Assembly: GCF_900105685.1 (NCBI RefSeq)
Contig: NZ_LT629781.1
Coordinates: 1,984,001-2,048,000, forward strand
Length of the DNA: 64,000 bases
Source of the DNA: Verrucomicrobium sp. GAS474
GTDB lineage: Bacteria; Verrucomicrobiota; Verrucomicrobiia; Methylacidiphilales; GAS474
Reading direction: 5' to 3'
Positions 1 through 64,000 of the stretch are shown here, one piece after another. Under the pieces are notes generated by a model. It was not told the origin of the DNA, did no database searches, and saw only the letters and a program-made list of their open reading frames with translations. Both the position numbers and the translations under genes were made by a program. Every line of letters starts with the position of its first letter. Positions within the stretch are counted from its first letter, which is position 1.

Positions 1-42
1 AAAGTGGACGGGGCGGTTCTGAAGAAGGAACTGGGGATTTAA
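1..42 (+). CDS. Possible C-terminal end of an unidentified protein (partial)
   Basis: Frame 1 is open from the window edge to a TAA at 40-42 and would encode 13 residues ending in VLKKELGI. This is too short to identify or to show that it is coding. The support is indirect: the hairpin-rich non-coding element that follows begins exactly at this stop, just as two related elements later in the window begin right after plus-strand stop codons. If real, this gene converges on the minus-strand FAD oxidoreductase. Confidence 0.25.
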   Translation, partial: KVDGAVLKKELGI

Positions 43-285
43 GGAGGCGGTGAACGCTCCTTCGGGACCGGGCAGATGACCCTGTACAGGTGGAGGCCAT
101 CCGCACGTGTTTTAAGACGCAAGAGGGGCTTTGCCCCTCCTGGACCTCCCCGTCAGATAGGCCTGAACTGTTTTTAGCCGCACCGCATTAGGCTGTCTGC
201 TTCGGGTAGAGAACGTCTGCTAGATCTCTTGTCCGCTTGGGAGGAATCACGCGTCCGAGTGCGGGCGGAGCCGAAGGGGCTTTAG
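41..285. repeat. Hairpin-rich intergenic element, copy A
   Basis: About 245 bp without a credible gene. A first hairpin has arms 41-46 and 57-62. A 10-bp palindrome lies at 81-90, and a tight hairpin GAGGGGC-TTT-GCCCCTC at 123-139. The block from about 78 to 167 resembles 37990-38077 at roughly four of five positions. The opening hairpin and its loop (GGCGGTGAA) recur at 55231-55257 with an altered stem sequence. The element lies between a possible plus-strand stop and the minus-strand FAD gene, so at a convergent junction. It could be a REP/MITE-like element or a bidirectional terminator/RNA structure; no transposase or terminal inverted repeat is visible. Confidence 0.55.
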
Positions 286-2145
286 CTAGACCTTTTTCGC
301 GGGAGCGTACACCCGGATCTCGAAGAGCCGCGCCTCGGCCGCGCCGTGAGTGGTGAGCACCTCGACCCGGATCGACTTCGCCCGGACCGGCTTCGCGAGG
401 GTGTGGACCCGTTTGCGGAGGTAGTTGTCGGGCTCCTCGACGATCACGACGCCGTCGGCGTGGATCCGGTAGCTCTTCACGGTCTCGGGCTGGGGGCCGC
501 GGACGACCTTCGAGGTCATGTAGTCGCTGGGGGTGAGGAGGAGTTCCCGGCCGAAGCCGCTGTCGAAGGTGAGGTGGATGGCGCCGATCTCGACGGCTTC
601 GGGGAACGCGAGGTCGAGCGAGGCGGGAAGCCCGCTCGATTGCCAGTGGTGGGGCTGGTGGTCGATCCACGGCCCGAGGCCGTGGCCGTTCCAGCCCTCG
701 GCCTGGACGAGGTCGCGGCCGATCCCGTCGAGGACGCGGGCCGCCCCGTGCTTCGGAGCCTCGGAGGAGGCCGAGACGGCGACGTTCTTCCCCTGCGCCA
801 GGTCGGCGGGGTCCTCGTTGCGCGCCATCGGGATGAAGGCGTCGTCCTTGAGGAGCCGTTGCTGGAGGTCCTTCACGGCCTCGCTTCCGGCGAGGGTCTT
901 CAGGGAGACCTTCTTTTCGAGCGCCACGGCGGCGGCGGTCCCGATCGCCTGCCCCATGACGGCGCAGGTCGCCATCACGCGGGTGCTGGCGAAGGCGACG
1001 TGGCTGGCGCTGATGTTCCGCCCGGCGAAGAGGAGGTTCGGCACGTTCCGCGAGAAGAGGGAGCGGAGCGGGATCGTGTAGAGGCCGTCGAGGTAGGTCG
1101 GCGTGAAGGGGGGCTCGTCCTTCTCGTCGATGCCGCGCGGGGGATGGAGGTCGATCGCCCAGCCGCCGTAGGCGACGGCGTCGGGGAAGAACCGCCCGGA
1201 CTGGAGGTCGGACTGGGTCAGGATGTGGTCGCCGAGGAGGCGGCGGGACTCGCGCTTGGCGGGCATCGGGCCGACCCAGTCGAGGCTCCAGTTCGCCGCG
1301 TCGGGATGGTCGCCGGAGTTCTTCACGTAGTCCCAGATGCCGAGGACGATGCGGAGGAGCTCGTGGCGGATCGTCTCGTTGTCGGTGATCGTGTCGAGGT
1401 GGCCGCCCCACTCGAACCACCAGTAGCCGTACTCGAAGCTGTGGATCGGGCGGTGGTTGAGGTCGGCCTTGGTGAACTTGCGGATCCACGAGGGGGCACG
1501 GAACGGCTGGGGCGTCGCGTGCTTCTTCCCCGTCAGGAGGATCGAGCTGCCGAGGGTCCAGTCGTCGCTCGTCTCCTCGGCGAGGCTCTCCCCGTGTTCC
1601 TGGCGGTTTTCCCGCCCCATCCGGGCGTCGGCCCCGGCCTCGCGGCCCAGGCGGCTGTCGCCGGAGCAGTCGGCGAAGAAGGCGGCCGAGATCTCGAAGA
1701 TCTCCTCGGTCGAGTTCCGGAGCGCGGTGACGGAACGGATCGCCCCGGTCGCCGGATCGGTCGTCGCCCCGATGCAGGCGGTGTCGAGGAGGAGGGTGAT
1801 GTTCGGCTCCAGCTTCACCTTCTCGTAGAGGAGGAGGTCCCACTGGGCGTAGCTGCGGTAGGGATTCCGGACGGCGTCCTCCAGCTTGAACTCCTCGATC
1901 AGCCCGGCCTCGCGGGCGCCGGGCCGGGCGCCGTGGCAGTCGGCGCCGACGATGTGCATCTTCACCTCGCTCGAGGCGTTGCCGCCGAGGACGGAGCGGT
2001 CCTGGACGAGGACGACGCGGAGGCCGTTGCGGGCGGCGGAGACGGCGGCGCAGACGCCGGCCATGCCGCCGCCGACGACGACGAAGTCGGCGGTCAGGGG
2101 GCGGACGGGGATCGAGCGGTCGGTGGAGACGGAGCGGGTTTTCAT
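286..2145 (-). CDS. FAD-dependent oxidoreductase (FAD_oxidored family) with C-terminal discoidin-like domain
   Basis: A 619-residue protein. The N-terminus has a Rossmann FAD-binding motif (VVVGGGMAG, Gly25-Gly30), followed by GLRVVLVQDRSVLGGNASSE, typical of the FAD_oxidored family that is abundant in Verrucomicrobia and Planctomycetes. The C-terminal ~150 residues look like a galactose-binding/discoidin sandwich (SLDLAFPEAVEIGAIHLTF ... SIRVEVLTT). No signal peptide is evident; the substrate is unknown. I chose the ATG at 2145 rather than a longer version because the latter would overlap the upstream SGNH gene and begins with a Pro/Ser-rich, coding-unlike stretch. It follows that gene by 16 bp, so the two are probably co-transcribed. 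A link to sugar or glycan metabolism is inference. Confidence 0.85.
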   Translation of the reverse strand: MKTRSVSTDRSIPVRPLTADFVVVGGGMAGVCAAVSAARNGLRVVLVQDRSVLGGNASSEVKMHIVGADCHGARPGAREAGLIEEFKLEDAVRNPYRSYAQWDLLLYEKVKLEPNITLLLDTACIGATTDPATGAIRSVTALRNSTEEIFEISAAFFADCSGDSRLGREAGADARMGRENRQEHGESLAEETSDDWTLGSSILLTGKKHATPQPFRAPSWIRKFTKADLNHRPIHSFEYGYWWFEWGGHLDTITDNETIRHELLRIVLGIWDYVKNSGDHPDAANWSLDWVGPMPAKRESRRLLGDHILTQSDLQSGRFFPDAVAYGGWAIDLHPPRGIDEKDEPPFTPTYLDGLYTIPLRSLFSRNVPNLLFAGRNISASHVAFASTRVMATCAVMGQAIGTAAAVALEKKVSLKTLAGSEAVKDLQQRLLKDDAFIPMARNEDPADLAQGKNVAVSASSEAPKHGAARVLDGIGRDLVQAEGWNGHGLGPWIDHQPHHWQSSGLPASLDLAFPEAVEIGAIHLTFDSGFGRELLLTPSDYMTSKVVRGPQPETVKSYRIHADGVVIVEEPDNYLRKRVHTLAKPVRAKSIRVEVLTTHGAAEARLFEIRVYAPAKKV

Positions 2146-2161
2146 GGGGGAGGGTTGGGGA

Positions 2162-2740
2162 TTAGGGAAGGGAGGGAAGCTGGGCGAGGAAGGCGGAGGC
2201 GAGGGCGGCATGGCCCGAGGCGTCGGGATGGACCCCGTCGTGGGTCAGGGAACGGGGCGGGAGGACTCCGGCGAAGTCGACGAAGGGAACGCCCTCGGCG
2301 GCGGCCATCGCGCGGAGGGCGGAACCGATGGCCTCCAGGTTCCGGCCCCGGTAGGCGGCGATGTCCTGGCGCTCGAGGTAGGCGGCGTGGATGTCGTAGG
2401 GGCCGCAGACGACGATCTTCCAGGCGGGAAAGGCGGCGCGGGCGAGGCCGATCTGGGTGGCGACGTTGGCCGCGACCTCGGCGGCGATGGCGGGGACATT
2501 CTCCCGGGCGTCGTTCGAGCCGAGGGCGATGACGAGGTGGGTGATCCCTTCCTTCGCCCCGGCAAGGATGGCGCGGAATTCGTCGAGGGCGCTGGCGGGC
2601 CGCCCTCCGCGCCCTTCGTTGATCTCGACGGCGTCGAAGGCGGTGGCGACGCGGCTGCTCCACCGTTCGATGCCGGGGGCGGCCAACTCTTGCCCGACGG
2701 TGATCGAGTCCCCGAAGAAAAGGATCGTACTCTTGCTCAT
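2162..2740 (-). CDS. SGNH/GDSL-family hydrolase, cytoplasmic
   Basis: A 192-residue single-domain esterase of the SGNH superfamily. Block I is FFGDSIT with the nucleophile Ser12, block III is LGSND (Asn76), and block V is DGVHPD with Asp168 and His171. Family members deacylate lipids, glycans or small acyl esters; the substrate here cannot be told. There is no signal peptide, unlike the two other SGNH genes in the window (20515 and 61852). The length is normal for a minimal SGNH domain. The start codon directly abuts a GC-rich inverted repeat (2741-2763), so translation or transcription may be controlled there. It is probably transcribed together with the downstream FAD oxidoreductase. Confidence 0.88.
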   Translation of the reverse strand: MSKSTILFFGDSITVGQELAAPGIERWSSRVATAFDAVEINEGRGGRPASALDEFRAILAGAKEGITHLVIALGSNDARENVPAIAAEVAANVATQIGLARAAFPAWKIVVCGPYDIHAAYLERQDIAAYRGRNLEAIGSALRAMAAAEGVPFVDFAGVLPPRSLTHDGVHPDASGHAALASAFLAQLPSLP

Positions 2741-2763
2741 GTTGGCGTGCTTCCCACGCTAAC
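2741..2763 (-). promoter_or_regulatory. Inverted repeat abutting the SGNH start codon
   Basis: On the minus strand the sequence GTTAGCGTG-ggaag-CACGCCAAC ends one base before the ATG. The 9-bp arms pair with one G-T wobble around a 5-nt loop. It could be a repressor operator or a 5'-UTR hairpin hiding the ribosome site. It is badly placed for a terminator of the upstream direction, because no T-run follows. Confidence 0.45.
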
Positions 2764-2812
2764 AGGAAAAGACTCTTTCAGGAATGGATTGGGAGGACCG
2801 TTTTTTGTGTTT

Positions 2813-3766
2813 TTATGCTTTTTCCGGGTCCGGCTTCTTTTCGGGCGGATCGGTCCGTTTCCGGGTGTAGGCGCGGGTGAACTCGGCGCCGAAGTAGAGG
2901 ATCTGGGCCGAGTAGAAGACCCAGACGAGGAGGACGATGAACGATCCGGCGACGCCGTAGCTGCTGGCGAAGGCGCTGCGGGCGATGTAGAGGCCGAGGA
3001 GGTATTTCCCGACGAGGAAGAGGACGGCGCTGAAGAGGGCCCCCGGGAAGACATCCCGCCAGGAAAGGGCGACGGCGGGGAGCATGCGGAAGAGGGTGGC
3101 GAAGAGGGTGGTGATGATGACGAGGGAGGCGACGGTGTTGATCCCCTCCAGGGTCCAGATGTGGAGGCTCCCGACGATGTGGCGGCTGATCGCCGTCGAG
3201 ACCGCCGAGATGATGAGGGAGGTGAGCATGAAGAAGCCGAGGATGAAGACCATCGAGAAGGAGAGGAGCCGCTCCTTGACGATCGTGAGCCATGGATTCT
3301 TCTTGCGGGACGGGGTGTCCCAGATCTCGTTGAGGGAGTCCTGCAATTCGCCGAACGCCCCGGAGGCGCTGACGAGGAGGAGGATGAAACTGAGGACGGC
3401 GCTCCACGAAAGCGCCTTCATCGTCCCCGCATGGGTGACGATCTCTTCGACCACCTTCCCGCCCTCGACCCCGACGAGGCTGCTGAACTGCTCGACCAGC
3501 CCCCGGGCGGCGTCGGCCCGCTTCACGGCGAGGGAGCCGATCGAGAGGGTCAGCGTGATCAGGGGGGCGAGGGAGAAGGCGGTGTAGTAGGAGAGGGCGG
3601 CCCCCATCCGGGGGGTCTTGTGATCCTGCCAGCTGACGGCGCTCTCCTTCAGGAGGTCGAAGAAATAGAACGTCTGCCGGAGGAGGTAGCGGGTGCCGTC
3701 CCCGAAGACGTAGCCCCGTCCGGGATGCCTCGGCGAGGTGATCGACTGGATGAGGTGGTTGCTCAT
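2813..3766 (-). CDS. YihY/BrkB family inner-membrane protein
   Basis: A 317-residue integral membrane protein. After a cytoplasmic N-terminus it has the family hallmarks GAALSYYTAFSLAPL, the GAFGELQDSLNEIWDT segment, and about six hydrophobic helices ending in GSFIVLLVWVFYSAQILYFG and the AEFTRAYTRK tail. This family (formerly misannotated as ribonuclease BN) has no settled function; transport or envelope roles are proposed. The open frame continues far upstream, but that is a shadow of mscS. The ATG at 3766 overlaps the mscS stop in an ATGA arrangement, indicating translational coupling. Pairing with a mechanosensitive channel suggests an osmotic or envelope role, which is inference. Confidence 0.9.
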   Translation of the reverse strand: MSNHLIQSITSPRHPGRGYVFGDGTRYLLRQTFYFFDLLKESAVSWQDHKTPRMGAALSYYTAFSLAPLITLTLSIGSLAVKRADAARGLVEQFSSLVGVEGGKVVEEIVTHAGTMKALSWSAVLSFILLLVSASGAFGELQDSLNEIWDTPSRKKNPWLTIVKERLLSFSMVFILGFFMLTSLIISAVSTAISRHIVGSLHIWTLEGINTVASLVIITTLFATLFRMLPAVALSWRDVFPGALFSAVLFLVGKYLLGLYIARSAFASSYGVAGSFIVLLVWVFYSAQILYFGAEFTRAYTRKRTDPPEKKPDPEKA

Positions 3767-5151
3767 GGCTGGGGGGCCTGTTGTGGCGGTTTCTGGGGTT
3801 GGGGAGCCTGGAACGGATCGGGGAGGAACGAGGGAATCGCCTCCTGGCGATTGCGCGGGAGGCAGCCGGGATGATGTTCCTCGATGTACGTGATCAGCTT
3901 CTCGCGGAGGTCGCATTGCATGCCGAAGGAGGCGCTGCTGTTCGGCACCCCGGCGATGAGGCGGATCTCCATCGTCGCCCCGTCGGCGTCGGTCACCTGG
4001 AAGGCGTAGGTCTGGCGGTTCCAGCTCGGGTGGGCCTCGATCCACCGCTTCATCTCCTCCCGGACGGGGGCGAGGGGGAGGGAGAAATCGACCCGCAGCT
4101 TCACGGTGGCGGTCATCGCCGTCGGCAGGAGGGTCCAGTTCTGGAACGGTTGCTCGATGAAATAGGTGATCGGGAGGATGAGGCGGCGCCCGTCCCAGGT
4201 GCGGACGACGACGAGGGTGAGGGAGATTTCCTCGATGTTCCCGCTCTCCCCCAGGACGATCACCTGGTCCCCCAGCCGGATCGGCTGGGTGAGGGCGATC
4301 TGGAGCCCGGCGAAGAGGGTGCCGAGGGTCTTCTGCGCGGCGAAGCCAAGGACGATCCCGACGATCCCCGCCGAGGCGAGGAGGGAGGCCCCGACGGCGC
4401 GGACCCCGGGGATCAGCGTCAGGAGGGCCGCCGTCGCCAGCAGGCCGTTGAAGACGACGGCGAATTTCCGGAGGATGCGGACCCGGGTCTGGACGCCCCG
4501 TGCCGCCGAGTTGTCGGCGGCCTTCAGGTTCTTCGCGAGGCCCTGGAGGGCGGTCTTCTCCCCCTCCAGGATCGCCCGGTAGAGGATGACAGCGGCGGCG
4601 ACGATGAAGGCGGCCTTCAGGAAGGGATCGATCCGGTCGAGATAGAGCTGGGGGACGGCCAGCAGATGGATGAGGATCACGATGCCGACGAGGGGGATCG
4701 TCATCCGCAGCGCGAAGAGGCCGATCCGCAGGAGGTAATCGTCGAAGAGGCTCGGCGTGTGCCGCAGGGGGCCCGCCAGGAAGTCGTCGAGGATCGTGAC
4801 GGCGCGGAAGAGGAAGCCGAAGACTGCGACGACGAGGCCGAGGTGCCAGAACATCGCCCGATGGGCCGTCAACCAATCGGCCGAGGGCGGATGGACGAAG
4901 TGGAGGAAGAGCGGCGCGGCGAAGTAGAGGCAATAATACCAGGCGGCGAACTGGAGGGGCGGGGCGACGGCGTGGAGGAGGTCGGGAATCAGCCGGGGCT
5001 TCCTTTCCGCCGGCGTGGCGGGCTCCGCCGCTTCCGCCGAGGCCGCCGCGGTCCGGTTCCGCCGCCCGATCAACCCGAGGCCGATCGAGATCAGGAAGGT
5101 CCCGCCCACGAGCCACGCGCCGCGGGAGAGTTCGGGGTCCTGCCAGTTCAT
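3763..5151 (-). CDS. MscS-family mechanosensitive ion channel
   Basis: A 462-residue protein with about five to six N-terminal transmembrane helices and the conserved MscS pore and upper-beta region. The pore-lining helix region reads LLASAGIVGIVLGFAAQKTL, followed by GLQIALTQPIRLGDQVIVLG and GNIEEISLTLVVVRTWDGRR, all diagnostic of the family. The C-terminus ends in a Pro/Gln-rich tail. MscS channels open under membrane tension to release osmolytes during hypo-osmotic shock. It is longer than E. coli MscS (286 residues) because of extra N-terminal helices. It overlaps yihY by 4 bp downstream and lies 22 bp after the FAD/Rieske gene, so the three are probably one operon. Confidence 0.93.
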   Translation of the reverse strand: MNWQDPELSRGAWLVGGTFLISIGLGLIGRRNRTAAASAEAAEPATPAERKPRLIPDLLHAVAPPLQFAAWYYCLYFAAPLFLHFVHPPSADWLTAHRAMFWHLGLVVAVFGFLFRAVTILDDFLAGPLRHTPSLFDDYLLRIGLFALRMTIPLVGIVILIHLLAVPQLYLDRIDPFLKAAFIVAAAVILYRAILEGEKTALQGLAKNLKAADNSAARGVQTRVRILRKFAVVFNGLLATAALLTLIPGVRAVGASLLASAGIVGIVLGFAAQKTLGTLFAGLQIALTQPIRLGDQVIVLGESGNIEEISLTLVVVRTWDGRRLILPITYFIEQPFQNWTLLPTAMTATVKLRVDFSLPLAPVREEMKRWIEAHPSWNRQTYAFQVTDADGATMEIRLIAGVPNSSASFGMQCDLREKLITYIEEHHPGCLPRNRQEAIPSFLPDPFQAPQPQKPPQQAPQP

Positions 5152-5173
5152 GTGGGTGCCTTGCTGGAATTGA

Positions 5174-6700
5174 CTAAGGAGAGGGCTGATGGGGAGGAAG
5201 GGGGTGGGTCGCCGGGCCGTTGACGACCTTGCCGTTGGCCTCGAAGCGCGAGCCGTGGCACGGGCAATCCCACGTCCCCTCGGCCTCGTTCCACGTCACC
5301 ACGCCGCCCAGGTGGGGGCAGACGGCGTGGACCTCGCAGACCGCTCCCTCGGGCGAGACGGAGCGGCCGACCTTGCCGTGGCTGTTCTGGTAGACGAGGC
5401 CGTGCTTGCCCGGCGGCGGGTTCTCCGGGAGCGCCGGATGGGGGAAATGGCGGCTGTATTGGGCGAGGGTCGCGGTGTTGTCCTTGAGGAGATGGGGGAG
5501 CCGTTTCCAGCAGATGCGGCCCGGATCGTAGACCGAGGCCCAGGCGTTCGGGCGGCCCTCGATCAGGTCGCCGATCAGGAGGGCGCCGAGGGTGCCGTGG
5601 GTCAGCCCCATCCCCGAATCGCCCGAGAGGAGGAAGACCTGGTTGGCTTCCTTCGGATCGGCGCCGATCAGGGCCAGGCCGTCCTGCGTCTCGAGGATCT
5701 GGCCCGACCACCGGCGGAGGACCTTCCCCGCGAACGGGAAGCGGAGGCGGCTCCAGTTCTCGAGCTCCTGCCACGCTTTCTCCGGCGCGTCGCACTGGCC
5801 CGTCTTGTGATCCTCGCCGCCGACGATGAGCATCCGCCCGGCCCCGTCGGGATGGGCGGCGAAGCGGATGTAATGGTACGGGTCCTCGGTGTCCCAATAG
5901 AGGCCGTCGGTCTTTTCATCGATCCCCTTCTTCCCGCCCTCCTCCACCTCGAAGGCGACGGCGTAGCTCCGGTAGGCGCACTCGACCGCGAAATAGCGGA
6001 AGCGGATGAAGGGATCGTTGCAGGCGAAGACGACGTCCTGGCAGGTGACCTCGAAGCCCCGCTCCGTCTTCAGGGTCACCTTCCGGTCCCGCTGCCACGA
6101 GGTCACCCGGGTGTGGGTGTAGATCGGGACGCCGAGGCTCCGCACGGCGTTGAGGAGGCCGTTGAGGTAAAGGCCGGGGTTGAACGTCGCCTGGTTCGGG
6201 AAGCGGATCGCGGGATGCCCCTTCAGGCCGGGGAGGGGGGTCTCCTCCAGCCACTCGGCCTTCGCATGGCCGGCGCGGCGGGCCGCCTCCAGCTCCTCCC
6301 GGAGGGCGGGGACGCAGGCGTCCGAGGCGGCGAAGAGGTAGCCGTCGAGCCGCTTGAAGTCGCACGGGATGCGGTGCCGCTCGACGATTTCCTCGATGAA
6401 GTCGATCGCCGCCATGTGGCTTTGGCAGGCGACCTGGGTCAGCTCCTCGCCGATCCACGATTCGAGGTTCGCGAAGCGGTCGTCGATCACCGAGGCCAGG
6501 TGGGCCGTGGTGGCGTGGGATTCTCCTCCCGCCGGTCCCACGGCATCGATCACGATCGGCCGGAGCCCTTTTTTCGCCAGGACGTAGGCCGTCGTCAACC
6601 CGCCGATCCCGGCGCCGACGATCACGATGTCGGCTTCCAGGTCGCGGTCGAGGAGCTGGTTTTCGCCGAGCGAAGAGGAAGGCCAGGGGGAGGTGGTCAT
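5174..6700 (-). CDS. FAD-dependent oxidoreductase with C-terminal Rieske [2Fe-2S] domain
   Basis: A 508-residue fusion. The N-terminal DAO-type FAD domain opens with [20 protein letters not shown], and a second FAD contact lies near [14 protein letters not shown]. The C-terminus carries a Rieske cluster site, CPHLGG and CPCHGSRF, giving ligands Cys461, His463, Cys479 and His482, with an extra Cys481. Proteins of this architecture occur widely in bacteria and are named only as FAD-dependent oxidoreductases; the Rieske cluster probably passes electrons to or from the flavin. There is no signal peptide or Tat motif, so it is presumably cytoplasmic. It heads the mscS-yihY run and is separated from the DUF892 gene by a strong terminator-like hairpin. 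Confidence 0.92.
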
Positions 6701-6717
6701 GGGGGCGGAAAGAGAAA

Positions 6718-6748
6718 GGCGGACGCCCTCGGAAGGAAGGCGTCCGCC
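6718..6748 (-). terminator. Rho-independent-type terminator of the DUF892 gene
   Basis: A perfect 10-bp inverted repeat (GGCGGACGCC / GGCGTCCGCC) with an 11-nt loop lies between the DUF892 stop and the FAD/Rieske start. Read on the minus strand, the stem is followed by a pyrimidine-rich CTTTCTCTTT tract, as expected for termination of the DUF892 transcript. Confidence 0.7.
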
Positions 6749-6796
6749 GGGGTGGAAGTTCGGTGGGAACGATGCGTTCGCGGATCGAGGCAGGGC

Positions 6797-7336
6797 TTAG
6801 TCCTCGCTGCAGTGGCCGAGGGGGATCTTCCCGTTGATGATCTTGGAGATCACCGTCAGCTTCTTGTCGGCGGAGCCTTCCTCGTCGAGGGTCTTCTGGA
6901 GGAGCGTCCCGACGGCCATGTGGTTCATCAGTTCGGCGTAGGTCCGGACGGTGCCGTAGCCGGCCATCTCGTAATGCTCGACGCGCTGGGCGGCGGCGAT
7001 CAGGGCGGCGTCCTTCACGTTCTGGGTCGCGTCCTCGTTGATCGTCTCCTTCCCTTCCTTGATCAGCCCCTTCATGGCCTGGCAGGTCTTCCCTTCGGGG
7101 TCTTCCTCGAGGATGTCGAAAATCTGGTGGAGCCGGGCGACGTGGCCCTCGGTTTCCTCGAAGTGGGCGAGGAAGGCATTCTTCAGGCTGGCGTCGTGGG
7201 CCGCGTCGGCCATCGCGGGAAGGGCTTCGAGGAGCTGGTTCTCGGCGTCGTAGAGATCGCGGAGCTGTTCGAGGAACAACTCGTGGAGCGTGTGGATCTT
7301 GCCTTGGCCGAGATGAAATAAGTTGAGGGTCTTCAT
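6797..7336 (-). CDS. DUF892 (YciE/YciF) ferritin-like stress protein
   Basis: A 179-residue all-helical protein of the DUF892 family. The family signature is visible as LFLEQLRDLYDAENQLLEAL near the N-terminus, followed by FEETEGHVARLHQIFDIL and AAAQRVEHYEMAGYGTVRTY. The Glu and His residues of these helices match the di-iron site of ferritin-like proteins (E in DAENQ, ExxxH in ETEGH, EHYE). Members are induced by osmotic and general stress; the reaction is not established. I chose the ATG at 7336 because the longer frame is low-complexity and lacks family similarity. It is transcribed divergently from glgX across a region holding a long perfect inverted repeat. Confidence 0.92.
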   Translation of the reverse strand: MKTLNLFHLGQGKIHTLHELFLEQLRDLYDAENQLLEALPAMADAAHDASLKNAFLAHFEETEGHVARLHQIFDILEEDPEGKTCQAMKGLIKEGKETINEDATQNVKDAALIAAAQRVEHYEMAGYGTVRTYAELMNHMAVGTLLQKTLDEEGSADKKLTVISKIINGKIPLGHCSED

Positions 7337-7443
7337 GAGAGGAGAAGCGCAAACGCTATGCCAGCGCAGTGGGTGTGATTGGTTCTCCTTGCAGGCGAGG
7401 GGGTTGCGTGACGAGGCCAGGGAGGGGTTGGGCTTCCCGGTTT

Positions 7444-7488
7444 CCTGCAAAATGCAAAGGTGAGGGGGGCGGTCCCGCATTTTGCAGG
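7444..7488. repeat. Perfect 12-bp inverted repeat between DUF892 gene and glgX
   Basis: CCTGCAAAATGC (7444-7455) and GCATTTTGCAGG (7477-7488) are exact reverse complements separated by 21 bp. Because the flanking genes are divergent, a terminator is unlikely. A two-site operator, or a structured leader on one of the transcripts, is more plausible. About 30 bp downstream lies a 12-bp A/T palindrome CTTTTTAAAAAG (7521-7532), which stands out in this GC-rich sequence and may be part of the glgX promoter region. Confidence 0.6.
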
Positions 7489-7598
7489 CGCATCGTTTGC
7501 CCTTCCTTCGGGGAAACCCCCTTTTTAAAAAGAGGCGAGAGGGAAGAGTGGCGCGGCATGGAAATTGCGGGTTACCTTTCCCATCTCTTTCTTATTCC

Positions 7599-9713
7599 AT
7601 GACTCCGATCCAGACGCAGAACTCCCCCACCCCGCTTCCCACTTCGGGACGGCGCGACATCGAAGCCGGGCAACCCTATCCCCTCGGCGCCACCTGGACG
7701 GGAAAGGGGGTCCAGTTCGCCCTGTTCTCGGCCCACGCCCGGAGGGTCGACCTCTGCCTGTTCGACGCCGCGGGAAATGAGACCGACCGGATCCCGCTCC
7801 CGGCGTTCACCCACCGCGTCTGGCACGGCTTCGTCCCCGGGCTCGAGCCGGGCCAACGCTACGGCTACCGGGTCGACGGCGTCTACGATCCGGAAGGGGG
7901 CCATCGCTCCAATCCGGCGAAGCTCCTCCTCGACCCCTACGCGAAGGCCGTCACCGGCCTCGTCGTCCCGAACGAGGCGCTGAACGATTTCCGTCCGAAC
8001 CCGGAACCGAAGGCGAGCGGGGAACCCGCCGCCGCGGGGGAATGGGTCCGTGACGAGCGGGACAGCGCGCCGTTCATTCCGAAGGGCGTCGTGGTCGACG
8101 ACGCCTTCGACTGGGAGGGCGTCGTCCCTCCCGTCCGTCCGGCGGGGGAGACGGTGATCTACGAGATGAATGTCCGCGGCTTTTCCAAGGGCTGGACGGC
8201 GATTCCCGAGGCCGACCGGGGCACCTACCGCGCCGTCGGCTCCGACGCGGCGCTCGCCTACTTCCGGCAGCTCGGCGTCACGGCGGTCGAGTTCCTCCCC
8301 GTCCACTTCTTCGCCTCCGAGGGCTACCTGATCGACCGGGGGTTGACGAATTACTGGGGCTACAACAGCCTCGGCTTCCTCGCCCCCCATCCCGCCTACG
8401 CGGCCGCCTCCGACCCGCAGGAGCAGGTGCGGGAGTTCAAGGAAATGGTGAAGCGGCTCCACCGCGCCGGGATCGAGGTGATCCTCGACGTCGTCTACAA
8501 CCACACGGCGGAGGGGAACCACTTCGGCCCCACCCTCTCCTTCCGGGGGATCGACAACGCCTCCTACTACCGCCTCGACCGGGAGAAGCGGAGCCGCTAC
8601 CGCGATTTCTCCGGCTGCGGGAACACCCCCGACTCGACCCATCCCTACGTCCTCCGGCTGATCCTCGACAGCCTCCGCTATTGGACCTCGGAAATGCAGG
8701 TCGACGGCTTCCGCTTCGACCTCGCCTCGGCCCTCGCCCGCGAGGGGGACGACCACGCCTTCCGGGGCCGCTCGGCCTTCCTGAACGCCGTCGCCCAGGA
8801 CCCCGTCCTCGCCCGCGTGAAGCTGATTGCCGAGCCGTGGGACTGCGCTGACGGCGGCTACCAGGTCGGGGGCTTCCCGGAGCGGTGGTCGGAGTGGAAC
8901 GGCAAGTACCGGGACGGCGTCCGCCGCTTCTGGCGCGGGGAGGCGTGGACCTTCGAGGAATTCGCCCGCCGCCTCACGGGGAGCCCCGACCTCTACGCCG
9001 CCGCCGGGCGGACCGAGGAGGCGAGCGTCAATTTCGTCACTTCCCACGACGGCTTCACCCTCCGCGATCTCGTCTCCTACGAGGAGAAGCACAACGAGGA
9101 GAACGGGAACCAGAACACCGACGGCGACAACTCGAACCACGCCTGGAACTGCGGCGTCGAGGGCGAGACGACGAAGAAGGCGATCCTCGCCCTCCGCCGC
9201 CGCCAGCAGCGCAACTTCCTCGCGACCCTCTTCCTCTCCCGGGGCATCCCGATGCTCGCCTCCGGGGACGAGCGGAACCGGACCCAGCGCGGGAACAACA
9301 ACGCCTATTGCCTCGACAATCCCGGAGCCTGGCTCGATTGGGGGGGCGACGAGGTCGCCCGGCGGCTGGAGCGGTACGTCGCGCGGTTGGCGGAGGTGCG
9401 GCGGACCTGGATCGCCGCGACTGCCGCGATCGGCTCGACCGAGGCCCGGCTCCTCCCCGTGCCGGAGGCAGAGGGGCTGGGCGGCGCGATTTTATGGGAG
9501 GGGGGCGAGGGCGGGGGCGAGACTTGGCTGCTCTGCGTCCATAACGGGAAGGAACTGCGGAGGCAGGTTCTTCCGGGACCGGCGGGGACGGTTTGGGAAG
9601 AGGTCGTCGACACCTCGGAGGAAGAGGGCTTCCATGCCGCGCCCCGCCGGTTCGACGGGGAGGGCGTGATCGATCTCGATCCGTTTTCGCTCTCGTTGCT
9701 CAGGAAGGTGTAG
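7599..9713 (+). CDS. glgX: Glycogen debranching enzyme GlgX (GH13 isoamylase type)
   Basis: A 704-residue cytoplasmic enzyme. The N-terminal CBM48-like domain (YPLGATWTGKGVQFALFSAHA) precedes a GH13 barrel. Catalytic residues are visible: the nucleophile Asp374 in DGFRFDLASAL, the acid Glu412 in LIAEPWD, and Asp484 in TSHDGF. GlgX hydrolyses alpha-1,6 branches of glycogen limit dextrins, releasing maltooligosaccharides. The ATG at 7599 gives a normal family length; the upstream extension is not family-like. It converges on the 4-alpha-glucanotransferase gene with 46 bp between stops, and the two enzymes would act in sequence on glycogen or maltodextrin. Confidence 0.95.
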   Translation: MTPIQTQNSPTPLPTSGRRDIEAGQPYPLGATWTGKGVQFALFSAHARRVDLCLFDAAGNETDRIPLPAFTHRVWHGFVPGLEPGQRYGYRVDGVYDPEGGHRSNPAKLLLDPYAKAVTGLVVPNEALNDFRPNPEPKASGEPAAAGEWVRDERDSAPFIPKGVVVDDAFDWEGVVPPVRPAGETVIYEMNVRGFSKGWTAIPEADRGTYRAVGSDAALAYFRQLGVTAVEFLPVHFFASEGYLIDRGLTNYWGYNSLGFLAPHPAYAAASDPQEQVREFKEMVKRLHRAGIEVILDVVYNHTAEGNHFGPTLSFRGIDNASYYRLDREKRSRYRDFSGCGNTPDSTHPYVLRLILDSLRYWTSEMQVDGFRFDLASALAREGDDHAFRGRSAFLNAVAQDPVLARVKLIAEPWDCADGGYQVGGFPERWSEWNGKYRDGVRRFWRGEAWTFEEFARRLTGSPDLYAAAGRTEEASVNFVTSHDGFTLRDLVSYEEKHNEENGNQNTDGDNSNHAWNCGVEGETTKKAILALRRRQQRNFLATLFLSRGIPMLASGDERNRTQRGNNNAYCLDNPGAWLDWGGDEVARRLERYVARLAEVRRTWIAATAAIGSTEARLLPVPEAEGLGGAILWEGGEGGGETWLLCVHNGKELRRQVLPGPAGTVWEEVVDTSEEEGFHAAPRRFDGEGVIDLDPFSLSLLRKV

Positions 9714-9759
9714 GAAGGAGGCCCGCGTCGGGCACCCCTTCCCGCAAGCCCCTCTCCCC

Positions 9760-11556
9760 CTACTTCGCGTGGGCGGGCTCGATGTTGGCTTGGGCGGCCT
9801 CGGCCCCGGGCTCTGCCTGCGGGGCGGGTGCGGGGACGGCAACGGGAAGCGAGGGGCGGATGCGACCGCTCTTCGCGATGACTTCCTTCAGCTTCTTCAG
9901 GCGCGGGCCGTAGGTGGCGTGGCGGAGGCATTCCTCCAGGGAACACTCGAGCCGCTCGGCCCAGGTCCCCGCGCCGTAGCTCCCCGGAAGGTTGTAGCGT
10001 TGGCGGATGCCGAGCATGTCGCTGGTAAGGAAGGCGGCGAGGACGCAGGGGCTGCCGAGGAGGGTCCGCTGGCTCGCCTCGAGAAGGGCGTCGTTCATCT
10101 CGTCGGGCCGGGTTCCCTTCCACCCGACGAGGTGGAGGAAGCTCTCCAGCTCGACCGCCGAGGCGTGATGGGCGGCCTGAGCGCCGAGGACGAGGTTCGC
10201 GTACTGGACGGCGAGCGGCGCGTGATCGTGGGTGGCGTAGGTCGCGAGGCTCAGGGGCCGGAAGGAGGCGATCGGAAGGAGCGTGTGGTCGGGATTCCGG
10301 TCGAGGGTCGGGAGGCTGAGGCTCGGCACGGCGAGGTCTTCGAGGGCCTGGCGCATGTAGGGCGTCATGTCGGCCATCAGTTCGGCGACGAGGGCCATCG
10401 ACCCGGCGGCTTCCTTCAGGACGGAGATCACCTCGCGGCCCTGGAGGTCGTTCAGCTTCGCCATCATCGGGTCGGAATCGGGGCCGGGGACGAAGCGGGG
10501 GATGCGGCCGCCGGTCCGCTGCTTGATCTGTTCCAGGTCGAGGCGGGAGAAATCGGTGTGCTGCGGTCCGCCGCCCCACGGCATCATGTAGGCGCGGAAG
10601 TACCCGCGGAGGTGGTCGACGCGGCAGAGGTGGAACGTCAGCGATTCCCGCCGGATGCGGCGGCGGAGCCAGGCGAAACCCTCGGAGCGATGGTTCTCCC
10701 AGCGATAGGGCGGGAAGCCCCAGTTCTGGCCCCACCGCTCCGAATCCTTGCTGGCGTCGAAGGCGCCGAGGGACTGGGCCCCCATGCTCCAGTCGAGGTC
10801 GAAGAGCTCGGGGCGTTCCCAGGTGTCGACGCTGGCGCGGCTGACGCCGAACGACATCTCCCCCATGAGGAGGACGTCGCGGGCCTCGGCATAGGAGCGG
10901 ACCGAGGCCCATTGCCGGGCGGCGACCCACTGGATGAAGGCGAAGCCGTCCCGCACCTGCTCCAGCGCGTTGTGCTGGGGAACGTGGGCGAACCAGGCCT
11001 CGGCCGAGGCGCGGTTCTGGTGGACGGGCTGCCATTCGGTCCAGTTCGTGTTCCCCTCGTACTCGCGGATCAGGAGGCGGAAGAGGGTGTAGGCGTCGAG
11101 CCACTCGGCGTTCTCCTTCTTGAACTTCGCGAACTCGTCGTGGAGCCCTCCCGCCTGCGCCTGGGCCAGGAAGCGGCGATGGCTGGCGAGGAGGAGATGG
11201 ATCTTGAGGGATTGGACCGAGTTGTATTTCACCGCTCCCTGCCGGAGCTGGGAGAGCCACGAGGCGGGCGCGGCCTTCTCCATCGTCTCCCGGTCGGGGA
11301 AGCCGGGGACCTCCTCCGGGGAGAGGGTGAGGAGAGCGGGCGAGAGGGCGCAGGAACTGATCGGGTTGTAGGGGCTGTAGTCGCCGACGACCTCGTGGAT
11401 CGGGAGCGTCTGGAGGACGGAGAAGCCCATCTTCACGCAGAAGTCGACGGCTTCGCGCATGGCCTGGGTGTCGCCGATCCCCTCGTCGCTGGCGCGGCGG
11501 AGGGCGAAGACGGGGGCGAGGAGGGCGGTGTGTTTCCGGTTGGGATCGAGTTTCAT
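9760..11556 (-). CDS. malQ: 4-alpha-glucanotransferase (amylomaltase, GH77)
   Basis: A 598-residue GH77 enzyme that transfers glucan segments between maltooligosaccharides. The N-terminal LAPVFALRRASDEGIGD and the SPYNPISSCALSPALL motif are typical. Likely catalytic residues are Asp314 in CRVDHLRGYF, Glu392 in LVAELMAD and Asp444 in YATHDH. The canonical GEDLG and NTHD versions of these motifs are somewhat diverged here, so activity may differ in detail. A Pro/Ala-rich tail of about 30 residues ends the protein. The long upstream open frame belongs to the next gene's shadow; the ATG at 11556 fits the family start. It lies 29 bp after the Gfo/Idh/MocA gene and may be co-transcribed with it. 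Confidence 0.92.
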   Translation of the reverse strand: MKLDPNRKHTALLAPVFALRRASDEGIGDTQAMREAVDFCVKMGFSVLQTLPIHEVVGDYSPYNPISSCALSPALLTLSPEEVPGFPDRETMEKAAPASWLSQLRQGAVKYNSVQSLKIHLLLASHRRFLAQAQAGGLHDEFAKFKKENAEWLDAYTLFRLLIREYEGNTNWTEWQPVHQNRASAEAWFAHVPQHNALEQVRDGFAFIQWVAARQWASVRSYAEARDVLLMGEMSFGVSRASVDTWERPELFDLDWSMGAQSLGAFDASKDSERWGQNWGFPPYRWENHRSEGFAWLRRRIRRESLTFHLCRVDHLRGYFRAYMMPWGGGPQHTDFSRLDLEQIKQRTGGRIPRFVPGPDSDPMMAKLNDLQGREVISVLKEAAGSMALVAELMADMTPYMRQALEDLAVPSLSLPTLDRNPDHTLLPIASFRPLSLATYATHDHAPLAVQYANLVLGAQAAHHASAVELESFLHLVGWKGTRPDEMNDALLEASQRTLLGSPCVLAAFLTSDMLGIRQRYNLPGSYGAGTWAERLECSLEECLRHATYGPRLKKLKEVIAKSGRIRPSLPVAVPAPAPQAEPGAEAAQANIEPAHAK

Positions 11557-11585
11557 GGCGGTGGGAGGGATGGGGGTTGGAGGAG

Positions 11586-12680
11586 TTAGAGGGCGGGGCT
11601 TTCGATCAGCTGGCGGAGGTCGGGGCGGGTCCGCTTCACCGTCGTCTTGAGCTTCACCGGCCTGCCGAGCCGGGCGGAACGGAGAAGCGCCTCGATGATC
11701 TCGATATCGATGAGGCCTTCCTCGCCGGACGGCTCCGGGGTCCTGTCGTGGAGGATGCAGTCGGAGAAATAGAGGAGTTCGGGGCCGAACTGGTCGTGCG
11801 CGCCGAAGGTCCGGGTCGCCGTCTTCCCTCCGATCGTGACGCGGTGGGTCGAGGGACCGGGGAAGGCATAGCCGTTGTCGACGCGCAGGTGGCCCTTCGT
11901 CCCGAAGAGCTCGTAGGCGTTCTCGGGATCGCTGCTGAAGCTGGTGGTGAAGGTCGCGATCCGGTTCCCGGGAAAACGGAGGACGCACGACGAGAGCTCG
12001 TCCACGTCGCCGAAGCGGCGGCCCGATCCCTCGACGCTGGCGGCGAAGACCTCGGTCGGCTCGGCGCGGAAGAGGGAACGGATCGTGTTGATGCAATAGA
12101 TGCCGATGTCGTAGAGGGTCCCGCCGCCCCACTCCTTCTTCGTCCGGATATCGCCCGGCTTCACCTGCATGGTGAAGTAGGAGTTGAAGAAGCGGATCTG
12201 GCCGAGCTTTCCCGAGGAGGCCCAGCGGATCGCCGTCAGGTTCCCCCGCTCCAAGTGAAGGCGATAGGCCGTCATCAGCTTCACGCCGTGCTTCCGGCAT
12301 CCGGCGATCATCGCCCGGCAGTCGGCGGAGGTGACGGCGAGGGGCTTCTCCGAGAGGACATGGACGCCGAGCTTCGCGGCGCGGAGGGTGTATTCCCGGT
12401 GGAGATGATTCGGCAGCGCGAGGTAGATCGCGTCGACCCGCTGCTCCCGGAGCCCGCGCTCGAAGTCCTTGTAGGAATAGACCTTTTCCAGGCCGTACTG
12501 CGTCCCGAAGGCCGCCTGGGAGGGATGATGGTAGAACAGGGTGACGAGTTCCGAGTTCCGCCCGGCATGGACGAAGGCCGGGAGGACGGCGTCCCGCGCG
12601 ATCCAGCCGAGCCCCATCACGGCGTAGCGGATTTTCTTGGCCTTCTTTTTCACCGGCGATTTCAAACGAGACGTGGGCAT
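11586..12680 (-). CDS. Gfo/Idh/MocA-family NAD(P)-dependent oxidoreductase
   Basis: A 364-residue dehydrogenase with a Rossmann fold (IRYAVMGLGWIARDAVLPAF), the catalytic EKPLA (Lys112), and the C-terminal-domain motif GGGTLYDIGIYCIN. The order resembles glucose-fructose oxidoreductase and 1,5-anhydro-fructose or scyllo-inositol dehydrogenases; the actual sugar substrate cannot be called. The N-terminus is Lys-rich (SPVKKKAKK) and has no Tat signal, so it is presumably cytoplasmic. A longer form from an ATG at 12734 is possible. The start lies about 75 bp from a near-perfect palindrome at 12753-12767, and the gene diverges from the secreted propeller gene at 12978. Confidence 0.9.
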   Translation of the reverse strand: MPTSRLKSPVKKKAKKIRYAVMGLGWIARDAVLPAFVHAGRNSELVTLFYHHPSQAAFGTQYGLEKVYSYKDFERGLREQRVDAIYLALPNHLHREYTLRAAKLGVHVLSEKPLAVTSADCRAMIAGCRKHGVKLMTAYRLHLERGNLTAIRWASSGKLGQIRFFNSYFTMQVKPGDIRTKKEWGGGTLYDIGIYCINTIRSLFRAEPTEVFAASVEGSGRRFGDVDELSSCVLRFPGNRIATFTTSFSSDPENAYELFGTKGHLRVDNGYAFPGPSTHRVTIGGKTATRTFGAHDQFGPELLYFSDCILHDRTPEPSGEEGLIDIEIIEALLRSARLGRPVKLKTTVKRTRPDLRQLIESPAL

Positions 12681-12977
12681 CCCCTGGGGATTTGCACAGA
12701 GCGTGCCATTTTCCCCGAACGGGCCGCTCCCCATCTGGAGAATCGATTTTCAGCCCGGTAACCGGGCGCGGCGGAGCGGGTACAATGCATGCCCCGGCGG
12801 GGGGGATTCCCTGCATTTTTCAGGAAGGCGAAGGGGAGATTGTTTTAACATTTATCTGAAAAGTTAGGGCGTTTGCCTGAATCCATTAGTGCTTTCCGGG
12901 GGTGATTGTTACGATCGGAACTAAAGGCGTTTTCCCGCTCTCTTCCGCTCCTTTCAGCTTCCCACCCCCCCCGCATC
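12681..12977. promoter_or_regulatory. Divergent intergenic region with palindrome
   Basis: This 297-bp spacer separates the Gfo/Idh/MocA gene from the propeller gene. It contains GCCCGGT-A-ACCGGGC (12753-12767), a 7-1-7 palindrome about 73 bp upstream of the Gfo/Idh start, and an A/T-rich stretch at 12840-12865 (TGTTTTAACATTTATC) that may serve the rightward promoter. No gene or RNA was recognised. Which regulator binds is unknown. Confidence 0.45.
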
Positions 12978-15131
12978 ATGACCTCCATCGCGACCCCCCT
13001 GCTTCCCGATTCCTCTCTTTTGAATCCCTTTAAAAAGCTCCAGTATGCTTGTAAGTATATTTACGCAATCACGCTTACTGCCTTGCTTTGCCTCCCCCTG
13101 AGCGCCGAAGCTGGGGAGGAGGCGGTTCATTGGGAAAGCAGCGGTTGGGGCGGTGGCGGATTCTTTTGGTCGGCGGTCTTCCATCCGACCAAAAAAGGGG
13201 TCCTCTACATGGGCGGCGACGTCCTCGGGATCTACAAGACCGACGATTCCGGGAAACAGTGGCGCCTGATCAACAACGGCCTGCCCAGTTATGGAGTCTT
13301 TTCTTTGGCCGTCACTCCGGCAAGCCCGGAGAGCATTTACGCCCTCACTGTGAACGGCCCTGCCCGAAGCCTCGACGGCGGCGAACATTGGACGGCGAAC
13401 CCCGTCCAGAAGGAAATCGTCTGCCAGAAGTACAAGAGCATCCGGGCCATCGCCGCCGATCCGGTCGATGCCGACCTGGTCTACGTCGGCAGCCCGAAGG
13501 GGAAGATCTTCAAGAGCGAGGACGGCGCGAAGACGTGGAAGGAAGTCTACGCCCTGGCCCAGGCGGGCACCGTCTTCAGCGTCGTGATCAATCCGCGCCA
13601 GCCGACCCAGGTCTTCGGCGCGACGGCGACGGCGGGGATCGTCGAGAGCGACGACCGCGGCGTCACCTGGAAGGAACTCGCCACCCCGAAGAAGGCGGCC
13701 CACATCACCGTTTCCCCCTCCGACGGGGTCCTCTACGGCGCGTTCTTCGACCAGGGCGTCTACAAGTCGGCCGACGGCGGCAAGACGTGGACGAAGACCG
13801 CGATGGAGGCGAACGCGAAGAACAACGCCATCGAGGTCGTCGTCAATCCCCAGGACGCGAACACCGTCTACTGCCTCGCCGCCGACCACTCCGCCTGGGC
13901 CGGCGCCGTCTACACCAGCCACGACGCCGGGGCGACCTGGACGCGGAACAACCGGATGAAGCCCGATCTCGAAAACGATCCGACCAACCCGAAGGATCCC
14001 GACTTCCTGAAGACCGGCACCGGCCCGATGAGCTCGGTGACCAACCTCGCCCTCTCGCCGAATTTCCCGAACGACCTCTTCATCTCGGCCAACTGGCGGA
14101 GCGCCTACAGCGAGGACGGCGGGAAGACGTGGGCGGAGCGGGCGCGCGGTGCCGACATCTCCTGCGTCACCGACATCCGCTTCTTCAAGAACCGCACCTA
14201 CGCCGCGAACATGGACGAGGGCGTCCTGATGAGCGAGAACAACGGGGCGAACTGGAAGGCCATCTGGCCCCTCTCCTACCAGCCGAAGGTTTCCGGCGAC
14301 GTCTGGCGGGTCGCGATTTCCGAGGGGAGCGCCGGCGACCGGATCGTCGCCGCGGCGAGCCCCTGGAACAACGTCCCCCGGAAGAACGTCATCCTGCTCA
14401 GCGAGGACGGCGGCGCGACGCCTCCCGCCGTCATTGACGCCGGTCTCCCCGACTACCTCCCGAAGGCGAACACGATGTGGGACCACGGCTACCTCCGGGC
14501 GCTGGCCGCCGACCCCAACGACGCGAAGGTCTTCTACGCCGGGATCGACGGCGATCCCGAGGGCGACAAGACGGGCGGCGGCGTCTTCAAGTCGGAGGAC
14601 GGCGGCTACACCTGGAAGCAGCTCCCCGTCCAGCCCGGCAGCCGCCGGATGTATTACGGCCTCGCCGTCGACCCGACGAACTCCAAGCGGATCTTCTGGG
14701 GGACCTGCGGCAACGGCGGCGGCCTCTACCGGAGCGAGGACGGCGGCAATTCGTGGAGCTACGTCTTCAAGGACGAGGGATGGATCTTCAACCTCCATGT
14801 CTCGGCCGAGGGGATCGTCTACGCCGCGGGGAAGAACCTGTGGGCCAGCGCCGACCACGGCACGACCTGGAAGAAGATCTCCAACTTCGACGCCAGCCAG
14901 GCGATCATGGGCCTCGAGACGAAGCCCGGCAGCCCCAACACGATCTGGATCTCCCGCGTCACCTGGGGGAGCGACGCCGGCGGCGGCATCTACAAGACCA
15001 CCGACGGCGGCGCGACCTGGTCCGAGATCACGGGCGACATCCCTTACCGGAAACCCCTCGTCCTCCGCTACAACGCCGCCACGGGCGAACTCTGGACGGG
15101 CTTCGTGGGGCTCTTCAAAACCAAGCAATAG
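12978..15131 (+). CDS. Secreted multi-Asp-box beta-propeller protein (BNR/sortilin-like), paralogue 1
   Basis: A 717-residue exported protein. A long N-region is followed by a hydrophobic core and probable cleavage after AEA (about residue 45). The mature part holds about 13 Asp-box motifs (S/T-x-D-x-G-x-T-W, for example SADGGKTWTK, SEDGGYTWKQ, TTDGGATWSE), which fold as two beta-propellers. The N-terminal WGGGGFFWSAVFHPTKKGVLY resembles the start of GH74 xyloglucanases, but I could not verify catalytic aspartates, so glycanase activity is only a suggestion. It precedes the pseudopilin cassette by 86 bp. A second paralogue (23860) closes the same cluster. The first ~150 bp use more A/T-rich codons than the rest. 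Confidence 0.85.
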   Translation: MTSIATPLLPDSSLLNPFKKLQYACKYIYAITLTALLCLPLSAEAGEEAVHWESSGWGGGGFFWSAVFHPTKKGVLYMGGDVLGIYKTDDSGKQWRLINNGLPSYGVFSLAVTPASPESIYALTVNGPARSLDGGEHWTANPVQKEIVCQKYKSIRAIAADPVDADLVYVGSPKGKIFKSEDGAKTWKEVYALAQAGTVFSVVINPRQPTQVFGATATAGIVESDDRGVTWKELATPKKAAHITVSPSDGVLYGAFFDQGVYKSADGGKTWTKTAMEANAKNNAIEVVVNPQDANTVYCLAADHSAWAGAVYTSHDAGATWTRNNRMKPDLENDPTNPKDPDFLKTGTGPMSSVTNLALSPNFPNDLFISANWRSAYSEDGGKTWAERARGADISCVTDIRFFKNRTYAANMDEGVLMSENNGANWKAIWPLSYQPKVSGDVWRVAISEGSAGDRIVAAASPWNNVPRKNVILLSEDGGATPPAVIDAGLPDYLPKANTMWDHGYLRALAADPNDAKVFYAGIDGDPEGDKTGGGVFKSEDGGYTWKQLPVQPGSRRMYYGLAVDPTNSKRIFWGTCGNGGGLYRSEDGGNSWSYVFKDEGWIFNLHVSAEGIVYAAGKNLWASADHGTTWKKISNFDASQAIMGLETKPGSPNTIWISRVTWGSDAGGGIYKTTDGGATWSEITGDIPYRKPLVLRYNAATGELWTGFVGLFKTKQ

Positions 15132-15217
15132 CCGGGGAGCAAGAGCAGCCAAGGCAACAAGACGAAACGCCCCGGGACCCTTTCGAGAGAGAGGAGGGGA
15201 ACCGGGGCCAGAGCACG

Positions 15218-15694
15218 ATGAAGACGCATTCCTTCCACCGCATCGGCACCCGGGCCTTCAGCCTGATCGAGGTCGCCTTTTCCCTGGGGATCTGCTCCTT
15301 CGCGCTCATCGCCATGTTCGGCCTGTTCGGGACCGGCCTGCAGAGCAGCCGCGATTCCGAGGACCAGATCCAGGCGGCGAACCTCGCCTCCCTCATCGTC
15401 TCGACCCGGATGGCCTCGCCGACGGGGACGATCGCGAACTTCGTCCTCCCGGCCAACGCCATCTCCCGCCCCTACGGCGATCTCTACACCGAGGGGACCT
15501 ACATCGGCGTCGACGGGAAGCTCACCAGCCTCGCCAACGCCGCCTACCAGGTCACCTGCCGTACCGGGACCAACGCGGCGACCGGCAGCTCCCTTTCCCA
15601 GATCTATCTCATGCTCAGCTGGCCCCCGCAGGCCGCCCTCACCAGCGCGATGGTCAAACATTACGAACTGCTCGTCTATGTGCCGATCCGCTAA
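15218..15694 (+). CDS. Prepilin-type protein, Verru_Chthon cassette protein B-like
   Basis: A 158-residue pseudopilin. The N-terminus carries a type IV prepilin processing site, TRA|FSLIEVAFSLGICSFAL, with Glu at +5 and a following membrane helix; Ala rather than Gly sits at -1. The rest is a small Ser/Thr/Ala-rich globular domain. It is first of three overlapping genes whose order and sizes match the Verru_Chthon cassette families (B, C, A) reported from Verrucomicrobia, where function is unknown. It overlaps the next gene by 17 bp. A type II secretion or type IV pilus-like platform would be needed for assembly; none is encoded in this window. Confidence 0.78.
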   Translation: MKTHSFHRIGTRAFSLIEVAFSLGICSFALIAMFGLFGTGLQSSRDSEDQIQAANLASLIVSTRMASPTGTIANFVLPANAISRPYGDLYTEGTYIGVDGKLTSLANAAYQVTCRTGTNAATGSSLSQIYLMLSWPPQAALTSAMVKHYELLVYVPIR

Positions 15695-16508
15695 AGCCTC
15701 CCGCCGCCCCCGCGCGGCCTTCACCCTCGTCGAGGTGATGTGCGCCATGGCGATCCTCGTCTTCATCATGGTCATGCTCAGCCAGATCCTCGGCTCCGTG
15801 ACCCAGGCGTGGGTCGGCGGGCAGCGGAAGGCGAACAACTTCACGAAGGCCCGCGTCATGCTGGAGATGTTCGCCCGCGACATCCGGGGCGGCGTCTTCC
15901 GCTCCGACCTCGCCGCCTTCCCCGGCGGGCAGCTCTCCCTCTACACGAACTCCCAGGGCGTCAGCTCCCAGGGCGGCTCGGTCCGCGCCGTCTCCCTCGT
16001 CACCTACTCCTACAGCACCGACCGCAGCACCCTCGCCAGCCTCAGCACCCTCCAGCGCGGCGACACCGGCATCCTCTGGAGTTCCGACGCCGCCTCCATC
16101 GCCTTCGGCAACACCGCCGGCTTCGGGGCCAACGCCGTCCATCCCCGCGACACCGCCGCCGGGGTCATCGCCTACAAGGCCGTCTTCCTCTACGCCGACG
16201 GCACCCTGTCCTCGACCTACAGCGCGGGCACGTCGAGCCCCGTCAGCAGTTCCGGCACCTCCTCCGCCAATCCCCTCTGCGGCGTCGGCCTCACCCTCGC
16301 CGTCATCGACGACCAGACTCTCCTCCAGCTCAACAGCGCCCAATTCCTCGGCCTGCGGAGCCTTCTGGAGGAGGGGGCCCACGGCACCACCAGCGTGAAG
16401 GGGGATTGGGAGAAGATGATCAAGAGCGGCGCGCTGAACGGGTACCCCATGGGGGTGAAGGCCAACCTCAAAATATTTGAACGCTATGTCACCCTTCCCA
16501 CACTCTGA
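15678..16508 (+). CDS. Prepilin-type protein, Verru_Chthon cassette protein C-like
   Basis: A 276-residue pseudopilin resembling GspJ/PulJ-type minor pilins. The processing site is RAA|FTLVEVMCAMAILVFIMVML, again with Ala at -1 and Glu at +5. The helix continues as LEMFARDIRGGVFRSD, and the C-terminal domain is beta-rich and Ser/Gly/Thr-rich. It overlaps the preceding cassette gene by 17 bp and the following one by 23 bp, so translation is probably coupled. In type II secretion the J-type minor pseudopilin caps the pseudopilus together with I and K; the same I-J-K order is seen here. That functional parallel is inference. Confidence 0.78.
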   Translation: MCRSAKASRRPRAAFTLVEVMCAMAILVFIMVMLSQILGSVTQAWVGGQRKANNFTKARVMLEMFARDIRGGVFRSDLAAFPGGQLSLYTNSQGVSSQGGSVRAVSLVTYSYSTDRSTLASLSTLQRGDTGILWSSDAASIAFGNTAGFGANAVHPRDTAAGVIAYKAVFLYADGTLSSTYSAGTSSPVSSSGTSSANPLCGVGLTLAVIDDQTLLQLNSAQFLGLRSLLEEGAHGTTSVKGDWEKMIKSGALNGYPMGVKANLKIFERYVTLPTL

Positions 16509-19500
16509 CTCCCGCTTCGCCCGGGATCGGGGCGCGGCGCTGATCTTCGTCCTGGCGACGCTCTCCATCGTCGCCCTCTGCCTCGTCTCCTTCGTCACCG
16601 TGACGCGGACCGACCGCTCCGCCACGCAGAACTACAGCCAGTCCCTCAAGGCGGAGCAGATGGGCGTCGGCTGCCTCCAGCTCGTCGCCAACGAGCTCCA
16701 GAAGGAAATGGCGAAGGATCAGCTTCCCGACCTCACCTACCCGACCAACGCCCTCTACACGAACGTCACCGCGGCGAACCTCCTCCCCACCCCCATCGGC
16801 GTCAACCAGACGCTCATGACGAACCTCGTCAAGATCAGCACGAACGCCCCCTCCTACACCGGCAGCCGGGCCAAGGGGACCCTGCTCGCCTCGACCCTCA
16901 GCTCGACGGCGGCCTCGCAGAACGGCCACTACGTCAGCCTCTCCCGCTGGAACATGCCCTACCTCGGGACGTTCCCGAACAATGCCAGCGCCCCCTACTG
17001 GGTGATGATGACCCGCGACGGCCCGACCAACGCCGTCGGCCTTCCCTTCGGCGCGACCGGAAACACGGCGAACAATCCGGCTCCCTCGAACAAGAACTAC
17101 ATCCTCAGCCGCTTCGCCTACGCCGTCTACGACGTCGGCGGATTGCTCAACATCAACGTCGCCGGGTACCCCGCCAGCGAGGCCGCCTCGGCCCAGATGA
17201 AGGGAAGCGCCGCCTGGGCCGACCTCTCCCTGATCCCCGGCGTCGGCAGCGTCGATAACCTCGTCAAATGGCGCAACGCGGCGAGCCGCAACGATTACTC
17301 GACCTACGTCACGAAGGGGGTGGCGACGAACGGCTTCCAGACGACCTATCCCGGCGACACCCAATTCCTGAGCCGGAGCGACCTCATCCGCTACGCCCGG
17401 GACAATCCTTCGATCCTAAGCACGAACGCCCTTCCTTACCTCACGGTCTTCTCCAAGGATTCCAACGTCCCGAGTTGGGGGCCGACGGCCAACCTGACCG
17501 GGTACGCCTACAAGGACAACGCCAACACCGCCGCCGCCATCAACCGGGCCCTTCCCCGGGTCCGGGTCGCCACGGGGAAGGAATTCACCCGCCGCGACGG
17601 GACGACGGCCCACGCGGGCGAGCCGCTGCTCAACCGGCGCTTCCCGCTGAGCCGCCTCGCCCTCGTCTCCTACAACGGGACGGGAGGGACCGGTTCCGAC
17701 GTCTTCAAGTACTTCGGCCTCCAGCGCGCCGATTCGAGTTCTCCCTGGGTCTATTGCAATATCGACGGCACCCCCGCCACCACGATCAAGACCCTCCAGC
17801 AGGCCGCCGACGAGAAGCGGGAGCCGAATTTCTTCGAGCTCCTCCAGGCCTGCATCCTGAGCGGCTCCGTGGGGCAGTTCCCCCCGAACAACTCGTATAT
17901 CTCCACCAAGCTCATCGACCAGATCACCACCTACCAGATCATGCGGATCGGGGCGAACATCATCGACCAGGCCGACGCCGACAACTACCCGACGATCCTG
18001 AAATTCAACGGGATCAAGTTCGAGGGGATCGAGGACATCCCTTATCCGAACAAGGTGCTGATGAAGATCATCACCAGCTCGCCCTATCAGAATCCGTCCG
18101 CCGCCGGAAACGTCAATTGGTTCTCCACCTTGAATCCCCGGGTCTTCTTCGAGATGTGGAATCCCCACCAGCAACTCGCCACGACTCCCGCAGTGGGGCC
18201 GACCGAATTTCGTATCGTCCCTTATCTGGGCAGCGCGTTCCAGATGCAGCCTGGCTCCGGTCCTACCGCCCCTCCTCCGGTGGTCAAGACGACGTTTCCC
18301 CTGGGCCAGTACGTGAAATTCAACGCCCTCTACAATTCCTATCGCGAGCCGACGGTCGTCTTCCAGGACGCGGCGACGTCCAACGGTGACGCGACGATCC
18401 TCGACTTCCCCACGAACCTCACGACGCCGGCCCTCGGCTACATGTTAAATGGAACGACGATCCCTGCTTCAAATTTAGCGTTGCTCGCGGCCAATCACAA
18501 CGCGAGCTGGTTCGTCGGCATCGGATATGTGAATGCGCTCTTCTCTTTCCAATACAAAGACGCGAACCAGAATTGGCAGACCTATGCGACCAGTGGCGGG
18601 CTGGAGGAATCGGGTTCGTCGGCGACCGGAGGGTTCGGTAACACCGGCTACTGGCTCCAGTTGATGCAGACGGCGCTTCTTAACAGCCCACCCACGGCGA
18701 ATCTGCCGATGTTCCGCGCCGATACGCTCGACGGCTGGTACATGAGCAAGGCCGATCCGCGCACCACGCGCATGGGGGTCAATGTGGGAGCCAATCCTGC
18801 GGCTACAACGACCCCTGGGGTGTTCCCTCCACCACTCCCTACGCAGTTCCCCGCGCCGGTGGCGGGAGGAAACAACCTCATCGTCAAGGACACCGCTTCG
18901 GGAATCATCAAATACCTCGGTGGAGGTGATTCCGGTCATTCGCCCTGGCCCATGTCGGCGGGTGCCACCTATCGCTGGGACATGATGAGCCAGAACGTCG
19001 CCGGGCAAGTGGCCGGAGCCGGATACAACTACACGGCCTATGCCGATGCCGACGCGGCGATCCGTCCCGGGGACTCTTACCTCAGCCCGAGCAACCAGCC
19101 GATGCTCACCTACCTCAACGGCGCGGCGGGGGGGGCGACCAACACCCGGCCCATCATCCTGAACCGGCCCTTCCGCTCCGTGGGGGAACTCGGCTACGCC
19201 TTCCGGGACGTGCCGTGGAAGACCCTCGATTTCTTCTCCGCCTCGAGTGCCGACGCCGCCCTCATGGACGCCTTCAGCGTCGAGGACACGACGGTCACCT
19301 CGGGCCGGGTCAACCTCAACACGAGGAACGCCACCGTCCTCAAGGCCCTGCTGAACGGGACGCGGACCCTGGAGGCGACGGCCTCGGTCGCGACGCCCTC
19401 GACGCTGACCTCGACCGATGCCGACCGGATCTCGAAGGCCCTCGTCGCGCTGACCTCCACGACCCCGATGCTCGACTCGAGCGAGCTGGCCCCCCGCCTC

Positions 19501-19758
19501 GCCGGGGTGACGGCGACGCTCCCGACGACGAGCAAGCTGGAGCACGAGGCCGTCGCGCGCGCCCTCGCCAGCTCGACCTCGGCCCGCACGTGGAACCTCC
19601 TGATCGACGTCGTCGAGCAGACCGGGAAGTACCCGCCGACGGCGACGGCCCTGAAGGACTTCGTCGTCGAGGGGGAGCGCCGCTACTGGATGCACCTCGC
19701 CATCGACCGCTACACCGGGGCGATCCTCTCCAAGTCGATCGAGACCCCTTCGGAATAA
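16486..19758 (+). CDS. Verru_Chthon cassette protein A-like large GspK/PilX-type protein
   Basis: A 1090-residue protein with an N-terminal membrane anchor (GAALIFVLATLSIVALCLVSF) followed by LKAEQMGVGCLQLVANELQ, the layout of PilX/GspK-like minor pilins but with a roughly 1000-residue extracellular part. That part is rich in Asn, Thr, Ser and Ala with few recognisable motifs. Near residues 885-1000 the GRVNLNTRNATVLKALL segment recalls the GspK 'NINTA' helix-hairpin-like motif. An in-frame TTG three codons earlier is possible; I prefer the ATG at 16486. Around 18180-19050 codon use is visibly less GC-biased than in the flanks, suggesting a variable or replaced segment. The D member of the published cassette is not seen nearby. 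Confidence 0.78.
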   Translation: MSPFPHSDSRFARDRGAALIFVLATLSIVALCLVSFVTVTRTDRSATQNYSQSLKAEQMGVGCLQLVANELQKEMAKDQLPDLTYPTNALYTNVTAANLLPTPIGVNQTLMTNLVKISTNAPSYTGSRAKGTLLASTLSSTAASQNGHYVSLSRWNMPYLGTFPNNASAPYWVMMTRDGPTNAVGLPFGATGNTANNPAPSNKNYILSRFAYAVYDVGGLLNINVAGYPASEAASAQMKGSAAWADLSLIPGVGSVDNLVKWRNAASRNDYSTYVTKGVATNGFQTTYPGDTQFLSRSDLIRYARDNPSILSTNALPYLTVFSKDSNVPSWGPTANLTGYAYKDNANTAAAINRALPRVRVATGKEFTRRDGTTAHAGEPLLNRRFPLSRLALVSYNGTGGTGSDVFKYFGLQRADSSSPWVYCNIDGTPATTIKTLQQAADEKREPNFFELLQACILSGSVGQFPPNNSYISTKLIDQITTYQIMRIGANIIDQADADNYPTILKFNGIKFEGIEDIPYPNKVLMKIITSSPYQNPSAAGNVNWFSTLNPRVFFEMWNPHQQLATTPAVGPTEFRIVPYLGSAFQMQPGSGPTAPPPVVKTTFPLGQYVKFNALYNSYREPTVVFQDAATSNGDATILDFPTNLTTPALGYMLNGTTIPASNLALLAANHNASWFVGIGYVNALFSFQYKDANQNWQTYATSGGLEESGSSATGGFGNTGYWLQLMQTALLNSPPTANLPMFRADTLDGWYMSKADPRTTRMGVNVGANPAATTTPGVFPPPLPTQFPAPVAGGNNLIVKDTASGIIKYLGGGDSGHSPWPMSAGATYRWDMMSQNVAGQVAGAGYNYTAYADADAAIRPGDSYLSPSNQPMLTYLNGAAGGATNTRPIILNRPFRSVGELGYAFRDVPWKTLDFFSASSADAALMDAFSVEDTTVTSGRVNLNTRNATVLKALLNGTRTLEATASVATPSTLTSTDADRISKALVALTSTTPMLDSSELAPRLAGVTATLPTTSKLEHEAVARALASSTSARTWNLLIDVVEQTGKYPPTATALKDFVVEGERRYWMHLAIDRYTGAILSKSIETPSE

Positions 19759-19811
19759 CCCGCTTTCTTTTCAAACCCCACCCAAACGCACCCCGTAAAA
19801 TCATAAAAACC

Positions 19812-20459
19812 ATGAAAACCACCCGCCGCTCCCTGTTCGAGGCCCTTGCCCTCAGCCTTGCCCTCAGCCTCACCCTCTTCCTCGCCGCCCCAGCCGCGCA
19901 GGCCGATGACTCCGTCATCTTCTCCAGCAAGAGCGGCCTCTCCCCGGGCTGGAATTCCCCCTCGTGGAGCGGCCTCACCGTCCTCACCTCGAAGGCGAAG
20001 CGCGTCGAGGGGGGCGGCGAGATGGCCCTCGAAGTCGTCGCCGGGGACGATGCGAAGGATTACGCGGGCGTCCGCCTCTTCAGCGACGCCGCCCATGCGG
20101 TCCCCATCACCGAGAAGCTCCGCGCCGACGGATCGATCGTCGTCTACCTGAAGACGAAGGCGACGGCGACCGGGGCCTCCCCCGATCCCCAGAACCTCCA
20201 GTTCATCGTCACCTTCTTCAAGGCCGACGGCAAGGAATCGAACAGCGCGGCCAACGTCATCACGACCCTCGAATCGGTCACCTCGACGACCGCGTCTGAA
20301 GCGGGCTGGACCACCGTGACGATCCCGCTTCCGAAGGCGATCAACGATCCCTCCTCCGCCAGCCCCGCCAGCATCTCCGGGATCAGCCTCCAGAACGTCG
20401 GCAAGCCCTCGCCCGGTTCCTACTACATCTCCGACTGCGTCATCAAGGAGGGGAAGTAA
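19812..20459 (+). CDS. Secreted protein of unknown function, possible carbohydrate-binding fold
   Basis: A 215-residue protein with a clear signal peptide (basic MKTTRRS, long Leu/Ala core, cleavage after AQA near residue 31). The mature part is beta-rich, with alternating hydrophobic strands and segments such as SGISLQNVGKPSPGSYYISDC that recall jelly-roll carbohydrate-binding domains ('...FYIDDI'). I do not recognise a specific family. It lies 53 bp after the cassette and 55 bp before a secreted SGNH hydrolase, all co-directional, so it probably belongs to the same export and polysaccharide programme. Two Cys residues or fewer make a disulfide-rich fold unlikely. Confidence 0.7.
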   Translation: MKTTRRSLFEALALSLALSLTLFLAAPAAQADDSVIFSSKSGLSPGWNSPSWSGLTVLTSKAKRVEGGGEMALEVVAGDDAKDYAGVRLFSDAAHAVPITEKLRADGSIVVYLKTKATATGASPDPQNLQFIVTFFKADGKESNSAANVITTLESVTSTTASEAGWTTVTIPLPKAINDPSSASPASISGISLQNVGKPSPGSYYISDCVIKEGK

Positions 20460-20514
20460 TCCTTCCCGCCTTCTTTTTTCCCCCTTCTTTTCCCACCCAC
20501 CCACATCCCATCCC

Positions 20515-21318
20515 ATGAATCGCCCGCTCCAATCCACCCTCCTCCTCTGGTCCTCGTCCCTCGTGCTCGCGGCTTGGAGTCTCTCCCCCCTCACCGCCGC
20601 CGCCCAGGATGCCCCCGCGGCCGCGCCTGCGCCGACCATCGGCACGGGTCCGGCTCCGGCCAGCAGCCCGTCGGAGGCCGCCTGGGGCTATTGGCCGGGC
20701 TTCAAGGCGGCGTGGGAGCAGACTCACAACATCTTCGTCGAGCGGGCGAAGAAGGGCGACATCGAGATCCTCTTCCTCGGGGACTCGATCACCGCGGGCT
20801 GGCTCAAGCCGGGGGGCAAGGAGATCTGGGACAAGTATTACGCCCCGCTCCATGCGGAAGACTTCGGCATCGGCGGCGACAGCACCCGCCAGGTCCTGTG
20901 GCGGATCGACCACGGCACGCTCGACGGGATCACGCCGAAGGTCGTCGTCCTCATGATCGGGATCAACAACATGTGGGGTGACAACAACAAGGGGACAAAC
21001 ACCGAGATCGCCGCGGGAATCAAGACGGTCGTCGAGAAGATCGAGGAAAAGCTCCCGAACACGAAGATCCTCCTCCTCGGCATGCTGCCCTGCCAGAACA
21101 GCTACTTCTGCGGCCGCGTGAAGGCGACGAACGCGATGACCGCGAAGCTCGACGGCGGCCAGGTCCGCTACTTCGACATGTTCGACAAGTTCGCCGCCGA
21201 GGACGGGAAGAAGCCGATCGCCGAACTCTACATCCCCGACGGCACCCATCTGAACGCCGCGGGCTACCAGGTGTGGCATGACACGATGGACCCCGTCCTC
21301 ACCGACCTGCTGAAGTAG
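20515..21318 (+). CDS. Secreted SGNH/GDSL hydrolase (PAF-acetylhydrolase-like)
   Basis: A 267-residue exported esterase. The signal peptide ends near TAAAQD, and a Pro/Ala linker follows. The SGNH blocks are FLGDSITAGW (nucleophile Ser91), GIGGDSTRQVLWR, GINNMW (Asn151/152) and PDGTHLN (Asp242, His245). This arrangement is that of the PAF-acetylhydrolase-like subgroup, which includes many glycan O-acetylesterases. In this polysaccharide island the likely job is removing acetyl groups from an external polymer, but that is inference. Only 3 bp separate its stop from the next ORF, so the two are almost surely co-transcribed. Confidence 0.9.
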   Translation: MNRPLQSTLLLWSSSLVLAAWSLSPLTAAAQDAPAAAPAPTIGTGPAPASSPSEAAWGYWPGFKAAWEQTHNIFVERAKKGDIEILFLGDSITAGWLKPGGKEIWDKYYAPLHAEDFGIGGDSTRQVLWRIDHGTLDGITPKVVVLMIGINNMWGDNNKGTNTEIAAGIKTVVEKIEEKLPNTKILLLGMLPCQNSYFCGRVKATNAMTAKLDGGQVRYFDMFDKFAAEDGKKPIAELYIPDGTHLNAAGYQVWHDTMDPVLTDLLK

Positions 21319-21321
21319 TCG

Positions 21322-22302
21322 ATGCGGCCGTCCCTCCTCGCCCTGCGGCTTGCCGTCCTCCTCTCCCTTTCCCTCTGCCCCCTCCGGGCGGAGGGGAAGT
21401 TCGAGGTGTTGGGGCCGGTCGAGACCCTCGACAACGGCGTCGTCACCCTCCAGGTGACGCCGAAGACGGGGCGCATCGTCTCCTATCACCGGAAGGGGGA
21501 GGGGAACTGGCTGGCGATCTCCGACACGCCGCCGAAGCCGAACTGGCATTGGAACCCCTGGGGAGGAGATCGCCTCATCCCCGCCCCCCAGTTCCTGAGC
21601 CCCCAGATCTACGGCACGACCGGCGCCGACGATATCATCGACGGCGAGCCGTGGACGGTCGTCTCGAAGTCGCCGATCCGCATCGAGATGCAAAGCGGCG
21701 TCAGCCCGCAGCTCGGCCTCCGGGTCACGCGGCGGATCGAGCTCCTGCCGGGCTCGACCGAGGCCGTCCACACCTTCCGCTTCGAGCGGGTCCGAGAGAG
21801 CCCGTTCCCCGTCCATGCCTGGACGATCACCACGGTCCGCGCGGGCGATTACGTCGTCATGGAATCGCTCCCGATGCTCCATCCCGGATGGAAGGCCTTC
21901 CGCACGTGGCCCGATCTCTCCCCCGTCGCCGTCACCGCCGGGGTGGCGCTCCTGGGGAAGAGCCGGTTCCTCAAGGTCCCCTGGCCGGGCGAGCTGTTGA
22001 AGCTCGGCACCTTCGGCCATTGGATCGCCCTGGCCAGCGGCCCGTCGGCCTTCCGGCAGGCGATCGATTACGACGCGGCCCTCCCCTACCTCGACGCCAC
22101 CAACCTCCAGACCTTCCTCGACCCGAAGGCCCCGACCTACGAGCTGGAGACCCAGAGCCCCTCCTGGTTCCTCCGTACGGGCGAGGCGAGGGAGTGGAAG
22201 GTCCGCTGGACCCTCCTCGATTTCCCGGCCGACGCGAAGGACGAGGCCGCCAAGGCCGCCTTTTTGAACGCCACGGCGGACGGCTTCGTCCCTTCAAAAT
22301 AA
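21322..22302 (+). CDS. Secreted DUF4380-like / mutarotase-fold protein
   Basis: A 326-residue protein with a signal peptide (RPSLLALRLAVLLSLSLCPLRAE). The mature part starts with LDNGVVTLQVTPKTGRIVSYHR and contains NWHWNPWGGDRLIPAPQ, a pattern seen in DUF4380 proteins, which are predicted to adopt the galactose-mutarotase-like beta-sandwich. Catalysis is not established; such proteins often sit in polysaccharide-use loci. It is tightly packed between the SGNH hydrolase (3 bp) and the MFS transporter (10 bp). My family assignment is from motif memory and should be treated as tentative; the fold class is more secure than the DUF number. Confidence 0.65.
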   Translation: MRPSLLALRLAVLLSLSLCPLRAEGKFEVLGPVETLDNGVVTLQVTPKTGRIVSYHRKGEGNWLAISDTPPKPNWHWNPWGGDRLIPAPQFLSPQIYGTTGADDIIDGEPWTVVSKSPIRIEMQSGVSPQLGLRVTRRIELLPGSTEAVHTFRFERVRESPFPVHAWTITTVRAGDYVVMESLPMLHPGWKAFRTWPDLSPVAVTAGVALLGKSRFLKVPWPGELLKLGTFGHWIALASGPSAFRQAIDYDAALPYLDATNLQTFLDPKAPTYELETQSPSWFLRTGEAREWKVRWTLLDFPADAKDEAAKAAFLNATADGFVPSK

Positions 22303-22312
22303 CCCCCATTTC

Positions 22313-23671
22313 ATGAAAACCTACCAGGCCGGCACGCTCAACTACACCGCGAGGGGGCTCGCCTTCCTTTTCTTCTGGCTCCTCTGGGGCGACTTCGCCT
22401 TCACCTTTTTCGAGAGCATCTTCGGCCGCTTCCTCCCCTTCTACCTGAAGGATCTCAACGCCTCGAACACGCTGATCAGCGTCATGACGGGGAGCATCGC
22501 CGGGGCGGTCAACATCCTCTTCCTGCCGAACTTCAGCCGATGGAGCGACCAATACCGGAGCCGCCTCGGACGGCGGATTCCCTTCCTCTACGTCGTCGCG
22601 CCGGTCACCGCCCTCTCGCTGGTCGGTGTCGGCTTCGCGCCCGAGATCGCCGCGTGGATCCACCTCCATTTCCTTTCCCGCGTCGCCCCCTCCGTCGCCG
22701 TCGGGACGATCATCATCGGGCTGCTCTGCTTCCTCGTCGTCAGCTACCACTTCTTCAACATGATGCTGGTGAACCTCTACAACTGGCTGTTGCGGGACGT
22801 GGTGCCGCAGGAGACCATCTCCCGGTTCCTCGCGTGGTTCCGTGTCGTCGGGGCGCTCAGCTCGATGGTCTTCCTCTGGTACGTCTTCCCCCACCTGATG
22901 GAGCGCCGCCGGGAGGTCTTCATCGGCGTCGCGCTTTTCTATCTCGCCGCCTTCCTCCTCATGTGTTTCTGGGTGAAGGAAGGAGAGTATCCCCCGCCCC
23001 CCGCCGTCGACGAGCGCCCCGGCATGGTCGAGGCGTTTCTCCTCTACTTCCGGGACTGCATGAGTGTCCCGATCTACCGGAACTTCTTCATCGCCTACCT
23101 CCTCGCCTCGATCGCGACGAACTGCGCCGGGCCTTTCGGCGCCCTCTTCACCCGGGATACCCTCCACATCACGATGCACGACATGGGGAAGCTCTTCACC
23201 TGGGGGACGGCGGCGGGGCCGATCGCCTTCGTCATCATCGGGTGGTTCTGCGACCGCTTCTCGCCGCTCCGCGTCACCCTCGTCGGCTTCTTCGGGATGG
23301 CGATCGGGTGCGTGGCGGGCTACTTCCTCGTGCAGGGCAAGACGAGCTACCTGGTCTTCAGCCTCGTCAACGCCCTCCCCTCGGCGGCCTGGGGCATCGG
23401 CTCCTTCGCGGCGACGATGAAGCTCTTCCCCTCGGAACGCTTCGGGCAGCTCTCCTCGGGCCTCAACGTCTTCGGTTGCGGCGCCCTCATCGTCGGCAAT
23501 TTCCTCATGGGCCGCTTCATGGACCTGGTCCATAGCAACTACCGGATGACCTATGTCTGGAGTGCCGTCCTCTTCACCCTTGCCGCCTATCCGATGTGGC
23601 TCGTCATCCGGGATTGGAAACGTTACGGCGGCCCCGATCACTACGTCGCGCCGCTCCCGCCCGTCGTCTGA
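22313..23671 (+). CDS. MFS transporter, sugar/cation-symporter type
   Basis: A 452-residue permease with about 12 hydrophobic helices. The loop after helix 2 has FSRWSDQYRSRLGRRIPFLY, the family's D-x-x-x-S-R-L-G-R-R-R signature, with a related WFCDRFSPLRVTLVGF in the second half. This resembles the GPH/SLC45-like branch that takes up oligosaccharides or glucosides with cations. The substrate is unknown. It is the last gene of a run of closely spaced plus-strand genes starting at 12978; the 188-bp gap after it holds direct repeats and begins the next unit. It could import sugars released by the secreted proteins of the island. Confidence 0.88.
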   Translation: MKTYQAGTLNYTARGLAFLFFWLLWGDFAFTFFESIFGRFLPFYLKDLNASNTLISVMTGSIAGAVNILFLPNFSRWSDQYRSRLGRRIPFLYVVAPVTALSLVGVGFAPEIAAWIHLHFLSRVAPSVAVGTIIIGLLCFLVVSYHFFNMMLVNLYNWLLRDVVPQETISRFLAWFRVVGALSSMVFLWYVFPHLMERRREVFIGVALFYLAAFLLMCFWVKEGEYPPPPAVDERPGMVEAFLLYFRDCMSVPIYRNFFIAYLLASIATNCAGPFGALFTRDTLHITMHDMGKLFTWGTAAGPIAFVIIGWFCDRFSPLRVTLVGFFGMAIGCVAGYFLVQGKTSYLVFSLVNALPSAAWGIGSFAATMKLFPSERFGQLSSGLNVFGCGALIVGNFLMGRFMDLVHSNYRMTYVWSAVLFTLAAYPMWLVIRDWKRYGGPDHYVAPLPPVV

Positions 23672-23692
23672 GCGGGACGGGAGATCTCGGAG

Positions 23693-23718
23693 AATGTTTG
23701 GACAAAATGTTTGGACAA
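23693..23718 (+). promoter_or_regulatory. Tandem 13-bp direct repeat upstream of the second propeller gene
   Basis: AATGTTTGGACAA occurs twice head to tail without a mismatch, followed by AATATTAAG. It lies about 140 bp before the GTG of the propeller gene, in the only large gap of the plus-strand run. The core AATGTTT also occurs in the palindrome upstream of the GH28-like gene (31231-31244) and on the minus strand at 33253-33262. A regulator-binding site is plausible; which protein binds is not known. Confidence 0.5.
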
Positions 23719-23859
23719 AATATTAAGAAAGTCGGGCGGCGGGGCCTATTGCATTGGCTTCGTCGCGGCCGATTCTTACAACCAATACAGAGACCCGCAG
23801 AATTTCCTTCGCGTTCGATCTTGGCCTTTTTTCCCTCCTCCGCACTGTAACTCCTCATT

Positions 23860-26601
23860 GTGAAATCTCTCCCCCGTTCCGTGAAAATCGTCGCCTTCGG
23901 TCTCACTCTCGCCCTGGGGTCGGGGCTCCCCGGCGCGGCGCGGGCCGACGATGCCCAGGCGGCCCAGGCGGACTGGCAGCCGTGCGGCTGGGGCGGCGGC
24001 GGCTTCTTCTATTCGGCCGTCTTCCATCCGACGCGCGACGGCGTGATCTACATGGGCGGCGACGTCAATGGCACCTACCGGACCGACGACCACGGCCTCC
24101 ACTGGAAGATCATCAACAACGGGCTCATCGACCACGGGGTCTTCTCCCTCGCCGTCGACCGGACGAATCCCGACACCGTCTATGCCGCGACCGAGGGCGG
24201 CCTCTGCAAGAGCGTCGACCAGGGGGAGCATTGGCAGCTCCTTCCCCAGACGGGAAAGAAGGATCTCCACATCACCGGCGAGAAGGGAAAGAGCTTCCGC
24301 AGCGTCGCCGTCGATCCGACGAACGGGAACAACGTCTATGCGGGGACGCCCCTCGGCAAGGTCTACAAGAGCGCCGACGGCGGCCAGAGCTGGAACGTCG
24401 CCTACACCGTCCCCGTCGCCGCCGCCCCGCCCGGCACCCTCCGGGGCCAGTTCGGCAAGGCGAGCGGCGGCGCCTACGGCGGGTTCTGGTTCCAGATGAA
24501 GTATCCCGACGGGGCCAACGCCGCCGAGTGCACCGGGATCGGCTTCCGCTTCCAGGCCCAGCCGAACAAGGCGGTGACGCTGCCCCGCACCTGCCTCGTC
24601 ATCGTCCAGACCTCCGCCGGGGTCTCCTACCGGAGCAAGAACCTCCCCGAGATCTTCGGCAGCGCCGAGCCCCAGACCGTCATCCTGAACACCGCCGACT
24701 TCGCCCTCGATCCCGATTACGTCGCGAAGAACCCGGCGAAGGCCGCCACGCTCCCCCCGAAGCCCGATTGGGCGACGGTGAACCGCCTCGACTTTGCCTG
24801 TTCCGGCGCCCTCGACCAGGAGGCCTACGCCGGGGGCTTCAGCACCTTCTTCTACGTCACCCCCGCCGGGCAGACGCCGATCAAGGACTTCACCGTCGAC
24901 AAGGACATCAAGACCTACGCGAACTTCCGCCTCGGCGAGGCGACGGGCGGCCCGGTCTTCACCGTCGCCGTCTCGCCGAAGAATCCCTTGCTGGTCGCCG
25001 CCGCGAGCGCCGACGTCGGCCTCGTCCTCAGCCAGGACGGCGGGACGACGTGGAAGGAACTCGACACGCCGAAGAAGGCCTCCGGGGTGACCTTCGATCC
25101 GTCCGATCCGAACACGCTCTACGGGGCCTTCTTCGGCGACGGCATCTGGCGCTCGACCGACCTGGGCAAGAGCTGGACGAAGCTGACCGAGGGGGTCGCC
25201 GCCGACTTCAACTTCCACGAGGTCGTCGTCGGTCCGCCCCTGCCCGCCTCGGCCCATCCGACCCCTTCCGCCCCGGCCAACGGCAAGGCCCCCGCTCCCC
25301 TTCCGGCGACCTTCTCCGACCTCTACGCCATCGGCGACAAGGCGTGGGCGGGCGGCCTCTACGTCTCGAACGACAACGGGGCGACCTGGAAAAGGATCTC
25401 GGAGCTCCACGTCGACATCGACGCCGATCCGACGATGCAGCGGGTCTTCAGCTCGTCGCCGAAGATGACCACGGCCCTCAGCGCGCCGACGAACCTCACG
25501 ATCAACCCGGCCAAGCCCTCGGAACTCTACATGAGCGCCAACTGGTGGCCCTGCTGGAGCGACGACGGCGGCATGACGTGGCACGAGCGCGACCGGGGGG
25601 CCGACATCACCTGCGTCGCCGACATCCGCTTCGGATCGAACGGAAAGAAGACCTACGTCAGCGCGATGGACGAGGGGACCCTCGTCACCGAGAACGGAGG
25701 CGAGACCTGGCGGCAGCTCTGGCCGCTCAAGTTCACCGCCGACCTCAGCGGCCACGACTGGCGTCTGAACGTCACCTCGGTCAACGGCGTCGACCGGATC
25801 ATCAGCACCGTCACCCCGTGGGACGGGCGGTATCCGAACCGCGTCGTCGTCAGCGAGGACGGCGGCGGCACCTTCAGGGTGACGACCGAGGGACTGCCCA
25901 ATTACCTCCCGCACGAGAACGTCATGTGGGGGACCGGCTATGCCCGGGCGCTGGCCGTCGATCCGAAGAACCCGATGATCGTCTACCTCGGCATCGACGG
26001 CGACGCGACGTCGACCAAGAGCGGGGGCGGCGTCTTCAAGTCGCTCGACGGCGGCCTCACGTGGAAGCAGCTGGCGAACCAGCCGGGCAGCCGCCGCATG
26101 TTCTACGGCCTGGCCGTCGACCCGACCGAATCGAAGCGGATCTATTGGTCGGGCATGGGGATGAAGGGCGGCGTCTACCGGAGCGAGGACGGCGGCGAGA
26201 GCTGGAAGAACGTCCTGCCGAACAACCAATGGTGCTTCAACATCCACGTCGGCCCCGACGGCGCGATCTACGCCCTCGACACGAACGTCTGGCGGAGCGT
26301 CGACCACGGGGAGAACTGGAAGAAGATCACGAACTTCCCGGAGAACTGGGCCGGGATGGGCTTCGACATCGATCCGCAGAATCCGAAGACGATGTGGCTC
26401 TCCCGCGGCACCTGGGACGGCGGCTCCACCGGGGGCGTCTACAAGACCGTCGACGGCGGCGCGACCTGGGACCTCATCACCGGGAACATCCCCTACGTGA
26501 AGCCGATGGTCCTCCGCTTCAATCCGGAGACCCGCGAGCTCTGGGCGGGCGGCGTCGGCATCTACAAGCTGAAGCAGCCGTTGGTCGCCCCTTCCAACTG
26601 A
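23860..26601 (+). CDS. Secreted multi-Asp-box beta-propeller protein with inserted domain, paralogue 2
   Basis: A 913-residue exported protein (GTG start, signal peptide cleaved after ARA near residue 29). It is a paralogue of the 12978 gene: both begin with WGGGGFFYSAVFHPT and share about 13 Asp boxes in the same order. Between the third and fourth boxes (about residues 188-365) this copy alone carries an extra ~180-residue stretch, starting near PPGTLRGQFGKASGGAYGG and ending before TYANFRLGEATGG. Its content (SGALDQEAYAGGFSTFFYV) looks like a jelly-roll carbohydrate-binding domain. The insert explains the length difference from the paralogue (717). Enzyme activity is unproven; GH74-like glycanase or binding protein are both possible. 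Confidence 0.85.
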   Translation: MKSLPRSVKIVAFGLTLALGSGLPGAARADDAQAAQADWQPCGWGGGGFFYSAVFHPTRDGVIYMGGDVNGTYRTDDHGLHWKIINNGLIDHGVFSLAVDRTNPDTVYAATEGGLCKSVDQGEHWQLLPQTGKKDLHITGEKGKSFRSVAVDPTNGNNVYAGTPLGKVYKSADGGQSWNVAYTVPVAAAPPGTLRGQFGKASGGAYGGFWFQMKYPDGANAAECTGIGFRFQAQPNKAVTLPRTCLVIVQTSAGVSYRSKNLPEIFGSAEPQTVILNTADFALDPDYVAKNPAKAATLPPKPDWATVNRLDFACSGALDQEAYAGGFSTFFYVTPAGQTPIKDFTVDKDIKTYANFRLGEATGGPVFTVAVSPKNPLLVAAASADVGLVLSQDGGTTWKELDTPKKASGVTFDPSDPNTLYGAFFGDGIWRSTDLGKSWTKLTEGVAADFNFHEVVVGPPLPASAHPTPSAPANGKAPAPLPATFSDLYAIGDKAWAGGLYVSNDNGATWKRISELHVDIDADPTMQRVFSSSPKMTTALSAPTNLTINPAKPSELYMSANWWPCWSDDGGMTWHERDRGADITCVADIRFGSNGKKTYVSAMDEGTLVTENGGETWRQLWPLKFTADLSGHDWRLNVTSVNGVDRIISTVTPWDGRYPNRVVVSEDGGGTFRVTTEGLPNYLPHENVMWGTGYARALAVDPKNPMIVYLGIDGDATSTKSGGGVFKSLDGGLTWKQLANQPGSRRMFYGLAVDPTESKRIYWSGMGMKGGVYRSEDGGESWKNVLPNNQWCFNIHVGPDGAIYALDTNVWRSVDHGENWKKITNFPENWAGMGFDIDPQNPKTMWLSRGTWDGGSTGGVYKTVDGGATWDLITGNIPYVKPMVLRFNPETRELWAGGVGIYKLKQPLVAPSN

Positions 26602-26625
26602 CGCTTCTTCCCAGTGCTCCCCGCC

Positions 26626-28575
26626 ATGCGCCTCGCCTCCCTCTTCCAGGATCACGCCGTCCTCCAGCGCGATCTCCCGATCCCCGTCTGGGGCAGCGCC
26701 GCTCCCGGCGAGCGGGTCACCGTCACCCTCGCCGGGGAGACGGCCCGGGTCGCCGCCGCCGATGACGGCCGCTGGCTCGTCCGCTTCCGGGCGCGTCCGG
26801 CGGGCGGTCCCTTCGAGCTCGCGGCGGAGTCGGCCTCGGGCCGCGTCGTCGTCCGCGACCTCCTCGTCGGCGAGGTCTGGCTCTGCTCCGGCCAGTCGAA
26901 CATGGAGTGGACGCTGAACCGGTCGAAGCCGTTCGACGAGGTTGCGACGGCGCCGATGCCCGAAGTCCGCCTGCTGACGGTCCAGAATCCCGCCCGCCTG
27001 GTCCGTCAGGCCGAGGTCGTGGGACGCTGGGAGGTCGCGACCCCCGAGGCCCTCGCCGCCTTCTCGGCGGTCGGCTGCTGGTTCGGACGGCGGATCCATG
27101 CGGAGCTCGGCGTCCCCGTCGGCCTCATCTGCACGGCGTGGGGCGGGACCCGTATCCAGGCCTGGATCAGCCGCGAGGCCCTCATGCAGGACCTCCTCGG
27201 CCTCGACGAGATCGCCAAGTTCGAGGGCGAGGTCTTCGATCCGACGCTGCCGCAGAAGGAGACCTACGCGGATTACGCCGATTGGGAGAAGCGGGGCGCG
27301 CCGCAGGACGCCGGGAACCGGGGCCTCGCCGAGGGCTGGGCCGCCCCCGGCTTCGCCGACGGATCGTGGCAGACCATGCCCCTCCCTTCCCGCTGGCAGA
27401 GCCACGGCCATCCCGGGAGCGGCGTCTTCTGGTTCCGCCGCACCGTCGTCGTCCCGCCCGCCTGGCGCGGACGCGATCTCACGCTCCGCCTCGGGATGGT
27501 CGACAAGCACGACGACACCTGGGTGAACGGCGAGCGGGTCGGCGGCCTCTCCTGGGCCGACGGCCCGATGACGTGGGCGACGCCCCGCGTCTATCCCGTT
27601 CCCGCCCGCCTCGTCGCCGCCGACGGGAGCGTCGCCATCGCGGTCCGGGTCCGTTCCCACGTCTATCACGGCGGGATCATCGGAGGGGGGGAGAAGCCGG
27701 GCATGAGCCTCGGCTTGACTCTTCCGCTCCCCGACGAGGAGACCGACGCCACCGACCGCCTCTCCCTCGTCGGGGAGTGGCGCTACACCGTCGAGCAGGA
27801 TTGGGGCCTCGTCATCCCGCCGACGACGGCGTGGGGGGCGGAGGACCAGAACTCCCCCGCCATTCTCTTCGCCAGCCGGGTCGCGCCGCTCCTCCCCTTC
27901 GCGCTGCGCGGCGTCCTCTGGTACCAGGGGGAATCGAACGCCTCGGAGGCGAGGGCCTACCGCCGCCTGATGCGGACGCTGATCGGCGACTGGCGCCGCG
28001 CGTGGGGGCAGGGTGATTTCCCGTTCCTCCAGGTGCAGCTGGCCAATTACATGCCCGCCGCCGCCGAGCCGCTCGCGAGCGAGTGGGCCGAGCTGCGCGA
28101 GGCCCAGGCGATGGCCCTCGCCGAGCCGCGCACCGGCCTCGCCGTGGCGATCGACGTCGGCGACGCGGGCGACATCCACCCGCTCGACAAGCGGACCGTC
28201 GGCCTCCGGCTGGCCGCGTGGGCCTTGGCCGAGACCTACGGACGGGGCGGCCTCCCCTCCGGCCCGATCTACGCCGATCACGCCGTCGAATCCCGCGCCA
28301 CCGGGGAGCCCGCCCGGCTGCGGGTCCGCTTCCGCCATGCGGCGGGGCTGCGGACGCGGGACGGCGGCGCGCCCCGACACGTCGCCCTCTGCGGCGGCGA
28401 CGGGATCTTCGTCTGGGCCGAGGCCGCGATCGAGGGCGAGAGCCTCGTCGCCTGGCACCCGGAGATCGCCGTCCCCCGGGCCCTCCGCTACGCCTGGGCC
28501 GACAACCCGGAAGGCTGCAACCTCGTCAATGCCGCCGACCTCCCCGCCGTTCCCTTCCGCACCGACGCGGAGTAA
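26626..28575 (+). CDS. Sialate O-acetylesterase-like carbohydrate esterase
   Basis: A 649-residue enzyme of the SASA (sialate O-acetylesterase) family. It begins with LFQDHAVLQRDLPIPVWGSA, an Ig-like N-terminal domain. The SGNH-type nucleophile is in CSGQSNMEW (Ser91), WYQGESNA forms the second block, and GDAGDIHPLDK the Asp-His block. Between about residues 240 and 340 sits a galactose-binding sandwich insert (SGVFWFRRTVVVPPAWRGRDL), typical of the family. No signal peptide is visible, so it may act in the cytoplasm or be exported by another route. Substrates of relatives range from sialic acids to acetylated plant polymers. A GTG four codons earlier is an alternative start. It is closely followed by the dehydrogenase gene (19 bp). 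Confidence 0.9.
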   Translation: MRLASLFQDHAVLQRDLPIPVWGSAAPGERVTVTLAGETARVAAADDGRWLVRFRARPAGGPFELAAESASGRVVVRDLLVGEVWLCSGQSNMEWTLNRSKPFDEVATAPMPEVRLLTVQNPARLVRQAEVVGRWEVATPEALAAFSAVGCWFGRRIHAELGVPVGLICTAWGGTRIQAWISREALMQDLLGLDEIAKFEGEVFDPTLPQKETYADYADWEKRGAPQDAGNRGLAEGWAAPGFADGSWQTMPLPSRWQSHGHPGSGVFWFRRTVVVPPAWRGRDLTLRLGMVDKHDDTWVNGERVGGLSWADGPMTWATPRVYPVPARLVAADGSVAIAVRVRSHVYHGGIIGGGEKPGMSLGLTLPLPDEETDATDRLSLVGEWRYTVEQDWGLVIPPTTAWGAEDQNSPAILFASRVAPLLPFALRGVLWYQGESNASEARAYRRLMRTLIGDWRRAWGQGDFPFLQVQLANYMPAAAEPLASEWAELREAQAMALAEPRTGLAVAIDVGDAGDIHPLDKRTVGLRLAAWALAETYGRGGLPSGPIYADHAVESRATGEPARLRVRFRHAAGLRTRDGGAPRHVALCGGDGIFVWAEAAIEGESLVAWHPEIAVPRALRYAWADNPEGCNLVNAADLPAVPFRTDAE

Positions 28576-28594
28576 CTCCCCTTCCTCTTTCCCC

Positions 28595-29620
28595 ATGCAA
28601 ATCAACCAAGTCGTTATTACCGGCAAGCGCGAGGTCTCTCTCCAGTCCTTGACGCTGGAAGAAGGCAACCTCGCACCCAACGAAGTCCTCATCGAATCGG
28701 AGCGGAGCTTCATCAGCGCCGGGACCGAGCTGGCCGGGTATACCGCCACCGATGCCGACGTCTACAAGGAAGGGGCCTGGTGCGCCTACCCGTGGAAGTC
28801 GGGCTACGGCAACGTCGGCCGCGTCCTCGACGCGGGGAACGGTCTCTCCGCCTGGATCGGGAAGCGGGTCTACACGAACGGCCCCCACGCCTCCGTCTTC
28901 CGCTACACGCTCGATCCCATCTACCGGATCATCGCGTCGGTGCCGGAGGGGATTTCCCTCGAGGACGCCGTCGCCGCCCGGATGGCGATGGTGGCCATGT
29001 CGGGCCTCGACAACGCGAAGCCCGGATACGCCCGGTGGGTCGTCGTCATCGGCCTCGGGATGGTCGGCAACCTCGCGGCCCAGTTCTTCCGCCTCACCGG
29101 CGCCCACGTCATCGGCGTCGACCCGAGCGCGCGGCGGCGGCAGGTCGCCCAGGATTGCGGCATCCCCCACGTCCTCTCGGGGACCGAGGAAGAAGTCGCC
29201 GCCGGGGTCGCCGAACTGACCGGCGGCAAGCTCGCCGAGGTCACCGTCGACGCCGTCGGTCACAGCGCCGTCTCCCTCCAGGCCCTCCGCCTCACGGCGC
29301 AGGGCGGGGAAGTCGTCGTCCTCGGCAGCCCCCGCACCGAATTCGCCGGGAACCTCACCGAGGTCTTCCGCACCGCCCACATCCGGTGGATCACGATCAA
29401 GGGGGCGCTCGAATGGTACGCGCCGACCGAATCGCCTCTCGACCACCTGTACACGCAGCAGAAGAAGCTGGCGGCGATCTATTCCTGGATCGCCGACGGA
29501 CGCCTCCGCATCGCCCCGCTCCTGACCCATCTCCTTCCCCCGCAGGAGATCAAGGCGGCCTACGAGGGGTTGCTGAACCAGAAAGAGGATTACGTCGGGG
29601 TGGTGCTGAAGTGGAAGTGA
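28595..29620 (+). CDS. MDR-superfamily zinc-binding-type dehydrogenase lacking zinc ligands
   Basis: A 341-residue medium-chain dehydrogenase/reductase. The GroES-like N-domain includes SFISAGTELAGYTATDADVY, and the Rossmann domain has VVVIGLGMVGNLAAQFFRLTG for NAD(P) binding. The usual GHE and structural four-Cys motifs of zinc alcohol dehydrogenases are not present, so it is probably zinc-independent or uses unusual ligands. This resembles MDR proteins annotated as zinc-binding alcohol dehydrogenases near sugar catabolic genes; the substrate is unknown. It follows the esterase by 19 bp and ends the plus-strand run, with a strong hairpin after its stop. Confidence 0.85.
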   Translation: MQINQVVITGKREVSLQSLTLEEGNLAPNEVLIESERSFISAGTELAGYTATDADVYKEGAWCAYPWKSGYGNVGRVLDAGNGLSAWIGKRVYTNGPHASVFRYTLDPIYRIIASVPEGISLEDAVAARMAMVAMSGLDNAKPGYARWVVVIGLGMVGNLAAQFFRLTGAHVIGVDPSARRRQVAQDCGIPHVLSGTEEEVAAGVAELTGGKLAEVTVDAVGHSAVSLQALRLTAQGGEVVVLGSPRTEFAGNLTEVFRTAHIRWITIKGALEWYAPTESPLDHLYTQQKKLAAIYSWIADGRLRIAPLLTHLLPPQEIKAAYEGLLNQKEDYVGVVLKWK

Positions 29621-29641
29621 TTCCCTAAACAGGGTGGTCCC

Positions 29642-29691
29642 TCCCGCCGCCAACCTTCCAAGCCTCCCGCAAGGGACGGAGGGCGGCGGGA
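29642..29691. terminator. Bidirectional terminator-like hairpin at a convergent junction
   Basis: TCCCGCCGCC (29642-29651) and GGCGGCGGGA (29682-29691) form a perfect 10-bp stem around a 30-nt loop. A second, smaller stem ATCCTC/GAGGAT (29710-29727) lies just downstream. The pair sits between the plus-strand dehydrogenase and the minus-strand GH28-like gene. The T-runs are poor, so the terminator role is tentative. Confidence 0.55.
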
Positions 29692-29760
29692 ATATCCTGT
29701 TCCCGCCTTATCCTCGATGCGGAGGATGGCCGCCTTACCTCGTGGGCGCGCCGGCGTAAA

Positions 29761-31164
29761 TCAGCGGAAGACGATGTCGTGGGCGTGGCGGGTGACGAGG
29801 TCGAGGTCGTCGGCGTTGGCGACGTGCCGGCCGCCGAGCTCGAAGTTCTCGAAGACGACCCCGGTGACGGGATGGGCCGCGTCGTGGCCGCAGATGATGC
29901 TCACGGTGTAGCCGTCGTTGTGCTGGCTCTTCAGCGCCCGGACGTTGCGGATGGCGACGTTGCGGACGTGGCCGCGGACGGGATCGGTGTTCCAGCGCGA
30001 CTTCAGGGTGCGGATGTCGATCAGGGTGTCGAAGTGGTGCTCGATGCGGATCGTGTCCCAGGTCACGTTCTCGACGCAGGCGCGGTCGCCGTTGTGGATG
30101 CCGAAGACCGAGCCGAACTCGTGGACGGCGAGGACGTCGATGTTCCGGAAGTGGATGTCGCGGATCACCTCGGTCGTCGTCTCGTAGCCGATCTCCATCG
30201 CGGAGCCACCGTTGATGTTGTAGAAGACCGAGTCGGAGACGACCACGTCCTCCACCGTCCCGGTCCAGGGCTTGATGGCGGGGCTGAGGGGGAGGCGCTC
30301 GTCGGGGCGCGAGGTGTTGGAGAGCGACTTCACGGCGATGTTGTCGTCGCCGTTGTGGAGGCAGCAGCCGGAGATGCGGATCTTCCGGGAGCCGACGATG
30401 TCGATCCCGTCGGAGCTCATCTCGCTGGCGATCTGCCGGAGGCCGTGGACGGAGACGTCGGTGCAGGCCCCGAGGACGAGCATCCATTGGCAGGGGCCGA
30501 GCATGAGGATGTCGTCGACGCGGGCGTTGGTGCAATGGTCGAGGACGATGCCCTTGCGGCGCTCGCCGTCGCCGCGCTCGACCCAATAGCCGCCGTCGAG
30601 GATGCCGTAGCCGCCGATGCGGACGCCGTCGACGTGGTAGGCCCGGATGCTTCCCCGGACGACGGCCCCGGGCTCGATCCAGCAAGTCTCCCCCTCGCGG
30701 AGGTGGATGAGCCCCGCCTCGTGGACGCGGCCCGTCTCGAAGACGCGGACGTCGGGCCCGGTCGGCGTCGCGGGGGCGAAGGGACGGGCGTAGAGATAGA
30801 GGAGGGGCTGTCCGGCGACCTCGATCTGGAGGTTCCGGGGTTCGGGAAGGGTGAAGTGGAGGCGGCGCTCGGAGAGTGTCGTCTCGATCCCGAGGACGAG
30901 GGGGCGGATGAAGAAGGTGCCGGGCTGGGGGGAGCCGGTCATCTCGATCTCGATTTCGACTTCGACGGGGCCGCCGCACTCGAAGGAGGCGTGGTGGGCC
31001 GCCTCGTGATGGAGGACGTCGAGGGGGATGCCGCCGACCCGCACGCGGAAGACGGCGGAGCGCCGGAGGGAGGACGGATAGAGATGGGGCTTCGGGGCCG
31101 GGGAGGCCTTGGCGACGGTCCCGGAGAGGGAGGGAACCGGGGGTTCGCAGGTGCGACTGGTCAT
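29761..31164 (-). CDS. GH28-like right-handed beta-helix glycoside hydrolase, cytoplasmic
   Basis: A 467-residue protein. The N-terminal ~130 residues form a beta-sandwich-like domain; the remainder is a parallel beta-helix with GH28-type motifs: SSDGIDIVGSRKI (Asp252, Asp255) and HNGDDNIAVKS (Asp273, Asp274). The GH28 'GHG' position appears as NINGGSAMEIG, so the usual His is missing and the enzyme may be a variant polygalacturonase-like hydrolase or have another substrate. No signal peptide follows the ATG at 31164. The promoter region holds a palindrome (31231-31244), and the chimeric regulator gene lies immediately upstream in the same orientation. It is probably part of a pectin/rhamnogalacturonan module with the GH78-like gene. 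Confidence 0.8.
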   Translation of the reverse strand: MTSRTCEPPVPSLSGTVAKASPAPKPHLYPSSLRRSAVFRVRVGGIPLDVLHHEAAHHASFECGGPVEVEIEIEMTGSPQPGTFFIRPLVLGIETTLSERRLHFTLPEPRNLQIEVAGQPLLYLYARPFAPATPTGPDVRVFETGRVHEAGLIHLREGETCWIEPGAVVRGSIRAYHVDGVRIGGYGILDGGYWVERGDGERRKGIVLDHCTNARVDDILMLGPCQWMLVLGACTDVSVHGLRQIASEMSSDGIDIVGSRKIRISGCCLHNGDDNIAVKSLSNTSRPDERLPLSPAIKPWTGTVEDVVVSDSVFYNINGGSAMEIGYETTTEVIRDIHFRNIDVLAVHEFGSVFGIHNGDRACVENVTWDTIRIEHHFDTLIDIRTLKSRWNTDPVRGHVRNVAIRNVRALKSQHNDGYTVSIICGHDAAHPVTGVVFENFELGGRHVANADDLDLVTRHAHDIVFR

Positions 31165-31230
31165 GCTCCGATGGTCCCGCGCGGGGAGCCGCTTGGAAAA
31201 ACCTAACTGCCCGGCGGGAGGCGATTCACA

Positions 31231-31244
31231 TTGAAATGTTTCAA
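31231..31244. promoter_or_regulatory. Candidate operator upstream of the GH28-like gene
   Basis: TTGAAA-TG-TTTCAA is a perfect 6-2-6 inverted repeat 67 bp from the GH28-like start and 62 bp beyond the stop of the regulator gene. Its size and symmetry suit a GntR- or LacI-type repressor. The neighbouring chimeric regulator is the obvious candidate, but no binding data exist. Confidence 0.5.
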
Positions 31245-31305
31245 CATCCCGACGGCCTTCCGGCGGTGTGCCCAATGAGGCGCGGAAAACGGGAGGAAGA
31301 GCCGC

Positions 31306-33240
31306 TCAGCGGCTTTTAAGGACGGAGGTCCGGAGGGCCGAGACGGCGAGGAGGCCGAGCGTCGTCGATTGGGCCGGATTGACCGCGATGTCGAGGTAGT
31401 CGATCGGCTTGCCCGGTTCCGGGTTGATCCATTCGAGGGTGTAGAGATAGGCGTGCCGCTCGACCGCTTCCCCCGCTTCGCTTTGGTTGACCGGGGCCAT
31501 GCGGGCCTCGGGGAAGTCGAAGTGGGGAAGGTCGGGCCACCAGTCCTGGATGTTCGCCCGCAGGAACTCGGGCGAGACCGGGCCGGTCGGGTGATCGGCG
31601 GGGGGCTGGCCGAGGGGGACGAGGGCGATCTCGGCGACGGGCTTCTTCCCGCGAAGGAAACTGTACGTGGCGAACGGTTTCAGGAACCGGGCGTAGCCGC
31701 ACCCGTGAAGGAAGTAGACGGCCTCGACCTTCGCCCCGATCGGGACGCGGAGGCGGGTGGGGAGTTCCTGCGCGTTTCCCTTCGTGTTGACGCTCGACTG
31801 GAAGACGACGGCCCCGCAATCGACGCGACGCGGCCCGCCGAGGATGCGGAAGGGGACCCCGTGGATCGAGCGGACGCCGGGGGCCATGTTCTTGAGCGGA
31901 AGGTCTCCGAGCCAGCCGCGCCGGAAGTTGAGCGGCCGGTTCATGTGGGGGGCGAGGTCGAGCTCCAGGAAGCGCGAGGCGTCGACCCGCGCGATCTTCT
32001 CGTAGGGCCGGAGGAGCGCCGTCTCCAGGTTCGGATCGGGGCACGGTTCGAGGCGGGGGGCCTTGTCCTTCGGCCCCTGGACCGAGCGGAGGAAGGCGGG
32101 CGTGGCGCCGGGAGCTTTCTTCAGGCGGGGGAGGTCCCGGGCCGACGGGGGCGGGGCCGTCCGGCTGGGGCCGGTGGAGCCGCGCAGGATCAGCTCCGGC
32201 TGGATGCGGATGCTGAAGGGGCCCTGGGGCAGGCCGGGATCGTTCCGCTTCCGGGCGAGCCGCTGCACCATCCGGAAGGCGGTCTCCTGGATGAGGTTGA
32301 AGTTGGCCTCGATGACGGTGATCGGCGGGGTGAGGGTGCGGAGGATCTGGGCGTCCCGCAGGGAGACGAGGGAGAGGTCGCGGGGCAGGTGCTTCTTGCG
32401 CGCGTTCAGTTTCTCGACGAGGAAGGGGATGTTCGAGTCGTTCTCGGTGTAGTCGATCAGCGCGGTCACCTCGTTCCATTCCCCGGCGAGGCGGTCGACG
32501 AGGTCGGCGATGTCCTCGCGGAGGGGGAGGGAGTTGTTCGGAAGCTGGATCCGCCCGGCCGATGCGGCGCAGCCGTGCTGGGCGCAGAGGTTCTTCCAGG
32601 CGGTGACGATCTCCGTGAGGGAGGCGGTCCAGGGCGGGGGGCACATGAGGGCGAATTCCCGGTGGCCCTGCTCCAGGAGGTGCTCGAAGGCGAGTTCGAC
32701 GGCGCGGGGATAGTCCCCGAGGATCGACGGGCAGACGTCGACCGGATTGCCGACGCAGACGGCCGGGATGCCGTTGCCGACCAGCCGCGCCATCGCCTCC
32801 TCCCAGTAGCGGATGCCGTAGCCGAATGGGGGATCGAAGACGACGCCCTGCGTCTTCCCGTCGTCGAGCCGGTGGAGGAGGGCGACGGCCTCCTCCTGCG
32901 TCTCCCAGCTGTGGACCTCGAGGTCGATGCCGAGGTCCTTCGCCGTCTTGCGGTAGCTGCGGAGGTAGATGGAGCGGTGGGCGAGCACCAGGTGGCACGT
33001 GAAGGGGGCCGCGCCCGCCGGGGGCCGCTGCGAGGCGCCGAAGAGCCGGTAGCCCTGGCGGGAGACGAGGCCCTCCGCGACGAGGCGGGCCATGGCGCGA
33101 TTCAGCGCGTAATGCCGGATGCCGAGGGTCTTCGCCAGCGCGCGTTCGGAGGGGAGGCGGTCCCCGTCGCCGATCTTCGCCTCCTTCAACCAATTGCGGA
33201 GCAGGGTTTCCGCCTCGTGGACGAGCGTGCCGAAGGCCAT
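31306..33240 (-). CDS. Chimeric GntR/LacI transcriptional regulator with C-terminal beta-sandwich-like domain
   Basis: A 644-residue one-component regulator. Residues 1-70 are a GntR winged helix (GDRLPSERALAKTLGIRHYALNRAMARLVAEGLV). Residues ~80-350 are a LacI/periplasmic-binding-like sensor (TQGVVFDPPFGYG, PSILGDYPRAVELAFEHLLEQGHREFALMCP). This two-part layout is that of Bacillus AraR. Unusually, a Pro-rich linker leads to a further ~210-residue domain (430-640) with RSIHGVPFRILGGPRRV, KVEAVYFLHGCGY and YLYTLEWINPEPGKPIDYLDI. That pattern is otherwise familiar from sugar-processing and secreted proteins of this phylum. It lies between, and likely controls, the GH28-like and divergent GH78-like genes. 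Confidence 0.85.
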   Translation of the reverse strand: MAFGTLVHEAETLLRNWLKEAKIGDGDRLPSERALAKTLGIRHYALNRAMARLVAEGLVSRQGYRLFGASQRPPAGAAPFTCHLVLAHRSIYLRSYRKTAKDLGIDLEVHSWETQEEAVALLHRLDDGKTQGVVFDPPFGYGIRYWEEAMARLVGNGIPAVCVGNPVDVCPSILGDYPRAVELAFEHLLEQGHREFALMCPPPWTASLTEIVTAWKNLCAQHGCAASAGRIQLPNNSLPLREDIADLVDRLAGEWNEVTALIDYTENDSNIPFLVEKLNARKKHLPRDLSLVSLRDAQILRTLTPPITVIEANFNLIQETAFRMVQRLARKRNDPGLPQGPFSIRIQPELILRGSTGPSRTAPPPSARDLPRLKKAPGATPAFLRSVQGPKDKAPRLEPCPDPNLETALLRPYEKIARVDASRFLELDLAPHMNRPLNFRRGWLGDLPLKNMAPGVRSIHGVPFRILGGPRRVDCGAVVFQSSVNTKGNAQELPTRLRVPIGAKVEAVYFLHGCGYARFLKPFATYSFLRGKKPVAEIALVPLGQPPADHPTGPVSPEFLRANIQDWWPDLPHFDFPEARMAPVNQSEAGEAVERHAYLYTLEWINPEPGKPIDYLDIAVNPAQSTTLGLLAVSALRTSVLKSR

Positions 33241-33349
33241 GGAAAATCATTTAAACATTCAGGTAAGGTTCGACAAGGGAAAGTTCGGTTCCGGCCGGTC
33301 CGCCTTTACAAATCGACGACGTCCCCTCCAATGGGAGAAGGACCCCCAC

Positions 33350-35743
33350 ATGCGTATCGCGCTGATTTCCCCGCCGTTCCGAGCAAGCCTTGGTTATTCG
33401 GTCGCCGAACCGTGGAAGACGGTTTCCCAGTGGCCCGCCTCGTGGGTGCTCCCGCCGGAGGGGAGGGAGTGGGAGAAGCCGTGGGTGGCGGCCTTCCGGT
33501 GCGCCTTCACCGCGGAGCCCGCGAAACGGGGGGGACGCCGCCGCGAGCGGATCCACGTGACCGCCGACGAGCGCTACGAACTCTACCTCGACGGGAAATG
33601 GATCGGCCGCGGCGCGGAGCGCGGGGACCGGGGGCGGTGGCACTACGAGTCATACGCCCTTGATCTCGCGCCGGGGGACCATTGCCTCGTCGCCTGCGTC
33701 TGGGCGTTGGGCCGGTTCGCGCCGTGGGCCCAGGTCTCGATCGCCCCCGGCTTCTTCTGCTGCCCCGAAAGCGAGGCGCTGATCCCCCGTTTGGCGACCG
33801 GCCTCGGGCCGTGGGAGATCCTTCCTTTGCGGGACCGCGTCTTCGAGAGCATGGACGAGGCGGCGGGAACGGCCATGGGCGCGGGGCCGAGCGAGCGGAT
33901 CGATACCCGCCTCACTCCCTGGGGCTGGGAGGAGGGGAAGGGGACGGGATGGGCTTCGGTCCGCCTCGGCGAGGGCGGCTATCACGGAGAGCGCCCCCAA
34001 TCGACGACGCCGACCCATTGGCTCCGTCCCGCTTCGCTTCCCCCACAGCGGAGCCGCCCCTGGAAGCGATTCCGGATCTTCCGCGCGGAATCGATCGCGC
34101 CCGGCGACGGCCTCGCGCTGTTGAAAGAGGGAAAACCGGTGACACTCCCCGCCCGGACGAGGGCCGTCCTCCTCGTCGACCTGGACGATTATCTCTGCGC
34201 CTATCCCGAGCTCCGCTGGAGCGGCGGCGCGGGGAGCCGGATCTCCCTCGGCTGGGCCGAGGCCCTGCGCGATCCCGAGACGGGGGAGAAGCGGCGGGCG
34301 GCGGTGCCGCTCGACAGCCGCTTCGTCGGCCCCGCCGACGAGGTGATCGCCGACGGCGGCGCGGGACGCCGGTGGCGGCCCCTGTGGTGGCGCTGCGGCT
34401 GCTACGTCGAGCTGCGGGTCGAGGTCGGCGGGGAGCCGTTGACGCTCGAGGGCATGACGTTTTTCGAGACCGGCTATCCGCTGCGGGTCGAGAGCCGCTG
34501 GACGACGCCCGATCCCGAGCTGGCCCGCCTCTTCGCCGTCAACCGGCGGACGCTGGAGGCGTGCCTCCACGAGACCTACACCGATTGCCCCTACTACGAG
34601 CAGATGATGTACGTCGGCGACACCCGGCTCCAGTGCCTCCTCACCTATGCGCTGGGCCGGGAGGAACGGCCCCAGCGGAAGGCGCTCGAGCTCTTCGACG
34701 CCTCCCGGGCGAACCCGACCGGCCTCGTCACGGCCTCCTACCCCAGCGGGGGCGGCCAGCTCATCCCCCCCTTCGCGCTCTGGTGGATCGCCATGGTCCA
34801 CGACTTCGCCCGGTGGCGGGGACATCCCGATTACATCGCGGCGCGGCTCCCGGGCGTCCGCGCCGTCCTCGATCTCTTCCGCCGGGAGGCCGGCGTCGAG
34901 GGGGACGGAGAAGGGCTCGTGAGGGGCCTCGCCGGTTGGAATTTCTACGACTCGGAATATCGCCCGGGCGGGATCCCGAAGGGGTGTGTCCCCGGAGGCT
35001 CCTCCGCCGTCCTCCAGGCCCACTGGATTCTGGTGCTCGGGATGGCCGTCGAGCTGGAGGAGTACGCCGGGGAGCCCGAGTTGGCGGCCCGGTACCGGCG
35101 GTGGCGCCGGGCGGCGGTGACGGCCCTGTGGAAGACCTTCTGGGACGAGGAGCGGGGCCTCCTCGCCGACGATGCCGCCCATACGGCGTGGTCGGAGCAG
35201 GCGCAATGCCTCGCCCTGCTCGCCGGAATCTTCGACGGCCACGCGCGCAAAAAGGCCCGCGTCTGGAAGGGGCTGGAGGAGGGGACCGATCTCGTCCGGT
35301 CGAGTTGCTACTTCGCCCATTACTATCTCGAAGCCTGCCTCGACGCGGGCCGGGCCGATCTCTTCGCCGCCCGTCTGGAGACATGGCGGGAGGGACTCCG
35401 CGCCGGGTTCCGGACGACGCCGGAGAACTTCGGCACCACCCGTTCCGATTGCCATGCGTGGAGCGCCCATCCGCTCTACCACTACCTTACCGGCGTCCTC
35501 GGCATCCGGCCGGGAGCGGGGAAATTCGGCTTCGAGACGGTCGTGATCGCCCCGCAACTCGGCTCCCTGCCCGAGGCCTCGGGCGAACTGGCCCACCCCC
35601 TCGGCCCGATCTCGGTCCGGATCACCCGCCGAAAAGGAGGTTTTAGGGCCGAAATCGTCCTTCCAAACGGTTTAAAGGGCCTTTTCCGGGCAAAAGGGGT
35701 CGAAAAACCGCTCCGGGCCGGAAAACAGCACCTCGTGTGGTAG
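33350..35743 (+). CDS. GH78-like alpha-L-rhamnosidase family protein
   Basis: A 797-residue protein with N-terminal beta-sandwich domains (HVTADERYELYLDGKWIGRG), an (alpha/alpha)6-barrel from about residue 395, and a short C-terminal sandwich. The barrel entry motif HETYTDCPYYEQMMYVGDTRLQ contains the Glu expected for the GH78 general acid, although the canonical DCPQRDER form is altered. Rhamnosidases release rhamnose from rhamnogalacturonan, glycosides or glycans. No signal peptide is visible. The ATG at 33350 was chosen because upstream sequence is the divergent promoter region of the regulator (109 bp). Pairing with the GH28-like gene and a dedicated regulator points to intracellular processing of pectin-derived oligomers. 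Confidence 0.85.
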   Translation: MRIALISPPFRASLGYSVAEPWKTVSQWPASWVLPPEGREWEKPWVAAFRCAFTAEPAKRGGRRRERIHVTADERYELYLDGKWIGRGAERGDRGRWHYESYALDLAPGDHCLVACVWALGRFAPWAQVSIAPGFFCCPESEALIPRLATGLGPWEILPLRDRVFESMDEAAGTAMGAGPSERIDTRLTPWGWEEGKGTGWASVRLGEGGYHGERPQSTTPTHWLRPASLPPQRSRPWKRFRIFRAESIAPGDGLALLKEGKPVTLPARTRAVLLVDLDDYLCAYPELRWSGGAGSRISLGWAEALRDPETGEKRRAAVPLDSRFVGPADEVIADGGAGRRWRPLWWRCGCYVELRVEVGGEPLTLEGMTFFETGYPLRVESRWTTPDPELARLFAVNRRTLEACLHETYTDCPYYEQMMYVGDTRLQCLLTYALGREERPQRKALELFDASRANPTGLVTASYPSGGGQLIPPFALWWIAMVHDFARWRGHPDYIAARLPGVRAVLDLFRREAGVEGDGEGLVRGLAGWNFYDSEYRPGGIPKGCVPGGSSAVLQAHWILVLGMAVELEEYAGEPELAARYRRWRRAAVTALWKTFWDEERGLLADDAAHTAWSEQAQCLALLAGIFDGHARKKARVWKGLEEGTDLVRSSCYFAHYYLEACLDAGRADLFAARLETWREGLRAGFRTTPENFGTTRSDCHAWSAHPLYHYLTGVLGIRPGAGKFGFETVVIAPQLGSLPEASGELAHPLGPISVRITRRKGGFRAEIVLPNGLKGLFRAKGVEKPLRAGKQHLVW

Positions 35744-35827
35744 GGCCTTCTTTTATCTCCGATTCCTCTTCTAGGGGGGAATCCTTCTGCTACGCTCTGG
35801 GGCATCCCGAATCGATACCCCCACGAG

Positions 35828-36868
35828 ATGCCCACCCAATCCCTTCACAATCGCGCGCAAGGGCATCCGATTGAAGTCCCCAAGATCCGCGTCGGCAAGG
35901 AACTGATCCTCGCGACGAAACCGTTCGCCCGCGACCAGGCCGTGCGGAGTTGGTGGGTCGTTCTTTCCACCTTGGCGCTCTGGATCGGGGCGACCGCCGG
36001 GGCGCTCGGCCTGTTTGACGTCGGCCTCGGTTTGGGCTTGGCGATCCAGGCGGGGTGCAGCGTGCTGTGCGGCTTGTTCATCCTCCGCCTCTTCGTCATT
36101 TACCACGATCAGCAGCACCACGCGATCCTCCCCCGCTCGAAGGCGGCGGCGCTCCTGATGCGGATCGTCGGCATCCTCCTCCTCAGCCCGAGCAGCATCT
36201 GGAAGAGCTCCCACGACCACCACCACAAGCACAACTCGAAGATGCGCGGTTCCCAGATCGGCTCGTTCCCGATCATGACGAAGGCCCACTTCCAGAAGGC
36301 GTCGAAGAAGACGCAGCGCCTCTATCTCTTCATGCGCCATCCGGTGACGATCCTCTTCGGCTATCTCTTCGTCTTCCTGATCGGCATGTGCCTCCGCCCC
36401 TTCCAGAACAAGCCCCGGGAAAACAGCGACTGCCTGATCGCCCTCCTCGTCCACGTCGGGATCGGCGCGGGCTGGGTCCTCGGCTTCGGCTGGGGGGCGT
36501 GGCTCTGCGCCCAGGTCATCCCCCACTTCATCGCCTACGCCATCGGGACCTACCTCTTCTACGCGCAGCACAACTTCCCCGGCGTCTCATTCTTCGACAA
36601 GGACGGCTGGACCTACGAGAAGGCCGCCCTCGAATCGTCGAGCTACATGAAGACCGGCCTGGTGATGGCCTGGTTCACCGCGAACATCGGCTACCACCAC
36701 ATCCACCATCTCAACGCCCGGGTCCCCTTCTACCGCCTCCCCGAGGTCTGGCGGAAGATCCCCGAACTCCAGGAGGCGAAGGTCACCTCGCTGAGCCCGG
36801 GCGACATCTTCCGCTGCCTTCGCCTGAAGGTCTGGGACGTCGAGACGCAGCAGATGGTCGCCCTTTGA
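35828..36868 (+). CDS. Membrane fatty acid desaturase
   Basis: A 346-residue membrane di-iron enzyme with three histidine boxes: HDQQHH (His93-His98), HDHHHKH (His129-His135) and YHHIHH (His290-His294). Four hydrophobic helices lie between the boxes. The family inserts double bonds into acyl chains of lipids using O2 and an electron donor. The gene lies 25 bp before lpxD, in the same direction, which suggests co-expression of membrane-lipid tuning with lipid A synthesis, or simple adjacency. No ferredoxin or cytochrome b5 partner is nearby. Confidence 0.93.
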   Translation: MPTQSLHNRAQGHPIEVPKIRVGKELILATKPFARDQAVRSWWVVLSTLALWIGATAGALGLFDVGLGLGLAIQAGCSVLCGLFILRLFVIYHDQQHHAILPRSKAAALLMRIVGILLLSPSSIWKSSHDHHHKHNSKMRGSQIGSFPIMTKAHFQKASKKTQRLYLFMRHPVTILFGYLFVFLIGMCLRPFQNKPRENSDCLIALLVHVGIGAGWVLGFGWGAWLCAQVIPHFIAYAIGTYLFYAQHNFPGVSFFDKDGWTYEKAALESSSYMKTGLVMAWFTANIGYHHIHHLNARVPFYRLPEVWRKIPELQEAKVTSLSPGDIFRCLRLKVWDVETQQMVAL

Positions 36869-36893
36869 TTTTCCACCCCACCCCCGTCCCCCG

Positions 36894-37937
36894 ATGAGCT
36901 ACACCGTCTCCCAGATCGCGAAGGAACTCAGCGGGGAGGTCGTCGGAGACGGGGACCTCGTCCTCGCCGGCATCGCCCCCGCCGACAGCGCGAAGGGGGG
37001 CGATCTCACCTTCGCCGACCAGGAAAGCTACCTCGCCGCCGCCCTTGCCGGTGAGGCCTCGGCGATCCTCGTTCCCGCCGCGCTCGCGCCCGGGACCGAA
37101 GGGAGGGGAAAGACCCTCATCCGGGTCAAGGACGCCCGGATCGCCGTCGCCCGGGCCCTCGCGCTCTTCTTCCCCCCGCCCGCCTATCCTCCGGGCGTCG
37201 CCCCCGGCGTCTTCTTCGACACCACCTCGGAGATCGATCCGAGCGCCCACGTCGGCCCCCATTGCGTCATCGGCGCCGGGGTCCGCATCGGCGCGCGGGC
37301 CGTCCTGATGGGCGGCAACCACATCGGGGCGGGGAGCCGGATCGGCGACGATACGGTCCTTCATCCCAACGTCGTCGTCTATCCCGGCTCGCGCATCGGG
37401 AACCGCGTCGCCATCCATGCAGGAACGGCGATCGGCTCCGACGGCTACGGCTACGTCCTCGACCAGGGGAAGCACCGCAAGGTCCCGCAGATCGGGACCA
37501 TCGTGATCGAGGACGACGTCGAGATCGGGGCGAACGCCGCCCTCGACCGGGGGGCGCTCGGCGCCACCGTCATCGGCCAGGGGACCAAGATCGACAACCT
37601 CGTCCACCTCGCCCACAACGTCGTCGTCGGGAAGCATTGCCTCCTCCTCGGCCAGGTCGGCATCGCCGGGAGCACGAAGATGGGGGACTACGTCGTCATC
37701 GCCTCGCAGTCGGGGATCTCGGGCCACCTGAAGATCGGCAACCAGGCGCTCGTCGGCGCGAAGTCGGGCGTCATGCGGGACATTCCGGACGGGGGGCGGG
37801 TCCTCGGCCATCCGGCGGTCAGCGATATCCAGGCGAAACGGCAGTGGGTCGCGACGGCGCAGCTTCCGGAGACGGTGCGGCGGGTGAAGGCGTTGGAGAA
37901 GAGGGTGGGGGAGGGGGATTCCCCGGCTGGGGAGTAG
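36894..37937 (+). CDS. lpxD: UDP-3-O-acylglucosamine N-acyltransferase LpxD
   Basis: A 347-residue lipid A biosynthesis enzyme that adds the second hydroxyacyl chain to UDP-3-O-acyl-glucosamine. The N-terminal uridine-binding domain includes GDLTFADQESYLAA. The left-handed beta-helix shows hexapeptide repeats such as HPNVVVYPGSRIGNRVAIHA, the GSDGYGYV segment and HLAHNVVVG with the likely catalytic His241. Length and order are normal. Other lpx genes are absent from the window. A terminator-like hairpin follows directly after the stop. It marks the organism as an LPS-making diderm. Confidence 0.95.
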   Translation: MSYTVSQIAKELSGEVVGDGDLVLAGIAPADSAKGGDLTFADQESYLAAALAGEASAILVPAALAPGTEGRGKTLIRVKDARIAVARALALFFPPPAYPPGVAPGVFFDTTSEIDPSAHVGPHCVIGAGVRIGARAVLMGGNHIGAGSRIGDDTVLHPNVVVYPGSRIGNRVAIHAGTAIGSDGYGYVLDQGKHRKVPQIGTIVIEDDVEIGANAALDRGALGATVIGQGTKIDNLVHLAHNVVVGKHCLLLGQVGIAGSTKMGDYVVIASQSGISGHLKIGNQALVGAKSGVMRDIPDGGRVLGHPAVSDIQAKRQWVATAQLPETVRRVKALEKRVGEGDSPAGE

Positions 37938-38212
37938 AGAGCGTCCTTAGGACGCTGCTTCTTTGAGCGCCCGTTGGGGCTGGCGCGGTCGACCCTGTAC
38001 AGCTGGAGGCGATCCGCTTTATAGCCCAAGAGGGGCTTTGCCCCTCCTGGAACCTCCTGTTCTGAGGGCCTGAACTAGGCGGACGCGCTTTGGCGGCGCC
38101 TTGTCTCCTAACTGGATTAAAATCCGCTGCTTCCCCAGCGCCCGAGCGTATGAACTATAGGGAGAGACGGGGCCAATGCGCCTAGACTCCTATTGAGAGG
38201 TGTTGCTTCGGG
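37938..38212. repeat. Hairpin-rich intergenic element, copy B
   Basis: A 275-bp stretch between convergent lpxD and a small membrane-protein gene, with no credible ORF. The block 37990-38077 matches copy A (78-167) closely: GACCCTGTACAG, TGGAGGC, ATCCGC, then the identical hairpin core AAGAGGGGCTTTGCCCCTCC (hairpin at 38030-38046), CTCC and GGCCTGAACT. The rest of the element is not obviously shared. It carries no coding signal that I can support. Confidence 0.6.
37940..37956 (+). terminator. Terminator-like hairpin after lpxD
   Basis: AGCGTCC-TTA-GGACGCT is a perfect 7-bp stem with a 3-nt loop starting 2 bp after the lpxD stop, followed by GCTTCTTT. It suits Rho-independent termination, and it also forms the left end of intergenic element B. 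Confidence 0.6.
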
Positions 38213-38410
38213 TTAGCTCTTTTTCCTTAGTGCCAGGAAGAGCATCAGTCCTCCGAAGCCGATCAGCACGGCTCCCCATTCGATATTGATGTTGATCCCG
38301 AGGGAGCGCGCGTACATGGCGTTTCCGTGGGTTGCCCAGCCGTAGCCGGAGAGGATCAGCCCCAGCGTCGTGAAGAGGATGCCGATGGGGAGGCGGAGAT
38401 CGAGGTTCAT
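38213..38410 (-). CDS. Small two-helix membrane protein of unknown function
   Basis: A 65-residue protein with two hydrophobic helices (LPIGILFTTLGLILSGYG and IEWGAVLIGFGGLMLFLAL) and a short basic C-terminus RKKS. It lies 13 bp after the sodium/solute symporter gene in the same direction. Short partner proteins of this kind often accompany symporters in Verrucomicrobia and Planctomycetes, so a role as a small symporter subunit or modulator is plausible. A TTG start giving seven more residues would overlap the upstream gene; the ATG at 38410 is preferred. Confidence 0.75.
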   Translation of the reverse strand: MNLDLRLPIGILFTTLGLILSGYGWATHGNAMYARSLGININIEWGAVLIGFGGLMLFLALRKKS

Positions 38411-38423
38411 GGGGTCGCGTTCT

Positions 38424-40124
38424 TTAGGCAAAGATCAGGTTGAGGACGAGGGCGGCGAGGAGGATCAGGATGCCGAGGACGGCAGGCTTCTTGTGCCAGC
38501 AGGTCTCGGTGTCGTAGGCCTTCGGCGTCAGGGAATAGACGAGGCCGGCGAGTTCGGCGTCGCTCTTCGTCCTCGGCGTGGCGAGGGAGACCCCGAGGGT
38601 GACGGTGAAGCAGGCGCACCAGGCGACGATGGCGACCCAGAAGTTCTGCGCCATTTCCGACGGGAAGGAGAAGGCCTGCGCGATCCACGCGCCCCGGATG
38701 CCGGGCAGCCCGCCTGCGGAGAGGGAGAGGCCGTGGAAGACCGCCGCCGCCACCGTCCCGGAGAGGAGGCCGTAGAACGCTCCCGCCCCGGTCGTCCGCT
38801 TCCAGAACATCCCGAGCAGGAAGGTGGCGAAGAGCGGCGCGTTGACGAAGGCGAAGACGAGCTGGAGCGCGTCCATGATGTTGTTGAAGGAACGGGCGAG
38901 GTAGGCGAAGCCGATCGAGGCGAGGATGCCGAAGAGGGTCGCCGCCTTGCCGACCCGCAGGAAGTGGGCGTCGTCCTTCCCCTGGCCGAAGCGGGATTGG
39001 TAGATGTCGTAGGTCCAGACGGTGTTGAAGGCGGTGACGTTCCCCGCCATCCCCGACATGAAGGAGGCGAGCAGCGCCGTGAGGCCGAGGCCGAGGAGCC
39101 CCTCGGGGCAGTAGCGGAGGAGGAGGGAGGGGATCACCATGTTGTAGTCGGGACGGCCCTCGGGGTTGAGGGGGATCGCGTAGCCGGAGGCCGCGTTCGT
39201 CGCCAGCGCCACGGCGATCATCCCGGGGACGATGACGAGGAAGGGGAAGAGCATCTTCGGGACCGCGCCGACGAGGGGCGTGCGGCGGGCCGCCGACATC
39301 GAGTGCGCCGCCATCGCCCGCTGGACGACGAGGAAGTCGGTGCACCAGTAGCCGAACGAGAGGACGAAGCCGAGGCCGAAGACCATCGTGAACCACTCGA
39401 CGCCCATGGGGTTCTCCGTCGTCCCCATCTGCCGCCAGGAATGGGTGAAGGCCTCCGGGAGCCGCGCCGCCATCCCCTCCCAGCCGCCGAGGTCGCGGAG
39501 GCCGAGGTAGACCAGGGGCGCGAAGCCGAGGACGATGAGGAAGAACTGCATCACCTCGGTGTAGATGGCGCTCGTGAGGCCCCCCTTCAGGACGTAGAGG
39601 AGGACGACGACGGAGGAGAGGGCGATCGAGACGTCGTAGTTCCAGCCGAGGAGGAGGCGGAGGAGCGAGGCGAGGGCGTGGAGGGAGACGCCGGAGGAGA
39701 TCACCGTCATCAGGGCGAAGGTGAAGGAGTTCAGCGCCCGGGTCCGCTCGTCGAAGCGGAGCTTCAGGTACTCCGGGACCGAGCGGGCCTTCGAGCCGTA
39801 GTAGAAGGGCATCATGAAGACGGCGAGGAAGACCATCGCCGGGATCGCGCCGACCCAGTAGAAGTGGCTCGTCATGATCCCGTACTTGGCCCCCGAGGCG
39901 GCCATGCCGATCACCTCCTGCGCGCCGAGGTTCGCCGAGAGGAAGGCGAGGCCGGTGACCCAGACGGGGACCGACCGGCCCGAGAGGAGGAAGTCCCCCG
40001 CGTTCCGGATCTTCCCGTGGAGGGCGAAGCCGACGCCGATCACGACGGCGATGTAGACGGCGAGGATCGAGTAATCGACGAGGCCGAGATGGAAGATCGC
40101 GGCGGAAGGGGGGAGGGGAGGCAT
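38424..40124 (-). CDS. Sodium:solute symporter (SSS family), first copy
   Basis: A 566-residue permease with about 13-14 transmembrane helices. Family landmarks are GKIRNAGDFLLSGRSVPVW, LGAQEVIGMAASGAKYGI, and the GLLGLGLTALLASFMSGMAGNVTAFNTVWTYDIY segment that corresponds to the sodium-site helix. SSS transporters import sugars, amino acids or organic ions with Na+; I cannot call the substrate. It shares only the superfamily with the second symporter at 55470, which lies in the mannan-type operon. A 65-residue membrane protein follows 13 bp downstream. Its start is 60 bp after the DUF1003 gene's stop. Confidence 0.92.
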   Translation of the reverse strand: MPPLPPSAAIFHLGLVDYSILAVYIAVVIGVGFALHGKIRNAGDFLLSGRSVPVWVTGLAFLSANLGAQEVIGMAASGAKYGIMTSHFYWVGAIPAMVFLAVFMMPFYYGSKARSVPEYLKLRFDERTRALNSFTFALMTVISSGVSLHALASLLRLLLGWNYDVSIALSSVVVLLYVLKGGLTSAIYTEVMQFFLIVLGFAPLVYLGLRDLGGWEGMAARLPEAFTHSWRQMGTTENPMGVEWFTMVFGLGFVLSFGYWCTDFLVVQRAMAAHSMSAARRTPLVGAVPKMLFPFLVIVPGMIAVALATNAASGYAIPLNPEGRPDYNMVIPSLLLRYCPEGLLGLGLTALLASFMSGMAGNVTAFNTVWTYDIYQSRFGQGKDDAHFLRVGKAATLFGILASIGFAYLARSFNNIMDALQLVFAFVNAPLFATFLLGMFWKRTTGAGAFYGLLSGTVAAAVFHGLSLSAGGLPGIRGAWIAQAFSFPSEMAQNFWVAIVAWCACFTVTLGVSLATPRTKSDAELAGLVYSLTPKAYDTETCWHKKPAVLGILILLAALVLNLIFA

Positions 40125-40184
40125 GGGGAGCGAAAGTCTCCCCGGAACGGTACTGATTCCGCCCTCCGGCGTAAAGGGGAACGG

Positions 40185-40721
40185 CTAGCTCTGGGAGCGG
40201 CGGGGCTCGGGCGGCTGGGCCTGTTCGGCCTGCTCGATCTGGCGGAGCATTTTCTCGGGCTCGATCTTTTGCTCGAGGAGGGAGCATTCATCGGAGTCTC
40301 CGGGGTCGATGCCGTGCTTCTGGCAGAGCTGCCGGAGGAGGCGGAGGGTCTCGGTCGATTCGCGCTCGGCCATCATGTTGATCTGGAGATCGAGGTGGTT
40401 CCGGCGTTCGGCGAGGCGGGACTGGCGGTTCTGGCTCATCATCAGGATCGGCCCGGTGTAGGCGGCCTGGAAGCTGAGGAAGAGGTTCAGGAGGACGAAC
40501 GGATAGGGGTCCCAATGCCGCATGTAACCGACGACGTTCAGGACGATGTAGACCGCGTAGAGGCCGCTCTGGATCAGGATGAAGGGCCAACTGCCGACCC
40601 CCGAGGCGATGGCGTCGGCGATCCGCTGGCCGGGGGTGCGGATGCGGCTTGATTCCCGCTCCATCCGGGCGATGAGGTCGATGTTCTGCTGGGGCAGGTC
40701 GGCGGGGGCGGGGGGAGTCAT
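40185..40721 (-). CDS. DUF1003 membrane protein
   Basis: A 178-residue protein with two transmembrane helices in the middle (SWPFILIQSGLYAVYIVLNV and YPFVLLNLFLSFQAAYTGPI) and the DUF1003 hallmark AAYTGPILMMSQNRQSRLAERR. A charged, probably coiled-coil C-terminal region ends in a Gln/Pro-rich tail. The function of the family is unknown; it is often found with stress or cation-transport genes. It is preceded by the DUF4142 gene in the same direction, with a 10-bp-stem hairpin between them. Confidence 0.9.
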   Translation of the reverse strand: MTPPAPADLPQQNIDLIARMERESSRIRTPGQRIADAIASGVGSWPFILIQSGLYAVYIVLNVVGYMRHWDPYPFVLLNLFLSFQAAYTGPILMMSQNRQSRLAERRNHLDLQINMMAERESTETLRLLRQLCQKHGIDPGDSDECSLLEQKIEPEKMLRQIEQAEQAQPPEPRRSQS

Positions 40722-40747
40722 AAGGGGGAGGGTCCCGGGGAAAGGGT

Positions 40748-40774
40748 CTCCCCCGCCGGAGAAGGGCGGGGGAG
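40748..40774 (-). terminator. Terminator-like hairpin between DUF4142 and DUF1003 genes
   Basis: CTCCCCCGCC and GGCGGGGGAG form a perfect 10-bp stem with a 7-nt loop, placed 36 bp after the DUF4142 stop on the minus strand. The downstream tract is CCCTTTCC rather than a T-run, so efficiency is uncertain. Confidence 0.5.
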
Positions 40775-40810
40775 CAGGGAGAACAGGGGTTTGAGGGAGA
40801 GGTTCGGATT

Positions 40811-41404
40811 TTACGAGGCGGCGAGGGTCGCCTTGGCGCTCTTTGCCATCATCAGGTGGTGGCGGAGGGTCGGGAGGGCGTCCTTCACGGCGGCCTTCAG
40901 CTCGGGATTCGAGGTTTCGGCGGCGATCTTCTCGAAGGCCTTGATGTCGCTCTTATGGTCGTGGACCGCCATCCGGGCGTAGGTCTTGTCGAAGGGGGTG
41001 CCGGAGAGGACGGTTGCCGTCTTGATCTTGGTCGTTGTCAGGGCTGTTGGCTCGGTATCGAGGGTGACGCCGTTTTTACTCGCCACGGCGGCGAGCTTGT
41101 CGTTCAACGCCGTGTGGTCGGTCGCCATTTGTTGCCCGAAGTCCCGGACCACGGAAGCCTTTCCGTTGGCGGCGGCATATTTGCCGACTTCGACCTCATA
41201 GAGACCGCCCTGGTAGGCCTCCTTCAGGAAGGAGATGTCGGCCTTGGAGAGGGAGGTCGATTGGGCTGCGGAGGCCGGGTTATTGGAGGAGGTCTGGCAA
41301 ATCGCCGTCGCCGTTCCAAAGATGGAGAAAACCGTCGACAGGAGAAGGGCGAAAGCGACCTTCCCGAGGCGAGCGCCGTTGTAGAAGTAGAGGATGTTCT
41401 GCAT
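40811..41404 (-). CDS. Exported DUF4142 protein
   Basis: A 197-residue protein with an N-terminal hydrophobic segment (KVAFALLLSTVFSIFGTATA) acting as signal peptide. The mature part is all-helical and matches DUF4142: DISFLKEAYQGGLYEVEVGKYAA, VRDFGQQMATDHTALNDKL and YARMAVHDHKSDIKAFEK. Such proteins are ferritin-like periplasmic four-helix bundles of unknown function, often stress-induced. The gene diverges from the large hybrid kinase across a 409-bp spacer. With DUF892, MscS and YihY nearby, it adds to an osmotic/envelope-stress theme, which is inference. Confidence 0.9.
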   Translation of the reverse strand: MQNILYFYNGARLGKVAFALLLSTVFSIFGTATAICQTSSNNPASAAQSTSLSKADISFLKEAYQGGLYEVEVGKYAAANGKASVVRDFGQQMATDHTALNDKLAAVASKNGVTLDTEPTALTTTKIKTATVLSGTPFDKTYARMAVHDHKSDIKAFEKIAAETSNPELKAAVKDALPTLRHHLMMAKSAKATLAAS

Positions 41405-41813
41405 GAATCTGAATTTGCATCCGCCATGCCAATCCGGCCTTTTTTATTCTAAGTTGTTCGACATCATATTCATAAAAGGGATTTCCCCGGAAACCTTCCC
41501 GAAAAACCAGGGGGCGTATTGCAACGCGGAGGGGGGTGTTTGGGGCAGAAAGTCGGTCCCTCTTTTTGACAATGGCGCGGGCCAGAGTAATCTAGGGGAC
41601 ACTAGCTAGGCACAGTGGAGAGATATACTCATACACCGGCGTCGAGGGGATGTGGCCGCCTCTCCCTGCCGCAACGCTGTTTTCCGGGGAATCCTGCCTC
41701 GTCGGGAGGCTCCCCCATCCCGTTTCAGGCCTCGCCGATTCTCTCTCCCGACGCCCCTATATAATAGGCTCCCTTTTCCCGCTTCACCCCCCACCCCCCA
41801 CTGATCCTGCACG
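41405..41813. promoter_or_regulatory. Divergent spacer with a sigma-70-like promoter for the HAMP kinase
   Basis: This 409-bp region has no gene I can support. TTGACA at 41566-41571 is followed 16 bp later by TAATCT (41588-41593), a fair sigma-70-type pair. It would give a roughly 215-nt leader before the kinase ATG. The first 100 bp next to the DUF4142 gene are A/T-richer (TTTTTATTCTAAGTTG, CATCATATTCATAAAAG) and probably contain the leftward promoter. No riboswitch fold was recognised. Confidence 0.45.
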
Positions 41814-47615
<5,802 letters not shown>

Positions 47616-47621
47616 GAACCG

Positions 47622-48989
47622 ATGATCGAGAACCCCGACATCCCGGCCGCCCGGACGGGTGAGGCCTCCTTCCCGTCCGGGGATTTCCCGGAGGAGAAGG
47701 CGAGCATCCTGATCGTCGACGACCGCGAGGACAAGCGCCTCGCGATCTCGACGGTGGTGGCCGAGCTGGGGCAGAACGTGGTCCAGGCGATCTCGGGACG
47801 GGACGCGCTCCGGTGCCTCCTCCAGCAGGACTTCGCCGTCATCCTCCTCGACGTGAACATGCCGGGGATGGACGGCTTCGAGACCGCCTTCCTCATCCGG
47901 CAGCGGAAGCGGCTGGAGAACGTCCCGATCATCTTCGTCACCGGGATCAGCGACACGGAGAACCACGTCTCCCGGGGCTATTCCCTCGGCGCCGTCGACT
48001 ACATCCTGACCCCCGTCGTCCCCGAGGTGCTCCGGGCCAAGGTCTCGGTCTTCGTCGAGCTCTTCAAGGCGACCCAGCAGATCCGCCGCCAGGCCGAATA
48101 CCTCCGCATCGCCCGGGACGACCTCGAGGTCCGCGTCCGGCAGCGGACCGCCGAGCTCGGCGTGGCGAACGATTCCCTCCGCAGCGAGATCGCCGAGCGC
48201 CACCGGGCCGAGGGCGAGGTGCGGAAGCTGAACGGCGAGCTGGAGGACCGCATCCGGGAGCGGACGGCCGAACTCGTCGCCGCCAACGGCGAGCTGGAGA
48301 CCTTCACCTACTCGATCGCCCACGACCTCCGCGCCCCCCTGCGCCAGATCCACGGCTACGCCCAGATCCTGGAGGAGGATTGCGCCGAAAGCCTCTCCCC
48401 CGAGGGGCTCCACTACCTCCACCGGATCAGCCAGCGCGGGCGGGACATGGGCCAGATGGTCGACGACCTGCTGAAGCTCTCCCTCATCTCCAAGCAGGAA
48501 TTCGAGCGGAAGGAAATCTCCCTGGAGACCCTGCTCCAGGAGGCCCGCAACGCCCTGCAGCCGGAGACCGAGGGGCGGCGGATCGAGTGGACGGGGACGG
48601 CCCTCCCTCCGGCCTCGGTCGGCGCGACCCTGATGCGGCAGGTCTTCGTCAACCTCCTCTCCAACGCGATCAAATACAGCCGCCCCCGCGATCCCGCCCG
48701 GATCGAGACCGGGGTGACGCGGCGGGACGGGGAGGAGGTCATCTTCATCCGGGACAACGGGGTCGGCTTCGACATGAAGCTGGCCGACCGCCTCTTCGGG
48801 GTCTTCCAGCGCCTCCATTCCTCGCAGAACTTCGAGGGGACCGGCGTCGGCCTCGCCCTCGTCGCCCGGATCATCCGGCGGCACGGGGGGCGGATCTGGG
48901 CCGAGAGCGAGATCGACCGGGGGGCGACTTTCTATTTCACCCTCGGCAACGAGAAGTTACCCGACAAACAAGAGCTTCCAAAACGGTAG
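47622..48989 (+). CDS. Receiver-histidine kinase hybrid sensor protein
   Basis: A 455-residue protein with an N-terminal receiver (phospho-Asp77 in LLDVNMPGMDG), a long coiled coil (about 150-225, two similar heptad blocks ending ERTAELVAANGELETF), and a C-terminal kinase core. The phospho-acceptor is His234 in SIAHDLRAPLRQ; VNLLSNAIKYS and RDNGVGFDMK are the N and G1 boxes. The receiver's conserved Lys is replaced by Thr in YILTPVVPEVLRAKV, a variant common to this kind of receiver-first kinase. The gene starts 6 bp after the HAMP kinase, so the two are translationally linked; phosphate may pass from the first kinase's receivers to this one. Confidence 0.92.
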   Translation: MIENPDIPAARTGEASFPSGDFPEEKASILIVDDREDKRLAISTVVAELGQNVVQAISGRDALRCLLQQDFAVILLDVNMPGMDGFETAFLIRQRKRLENVPIIFVTGISDTENHVSRGYSLGAVDYILTPVVPEVLRAKVSVFVELFKATQQIRRQAEYLRIARDDLEVRVRQRTAELGVANDSLRSEIAERHRAEGEVRKLNGELEDRIRERTAELVAANGELETFTYSIAHDLRAPLRQIHGYAQILEEDCAESLSPEGLHYLHRISQRGRDMGQMVDDLLKLSLISKQEFERKEISLETLLQEARNALQPETEGRRIEWTGTALPPASVGATLMRQVFVNLLSNAIKYSRPRDPARIETGVTRRDGEEVIFIRDNGVGFDMKLADRLFGVFQRLHSSQNFEGTGVGLALVARIIRRHGGRIWAESEIDRGATFYFTLGNEKLPDKQELPKR

Positions 48990-49031
48990 GTTTCAGGCAT
49001 CATGAGGGATACCTCCTGAAAGAGGATTCCC

Positions 49032-49469
49032 GTGGAAACCGAACGCTACACCGTCCTGCTAGGGGACGATTCCGAGGACGACCGTCTCTTCATGCGGCGC
49101 ATCCTTCGTCGCATCCCCGAGATTGCCGTGGTGAAAGAGGCGCAGAGCGGCGACGAGGTCATCTCCTACCTGAGCGGCCTCCCCCCCTTTTCCGACCGGC
49201 AGCTCCATCCCCTTCCCGATCTCCTGATCCTCGATCTCAAGATGCCGTGCAAGACCGGCCACGAGGTGCTCCGGTGGCTGACCGCGAACGGCATCGAGGG
49301 GATCGGCGTCATCATCGTCTCGGGCTCCTCCCTCCCGGAGGACATCGCCGCCAGCCTGGCGCTGGGCGCCGCCGCCTATCATCGCAAGAGCGCCGAGAAG
49401 GAAGACCAGGCCCAGCTGATCGAGAAGGTCGGGATCGCCCTGAGCCGGAAGCGGATCTCGACGGGTTGA
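49032..49469 (+). CDS. Stand-alone response regulator (Rcp1-like receiver)
   Basis: A 145-residue single-domain receiver without an output domain. Acidic pocket Asp-Asp lies in LLGDDSEDDR, the phospho-acceptor is Asp68 in LILDLKMPCKTGHEVLRWL, and the later GAAAYHRKSAEKE carries the conserved Lys region. The insert between beta2 and beta3 (LSGLPPFSDRQLHPLPD) is typical of Rcp1-type regulators paired with phytochrome or GAF kinases. It begins with GTG, 42 bp after the second kinase. As the last member of the three-gene relay it probably acts as a phosphate shuttle or protein-interaction output. Confidence 0.9.
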   Translation: METERYTVLLGDDSEDDRLFMRRILRRIPEIAVVKEAQSGDEVISYLSGLPPFSDRQLHPLPDLLILDLKMPCKTGHEVLRWLTANGIEGIGVIIVSGSSLPEDIAASLALGAAAYHRKSAEKEDQAQLIEKVGIALSRKRISTG

Positions 49470-49497
49470 GCGCCTTCGGCTCCTCCTCACGCCCCTC

Positions 49498-50688
49498 ATG
49501 ATTGCCGAAGCGGGAAGCCGCGCCGTTTTCTCGGCGGGCGATGTCTATCCGGCCGCCTGCGCCGCCTTCCTCGGCCTCGCCTCGCTCAACGTCCTGATGC
49601 TGCAACGGCTGTGGCTGTGGCGGATCAGCGTGGCGACGACCGAGTACGGCCATTGGCTCGCGCTGCCGACGGCGGGGTTGGTGATCGCCGGGGGGTTCCT
49701 CCTGGCGGGCGGCTTTGGATTCAGCGCCGGGATCGGCCTCGCCCTGGCGGGAGCGGCGCTCTTTCTTTTCCTAGTGCCGCTGCGGCAGGCCCGGCGCGTC
49801 GCCGCCCGCTTGCCTTCGGAGATGGCGGAGGCCTTTGGTTTACCCTTTGACGGCGCGGCGCTCCCCGCGCCCTTTTCCTGGCGGGTCCTCGCCTTCGGGC
49901 GGCGGACGCCGCAGGGGAAGGCCGAGGTCTTTTCTTATGCGGCGCGCGGGGAGAAGACCCTCCGCCTGGTTTTTTATCGGGCGTCGTCGGCCGACGGCGG
50001 CGCGGTGCCGTGCGTCGTCCAGGTCCACGGCGGCGGGTGGAGCAGCGGCTCCCCGGAGGAGGGGGCCGAGTTCAACCGCTTCCTGGCCCGGCGCGGTTAT
50101 GCCGTTGCTTCGGTTGAGTATCGCCTCGCCCCCGGCGCGATCTGGCCCGCCTCCCGCGACGATCTCCTGGAGGCGCTCCGCTGGCTGAAGGGACATGCGG
50201 CCGAACTGGGGATCGATCCCGGCCGCCTCGTCCTCTTCGGCCGTTCGGCCGGGGGGCAGGTCGCCGAGGTCACGGCGTGCGTCGCCGACGATCCCGCGAT
50301 CCGGGGCTGCATCGCGCTCTACGCGCCCTCCGACATGCACTTCTCCTACCGGTATGCGAAGCCGGGGGACATCCTCGACTCGCCGCGGCTGCTGATCGAT
50401 TACCTCGGCGGCACGCCCGAGGCGGTGCCGGAGCGGTATGACGACGCCTCCTCGCGGGCCCGGCCGGGGACGCCTCCGATGCTCCTCCTCCACGGGCGGC
50501 ACGACCCCCTCGTCTGGTTCCTCCAGAGCGAGCGTTGGGCGGCGAAGCTGCGCCGGGCGGGGGTGCCGCATGCCTTTCTCGACCTGCCCTGGGCGACCCA
50601 TGCGTTCGACTACGACCGCCGGACGCCGGGAGGGCAGATTGCGGCTTATGCGGTCTGCCATTTCCTGGCGGCTGTGACGAGACGCTAG
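49498..50688 (+). CDS. Membrane-anchored alpha/beta hydrolase (HSL/acetyl-esterase-like)
   Basis: A 396-residue protein. The first ~100 residues contain two to three hydrophobic helices. The rest is an alpha/beta hydrolase with the oxyanion motif VHGGGW, the nucleophile elbow GRSAGG (Ser250), Asp336 in LHGRHDPLVW and His368 in WATHAFD. This is the hormone-sensitive-lipase/BD-FAE group acting on short acyl esters. The substrate is unknown. It follows the response regulator by 28 bp, so it may be in the same transcript, but no functional link is evident. It converges on the TonB-dependent receptor gene with 22 bp between stops. Confidence 0.88.
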   Translation: MIAEAGSRAVFSAGDVYPAACAAFLGLASLNVLMLQRLWLWRISVATTEYGHWLALPTAGLVIAGGFLLAGGFGFSAGIGLALAGAALFLFLVPLRQARRVAARLPSEMAEAFGLPFDGAALPAPFSWRVLAFGRRTPQGKAEVFSYAARGEKTLRLVFYRASSADGGAVPCVVQVHGGGWSSGSPEEGAEFNRFLARRGYAVASVEYRLAPGAIWPASRDDLLEALRWLKGHAAELGIDPGRLVLFGRSAGGQVAEVTACVADDPAIRGCIALYAPSDMHFSYRYAKPGDILDSPRLLIDYLGGTPEAVPERYDDASSRARPGTPPMLLLHGRHDPLVWFLQSERWAAKLRRAGVPHAFLDLPWATHAFDYDRRTPGGQIAAYAVCHFLAAVTRR

Positions 50689-50710
50689 CGAAGCCGAGGC
50701 GGCTTGGCGC

Positions 50711-52831
50711 CTACCACTTCACGTTCGCCGCGACGCCGTAGGTGCGGGGCGCGCCGGAGATCTGCGCGTTGAGCCCGGAGTCGATCAGGACGCTGTACCG
50801 GGCGTTGGCGAGGTTCTCCCCGTAGACGTAGACCGACCAGCAGTCGGAGGGGGACTCGTAGCCGAGTTTCGTCCCGACGATGCCGTAGGCGTTCTGGCGG
50901 TATTGGAGCTGGTTCAGGGCGCTGTAATCGGTCTGGCCGAGGCCCCGGACATCGGCATGGGTCATCCAGCCGCAGGGGTGGCGGTAGGTTCCCTCCAGGA
51001 GGTAGGTGGTGCGGGGGACGTAGGGGACGTTGTATCCGCTGATGTCGATCCCGGTGGCGCTGTCGCGGTTGTGGACGAAGGTGGAGAGAGTGTATCCGGC
51101 GCTGCCGTGGAAGACGAGGCCGTCGACCGGCTCGACGGAGAGGTCGTACTCGGCCCCGCGCGAGGCGACTTCGGGGGCGTTGTCGACGTCGCTGTTCGGG
51201 TAGTTGTTCCGCTCCAGCTGGTAGGCGTAGGTCTCGTTCCAGAAGAGGGTGGCGCGGGTCTTCAGGCGGTGGCCCCAGCCCTCGTAGCGCGCCCCGATCT
51301 CGTTCGCCCACGTCCGTTCGCTGGCGTAGGGCTTCATGTTCGCCTGGGAGGGGAAGGGGGCGTAGCCGCCGGGGCGGAAGGCGAGGGCGGTGGAGGAGAA
51401 AACGGTGGTCTGGTCGTCGACCTTGTACTCGCCCTCGAGCTTCGGCGCGACGTTCAGCCACATGTGCCGTTCCCGGTCGGTCGAGGCCGAGAGGGGCGTC
51501 GTCCCGAAGTAAAGGGCGTCGGCGCGGTCGCCTCCCTTGTCGTCGCCCTGGAAGCGGTTGGAGAAGGTGAGGGAGAAGGGCTCCGAAGGGCGGACGGTGA
51601 CGGCGCCGAAGGCGGCGTAGGTGTCGTAGTCGGCGTGGATGAGGGTGTGGGCCGTCGTCGTCGAGGTGACGGTGTCGGCGGAGGCGGCGAAGTCGATGTG
51701 CTGGGTGAAGAGGCCGCCCGACCAGGAGAACGGCTCCTTGTCGGCGTCCTTCGAGGCGATGCGGAGTTCCTGGGTGTATTGCTGCTCGTGGGTGCGGGCG
51801 GTGGAGAGGGTGCTCGACCCGCCGAAGCCGAGGTCGAGGAAGCTCGGGTCGAGGTCGGCGGAGCGGTGGCTGCTGACGAAGGTGACGACGACGTCGTCCC
51901 CGTCGTAGCGGCTCCGCACCGATTGGAGGCCCTTTTGGAGGTCGGTATGGCCGTCGACCCGGTCGGGGATCAGGTCGTGGGGGGCGCTGAGGGGGGTGAA
52001 ACGCTGGATGCCGTCGTTGTCGTCGGCCTGGGTGACGTTGAGGTCGACGGTCCATTCCTTCGTCGGGGTCCAGCGGAGGGCGATGCGCCCGCTGAATTCC
52101 TCCCGCTTGTCGGGATGGGTGTTGAGGACGGGGTTCGTGAGGTAGCCTTCCTGTGAGGTGTAGTGGCCGGAGACGAGGAGGGAGAGGTCGGTCCCCTTGA
52201 TTCCCTCAGTGAATTCGCCGAAGGCGGCGCGGCTGCCGTAGGTGCCGTATTCGGTCGAGAAGCGCGAGCTGAAGACCGGCTTCGGCTGGCTCTGCGTCAT
52301 CTCGATCACGCCGCCGGGGGAGTTCTGCCCGTAGAAGCCCGCCTGCGAGCCGGGCCGGAGCCGGAGGGACTGGAGCGAGTAGGGGTCGAGGGTGTTGAAG
52401 ATCGGGGTCGAGGCGGGGACGTCGTCGACGTAGTAGACGATGGCCGGATCGGTGAAGGAGAGGGAGTTCATCATCCCGCGCATGCCGGAGATGCTGTTCA
52501 GCTCCCGGTTGCCGCCGCTGTGGGTGACGAGGTTCGGGGCGATGGCGTCGAGGTCGGTGAGGGAGCGGATCTGGAAGGTGTCGAACTCCCGGCGGTCGAG
52601 GCGGGTGTCGGAGAGGGGCGTGGCGTGGGCCCCCGCGTCGGTCGATTCGCCGGCCGCCGGGGCCTGCGCGGTGACGATGACCGGCTCGACGCTCGAAACG
52701 TGGTCCTCGGCCCGGCCGAGATCGCAGTCGGCAAAGGAAAGGAAAGAGAGCAGCGTTCCGCCGATCCATCGAGCGCGCAGGGGAGTCGGTAATGAGATCA
52801 TGAACTCTTTCGAGAAGACGTTAAACGACAT
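50711..52831 (-). CDS. TonB-dependent outer-membrane receptor
   Basis: A 706-residue outer-membrane receptor. A signal peptide (RARWIGGTLLSFLSFADC...) is followed by a TonB-box-like EPVIVTAQAP, a plug domain (ISGMRGMMNSLSFTDPAIVYYVDDVPAS, GFYGQNSPGGVIEM) and a 22-strand-type barrel ending in the typical aromatic terminus (AANVKW). The substrate could be a siderophore, a vitamin or an oligosaccharide. Its divergence from the GH36 gene and closeness to the GH26 operon favour a glycan, but no SusD-like partner is present. An ATG ten codons downstream (52801) is an alternative start with a more usual signal peptide. Confidence 0.9.
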   Translation of the reverse strand: MSFNVFSKEFMISLPTPLRARWIGGTLLSFLSFADCDLGRAEDHVSSVEPVIVTAQAPAAGESTDAGAHATPLSDTRLDRREFDTFQIRSLTDLDAIAPNLVTHSGGNRELNSISGMRGMMNSLSFTDPAIVYYVDDVPASTPIFNTLDPYSLQSLRLRPGSQAGFYGQNSPGGVIEMTQSQPKPVFSSRFSTEYGTYGSRAAFGEFTEGIKGTDLSLLVSGHYTSQEGYLTNPVLNTHPDKREEFSGRIALRWTPTKEWTVDLNVTQADDNDGIQRFTPLSAPHDLIPDRVDGHTDLQKGLQSVRSRYDGDDVVVTFVSSHRSADLDPSFLDLGFGGSSTLSTARTHEQQYTQELRIASKDADKEPFSWSGGLFTQHIDFAASADTVTSTTTAHTLIHADYDTYAAFGAVTVRPSEPFSLTFSNRFQGDDKGGDRADALYFGTTPLSASTDRERHMWLNVAPKLEGEYKVDDQTTVFSSTALAFRPGGYAPFPSQANMKPYASERTWANEIGARYEGWGHRLKTRATLFWNETYAYQLERNNYPNSDVDNAPEVASRGAEYDLSVEPVDGLVFHGSAGYTLSTFVHNRDSATGIDISGYNVPYVPRTTYLLEGTYRHPCGWMTHADVRGLGQTDYSALNQLQYRQNAYGIVGTKLGYESPSDCWSVYVYGENLANARYSVLIDSGLNAQISGAPRTYGVAANVKW

Positions 52832-52905
52832 TGAGGGTATGAGGACCGAGGCTCAGATCAATCCCGAAAAGCGCACGATCTTGCCTGCCTGTTTTCCGGG
52901 GGAAT

Positions 52906-52936
52906 ATCACAAAAGACCCCTATCGAGATCACAAAA
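52906..52936. promoter_or_regulatory. Phased direct repeat between TonB receptor and alpha-galactosidase genes
   Basis: ATCACAAAA occurs at 52906-52914 and again at 52928-52936, spaced 22 bp centre to centre, which puts both on the same face of the helix. The 198-bp spacer between the divergent genes would place it about 75-125 bp from each start. Direct repeats of this spacing suit AraC-type or other tandem-binding activators. Confidence 0.45.
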
Positions 52937-53029
52937 TCCCATTTGCCCGACGGGGAGGGCCGGGGTGTAGTGGGAGGCTGCCCGGGCTTATCAGGCCTCC
53001 CTTCACCCCCACACCACCGTCCCTTCCCC

Positions 53030-55216
53030 ATGCCCATCGTTTACGATTCCCATCACAAGATCTTCTTCCTCCACACCCCCCGCACGACCTATGCGCTGGG
53101 CATCGGGCCGCAGAAAAGCCTCATCCACCTCCATTGGGGAGCCCGGATCGGCGAGGGGAATCTCTGGGCGGCGACGCCCCGCTGGGAGGCCGCCTTCTGC
53201 CCGAACTTCGAGCCGAAGGACCGGACCTATTCCTTCGACCTCCTTCCCGCCGAATATCCGGTCTACGGCCGCAGCGATTTCCGTTCCCCCGCCGCCACCG
53301 CGGTCTTCCCCGACGGCAGCCGCGTCTTCGATCTCTTTTACAAGACCCACCGCATCACCTCCGGCAAGCCGAAGCTGAAGGGCCTCCCCGCGACCTACGT
53401 GGAGCGCTCCGCCGAGGCCTCGACCCTCGAGATCGACCTCCTCGACGCGAAGAGCGGCCTCGTCGCCACTCTCTCCTACACTGTCTACGAGAAGCGGGAC
53501 GCCCTCACCCGCTCGGTCTCGTTCCGCAACGGCGGGAAGGAAAGCCTCGTCCTCGACCGGGTCTTCAGCGCGAGCGTCGACTTCCCCCACGCGAACCTCG
53601 ATTTCCTCCAGCTCTCCGGCGCGTGGGCGCGGGAGCGCGACGTGATCCGCCAGCCGCTCCGCTCGGGCATCCAGTCGGTCGAGAGCCGGCGCGGGGCGAG
53701 CAGCCACCAGCAGAATCCCTTCATCGCCCTCCTCGACCCGAAGGCCGACGAGCGGCAGGGGGAGGTCTACGGTCTCAGCCTCGTCTACAGCGGGAACTTC
53801 CTCGCCCAGGCCGAGGTCGACCAGATGGGGACGACGCGCGTCCAGATCGGCATCAACCCGTTCGACTTCTCCTGGAAGATCGAGCCCGGCGCCTCCTTCC
53901 AGGCCCCGGAGACGGTCCTGGTCTATTCCGCCGAGGGCCTCGACGGGATGTCCCAGACCTACCACAGCCTCTACCGGGAGCGGCTGGCCCGCGGCGCGTG
54001 GCGGGACAAGGAACGGCCCGTCCTCGTCAACAACTGGGAGGCGACCTACTTCGACTTCACCGCGACGAAGCTCGAGGCACTGGCCCGCGAGTCGAAGAAG
54101 CTCGGCGTCGAGCTCCTCGTCCTCGACGACGGCTGGTTCGGCAAGCGGAACGACGACACCACCTCCCTCGGCGACTGGGTCGTCGACCGGAAGAAGCTCC
54201 CGAAGGGCCTCGCCGACCTCTCCGCCCGCATCCACAAGATCGGCCTCAAGTTCGGCCTCTGGTTCGAGCCCGAGATGATCTCCCCCGACAGCGACCTCTA
54301 CCGCGCCCATCCCGACTGGTGCCTCCACGCGCCGGGCCGGAGCCGGACGACAGGCCGCAACCAGCTGGTCCTCGACTATTCCCGCCCCGAGATCTGCGAC
54401 TGGATCGTGAAGACGATGGGCGCCGTCCTCTCCGAGGCGAAGATCGATTACGTGAAGTGGGACATGAACCGCCACCTCACCGAGATCGGCTCCGCCACGC
54501 TCCCCGCCGACCGGCAGAAGGAGACGGCCCACCGCCACATCCTCGGCGTTTACGGCGTCATGGAACGGCTGACGAGGAAGTTCCCGAAGGTCCTCTTCGA
54601 GGGCTGCTCCGGCGGCGGCGGCCGCTTCGATCCCGGCATCCTCCACTACCTGCCGCAGACCTGGGCCAGCGACAACAGCGACGCGATCTCCCGCCTCCGC
54701 ATCCAGTACGGCACGACCCTCGTCTACCCCGTGAGCTCGATGACGGCCCACGTCTCGGCGGTGCCGAACCACCAGGTCCATCGCCTCACCCCGCTGAAGA
54801 CCCGGGGCGACGTCGCCATGGCGGGGAACTTCGGCTACGAGCTCGACTTCGGCAACCTCAGCGCCGAGGAGAAGAAGGAGGTCGCCGCGCAGGTCGCCTT
54901 CTACAAGCGCCACCGGAAGCTGATCCAGTTCGGCCGCTTCCACCGCCTCGCCAGCCCCTTCGAGGGGAACAGCACCGCCTGGGCCGTCGTCAGCCCCGAC
55001 GGCGGGGAGGCGCTGGTCTGGAACATCGACGTCCTCCATCCGGCCAATCCCGGGCATCGCCGCCTCCGCGTCGCCGGGCTCGATCCGAAACGGACCTATC
55101 GCGTGGTCGGGACGAAGCATACCTTCGGCGGCGACCTGCTGAGGAACGTCGGGCTCCTCGTGCCCCTGCAGAAGCACGACTTCCAGAGCACGGTTTGGGA
55201 GTTGAAGGCGGTGTAG
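53030..55216 (+). CDS. Alpha-galactosidase (GH36)
   Basis: A 728-residue GH36 enzyme releasing alpha-1,6-galactose from oligosaccharides or galactomannan. The N-terminal supersandwich is followed by the barrel motifs LLVLDDGWFGKRNDDTTSLG, FGLWFEPEMI, YVKWDMNRH with nucleophile Asp478, EGCSGGGGRFD and WASDNSDA with acid/base Asp548. Length is normal for the bacterial ~730-residue tetrameric group. There is no signal peptide, so it is cytoplasmic. The ATG at 53030 gives the family start (MPIVYDSHHKIFFLHT). It diverges from the TonB receptor and precedes the GH26/GH3 operon, consistent with galactomannan or raffinose-type sugar breakdown. Confidence 0.95.
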   Translation: MPIVYDSHHKIFFLHTPRTTYALGIGPQKSLIHLHWGARIGEGNLWAATPRWEAAFCPNFEPKDRTYSFDLLPAEYPVYGRSDFRSPAATAVFPDGSRVFDLFYKTHRITSGKPKLKGLPATYVERSAEASTLEIDLLDAKSGLVATLSYTVYEKRDALTRSVSFRNGGKESLVLDRVFSASVDFPHANLDFLQLSGAWARERDVIRQPLRSGIQSVESRRGASSHQQNPFIALLDPKADERQGEVYGLSLVYSGNFLAQAEVDQMGTTRVQIGINPFDFSWKIEPGASFQAPETVLVYSAEGLDGMSQTYHSLYRERLARGAWRDKERPVLVNNWEATYFDFTATKLEALARESKKLGVELLVLDDGWFGKRNDDTTSLGDWVVDRKKLPKGLADLSARIHKIGLKFGLWFEPEMISPDSDLYRAHPDWCLHAPGRSRTTGRNQLVLDYSRPEICDWIVKTMGAVLSEAKIDYVKWDMNRHLTEIGSATLPADRQKETAHRHILGVYGVMERLTRKFPKVLFEGCSGGGGRFDPGILHYLPQTWASDNSDAISRLRIQYGTTLVYPVSSMTAHVSAVPNHQVHRLTPLKTRGDVAMAGNFGYELDFGNLSAEEKKEVAAQVAFYKRHRKLIQFGRFHRLASPFEGNSTAWAVVSPDGGEALVWNIDVLHPANPGHRRLRVAGLDPKRTYRVVGTKHTFGGDLLRNVGLLVPLQKHDFQSTVWELKAV

Positions 55217-55469
55217 AGGAAAGGGGGCGCGAAGGGGGCGGTGAATGCCCTTCGGGGTAAGAGAAACGGTATCGTCCTCGGGCCGAGGCGGGCGCTTGGG
55301 ATTCGCCAGGAGATCGAGCGCGGTATGCCTCCCCACCATCGGTGTTGCGAACGCCATCCGTGAGGCGTTCGATATTTCTTGGGACCAGATGTGAAGGGCT
55401 AGTGCGGCTAAACCCCGGTATGCGTTTTATGCCGAAGCGGCCTGCTTGGCCCGCCCAAAGGCAGGGGTC
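55217..55469. repeat. Hairpin-rich intergenic element, copy C
   Basis: A 253-bp spacer between the convergent GH36 gene and the symporter gene. The opening hairpin (arms 55231-55236 and 55248-55253) shares its loop GGCGGTGAA and the trailing TTCGGG with copy A, although the stem bases differ. A stronger hairpin CGAACGCC/GGCGTTCG (55348-55371) follows. No ORF is credible. The remainder does not clearly match copies A or B, so membership of one family is less sure here. Confidence 0.45.
55348..55371 (+). terminator. Terminator-like hairpin downstream of the alpha-galactosidase gene
   Basis: CGAACGCC and GGCGTTCG make a perfect 8-bp stem with an 8-nt loop, followed by ATATTTCTT. It sits about 130 bp after the GH36 stop and fits termination on the plus strand. 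Confidence 0.5.
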
Positions 55470-57434
55470 TTAGTGAGATTGCTCCGCTAGGTTCTGATGA
55501 TCCTTCACCGTGCCGTCGTCGAGGTGGTTGACTCGTTCGTCGCGGAGACGAGCGAAGAAACGGACGATGCCCCGGATGCCACCCCAGGTGAACCAGAGGC
55601 CGGTGACCACGGCGAAGAAGATCGGGAAGCCGATCCCGACCACGTGCCAGAAACCGGGCCAGAACCACGTGGGCCAACTCGAAAGGTAATTCCATGCCAT
55701 CCCGAGGAGGAAGATGCTGGAAAGGAGGATGCTCCAGGCGAAGATCGTCCCGGCGATCCACTTGTCGCCGAGAGAGAAGTGGGAGTCGATCCCGATCAGA
55801 CGTCCCAGCCAGACGAAACGGCCGGGGGCGGCAGCCGACGCGGTCTCCTTAGGTTCCGAGACTGTCATCGCATAGGCCCCTCGATGGAGGAGACGGTCCA
55901 TGTTAAAGTTCTCCCGATTCGTCAGGAGCGAGACGACGATGTACAGCGTCATCGCGATCAGGCACGCGCCGAAACCGATCTCTTGGGGATTGAGCGGAAA
56001 ATGGGGGCTTATCTGCCGGGCGATGATTCCGGAGACCGAGAGTGTCGAGCCGGCGAAGAGGGCGGCCCAGGCCCCGGCAGTCGTCCCTTTCTTCCAATAG
56101 AGGCCTCCGATGATCGCCGCGCCGACGCCGCCGACGTAGATCGCCGTCGTCACCAGCCACCACATCACAATGTAGTCGACCTGCCGGTAAAGCGCGCCGA
56201 AGAGGAAGGCGAAGAAGGCGACGCCGACGATCGAGCAGCGGAGGGCGAGGAGATGCTGCCTCGGTCCGAATGGTTTTTTGCGGAGCGGCACGAGGATATC
56301 CTGGACGAAGATGCTGCCCCAGGAGTGGAGATGGGTCGCGTCGCCGCCGAAGACGCCCATGAGGAAGATCGCGCAGAGGACTCCCTTGATTCCGATCGGA
56401 AGGAGATGGGACACGGCGATCGGCATTGTCATCTGAGACTGCACTTTGGGGTCGGAGATTTTCCCGACCTCGACCCCGACCGAGGCAGCCTGGGAGGCGA
56501 AATCGGAGTGGTTCAGATAGGTCATCGCGCAGATCCCGAGGAGGACGACGACGGCGCCCTTCCCCATTTCCCGCCAGCGGCTCAACACGTTTCCCATGCG
56601 GGCTTCATGAGGTGTCAGCGCCGCGCCCTGGTAGCCGACAGCGTTCTGCCACGCCATCGTTCCGTAGATGCCGGTGATGATCGCCATGAGGACGTACCAG
56701 ACGTTGAAGTCCTTCACGGCGCCTGAGTCGAAGGGGTTGAGGAAGGAGTGTCCGGCGGGTTGGGCCTGGAGGACGGTAGCGATTTCATGCCAGTTGAACA
56801 TCAACAGCAGGGCGACGATGATGACGATATAGAAGATCTGGGCTACGATTCCCTCGAGGCAATTGATGATCATCACGGTGATCAACCCGCCGGAGAGGGC
56901 GACGAAGAGGGAGATCGAGAGGAAGCCCGCCATCAGGAGAACGTAGGTAGGGAAAATCCGGCCCAGGACCTCAACGTGTTCGGGGAAGCCCCAGAAGTAG
57001 GCAAGGCACCGCGCGCCGACGGCGGGGATGATGCCGAAGTTCAGGATGCCCGCGAAGAAGCCGAGGAAGCCGGTAAAAAGGCGGAACGACTTGCTGTAAC
57101 GAAGCTCGAAGAACTGGGCGAGGGTCATCGAGCGCGTTTCCCGATAGCGGTAGACGACGAAGCCCGAAATGCCGACGACGAGGCCGATCGGGCCGGAGAG
57201 CCATCCCCACCAGGTCAGGGAGAAGCCCGAACGGGAAATGACTTCGAACATTGCGACGAAAACGACGGCCCCTGCCTGCAACTCTCCTCCCGCGATTGAA
57301 AGGAGATAGCGATCGGCGACCCGACCGCCCGACATGAAATCGGCAACTCCCCGGACGTATCTCTTCGAATAGAGGCCGACGAGAAAGACGAGAACGAGGG
57401 GAGTAAGGGCGATGACCCAGTCGAGACGACTCAT
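55470..57434 (-). CDS. Sodium:solute symporter (SSS family), last gene of the GH26 operon
   Basis: A 654-residue permease with about 14-15 transmembrane helices. It starts with LDWVIALTPLVLVFLVGLYSKRY, and VADFMSGGRVADRYLLSIAG is the SSS signature near helix 2. Further landmarks are IPAVGARCLAYFWG and GVLCAIFLMGVFGGDATHLHSWGS in the sodium-site region. Its C-terminal extension is longer than in the 38424 copy. It begins 1 bp after the GH3 stop, so it is co-translated with that enzyme and probably imports the mannose-, glucose- or mannobiose-type product. Codon use is less GC-rich than in neighbouring genes such as GH36. Confidence 0.92.
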   Translation of the reverse strand: MSRLDWVIALTPLVLVFLVGLYSKRYVRGVADFMSGGRVADRYLLSIAGGELQAGAVVFVAMFEVISRSGFSLTWWGWLSGPIGLVVGISGFVVYRYRETRSMTLAQFFELRYSKSFRLFTGFLGFFAGILNFGIIPAVGARCLAYFWGFPEHVEVLGRIFPTYVLLMAGFLSISLFVALSGGLITVMIINCLEGIVAQIFYIVIIVALLLMFNWHEIATVLQAQPAGHSFLNPFDSGAVKDFNVWYVLMAIITGIYGTMAWQNAVGYQGAALTPHEARMGNVLSRWREMGKGAVVVLLGICAMTYLNHSDFASQAASVGVEVGKISDPKVQSQMTMPIAVSHLLPIGIKGVLCAIFLMGVFGGDATHLHSWGSIFVQDILVPLRKKPFGPRQHLLALRCSIVGVAFFAFLFGALYRQVDYIVMWWLVTTAIYVGGVGAAIIGGLYWKKGTTAGAWAALFAGSTLSVSGIIARQISPHFPLNPQEIGFGACLIAMTLYIVVSLLTNRENFNMDRLLHRGAYAMTVSEPKETASAAAPGRFVWLGRLIGIDSHFSLGDKWIAGTIFAWSILLSSIFLLGMAWNYLSSWPTWFWPGFWHVVGIGFPIFFAVVTGLWFTWGGIRGIVRFFARLRDERVNHLDDGTVKDHQNLAEQSH

Positions 57435-57435
57435 T

Positions 57436-59721
57436 TTATCGGCCAACTTTAAGGACAGTGGATAAAAGGTCTTCGGAACTTGTCCCTACCATGATTTCAA
57501 ACTCTCCGGGTTCGACGACGAAATCGAGATCCTCGTTGTGATAGCCTAACGTGCTTGGGTTAAGGTCGAAAGAGACCCTTGTGGCGCTGCCGGCCCGTAT
57601 CCCGATCTTTTGGAATCCCTTGAGCTCCTTGACCGGCCGGGTCACGGTGCTGACCTTGTCCCGGACATAGAGCTGCACCACTTCCATCGCATCCCAGTCG
57701 CCGACGTTGCTTACCGTAACGGAAAGCGTCGTCGCGCCGTCAGGTCTGATTTGAGATTCGGAAAGCGTGAGGTCCGAATATTTGAAGGTCGTGAAGCTCA
57801 GCCCGAATCCGAAGGGGAACAGGAGCTTGGAAGGACTCTGATGATATTTTTTACGGGCGCTAGGCTTGTGGTTGTAATACACGGGCAGCTCCTCGGCCAC
57901 GCGCGGGAAGCTGACGGTCGTTTTTGCGGAGGGACACACGATGCCGAAGAGGATCTCGGCGAGAGCGGTGCCGCCTTCCTGCCCCGGATACCAGGCGCAC
58001 AGCAGGGCATTGCTGTCGGCGGCGATTTTTTCGATGGTATGCGGACGACCCTGGACCAGGACGGTGATCAAAGGTTTGCCGAGGCCGCTCAACAGCGCCA
58101 GGAGTTTTTGTTGAGCCCCACCCAGATCGATGTTGCCTCGGTCGATCCCCTCGCCGCAATCGATGTCATCGAGCCGTCCGTCGTCGACGATCGCCTGTCC
58201 TCCGGCTGTGTAGTTCGTATCGAACGGACGGGCACTGGAACCTCCGACGCAAGCCACGATGACGTCCGCAAGAGAGGCTGCGGCGAGCGCATCGGCAAAG
58301 CCCTCGTCGGAGGGATCGGTCACACCGCACCCGCGTGCGTGGTCGACGGCGATGCCGGCGGTCCGGGCGGCGACCTCGATTCCCTGAAGAAGGGTGGTGA
58401 CCTCGGAGGGGTTCTGATAGCAGACGTAGTCGCCAATCTGGTTGTAGATGTTGTGTGCGTTCGGTCCTATGACGGCGATCCTTTTGATTTTGCCGTCATT
58501 GAGCGGCAGCACGCCGTCGTTCTTGAGCAGGATGATGCTTTCCCGCGCGGTTTGCAGATTGATCTCCCGGTGTTCCGGCGAAAGGACGCGCGAGCTGTTC
58601 TCCGGATCGACGTAAGGGTTCTCAAACAGCCCGAGCATGAATTTCACGCGAAGAATCCGGCGGACGGCCCGGTCGATCTGCTTCACCGTGACGAGGCCCC
58701 GCTCCACGGCATCGCCCAGATAGTTATAGACGTTGTCCCGGAGGCTTTGGTCCACACCGGCATGGACGCCCTGTGCGGCCGCCTCGGTCGGGTCATGCGC
58801 CGTGAAGTGATAGTTGTATAACTGGTCCAACCCGCATCCGTCGGAGACGAGGTAGCCCTGGAAGCCCCACTGTTCCTTGAGGATATCGGTCAGCAGATAG
58901 CGATTGCGATGGACCGGGATGCCGTCGATTTCGGTGTAGGAAGCCATGACCGACATGGCGCCCGCGTCGATGGCCTTCTTGAACTGGGGCAGGAATCTCT
59001 CGTGAAGCTCGTGGCGGCCGCAATGGACGGGGCCATTATGTTGGCCTCCCTCGCTACAGCCGAAGGTCGTGAAGTGCTTCAGCGTGGCCATGGCGGAGGA
59101 GTCGGCCTTGAAGTCGCCGTTATGTTGGCCCCGGACGATCTGTTCGCCGAGTTCTCCCGCGAGGTGGGTGTCTTCGCCGAAGGTCTCCTCGACCCGCGAC
59201 CATCGGGGATCGCCCGCGATGTCGAGCACGGGCGAATAGGACATGTGGGCACCCTCCGCGCGGAGCTCGGTGCCGATCACGCGGCCGACGCGGTGGAGCA
59301 GCTCGCGGTTCCATGAAGAGGAAAGGCCGATGGCGGCCGGAAACACCGTCGTATGGAGGCCCGCCAGGCCGTGGGGACAGTTGACCGCGATGATGGCCGG
59401 AATACCCAGGCGAGTGCTTTCGACCAGATGCCTTTGGATCTGGTTCGACACCTCGGCGGCTTCTCTGGGGTTCAAACCTTCCTCGCGGGTCACGCCGCTC
59501 CAAGGGTCGGCACGCTGCACGGCCGAAAGCGTTCCGATGCCGTTTCGGGATTTGTCCAAAAACTCCTCCGAAAGCGAGAGACGGCGGTTGCTCTCTCTTT
59601 TGTAGCTGCGCCAGCCCGCCATGTTTTGGTTCATCTGGGCGAGCTTTTCCTCGAGGGTCATCTCGGACAAAAGGGAATCGATCCGATCTTCGATCGGCAG
59701 GGCGGCGTTTCGGTGCTTCAT
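57436..59721 (-). CDS. GH3 beta-glycosidase
   Basis: A 761-residue GH3 enzyme with the full three-domain layout: TIM barrel, (alpha/beta)6 sandwich and C-terminal fibronectin-III domain (VKELKGFQKIGIRAGSATRV). The catalytic nucleophile is Asp294 in LVSDGCGLDQL; substrate-contact motifs include NCPHGLAG, KHFTTFG and SYTEIDGIPVHRN. GH3 enzymes cleave beta-linked glucose, xylose or mannose from oligosaccharide ends; which one applies cannot be told. There is no signal peptide, so it would act inside the cell. It is flanked by 1-bp gaps on both sides. As in the symporter, codon use is more balanced (G+C visibly below the neighbouring genes), hinting at separate ancestry. Confidence 0.93.
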   Translation of the reverse strand: MKHRNAALPIEDRIDSLLSEMTLEEKLAQMNQNMAGWRSYKRESNRRLSLSEEFLDKSRNGIGTLSAVQRADPWSGVTREEGLNPREAAEVSNQIQRHLVESTRLGIPAIIAVNCPHGLAGLHTTVFPAAIGLSSSWNRELLHRVGRVIGTELRAEGAHMSYSPVLDIAGDPRWSRVEETFGEDTHLAGELGEQIVRGQHNGDFKADSSAMATLKHFTTFGCSEGGQHNGPVHCGRHELHERFLPQFKKAIDAGAMSVMASYTEIDGIPVHRNRYLLTDILKEQWGFQGYLVSDGCGLDQLYNYHFTAHDPTEAAAQGVHAGVDQSLRDNVYNYLGDAVERGLVTVKQIDRAVRRILRVKFMLGLFENPYVDPENSSRVLSPEHREINLQTARESIILLKNDGVLPLNDGKIKRIAVIGPNAHNIYNQIGDYVCYQNPSEVTTLLQGIEVAARTAGIAVDHARGCGVTDPSDEGFADALAAASLADVIVACVGGSSARPFDTNYTAGGQAIVDDGRLDDIDCGEGIDRGNIDLGGAQQKLLALLSGLGKPLITVLVQGRPHTIEKIAADSNALLCAWYPGQEGGTALAEILFGIVCPSAKTTVSFPRVAEELPVYYNHKPSARKKYHQSPSKLLFPFGFGLSFTTFKYSDLTLSESQIRPDGATTLSVTVSNVGDWDAMEVVQLYVRDKVSTVTRPVKELKGFQKIGIRAGSATRVSFDLNPSTLGYHNEDLDFVVEPGEFEIMVGTSSEDLLSTVLKVGR

Positions 59722-59722
59722 G

Positions 59723-60550
59723 TCAAAGAAGGGTGAGGCCGGGAGGGACCTCCCGGAGCTTTCCGTCCACCGCGAGGGTCACGGGGAGGGCGCTGGGATT
59801 CAGCACGCTCCGGAGGTTCGCCGCGATGACGAGCCGGGAGCGGGCCGCTTCGTAGTCGAAGAGCTCGATATTGGTGCAATACCAGACATCGGGCTTCCCT
59901 GAGAGCGGCGCGAAGAGTCGGTCGAGCGCGTCCCAGTCGTTGCGGTCGTGGAACTCGAAGCCGTGGCCCCACACGAAGAAGACGGAATAGCGCGGTTGAG
60001 CATAGAGCTTCTCGAAACGCTGCGGGACGGTCGGTTCACTCGCGAATTGGTGGGCCGTCGTCGCCCACTTCAGAGGATCTTCCGGCGGAAAGCATTTTTC
60101 CTCGGTGCGCGTGGTCCGGGAGTAGGCGACGCCGAGGCCGCGCAGCAGATCGGCTATTTTTTGGTCGTACACCCCGAAAGGATAAGCCATGCCGCGGACG
60201 GGATAGCCGACGAGGCCCTCGAGGTTACGGCGGTCGTCGAGCACCTCGTAGGCGAGCTGCGAGACATCGAGCCGGTCGAGGAAAGGATGGGTGACGGTGT
60301 GGATCGCCACTTCGTGCCCTCGGTAGAGGTCGGCCACCTCGGAGGCGTCGAGGTAGTTTCGATAGCCGTCGGGCAGGATCTCGCCGGTGCGGCCGAGCTT
60401 GCCCGAATTCAGGTTGAAGGTGGCTTTGAGTCCGAGTCGGTTCAGGGCCGCGACGACCTTGCGGTCGAAAGTGTGCCCGTCGTCGAAGCTCAGCGTGACG
60501 GCGATCCGCTTCCCCTGCGGGAAGGCGGGGATCTCGATGCGGGGTTCCAT
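59723..60550 (-). CDS. Polysaccharide deacetylase (NodB-homology, CE4-like)
   Basis: A 275-residue NodB-fold protein. Metal ligands are visible: TLSFDDGHT (Asp23 as catalytic base, Asp24) and the HxxxH of HTVTHP (His84, His88). GMAYPFGVYDQK matches motif 3, and FFVWGHGFEFHD near the C-terminus supplies the late His. The family removes N- or O-acetyl groups from polysaccharides. There is no signal peptide, which is unusual for CE4 enzymes acting on cell-wall polymers and suits an imported oligosaccharide. It starts 3 bp after the GH26-like stop and ends 1 bp before the GH3 start, so it is firmly part of the operon. Confidence 0.9.
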   Translation of the reverse strand: MEPRIEIPAFPQGKRIAVTLSFDDGHTFDRKVVAALNRLGLKATFNLNSGKLGRTGEILPDGYRNYLDASEVADLYRGHEVAIHTVTHPFLDRLDVSQLAYEVLDDRRNLEGLVGYPVRGMAYPFGVYDQKIADLLRGLGVAYSRTTRTEEKCFPPEDPLKWATTAHQFASEPTVPQRFEKLYAQPRYSVFFVWGHGFEFHDRNDWDALDRLFAPLSGKPDVWYCTNIELFDYEAARSRLVIAANLRSVLNPSALPVTLAVDGKLREVPPGLTLL

Positions 60551-60553
60551 GGG

Positions 60554-61717
60554 TTACCGGTTCGCCGTCTCGTCCTTTTTCTCGACGTAGGGCTCTTTCG
60601 CGCCGAAGAGCTCCTGGTACTTGGCGACGGCGTTGGGGAAAACGCTCTGGACGCCCTTCCATGGGGCCAGGAGGTGGCCGCCGTCGGGAGCGTTCACGTC
60701 GAAGTAGCAGTGGAAGTAGACGTTGTTCTTCGGATCGGTGATGAACTTGTACATCTGCTCGATGAAATAGACATTGTCACCGCCGCCGTGCTTCCCGGCG
60801 ACCAGGCCCCACTCGCAGACGGCGATGGGCTTGTTCCCATGCTCCTGGGCGAACTTGGTCCAGAACGGGATGCCGTCACGCCGCTTGCCGTCGAAGTTCA
60901 GGTTCCCGTCCCAGCTCAGGCGCCGCCGCTTCTCGATTTCCTCGGGGGTGGCTTTCTCGGGCAGCGGATAGATTTCCGGGTACCAGGTCTGGTCGTAGAT
61001 ATCGAGGCCGAGGATGTCGACGTACTCGTCGCCCGGCCACGCCTCGTAAGCCTTGCTTTCGTAGAGGCCGATCGTGGGGTTCCAGCAGAACTTGAGTTTT
61101 TCCGCGCCCGGAACGGCGCGCATCGTCGTGACGATCTGCCTCCAGTATTGGATAAAGGCGTCGGGATTCTTGTCGACGCGCCACACATACCAGCCCCCGT
61201 TGAATTCCCAACCGAGCCGGATGATCGTGTCTCCGAGGCCGTTGGCGACGAGGCGCTCCGCGAGGGTCTTGTAATAGACGTTATAGGCTCCCGTCGCGCC
61301 GATCTCGTGGGAGACAGGCTTGCCTGCGTCGGGGCCGGTTTTAGGGCCTTCGCGCTTCCAGTTTCCGACGAGCATCGGTGCGGAGAGGATCAGCCGGCGC
61401 CCTTCCTTGCCCTTCACCCATTTGGCCCAAGGGGCGAGGAACCAGGTGTTGCCCTGGATGTTGTCCCAGTTGTCGGTCGGCATGAAGTCTTCGCCCCAGA
61501 TAAGGGGGCGTTTGATCCAGTCGCTGTAGAAGTCCATGTACCCGGCCTGCATCTTGGCGACGCCCGCCTCGACCACGGTGTAGGGAGGGGCGGTATTGTG
61601 CGTGAGCGGGAGAGGGGCCGGATCGGGAACCTCGCTCGGGACCTGTCCGAAGAGAGGGAGACCGGCCCCGGAGAGGAGAAGAGCGGAACGAAGGAAAAGA
61701 GAGACGGCGGGATTCAT
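60554..61717 (-). CDS. Secreted GH26-like beta-mannanase
   Basis: A 387-residue exported enzyme, first gene of the operon. The signal peptide (SLFLRSALLLSGAGLPLFGQ) is followed by a TIM barrel with GH26 features: RLGWEFNGGWYVW, giving acid/base Glu171, and AVCEWGL, giving nucleophile Glu302. WNPTIGL and LGLDIYDQTWYP match the barrel strands between them. GH26 enzymes are mostly endo-beta-1,4-mannanases, with some beta-1,3-xylanases and lichenases. The neighbouring alpha-galactosidase and esterases favour mannan. The start lies 65 bp from the centre of a double palindrome shared with the divergent SGNH gene. Confidence 0.87.
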   Translation of the reverse strand: MNPAVSLFLRSALLLSGAGLPLFGQVPSEVPDPAPLPLTHNTAPPYTVVEAGVAKMQAGYMDFYSDWIKRPLIWGEDFMPTDNWDNIQGNTWFLAPWAKWVKGKEGRRLILSAPMLVGNWKREGPKTGPDAGKPVSHEIGATGAYNVYYKTLAERLVANGLGDTIIRLGWEFNGGWYVWRVDKNPDAFIQYWRQIVTTMRAVPGAEKLKFCWNPTIGLYESKAYEAWPGDEYVDILGLDIYDQTWYPEIYPLPEKATPEEIEKRRRLSWDGNLNFDGKRRDGIPFWTKFAQEHGNKPIAVCEWGLVAGKHGGGDNVYFIEQMYKFITDPKNNVYFHCYFDVNAPDGGHLLAPWKGVQSVFPNAVAKYQELFGAKEPYVEKKDETANR

Positions 61718-61767
61718 CGCAATGGAGCGTAAGGTGATCGTCCCGGAGTCCGCTACAGGGCGATCGA

Positions 61768-61806
61768 TTTCCAGTTAACCGACAGTAAACTGGAAACCCG
61801 GTTTCC
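61768..61806. promoter_or_regulatory. Composite double-palindrome operator between GH26 operon and SGNH esterase
   Basis: TTTCCAGTTAAC (61768-61779) and GTAAACTGGAAA (61785-61796) form 12-bp arms with one mismatch around a 5-bp spacer. Overlapping its right arm is a second palindrome, GGAAACC-C-GGTTTCC (61792-61806). The region is almost exactly midway between the divergent ATG at 61717 and GTG at 61852, so one regulator could control both directions. LacI- or AraC-type binding is plausible; no regulator gene is adjacent. Confidence 0.65.
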
Positions 61807-61851
61807 CCTTGCCGGGAAGGAGTCCCGCGCCTTAAGGATGGCGTTATCATT

Positions 61852-62856
61852 GTGAAAAAGAATACGAGACTGGGTTGGTTGACGGAGGGGTCCGGGGCGA
61901 GGACGGCATGCGCCGCGCTCGCTCTGTGGTGCTGCGGGACGGTCGCCTTCGCCGAAGGCGGGCCGCTGATCAAGAACGGGCAGAAGGTCGCCTTTCTCGG
62001 CGACTCGATCACGGCGAACGGTTGGGCGACGAAGGGGGGTTACGTGCGGCTCGTCGTCGACGGATTGCAGAAGGAGGGAATCACCGTCACGCCGGTCCCG
62101 GCGGGAGTGAGCGGCAACACATCACGGGACATGTTGGCCCGGCTCACGAAGGATGTCCTCCAGGCGAAGCCCGACTGGCTGACGGTGAGCTGCGGCGTGA
62201 ACGACGTCTGGCACGGGGCCAAGGGCGTCGAGCTGCCCGCCTACCAGCAAAACATCGTCTCGATCATCGATCAGGCCCAGGCGGCCGGGATCAAGGTGAT
62301 CCTCTTCACCGCAACTCCGATCGGCGAGGACGCGAATCCGAACAACGAGAAGCTGACGGCCTACAACGACTTCCTCCGCCAGTTGGCGAAGGACCGCAAT
62401 CTGCCGCTCGCCGATCAGAACCGTGATTTCCGCGAAGCCCTCGGGAAGTTCCCGGAGCGGGCCTCCTCCCGCTATCTGACCGTCGACGGCGTCCACATGA
62501 ACGCGGAGGGGAACGTGATCATGGCCAAGGGCTGCCTCCGTGCGATGGGCCTTCCGGCCGAGGAGACAGAGAAGATCGAGCAGGCGTGGCTGAACCAGCC
62601 GGAGACGGCCTCATTCGCCGCCAAGATCGCCCTCCGGCAGGAGGCCGACCTCACCCTCGCGCAGTTCCGCGCGCTGGAGAAGTTGGCGCTAGGCCGGAGC
62701 GAGGACGTGATGCAGACAGAGGGAACACTCTGGCTCCAAAGCCTCGGCGAAGTCCTGCAGGAGCATGCCAAAGAGCCCTCGCTCGACGCGGCGAAGATCG
62801 ACCAGGAGACCCGGGAACGGCTGCTTCGGAAAATCGCGGACCTGCCTCCCGCCTAG
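61852..62856 (+). CDS. Secreted SGNH hydrolase, probable glycan acetylesterase
   Basis: A 334-residue exported esterase (GTG start). The signal peptide (ACAALALWCCGTVAFAE) precedes FLGDSITANG with nucleophile Ser52, AGVSGNTSRDM, CGVNDVW with Asn117 and VDGVHMN with Asp212 and His215. About 110 C-terminal helical residues follow the SGNH domain (LAQFRALEKLALGRSEDVMQ). Divergent from the GH26 operon and sharing its control region, it most likely removes acetyl groups from the same extracellular polymer. Its stop codon overlaps that of the convergent GH28 gene within the 6-bp palindrome CCTAGG. Confidence 0.9.
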   Translation: MKKNTRLGWLTEGSGARTACAALALWCCGTVAFAEGGPLIKNGQKVAFLGDSITANGWATKGGYVRLVVDGLQKEGITVTPVPAGVSGNTSRDMLARLTKDVLQAKPDWLTVSCGVNDVWHGAKGVELPAYQQNIVSIIDQAQAAGIKVILFTATPIGEDANPNNEKLTAYNDFLRQLAKDRNLPLADQNRDFREALGKFPERASSRYLTVDGVHMNAEGNVIMAKGCLRAMGLPAEETEKIEQAWLNQPETASFAAKIALRQEADLTLAQFRALEKLALGRSEDVMQTEGTLWLQSLGEVLQEHAKEPSLDAAKIDQETRERLLRKIADLPPA

Positions 62857-64000
62857 GAGGAAGGTTCGGCGGCGTTCAATCCGGTGCAATCGAACGGGGA
62901 GACGTTCTTGAGGAGGAAGGCGGGCCGCTTTTCCCCCTCGGCGGGAAGAATCGAGACGCGCGAGAACGCCAACCCTTCGATGTGTCGGCAGTAGAGGCCG
63001 TAGGAAGGAAGCTGTCTCCATACGGCGCTCGGGGGGAATTCCGTTTCCATTTCGGGCAGCTCGGCGAGAATGGCGGAGGAATCGACGGTCTCGTGCATCT
63101 GGATATCGACGTTCTTCAGGACGACGTTTTTGAGGGGCCGCTCTTTCAGGCCCATGAGGAGGCAGTTGCCGTGGGCGCGTTCGACGCGGACATTCTCGAA
63201 GACGATGTCCTCGATCCTGCCCGGTGTCTTCGTCTCCTGCTCCCGCCCCGCATTGGCCAGCCGGACCTGGATCGGGCCGAGGGAATCGGAGATGACGACG
63301 TCCCGGATCAGGACATTGCGGAGCGTGCCGCCGTCGACGATGCTCAGGCCGATCCCCGTCAGGGTCCACCATTTTCCGGCCTGCTCGATCGACGAATCGG
63401 CGAGGACGATGTTCTCGAAGTCGTCCTTCGTCTCGGTGCCGACGGTGAAACCATGGGTGGTCGAACGCAGGCGGCAGCCGCGCACGGTGATGTTGCGGGA
63501 GGGACGCCGCAGGCCCCAGGTGTTGGTATTCTTGAGGGCGATGGCGTCGTCTCCGGTGAAGATGTCGCAGTTCTCGACCAGGACGTCCCGGCAGGCGTCG
63601 AGGTCGATGCCGTCCGTATTGCTGCCGTGGAGCTCGCCGCGCAGGACGATGTCCCGGATCTCGACGGAGTCGCAGGCCAGGAGGTGGACCGTCCAAGCGG
63701 GGGAATTGCGGAGATGGACGCCCTCGATACGGACTTCCCTGCAATCGGCAAAAAGCACGAGGGCGCGGGGACGCGGGAGCGCCTGATACTCGAATCCTGG
63801 GATCCAGAGCGAGAGGGGCTTGCGGGCCTCGGCCCAGTCGGGCGCCGGAGTGCATTTCCGCCAGAACGCCTGGCCGCTCCCGTCGATGGTCCCTTCCCCC
63901 GTCAGAGCGATTCTTTCGGCCTTCTCCGCAAAGATCAGAGCAGTGGCCTCGCCTCCGTTGATTCGGGCGCCGAGGTGTCCTTCGCGCCGGAGGTAGTCCT
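62853..64000 (-). CDS. GH28 polygalacturonase-family protein (N-terminus beyond window)
   Basis: At least 381 residues; the frame stays open to the right edge, so the N-terminus is missing. The reading from the edge includes ALIFAEKAERIALTGEGTID, the usual entry to a GH28 beta-helix, then GSNTDGIDLDACRDV, FTGDDAIALKN and THGFTVGTE. These supply the three catalytic Asp residues and the GH28 His, so it is probably active, unlike the GH28-like protein at 29761. The family hydrolyses alpha-galacturonide links in pectin or rhamnogalacturonan. No signal peptide can be judged. It converges on the SGNH gene with overlapping stops. Confidence 0.9.
   Translation of the reverse strand, partial: DYLRREGHLGARINGGEATALIFAEKAERIALTGEGTIDGSGQAFWRKCTPAPDWAEARKPLSLWIPGFEYQALPRPRALVLFADCREVRIEGVHLRNSPAWTVHLLACDSVEIRDIVLRGELHGSNTDGIDLDACRDVLVENCDIFTGDDAIALKNTNTWGLRRPSRNITVRGCRLRSTTHGFTVGTETKDDFENIVLADSSIEQAGKWWTLTGIGLSIVDGGTLRNVLIRDVVISDSLGPIQVRLANAGREQETKTPGRIEDIVFENVRVERAHGNCLLMGLKERPLKNVVLKNVDIQMHETVDSSAILAELPEMETEFPPSAVWRQLPSYGLYCRHIEGLAFSRVSILPAEGEKRPAFLLKNVSPFDCTGLNAAEPSS

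Follow-up and report, generated by a model that had tools for sequence, protein, structure and literature searches.

The AraR box has the consensus At(T/A)tGTaCGTAcaa(A/T)T, and the recognition helix of AraR includes residues R41 and R45 (PMC4218819). The order of parts in Bacillus subtilis AraR, a GntR helix followed by a LacI-type arabinose sensor in that protein, is also found in a regulator encoded by the DNA studied here, a stretch of 64,000 nucleotides from Verrucomicrobium sp. GAS474 (hereafter the window). This regulator is likewise placed beside polysaccharide genes, and the equivalent of AraR E30 is kept as E32. However, it differs from AraR by roughly 280 extra residues, comprising a linker and a C-terminal domain that we call X; ordinary AraR-type members are 360-390 aa long and end after the sensor, whereas the regulator has 644 aa. 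AraR-like DNA contacts should not be assumed, since R41 and R45 are replaced by H43 and N47. The candidate operator has a TTAA-type centre rather than the ACGT of AraR, and the likely substrate is pectin-type rather than arabinose alone. The regulator itself is an elaborated AraR-type protein. In the same phylum, both LacI-family and AraC-family regulators have relatives of X fused to them, and these too adjoin glycosidase genes; to our knowledge, textbook sugar regulators of these two families have no such C-terminal domain.

The open reading frame begins with ATG, and its exact coordinates were borne out. The gene and its parts are as follows:

31306..33240, minus strand: GntR-LacI-X regulator, 644 aa, with a three-part paralogue (L002) in its own genome
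33055..33216, minus strand: GntR winged helix-turn-helix, residues 9-62 (Pfam PF00392, E 5.1e-11), aligning with AraR structure 4egy
32167..33009, minus strand: LacI/periplasmic-binding-protein-like sensor, about residues 78-358 (PF13377 and LacI core structures)
31978..32166, minus strand: Pro-rich variable linker, residues 359-421, seen from sequence (family mean pairwise identity 0.19)
31324..31977, minus strand: domain X, about residues 422-639, uncatalogued, delimited by homologues, alignments and a predicted beta-sandwich

Both Pfam matches exceed the Pfam cut-off, and that of Peripla_BP_3 (PF13377, residues 186-356, E 3.7e-18) is complete, covering profile positions 2-167 of 167. LacI core structures align with the sensor from residue 100 (9nt3) or residue 83 (9nt6), and the winged helix aligns with the AraR DNA-binding domain (4egy) at E 4e-4. 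The motifs HGVPFRILGG, VYFLHGCGY (FLHGCGY), NIQDWW, YTLEWINP and YTLEWINPEPGKPIDYLDI are all in the C-terminal part. A preliminary description of this DNA had read an AraR-type GntR helix and LacI sensor here, followed by a Pro-rich linker and an extra domain with such motifs, and these results uphold that reading. The paralogue, at a distance of 1.5 Mb within this 3.76-Mb genome, has the same three parts, with 62% identity in the core and 71% in the C-terminal domain. Because of this paralogue and of homologues in many genomes, we regard the reading frame as a real gene and not a GC-rich artefact. The same genome also encodes X-less two-domain GntR-LacI cousins, each about 390 aa long. An antisense reading frame of 764 residues (31369-33663, plus strand) lies over the regulator; rather than a gene, it is most likely a shadow frame such as GC-rich coding DNA produces.

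We also examined the gene neighbourhood, in which the following features are relevant:

12981..15128, plus strand: second GH74-like BNR/sortilin-fold protein, a relative of 23860-26601 about 16-20 kb from the regulator and a candidate regulon member
23860..26601, plus strand: GH74-like BNR/sortilin-fold protein, conserved cluster
26614..28575, plus strand: SASA-type carbohydrate esterase, conserved cluster
28595..29620, plus strand: zinc-type (MDR) dehydrogenase, conserved cluster
29761..31164, minus strand: GH28 polygalacturonase-like enzyme (E 8e-12), conserved cluster
33350..35743, plus strand: GH78-type alpha-L-rhamnosidase (E 2e-16)

The row in the window runs GH74-like protein, SASA esterase, MDR dehydrogenase, GH28, regulator and GH78-type rhamnosidase, so that the regulator does sit between GH28-like and GH78-like genes, as had been proposed. 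In one relative (L074) the regulator is surrounded by homologues of all the window cluster genes except GH78. Across the relatives the partners are found in varying combinations: GH28 accompanies the regulator in L069, L074 and L076, SASA in L070-L072 and L074, the MDR dehydrogenase in L071, L074 and L146, and the GH74-like protein in L074, L076 and L146. The cluster of GH28, GH74-like protein, SASA esterase, dehydrogenase and regulator is conserved across distant genomes. Going by their family names, GH28, the rhamnosidase and the acetyl esterase point to a substrate of the pectin/rhamnogalacturonan type. Regulators in which X is joined to an AraC or LacI scaffold adjoin glycosidases as well (GH1/GH35, GH2/GH43 and GH3). 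As a comparison case, one X-less two-domain GntR-LacI regulator of the same genome (L085, 2496401-2497429) adjoins a further GH74-like BNR gene.

A palindrome had been reported in the next promoter. It is present in the GH28 promoter (TTGAAATGTTTCAA, 31231-31244), but comparative data shift its register, and the candidate sites are now:

31237..31246, no strand: TGTTTCAACA, the candidate core of an operator, which differs from TGTTTAAACA at one position and lies in the GH28 promoter, some 80 bp upstream of where GH28 starts
33248..33257, no strand: weak candidate site for autoregulation, differing from TGTTTAAACA at two positions, directly upstream of the regulator (35 of 500 shuffles as good)
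12841..12850, no strand: candidate operator TGTTTTAACA, upstream of the second GH74-like BNR gene (12981..15128)

The search covered 200 bp upstream of ten family members and ranked all 1,024 palindromic 10-mers. TGTTTAAACA ranked first, occurring with at most one mismatch in five of the ten members and exactly in four, compared with two for the next best palindrome. Composition-matched shuffles equalled the observed match in 0-6 of 500 trials for the five matching members, and none of 500 was as good as the GH28 promoter site, whose TGTTTCAACA core overlaps the palindrome first noted. The site in the regulator's own promoter is not significant alone, and the regulator promoters of L070, L071 and L072 have no convincing TGTTTAAACA site. 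Further sites of this type precede SASA in L070 and the GH74-like gene in L146, and that of L074 reads ATTTGTTTAAACAAAT, which shares its outer half-sites with the AraR box. TTGAAANNTTTCAA was tried as a shared operator and rejected; it occurs once in the 3.76-Mb genome, with no second exact copy, and has no consistent copies near the relatives. For this reason the TGTTTAAACA register is favoured, and the more likely operator core, judged by comparison of promoter sequences, would lie six bases beyond the noted palindrome, at 31237-31246. TGTTTAAACA-like sites, with one mismatch allowed, are not enriched genome-wide (15 vs. 14 for a reversed control), and their number by itself is uninformative. 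Four of these 15 are in the window or beside the paralogue, which jointly make up about 2% of the genome; as the choice of window was not random, we count this as no more than supporting evidence. The regulon was judged from site searches, and on that footing the GH74-like gene at 12981..15128 is a possible distant member.

Domain X is the part of the regulator that the catalogues do not cover. For residues 408-644, neither Pfam nor NCBIfam gave a model at E<=1, PDB sequences gave no match at E<=5, and PDB sequence searches with X and with its profile (alignment A1) returned nothing relevant even at E<=10. None of the X-bearing proteins scanned, the window protein included, matched a Pfam carbohydrate-binding module (CBM) over X. 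The idea of X as part of the LacI fold was ruled out, as X starts only after the LacI profile is complete and is also found on AraC, kinase, STAND and beta-helix proteins. Since some of its carriers have no LacI sensor at all, X must fold apart from that sensor. The two claims on which the preliminary description had staked its novelty, that the third domain is separable from the LacI sensor and that the architecture is not already catalogued, therefore both hold: the sensor profile ends before X, X is present without LacI, and the design is recurrent yet has no Pfam or NCBIfam entry. Targeted searches among 5.4 million openly available papers found no description of the GntR-LacI-X architecture, which is no proof of its absence from the literature. 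The domain family appears to be undescribed. Sequence searches found no solved relative of this uncatalogued domain, which is present on seven or more protein architectures.

Among Verrucomicrobiota, X is found on more than 100 proteins. Of 388 genomes from the phylum, 105 contain matches to its profile (alignment A1), for the most part on proteins 1,000-1,900 residues long, and all named relatives of the regulator belong to this phylum. The GntR-LacI-X proteins comprise that of the window, the paralogue L002 (by sequence) and, by Pfam scan, L004-L007, L011, L012, L014, L029, L030, L119, L120 and L125; L008 is also in this set, with the Pfam scan giving its sensor only. The same scan identified X on AraC-type regulators (L016, L017, L037), a classical LacI regulator (L018), right-handed beta-helix proteins (L015, L036, L038, L088/L149) and enzymes of the GH20 (L020, L022) and GH42 (L043) types. 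Signalling proteins carry it too, namely a Ser/Thr protein kinase (L134; also L142:1496-3136) and AAA_35 STAND-type ATPases (L143-L145), with X at the C-terminus. In the regulators examined, X is C-terminal in every one. The N-terminus of one beta-helix carrier (L149:7278-9695) looks like a signal peptide; together with the GH20- and GH42-type enzymes, this carrier bears out the earlier suggestion that the same domain is attached to secreted and sugar-processing proteins. Plasmids yielded no X like that of the window, the enzyme-type X giving one weak Deinococcus match, and viral contigs yielded no match to X. The fusion is spread over several families and orders.

In a maximum-likelihood tree of 66 copies of X, all 26 copies from regulators (GntR-LacI, AraC and LacI) form a single clade (support 98/94). 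This clade is sister to the beta-helix copies (98/81), and the two are joined at 100/98, apart from the enzyme copies and the kinase/STAND copies. The GntR-LacI copies fall on one side of a branch (98/85), and the kinase and STAND copies form a clade of their own (100/98); an earlier tree of 60 copies gave an unchanged picture with weaker support. These trees are most simply explained by a single regulatory subtype of X that was transferred among three DNA-binding scaffolds or persisted through swaps of them, the number of moves being left unsettled by four long-branch AraC/LacI copies. From the kinase and STAND copies, it seems that X is used in non-transcriptional signalling too.

Structure prediction supports the beta-sandwich that had been proposed for X, at modest confidence. 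The model, built from an alignment of limited depth (nine rows), has a pLDDT of 67 and a pTM of 0.70, with the NIQDWW region below 50 and poorly defined; the full protein folded without an alignment reached a pLDDT of 35, and that model was discarded. The model of X is evidence for a beta-sandwich and says nothing on function. The prediction for X is a beta-sandwich of roughly the size of the beta-sandwich CBMs (e.g. 8, 15, 29 and 86), and many of its homologues are attached to secreted saccharolytic proteins. However, it has no sequence match to any Pfam CBM, and its structural scores, Z 7-8.5 against CBMs and no higher than 8.5 across CBM8, CBM86, meprin and Eph-type sandwiches, are at about background for such models. 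The copies of X in regulators are also presumably cytoplasmic, unlike CBMs.

We measured conservation on an alignment of 15 GntR-LacI-X proteins (A4; 105 pairs), in which mean pairwise identity is 0.44 for the helix, 0.28 for the LacI sensor, 0.19 for the linker and 0.44 for X. Identity in X exceeded that in the sensor in every one of the 105 pairs, and 20 of the 27 invariant columns are inside X. Values of dN/dS between the window protein and its paralogue L002 (helix 0.23, sensor 0.66, linker 0.63, X 0.36) are rough, because they come from a single pair and short domains. X is more tightly held than the part that usually reads the sugar, and we therefore consider it essential to the design. 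Since it is carried by three kinds of regulator and by secreted proteins, and changes more slowly than the sensor, it is probably a second sensor.

On balance, we lean towards a one-component local regulator of the AraR kind, serving a pectin/rhamnogalacturonan-type cluster, with X as a second ligand site. Such a regulator would be cytoplasmic, would bind the TGTTTAAACA-type palindrome as a dimer and would probably act as a repressor of GH28, the GH74-like gene and neighbouring genes; in most relatives it would probably repress its own promoter too. The LacI domain may bind a monosaccharide or something similar. X, for its part, may bind a second ligand of the same pathway, probably an imported oligosaccharide, or else a pathway sugar, and so gate release. 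An oligomer, if imported, rather than the polymer, would meet a cytoplasmic regulator. A two-input gate of this kind would account for X being conserved while the adjoining sensor varies. Of the roles considered for X, ligand binding is the likeliest, an inference from a beta-sandwich model of modest quality (pLDDT 67). We advance more tentatively the wider idea that X is an undescribed Verrucomicrobiota family of ligand-binding domains and a portable intracellular glycan sensor, one clade of which was joined to GntR-LacI, LacI and AraC switches; X would there read the polysaccharide class and the fast-evolving LacI domain the particular sugar, and sister clades would serve STAND ATPases, kinases and secreted enzymes. 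One type of module might then serve the degrading machinery outside the cell as well as the switch within it. The presence of X on kinases and STAND ATPases is by itself no pointer to sugar and counts against the sugar reading. Little has been described of how Verrucomicrobiota sense polysaccharides. Should X be a sensor, the phylum would share one module between its outside enzymes and its inside switches, the regulons and substrates of many uncharacterised clusters could be predicted from X, and the two-input design would be a new layout for one-component regulators.

The conservation of X would fit equally well an oligomerisation or protein-interaction domain that fixes quaternary structure, for example by joining dimers bound at operators far apart, and that has no small ligand; an assembly domain would be kept in the same way while the sugar sensor drifts. 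The constant C-terminal position of X in the regulators examined and its presence on unrelated signalling scaffolds (kinase, STAND, AraC, LacI and GntR) speak for such a role. However, the nearest kin of the regulator copies are on right-handed beta-helix proteins, at least one of them with an N-terminus like a signal peptide, where sugar binding is the more natural function. In addition, the most constrained motifs (QDWW, YTLEW, FLHGCGY) contain several Trp, Tyr, His, Gln and Asp residues, a composition that suits a binding site, although it would also suit a core. We judge an assembly role somewhat unlikely, the beta-helix kinship and the aromatic-rich motifs being the only points that disfavour it.

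We consider it improbable that X is an enzyme or a catalytic remnant that modifies a pathway metabolite. This possibility is raised by a second structural aligner, in which the AziU3/U2 complex (7wuw, 8gs1), the closest solved fold to the model of X, came top with a Z of 12.2, well above the other rows (159-163 residues, the 12.2 being over 159; rmsd 3.2-3.4; 13% identity), and His, Asp and Gln are conserved in X. However, that identity is low and the model is of modest confidence, Foldseek with the same model found no match at E<=0.001, and AziU3/U2 and X have no sequence match at E<=10. AziU3/U2 is a complex of azinomycin (natural-product) biosynthesis and neither a regulator nor a lectin. 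Where the others have the conserved His, L018 has Ile and L125 has Trp, and the Gln is not kept outside the clade of regulators and beta-helix proteins. That the protein is an ordinary AraR-type regulator with X as a functionless passenger is barely credible: the X-less two-domain proteins of about 390 aa in its own genome speak for it, but X is under purifying selection, with conservation above that of the sensor in all pairs, which refutes the strict form of this explanation, and the fusion recurs across several families and orders.

Some other copies of X were also noted. The third copy in the genome of the window (L068:4360-7260) is on a secreted-looking protein of 967 residues with X at the N-terminus and no Pfam match. 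In some distant members of the phylum (family codes f62 and f67), a single genome has as many as 15 scored copies; the proteins concerned are 1,000-1,900 residues long, and many of them are without any Pfam domain.
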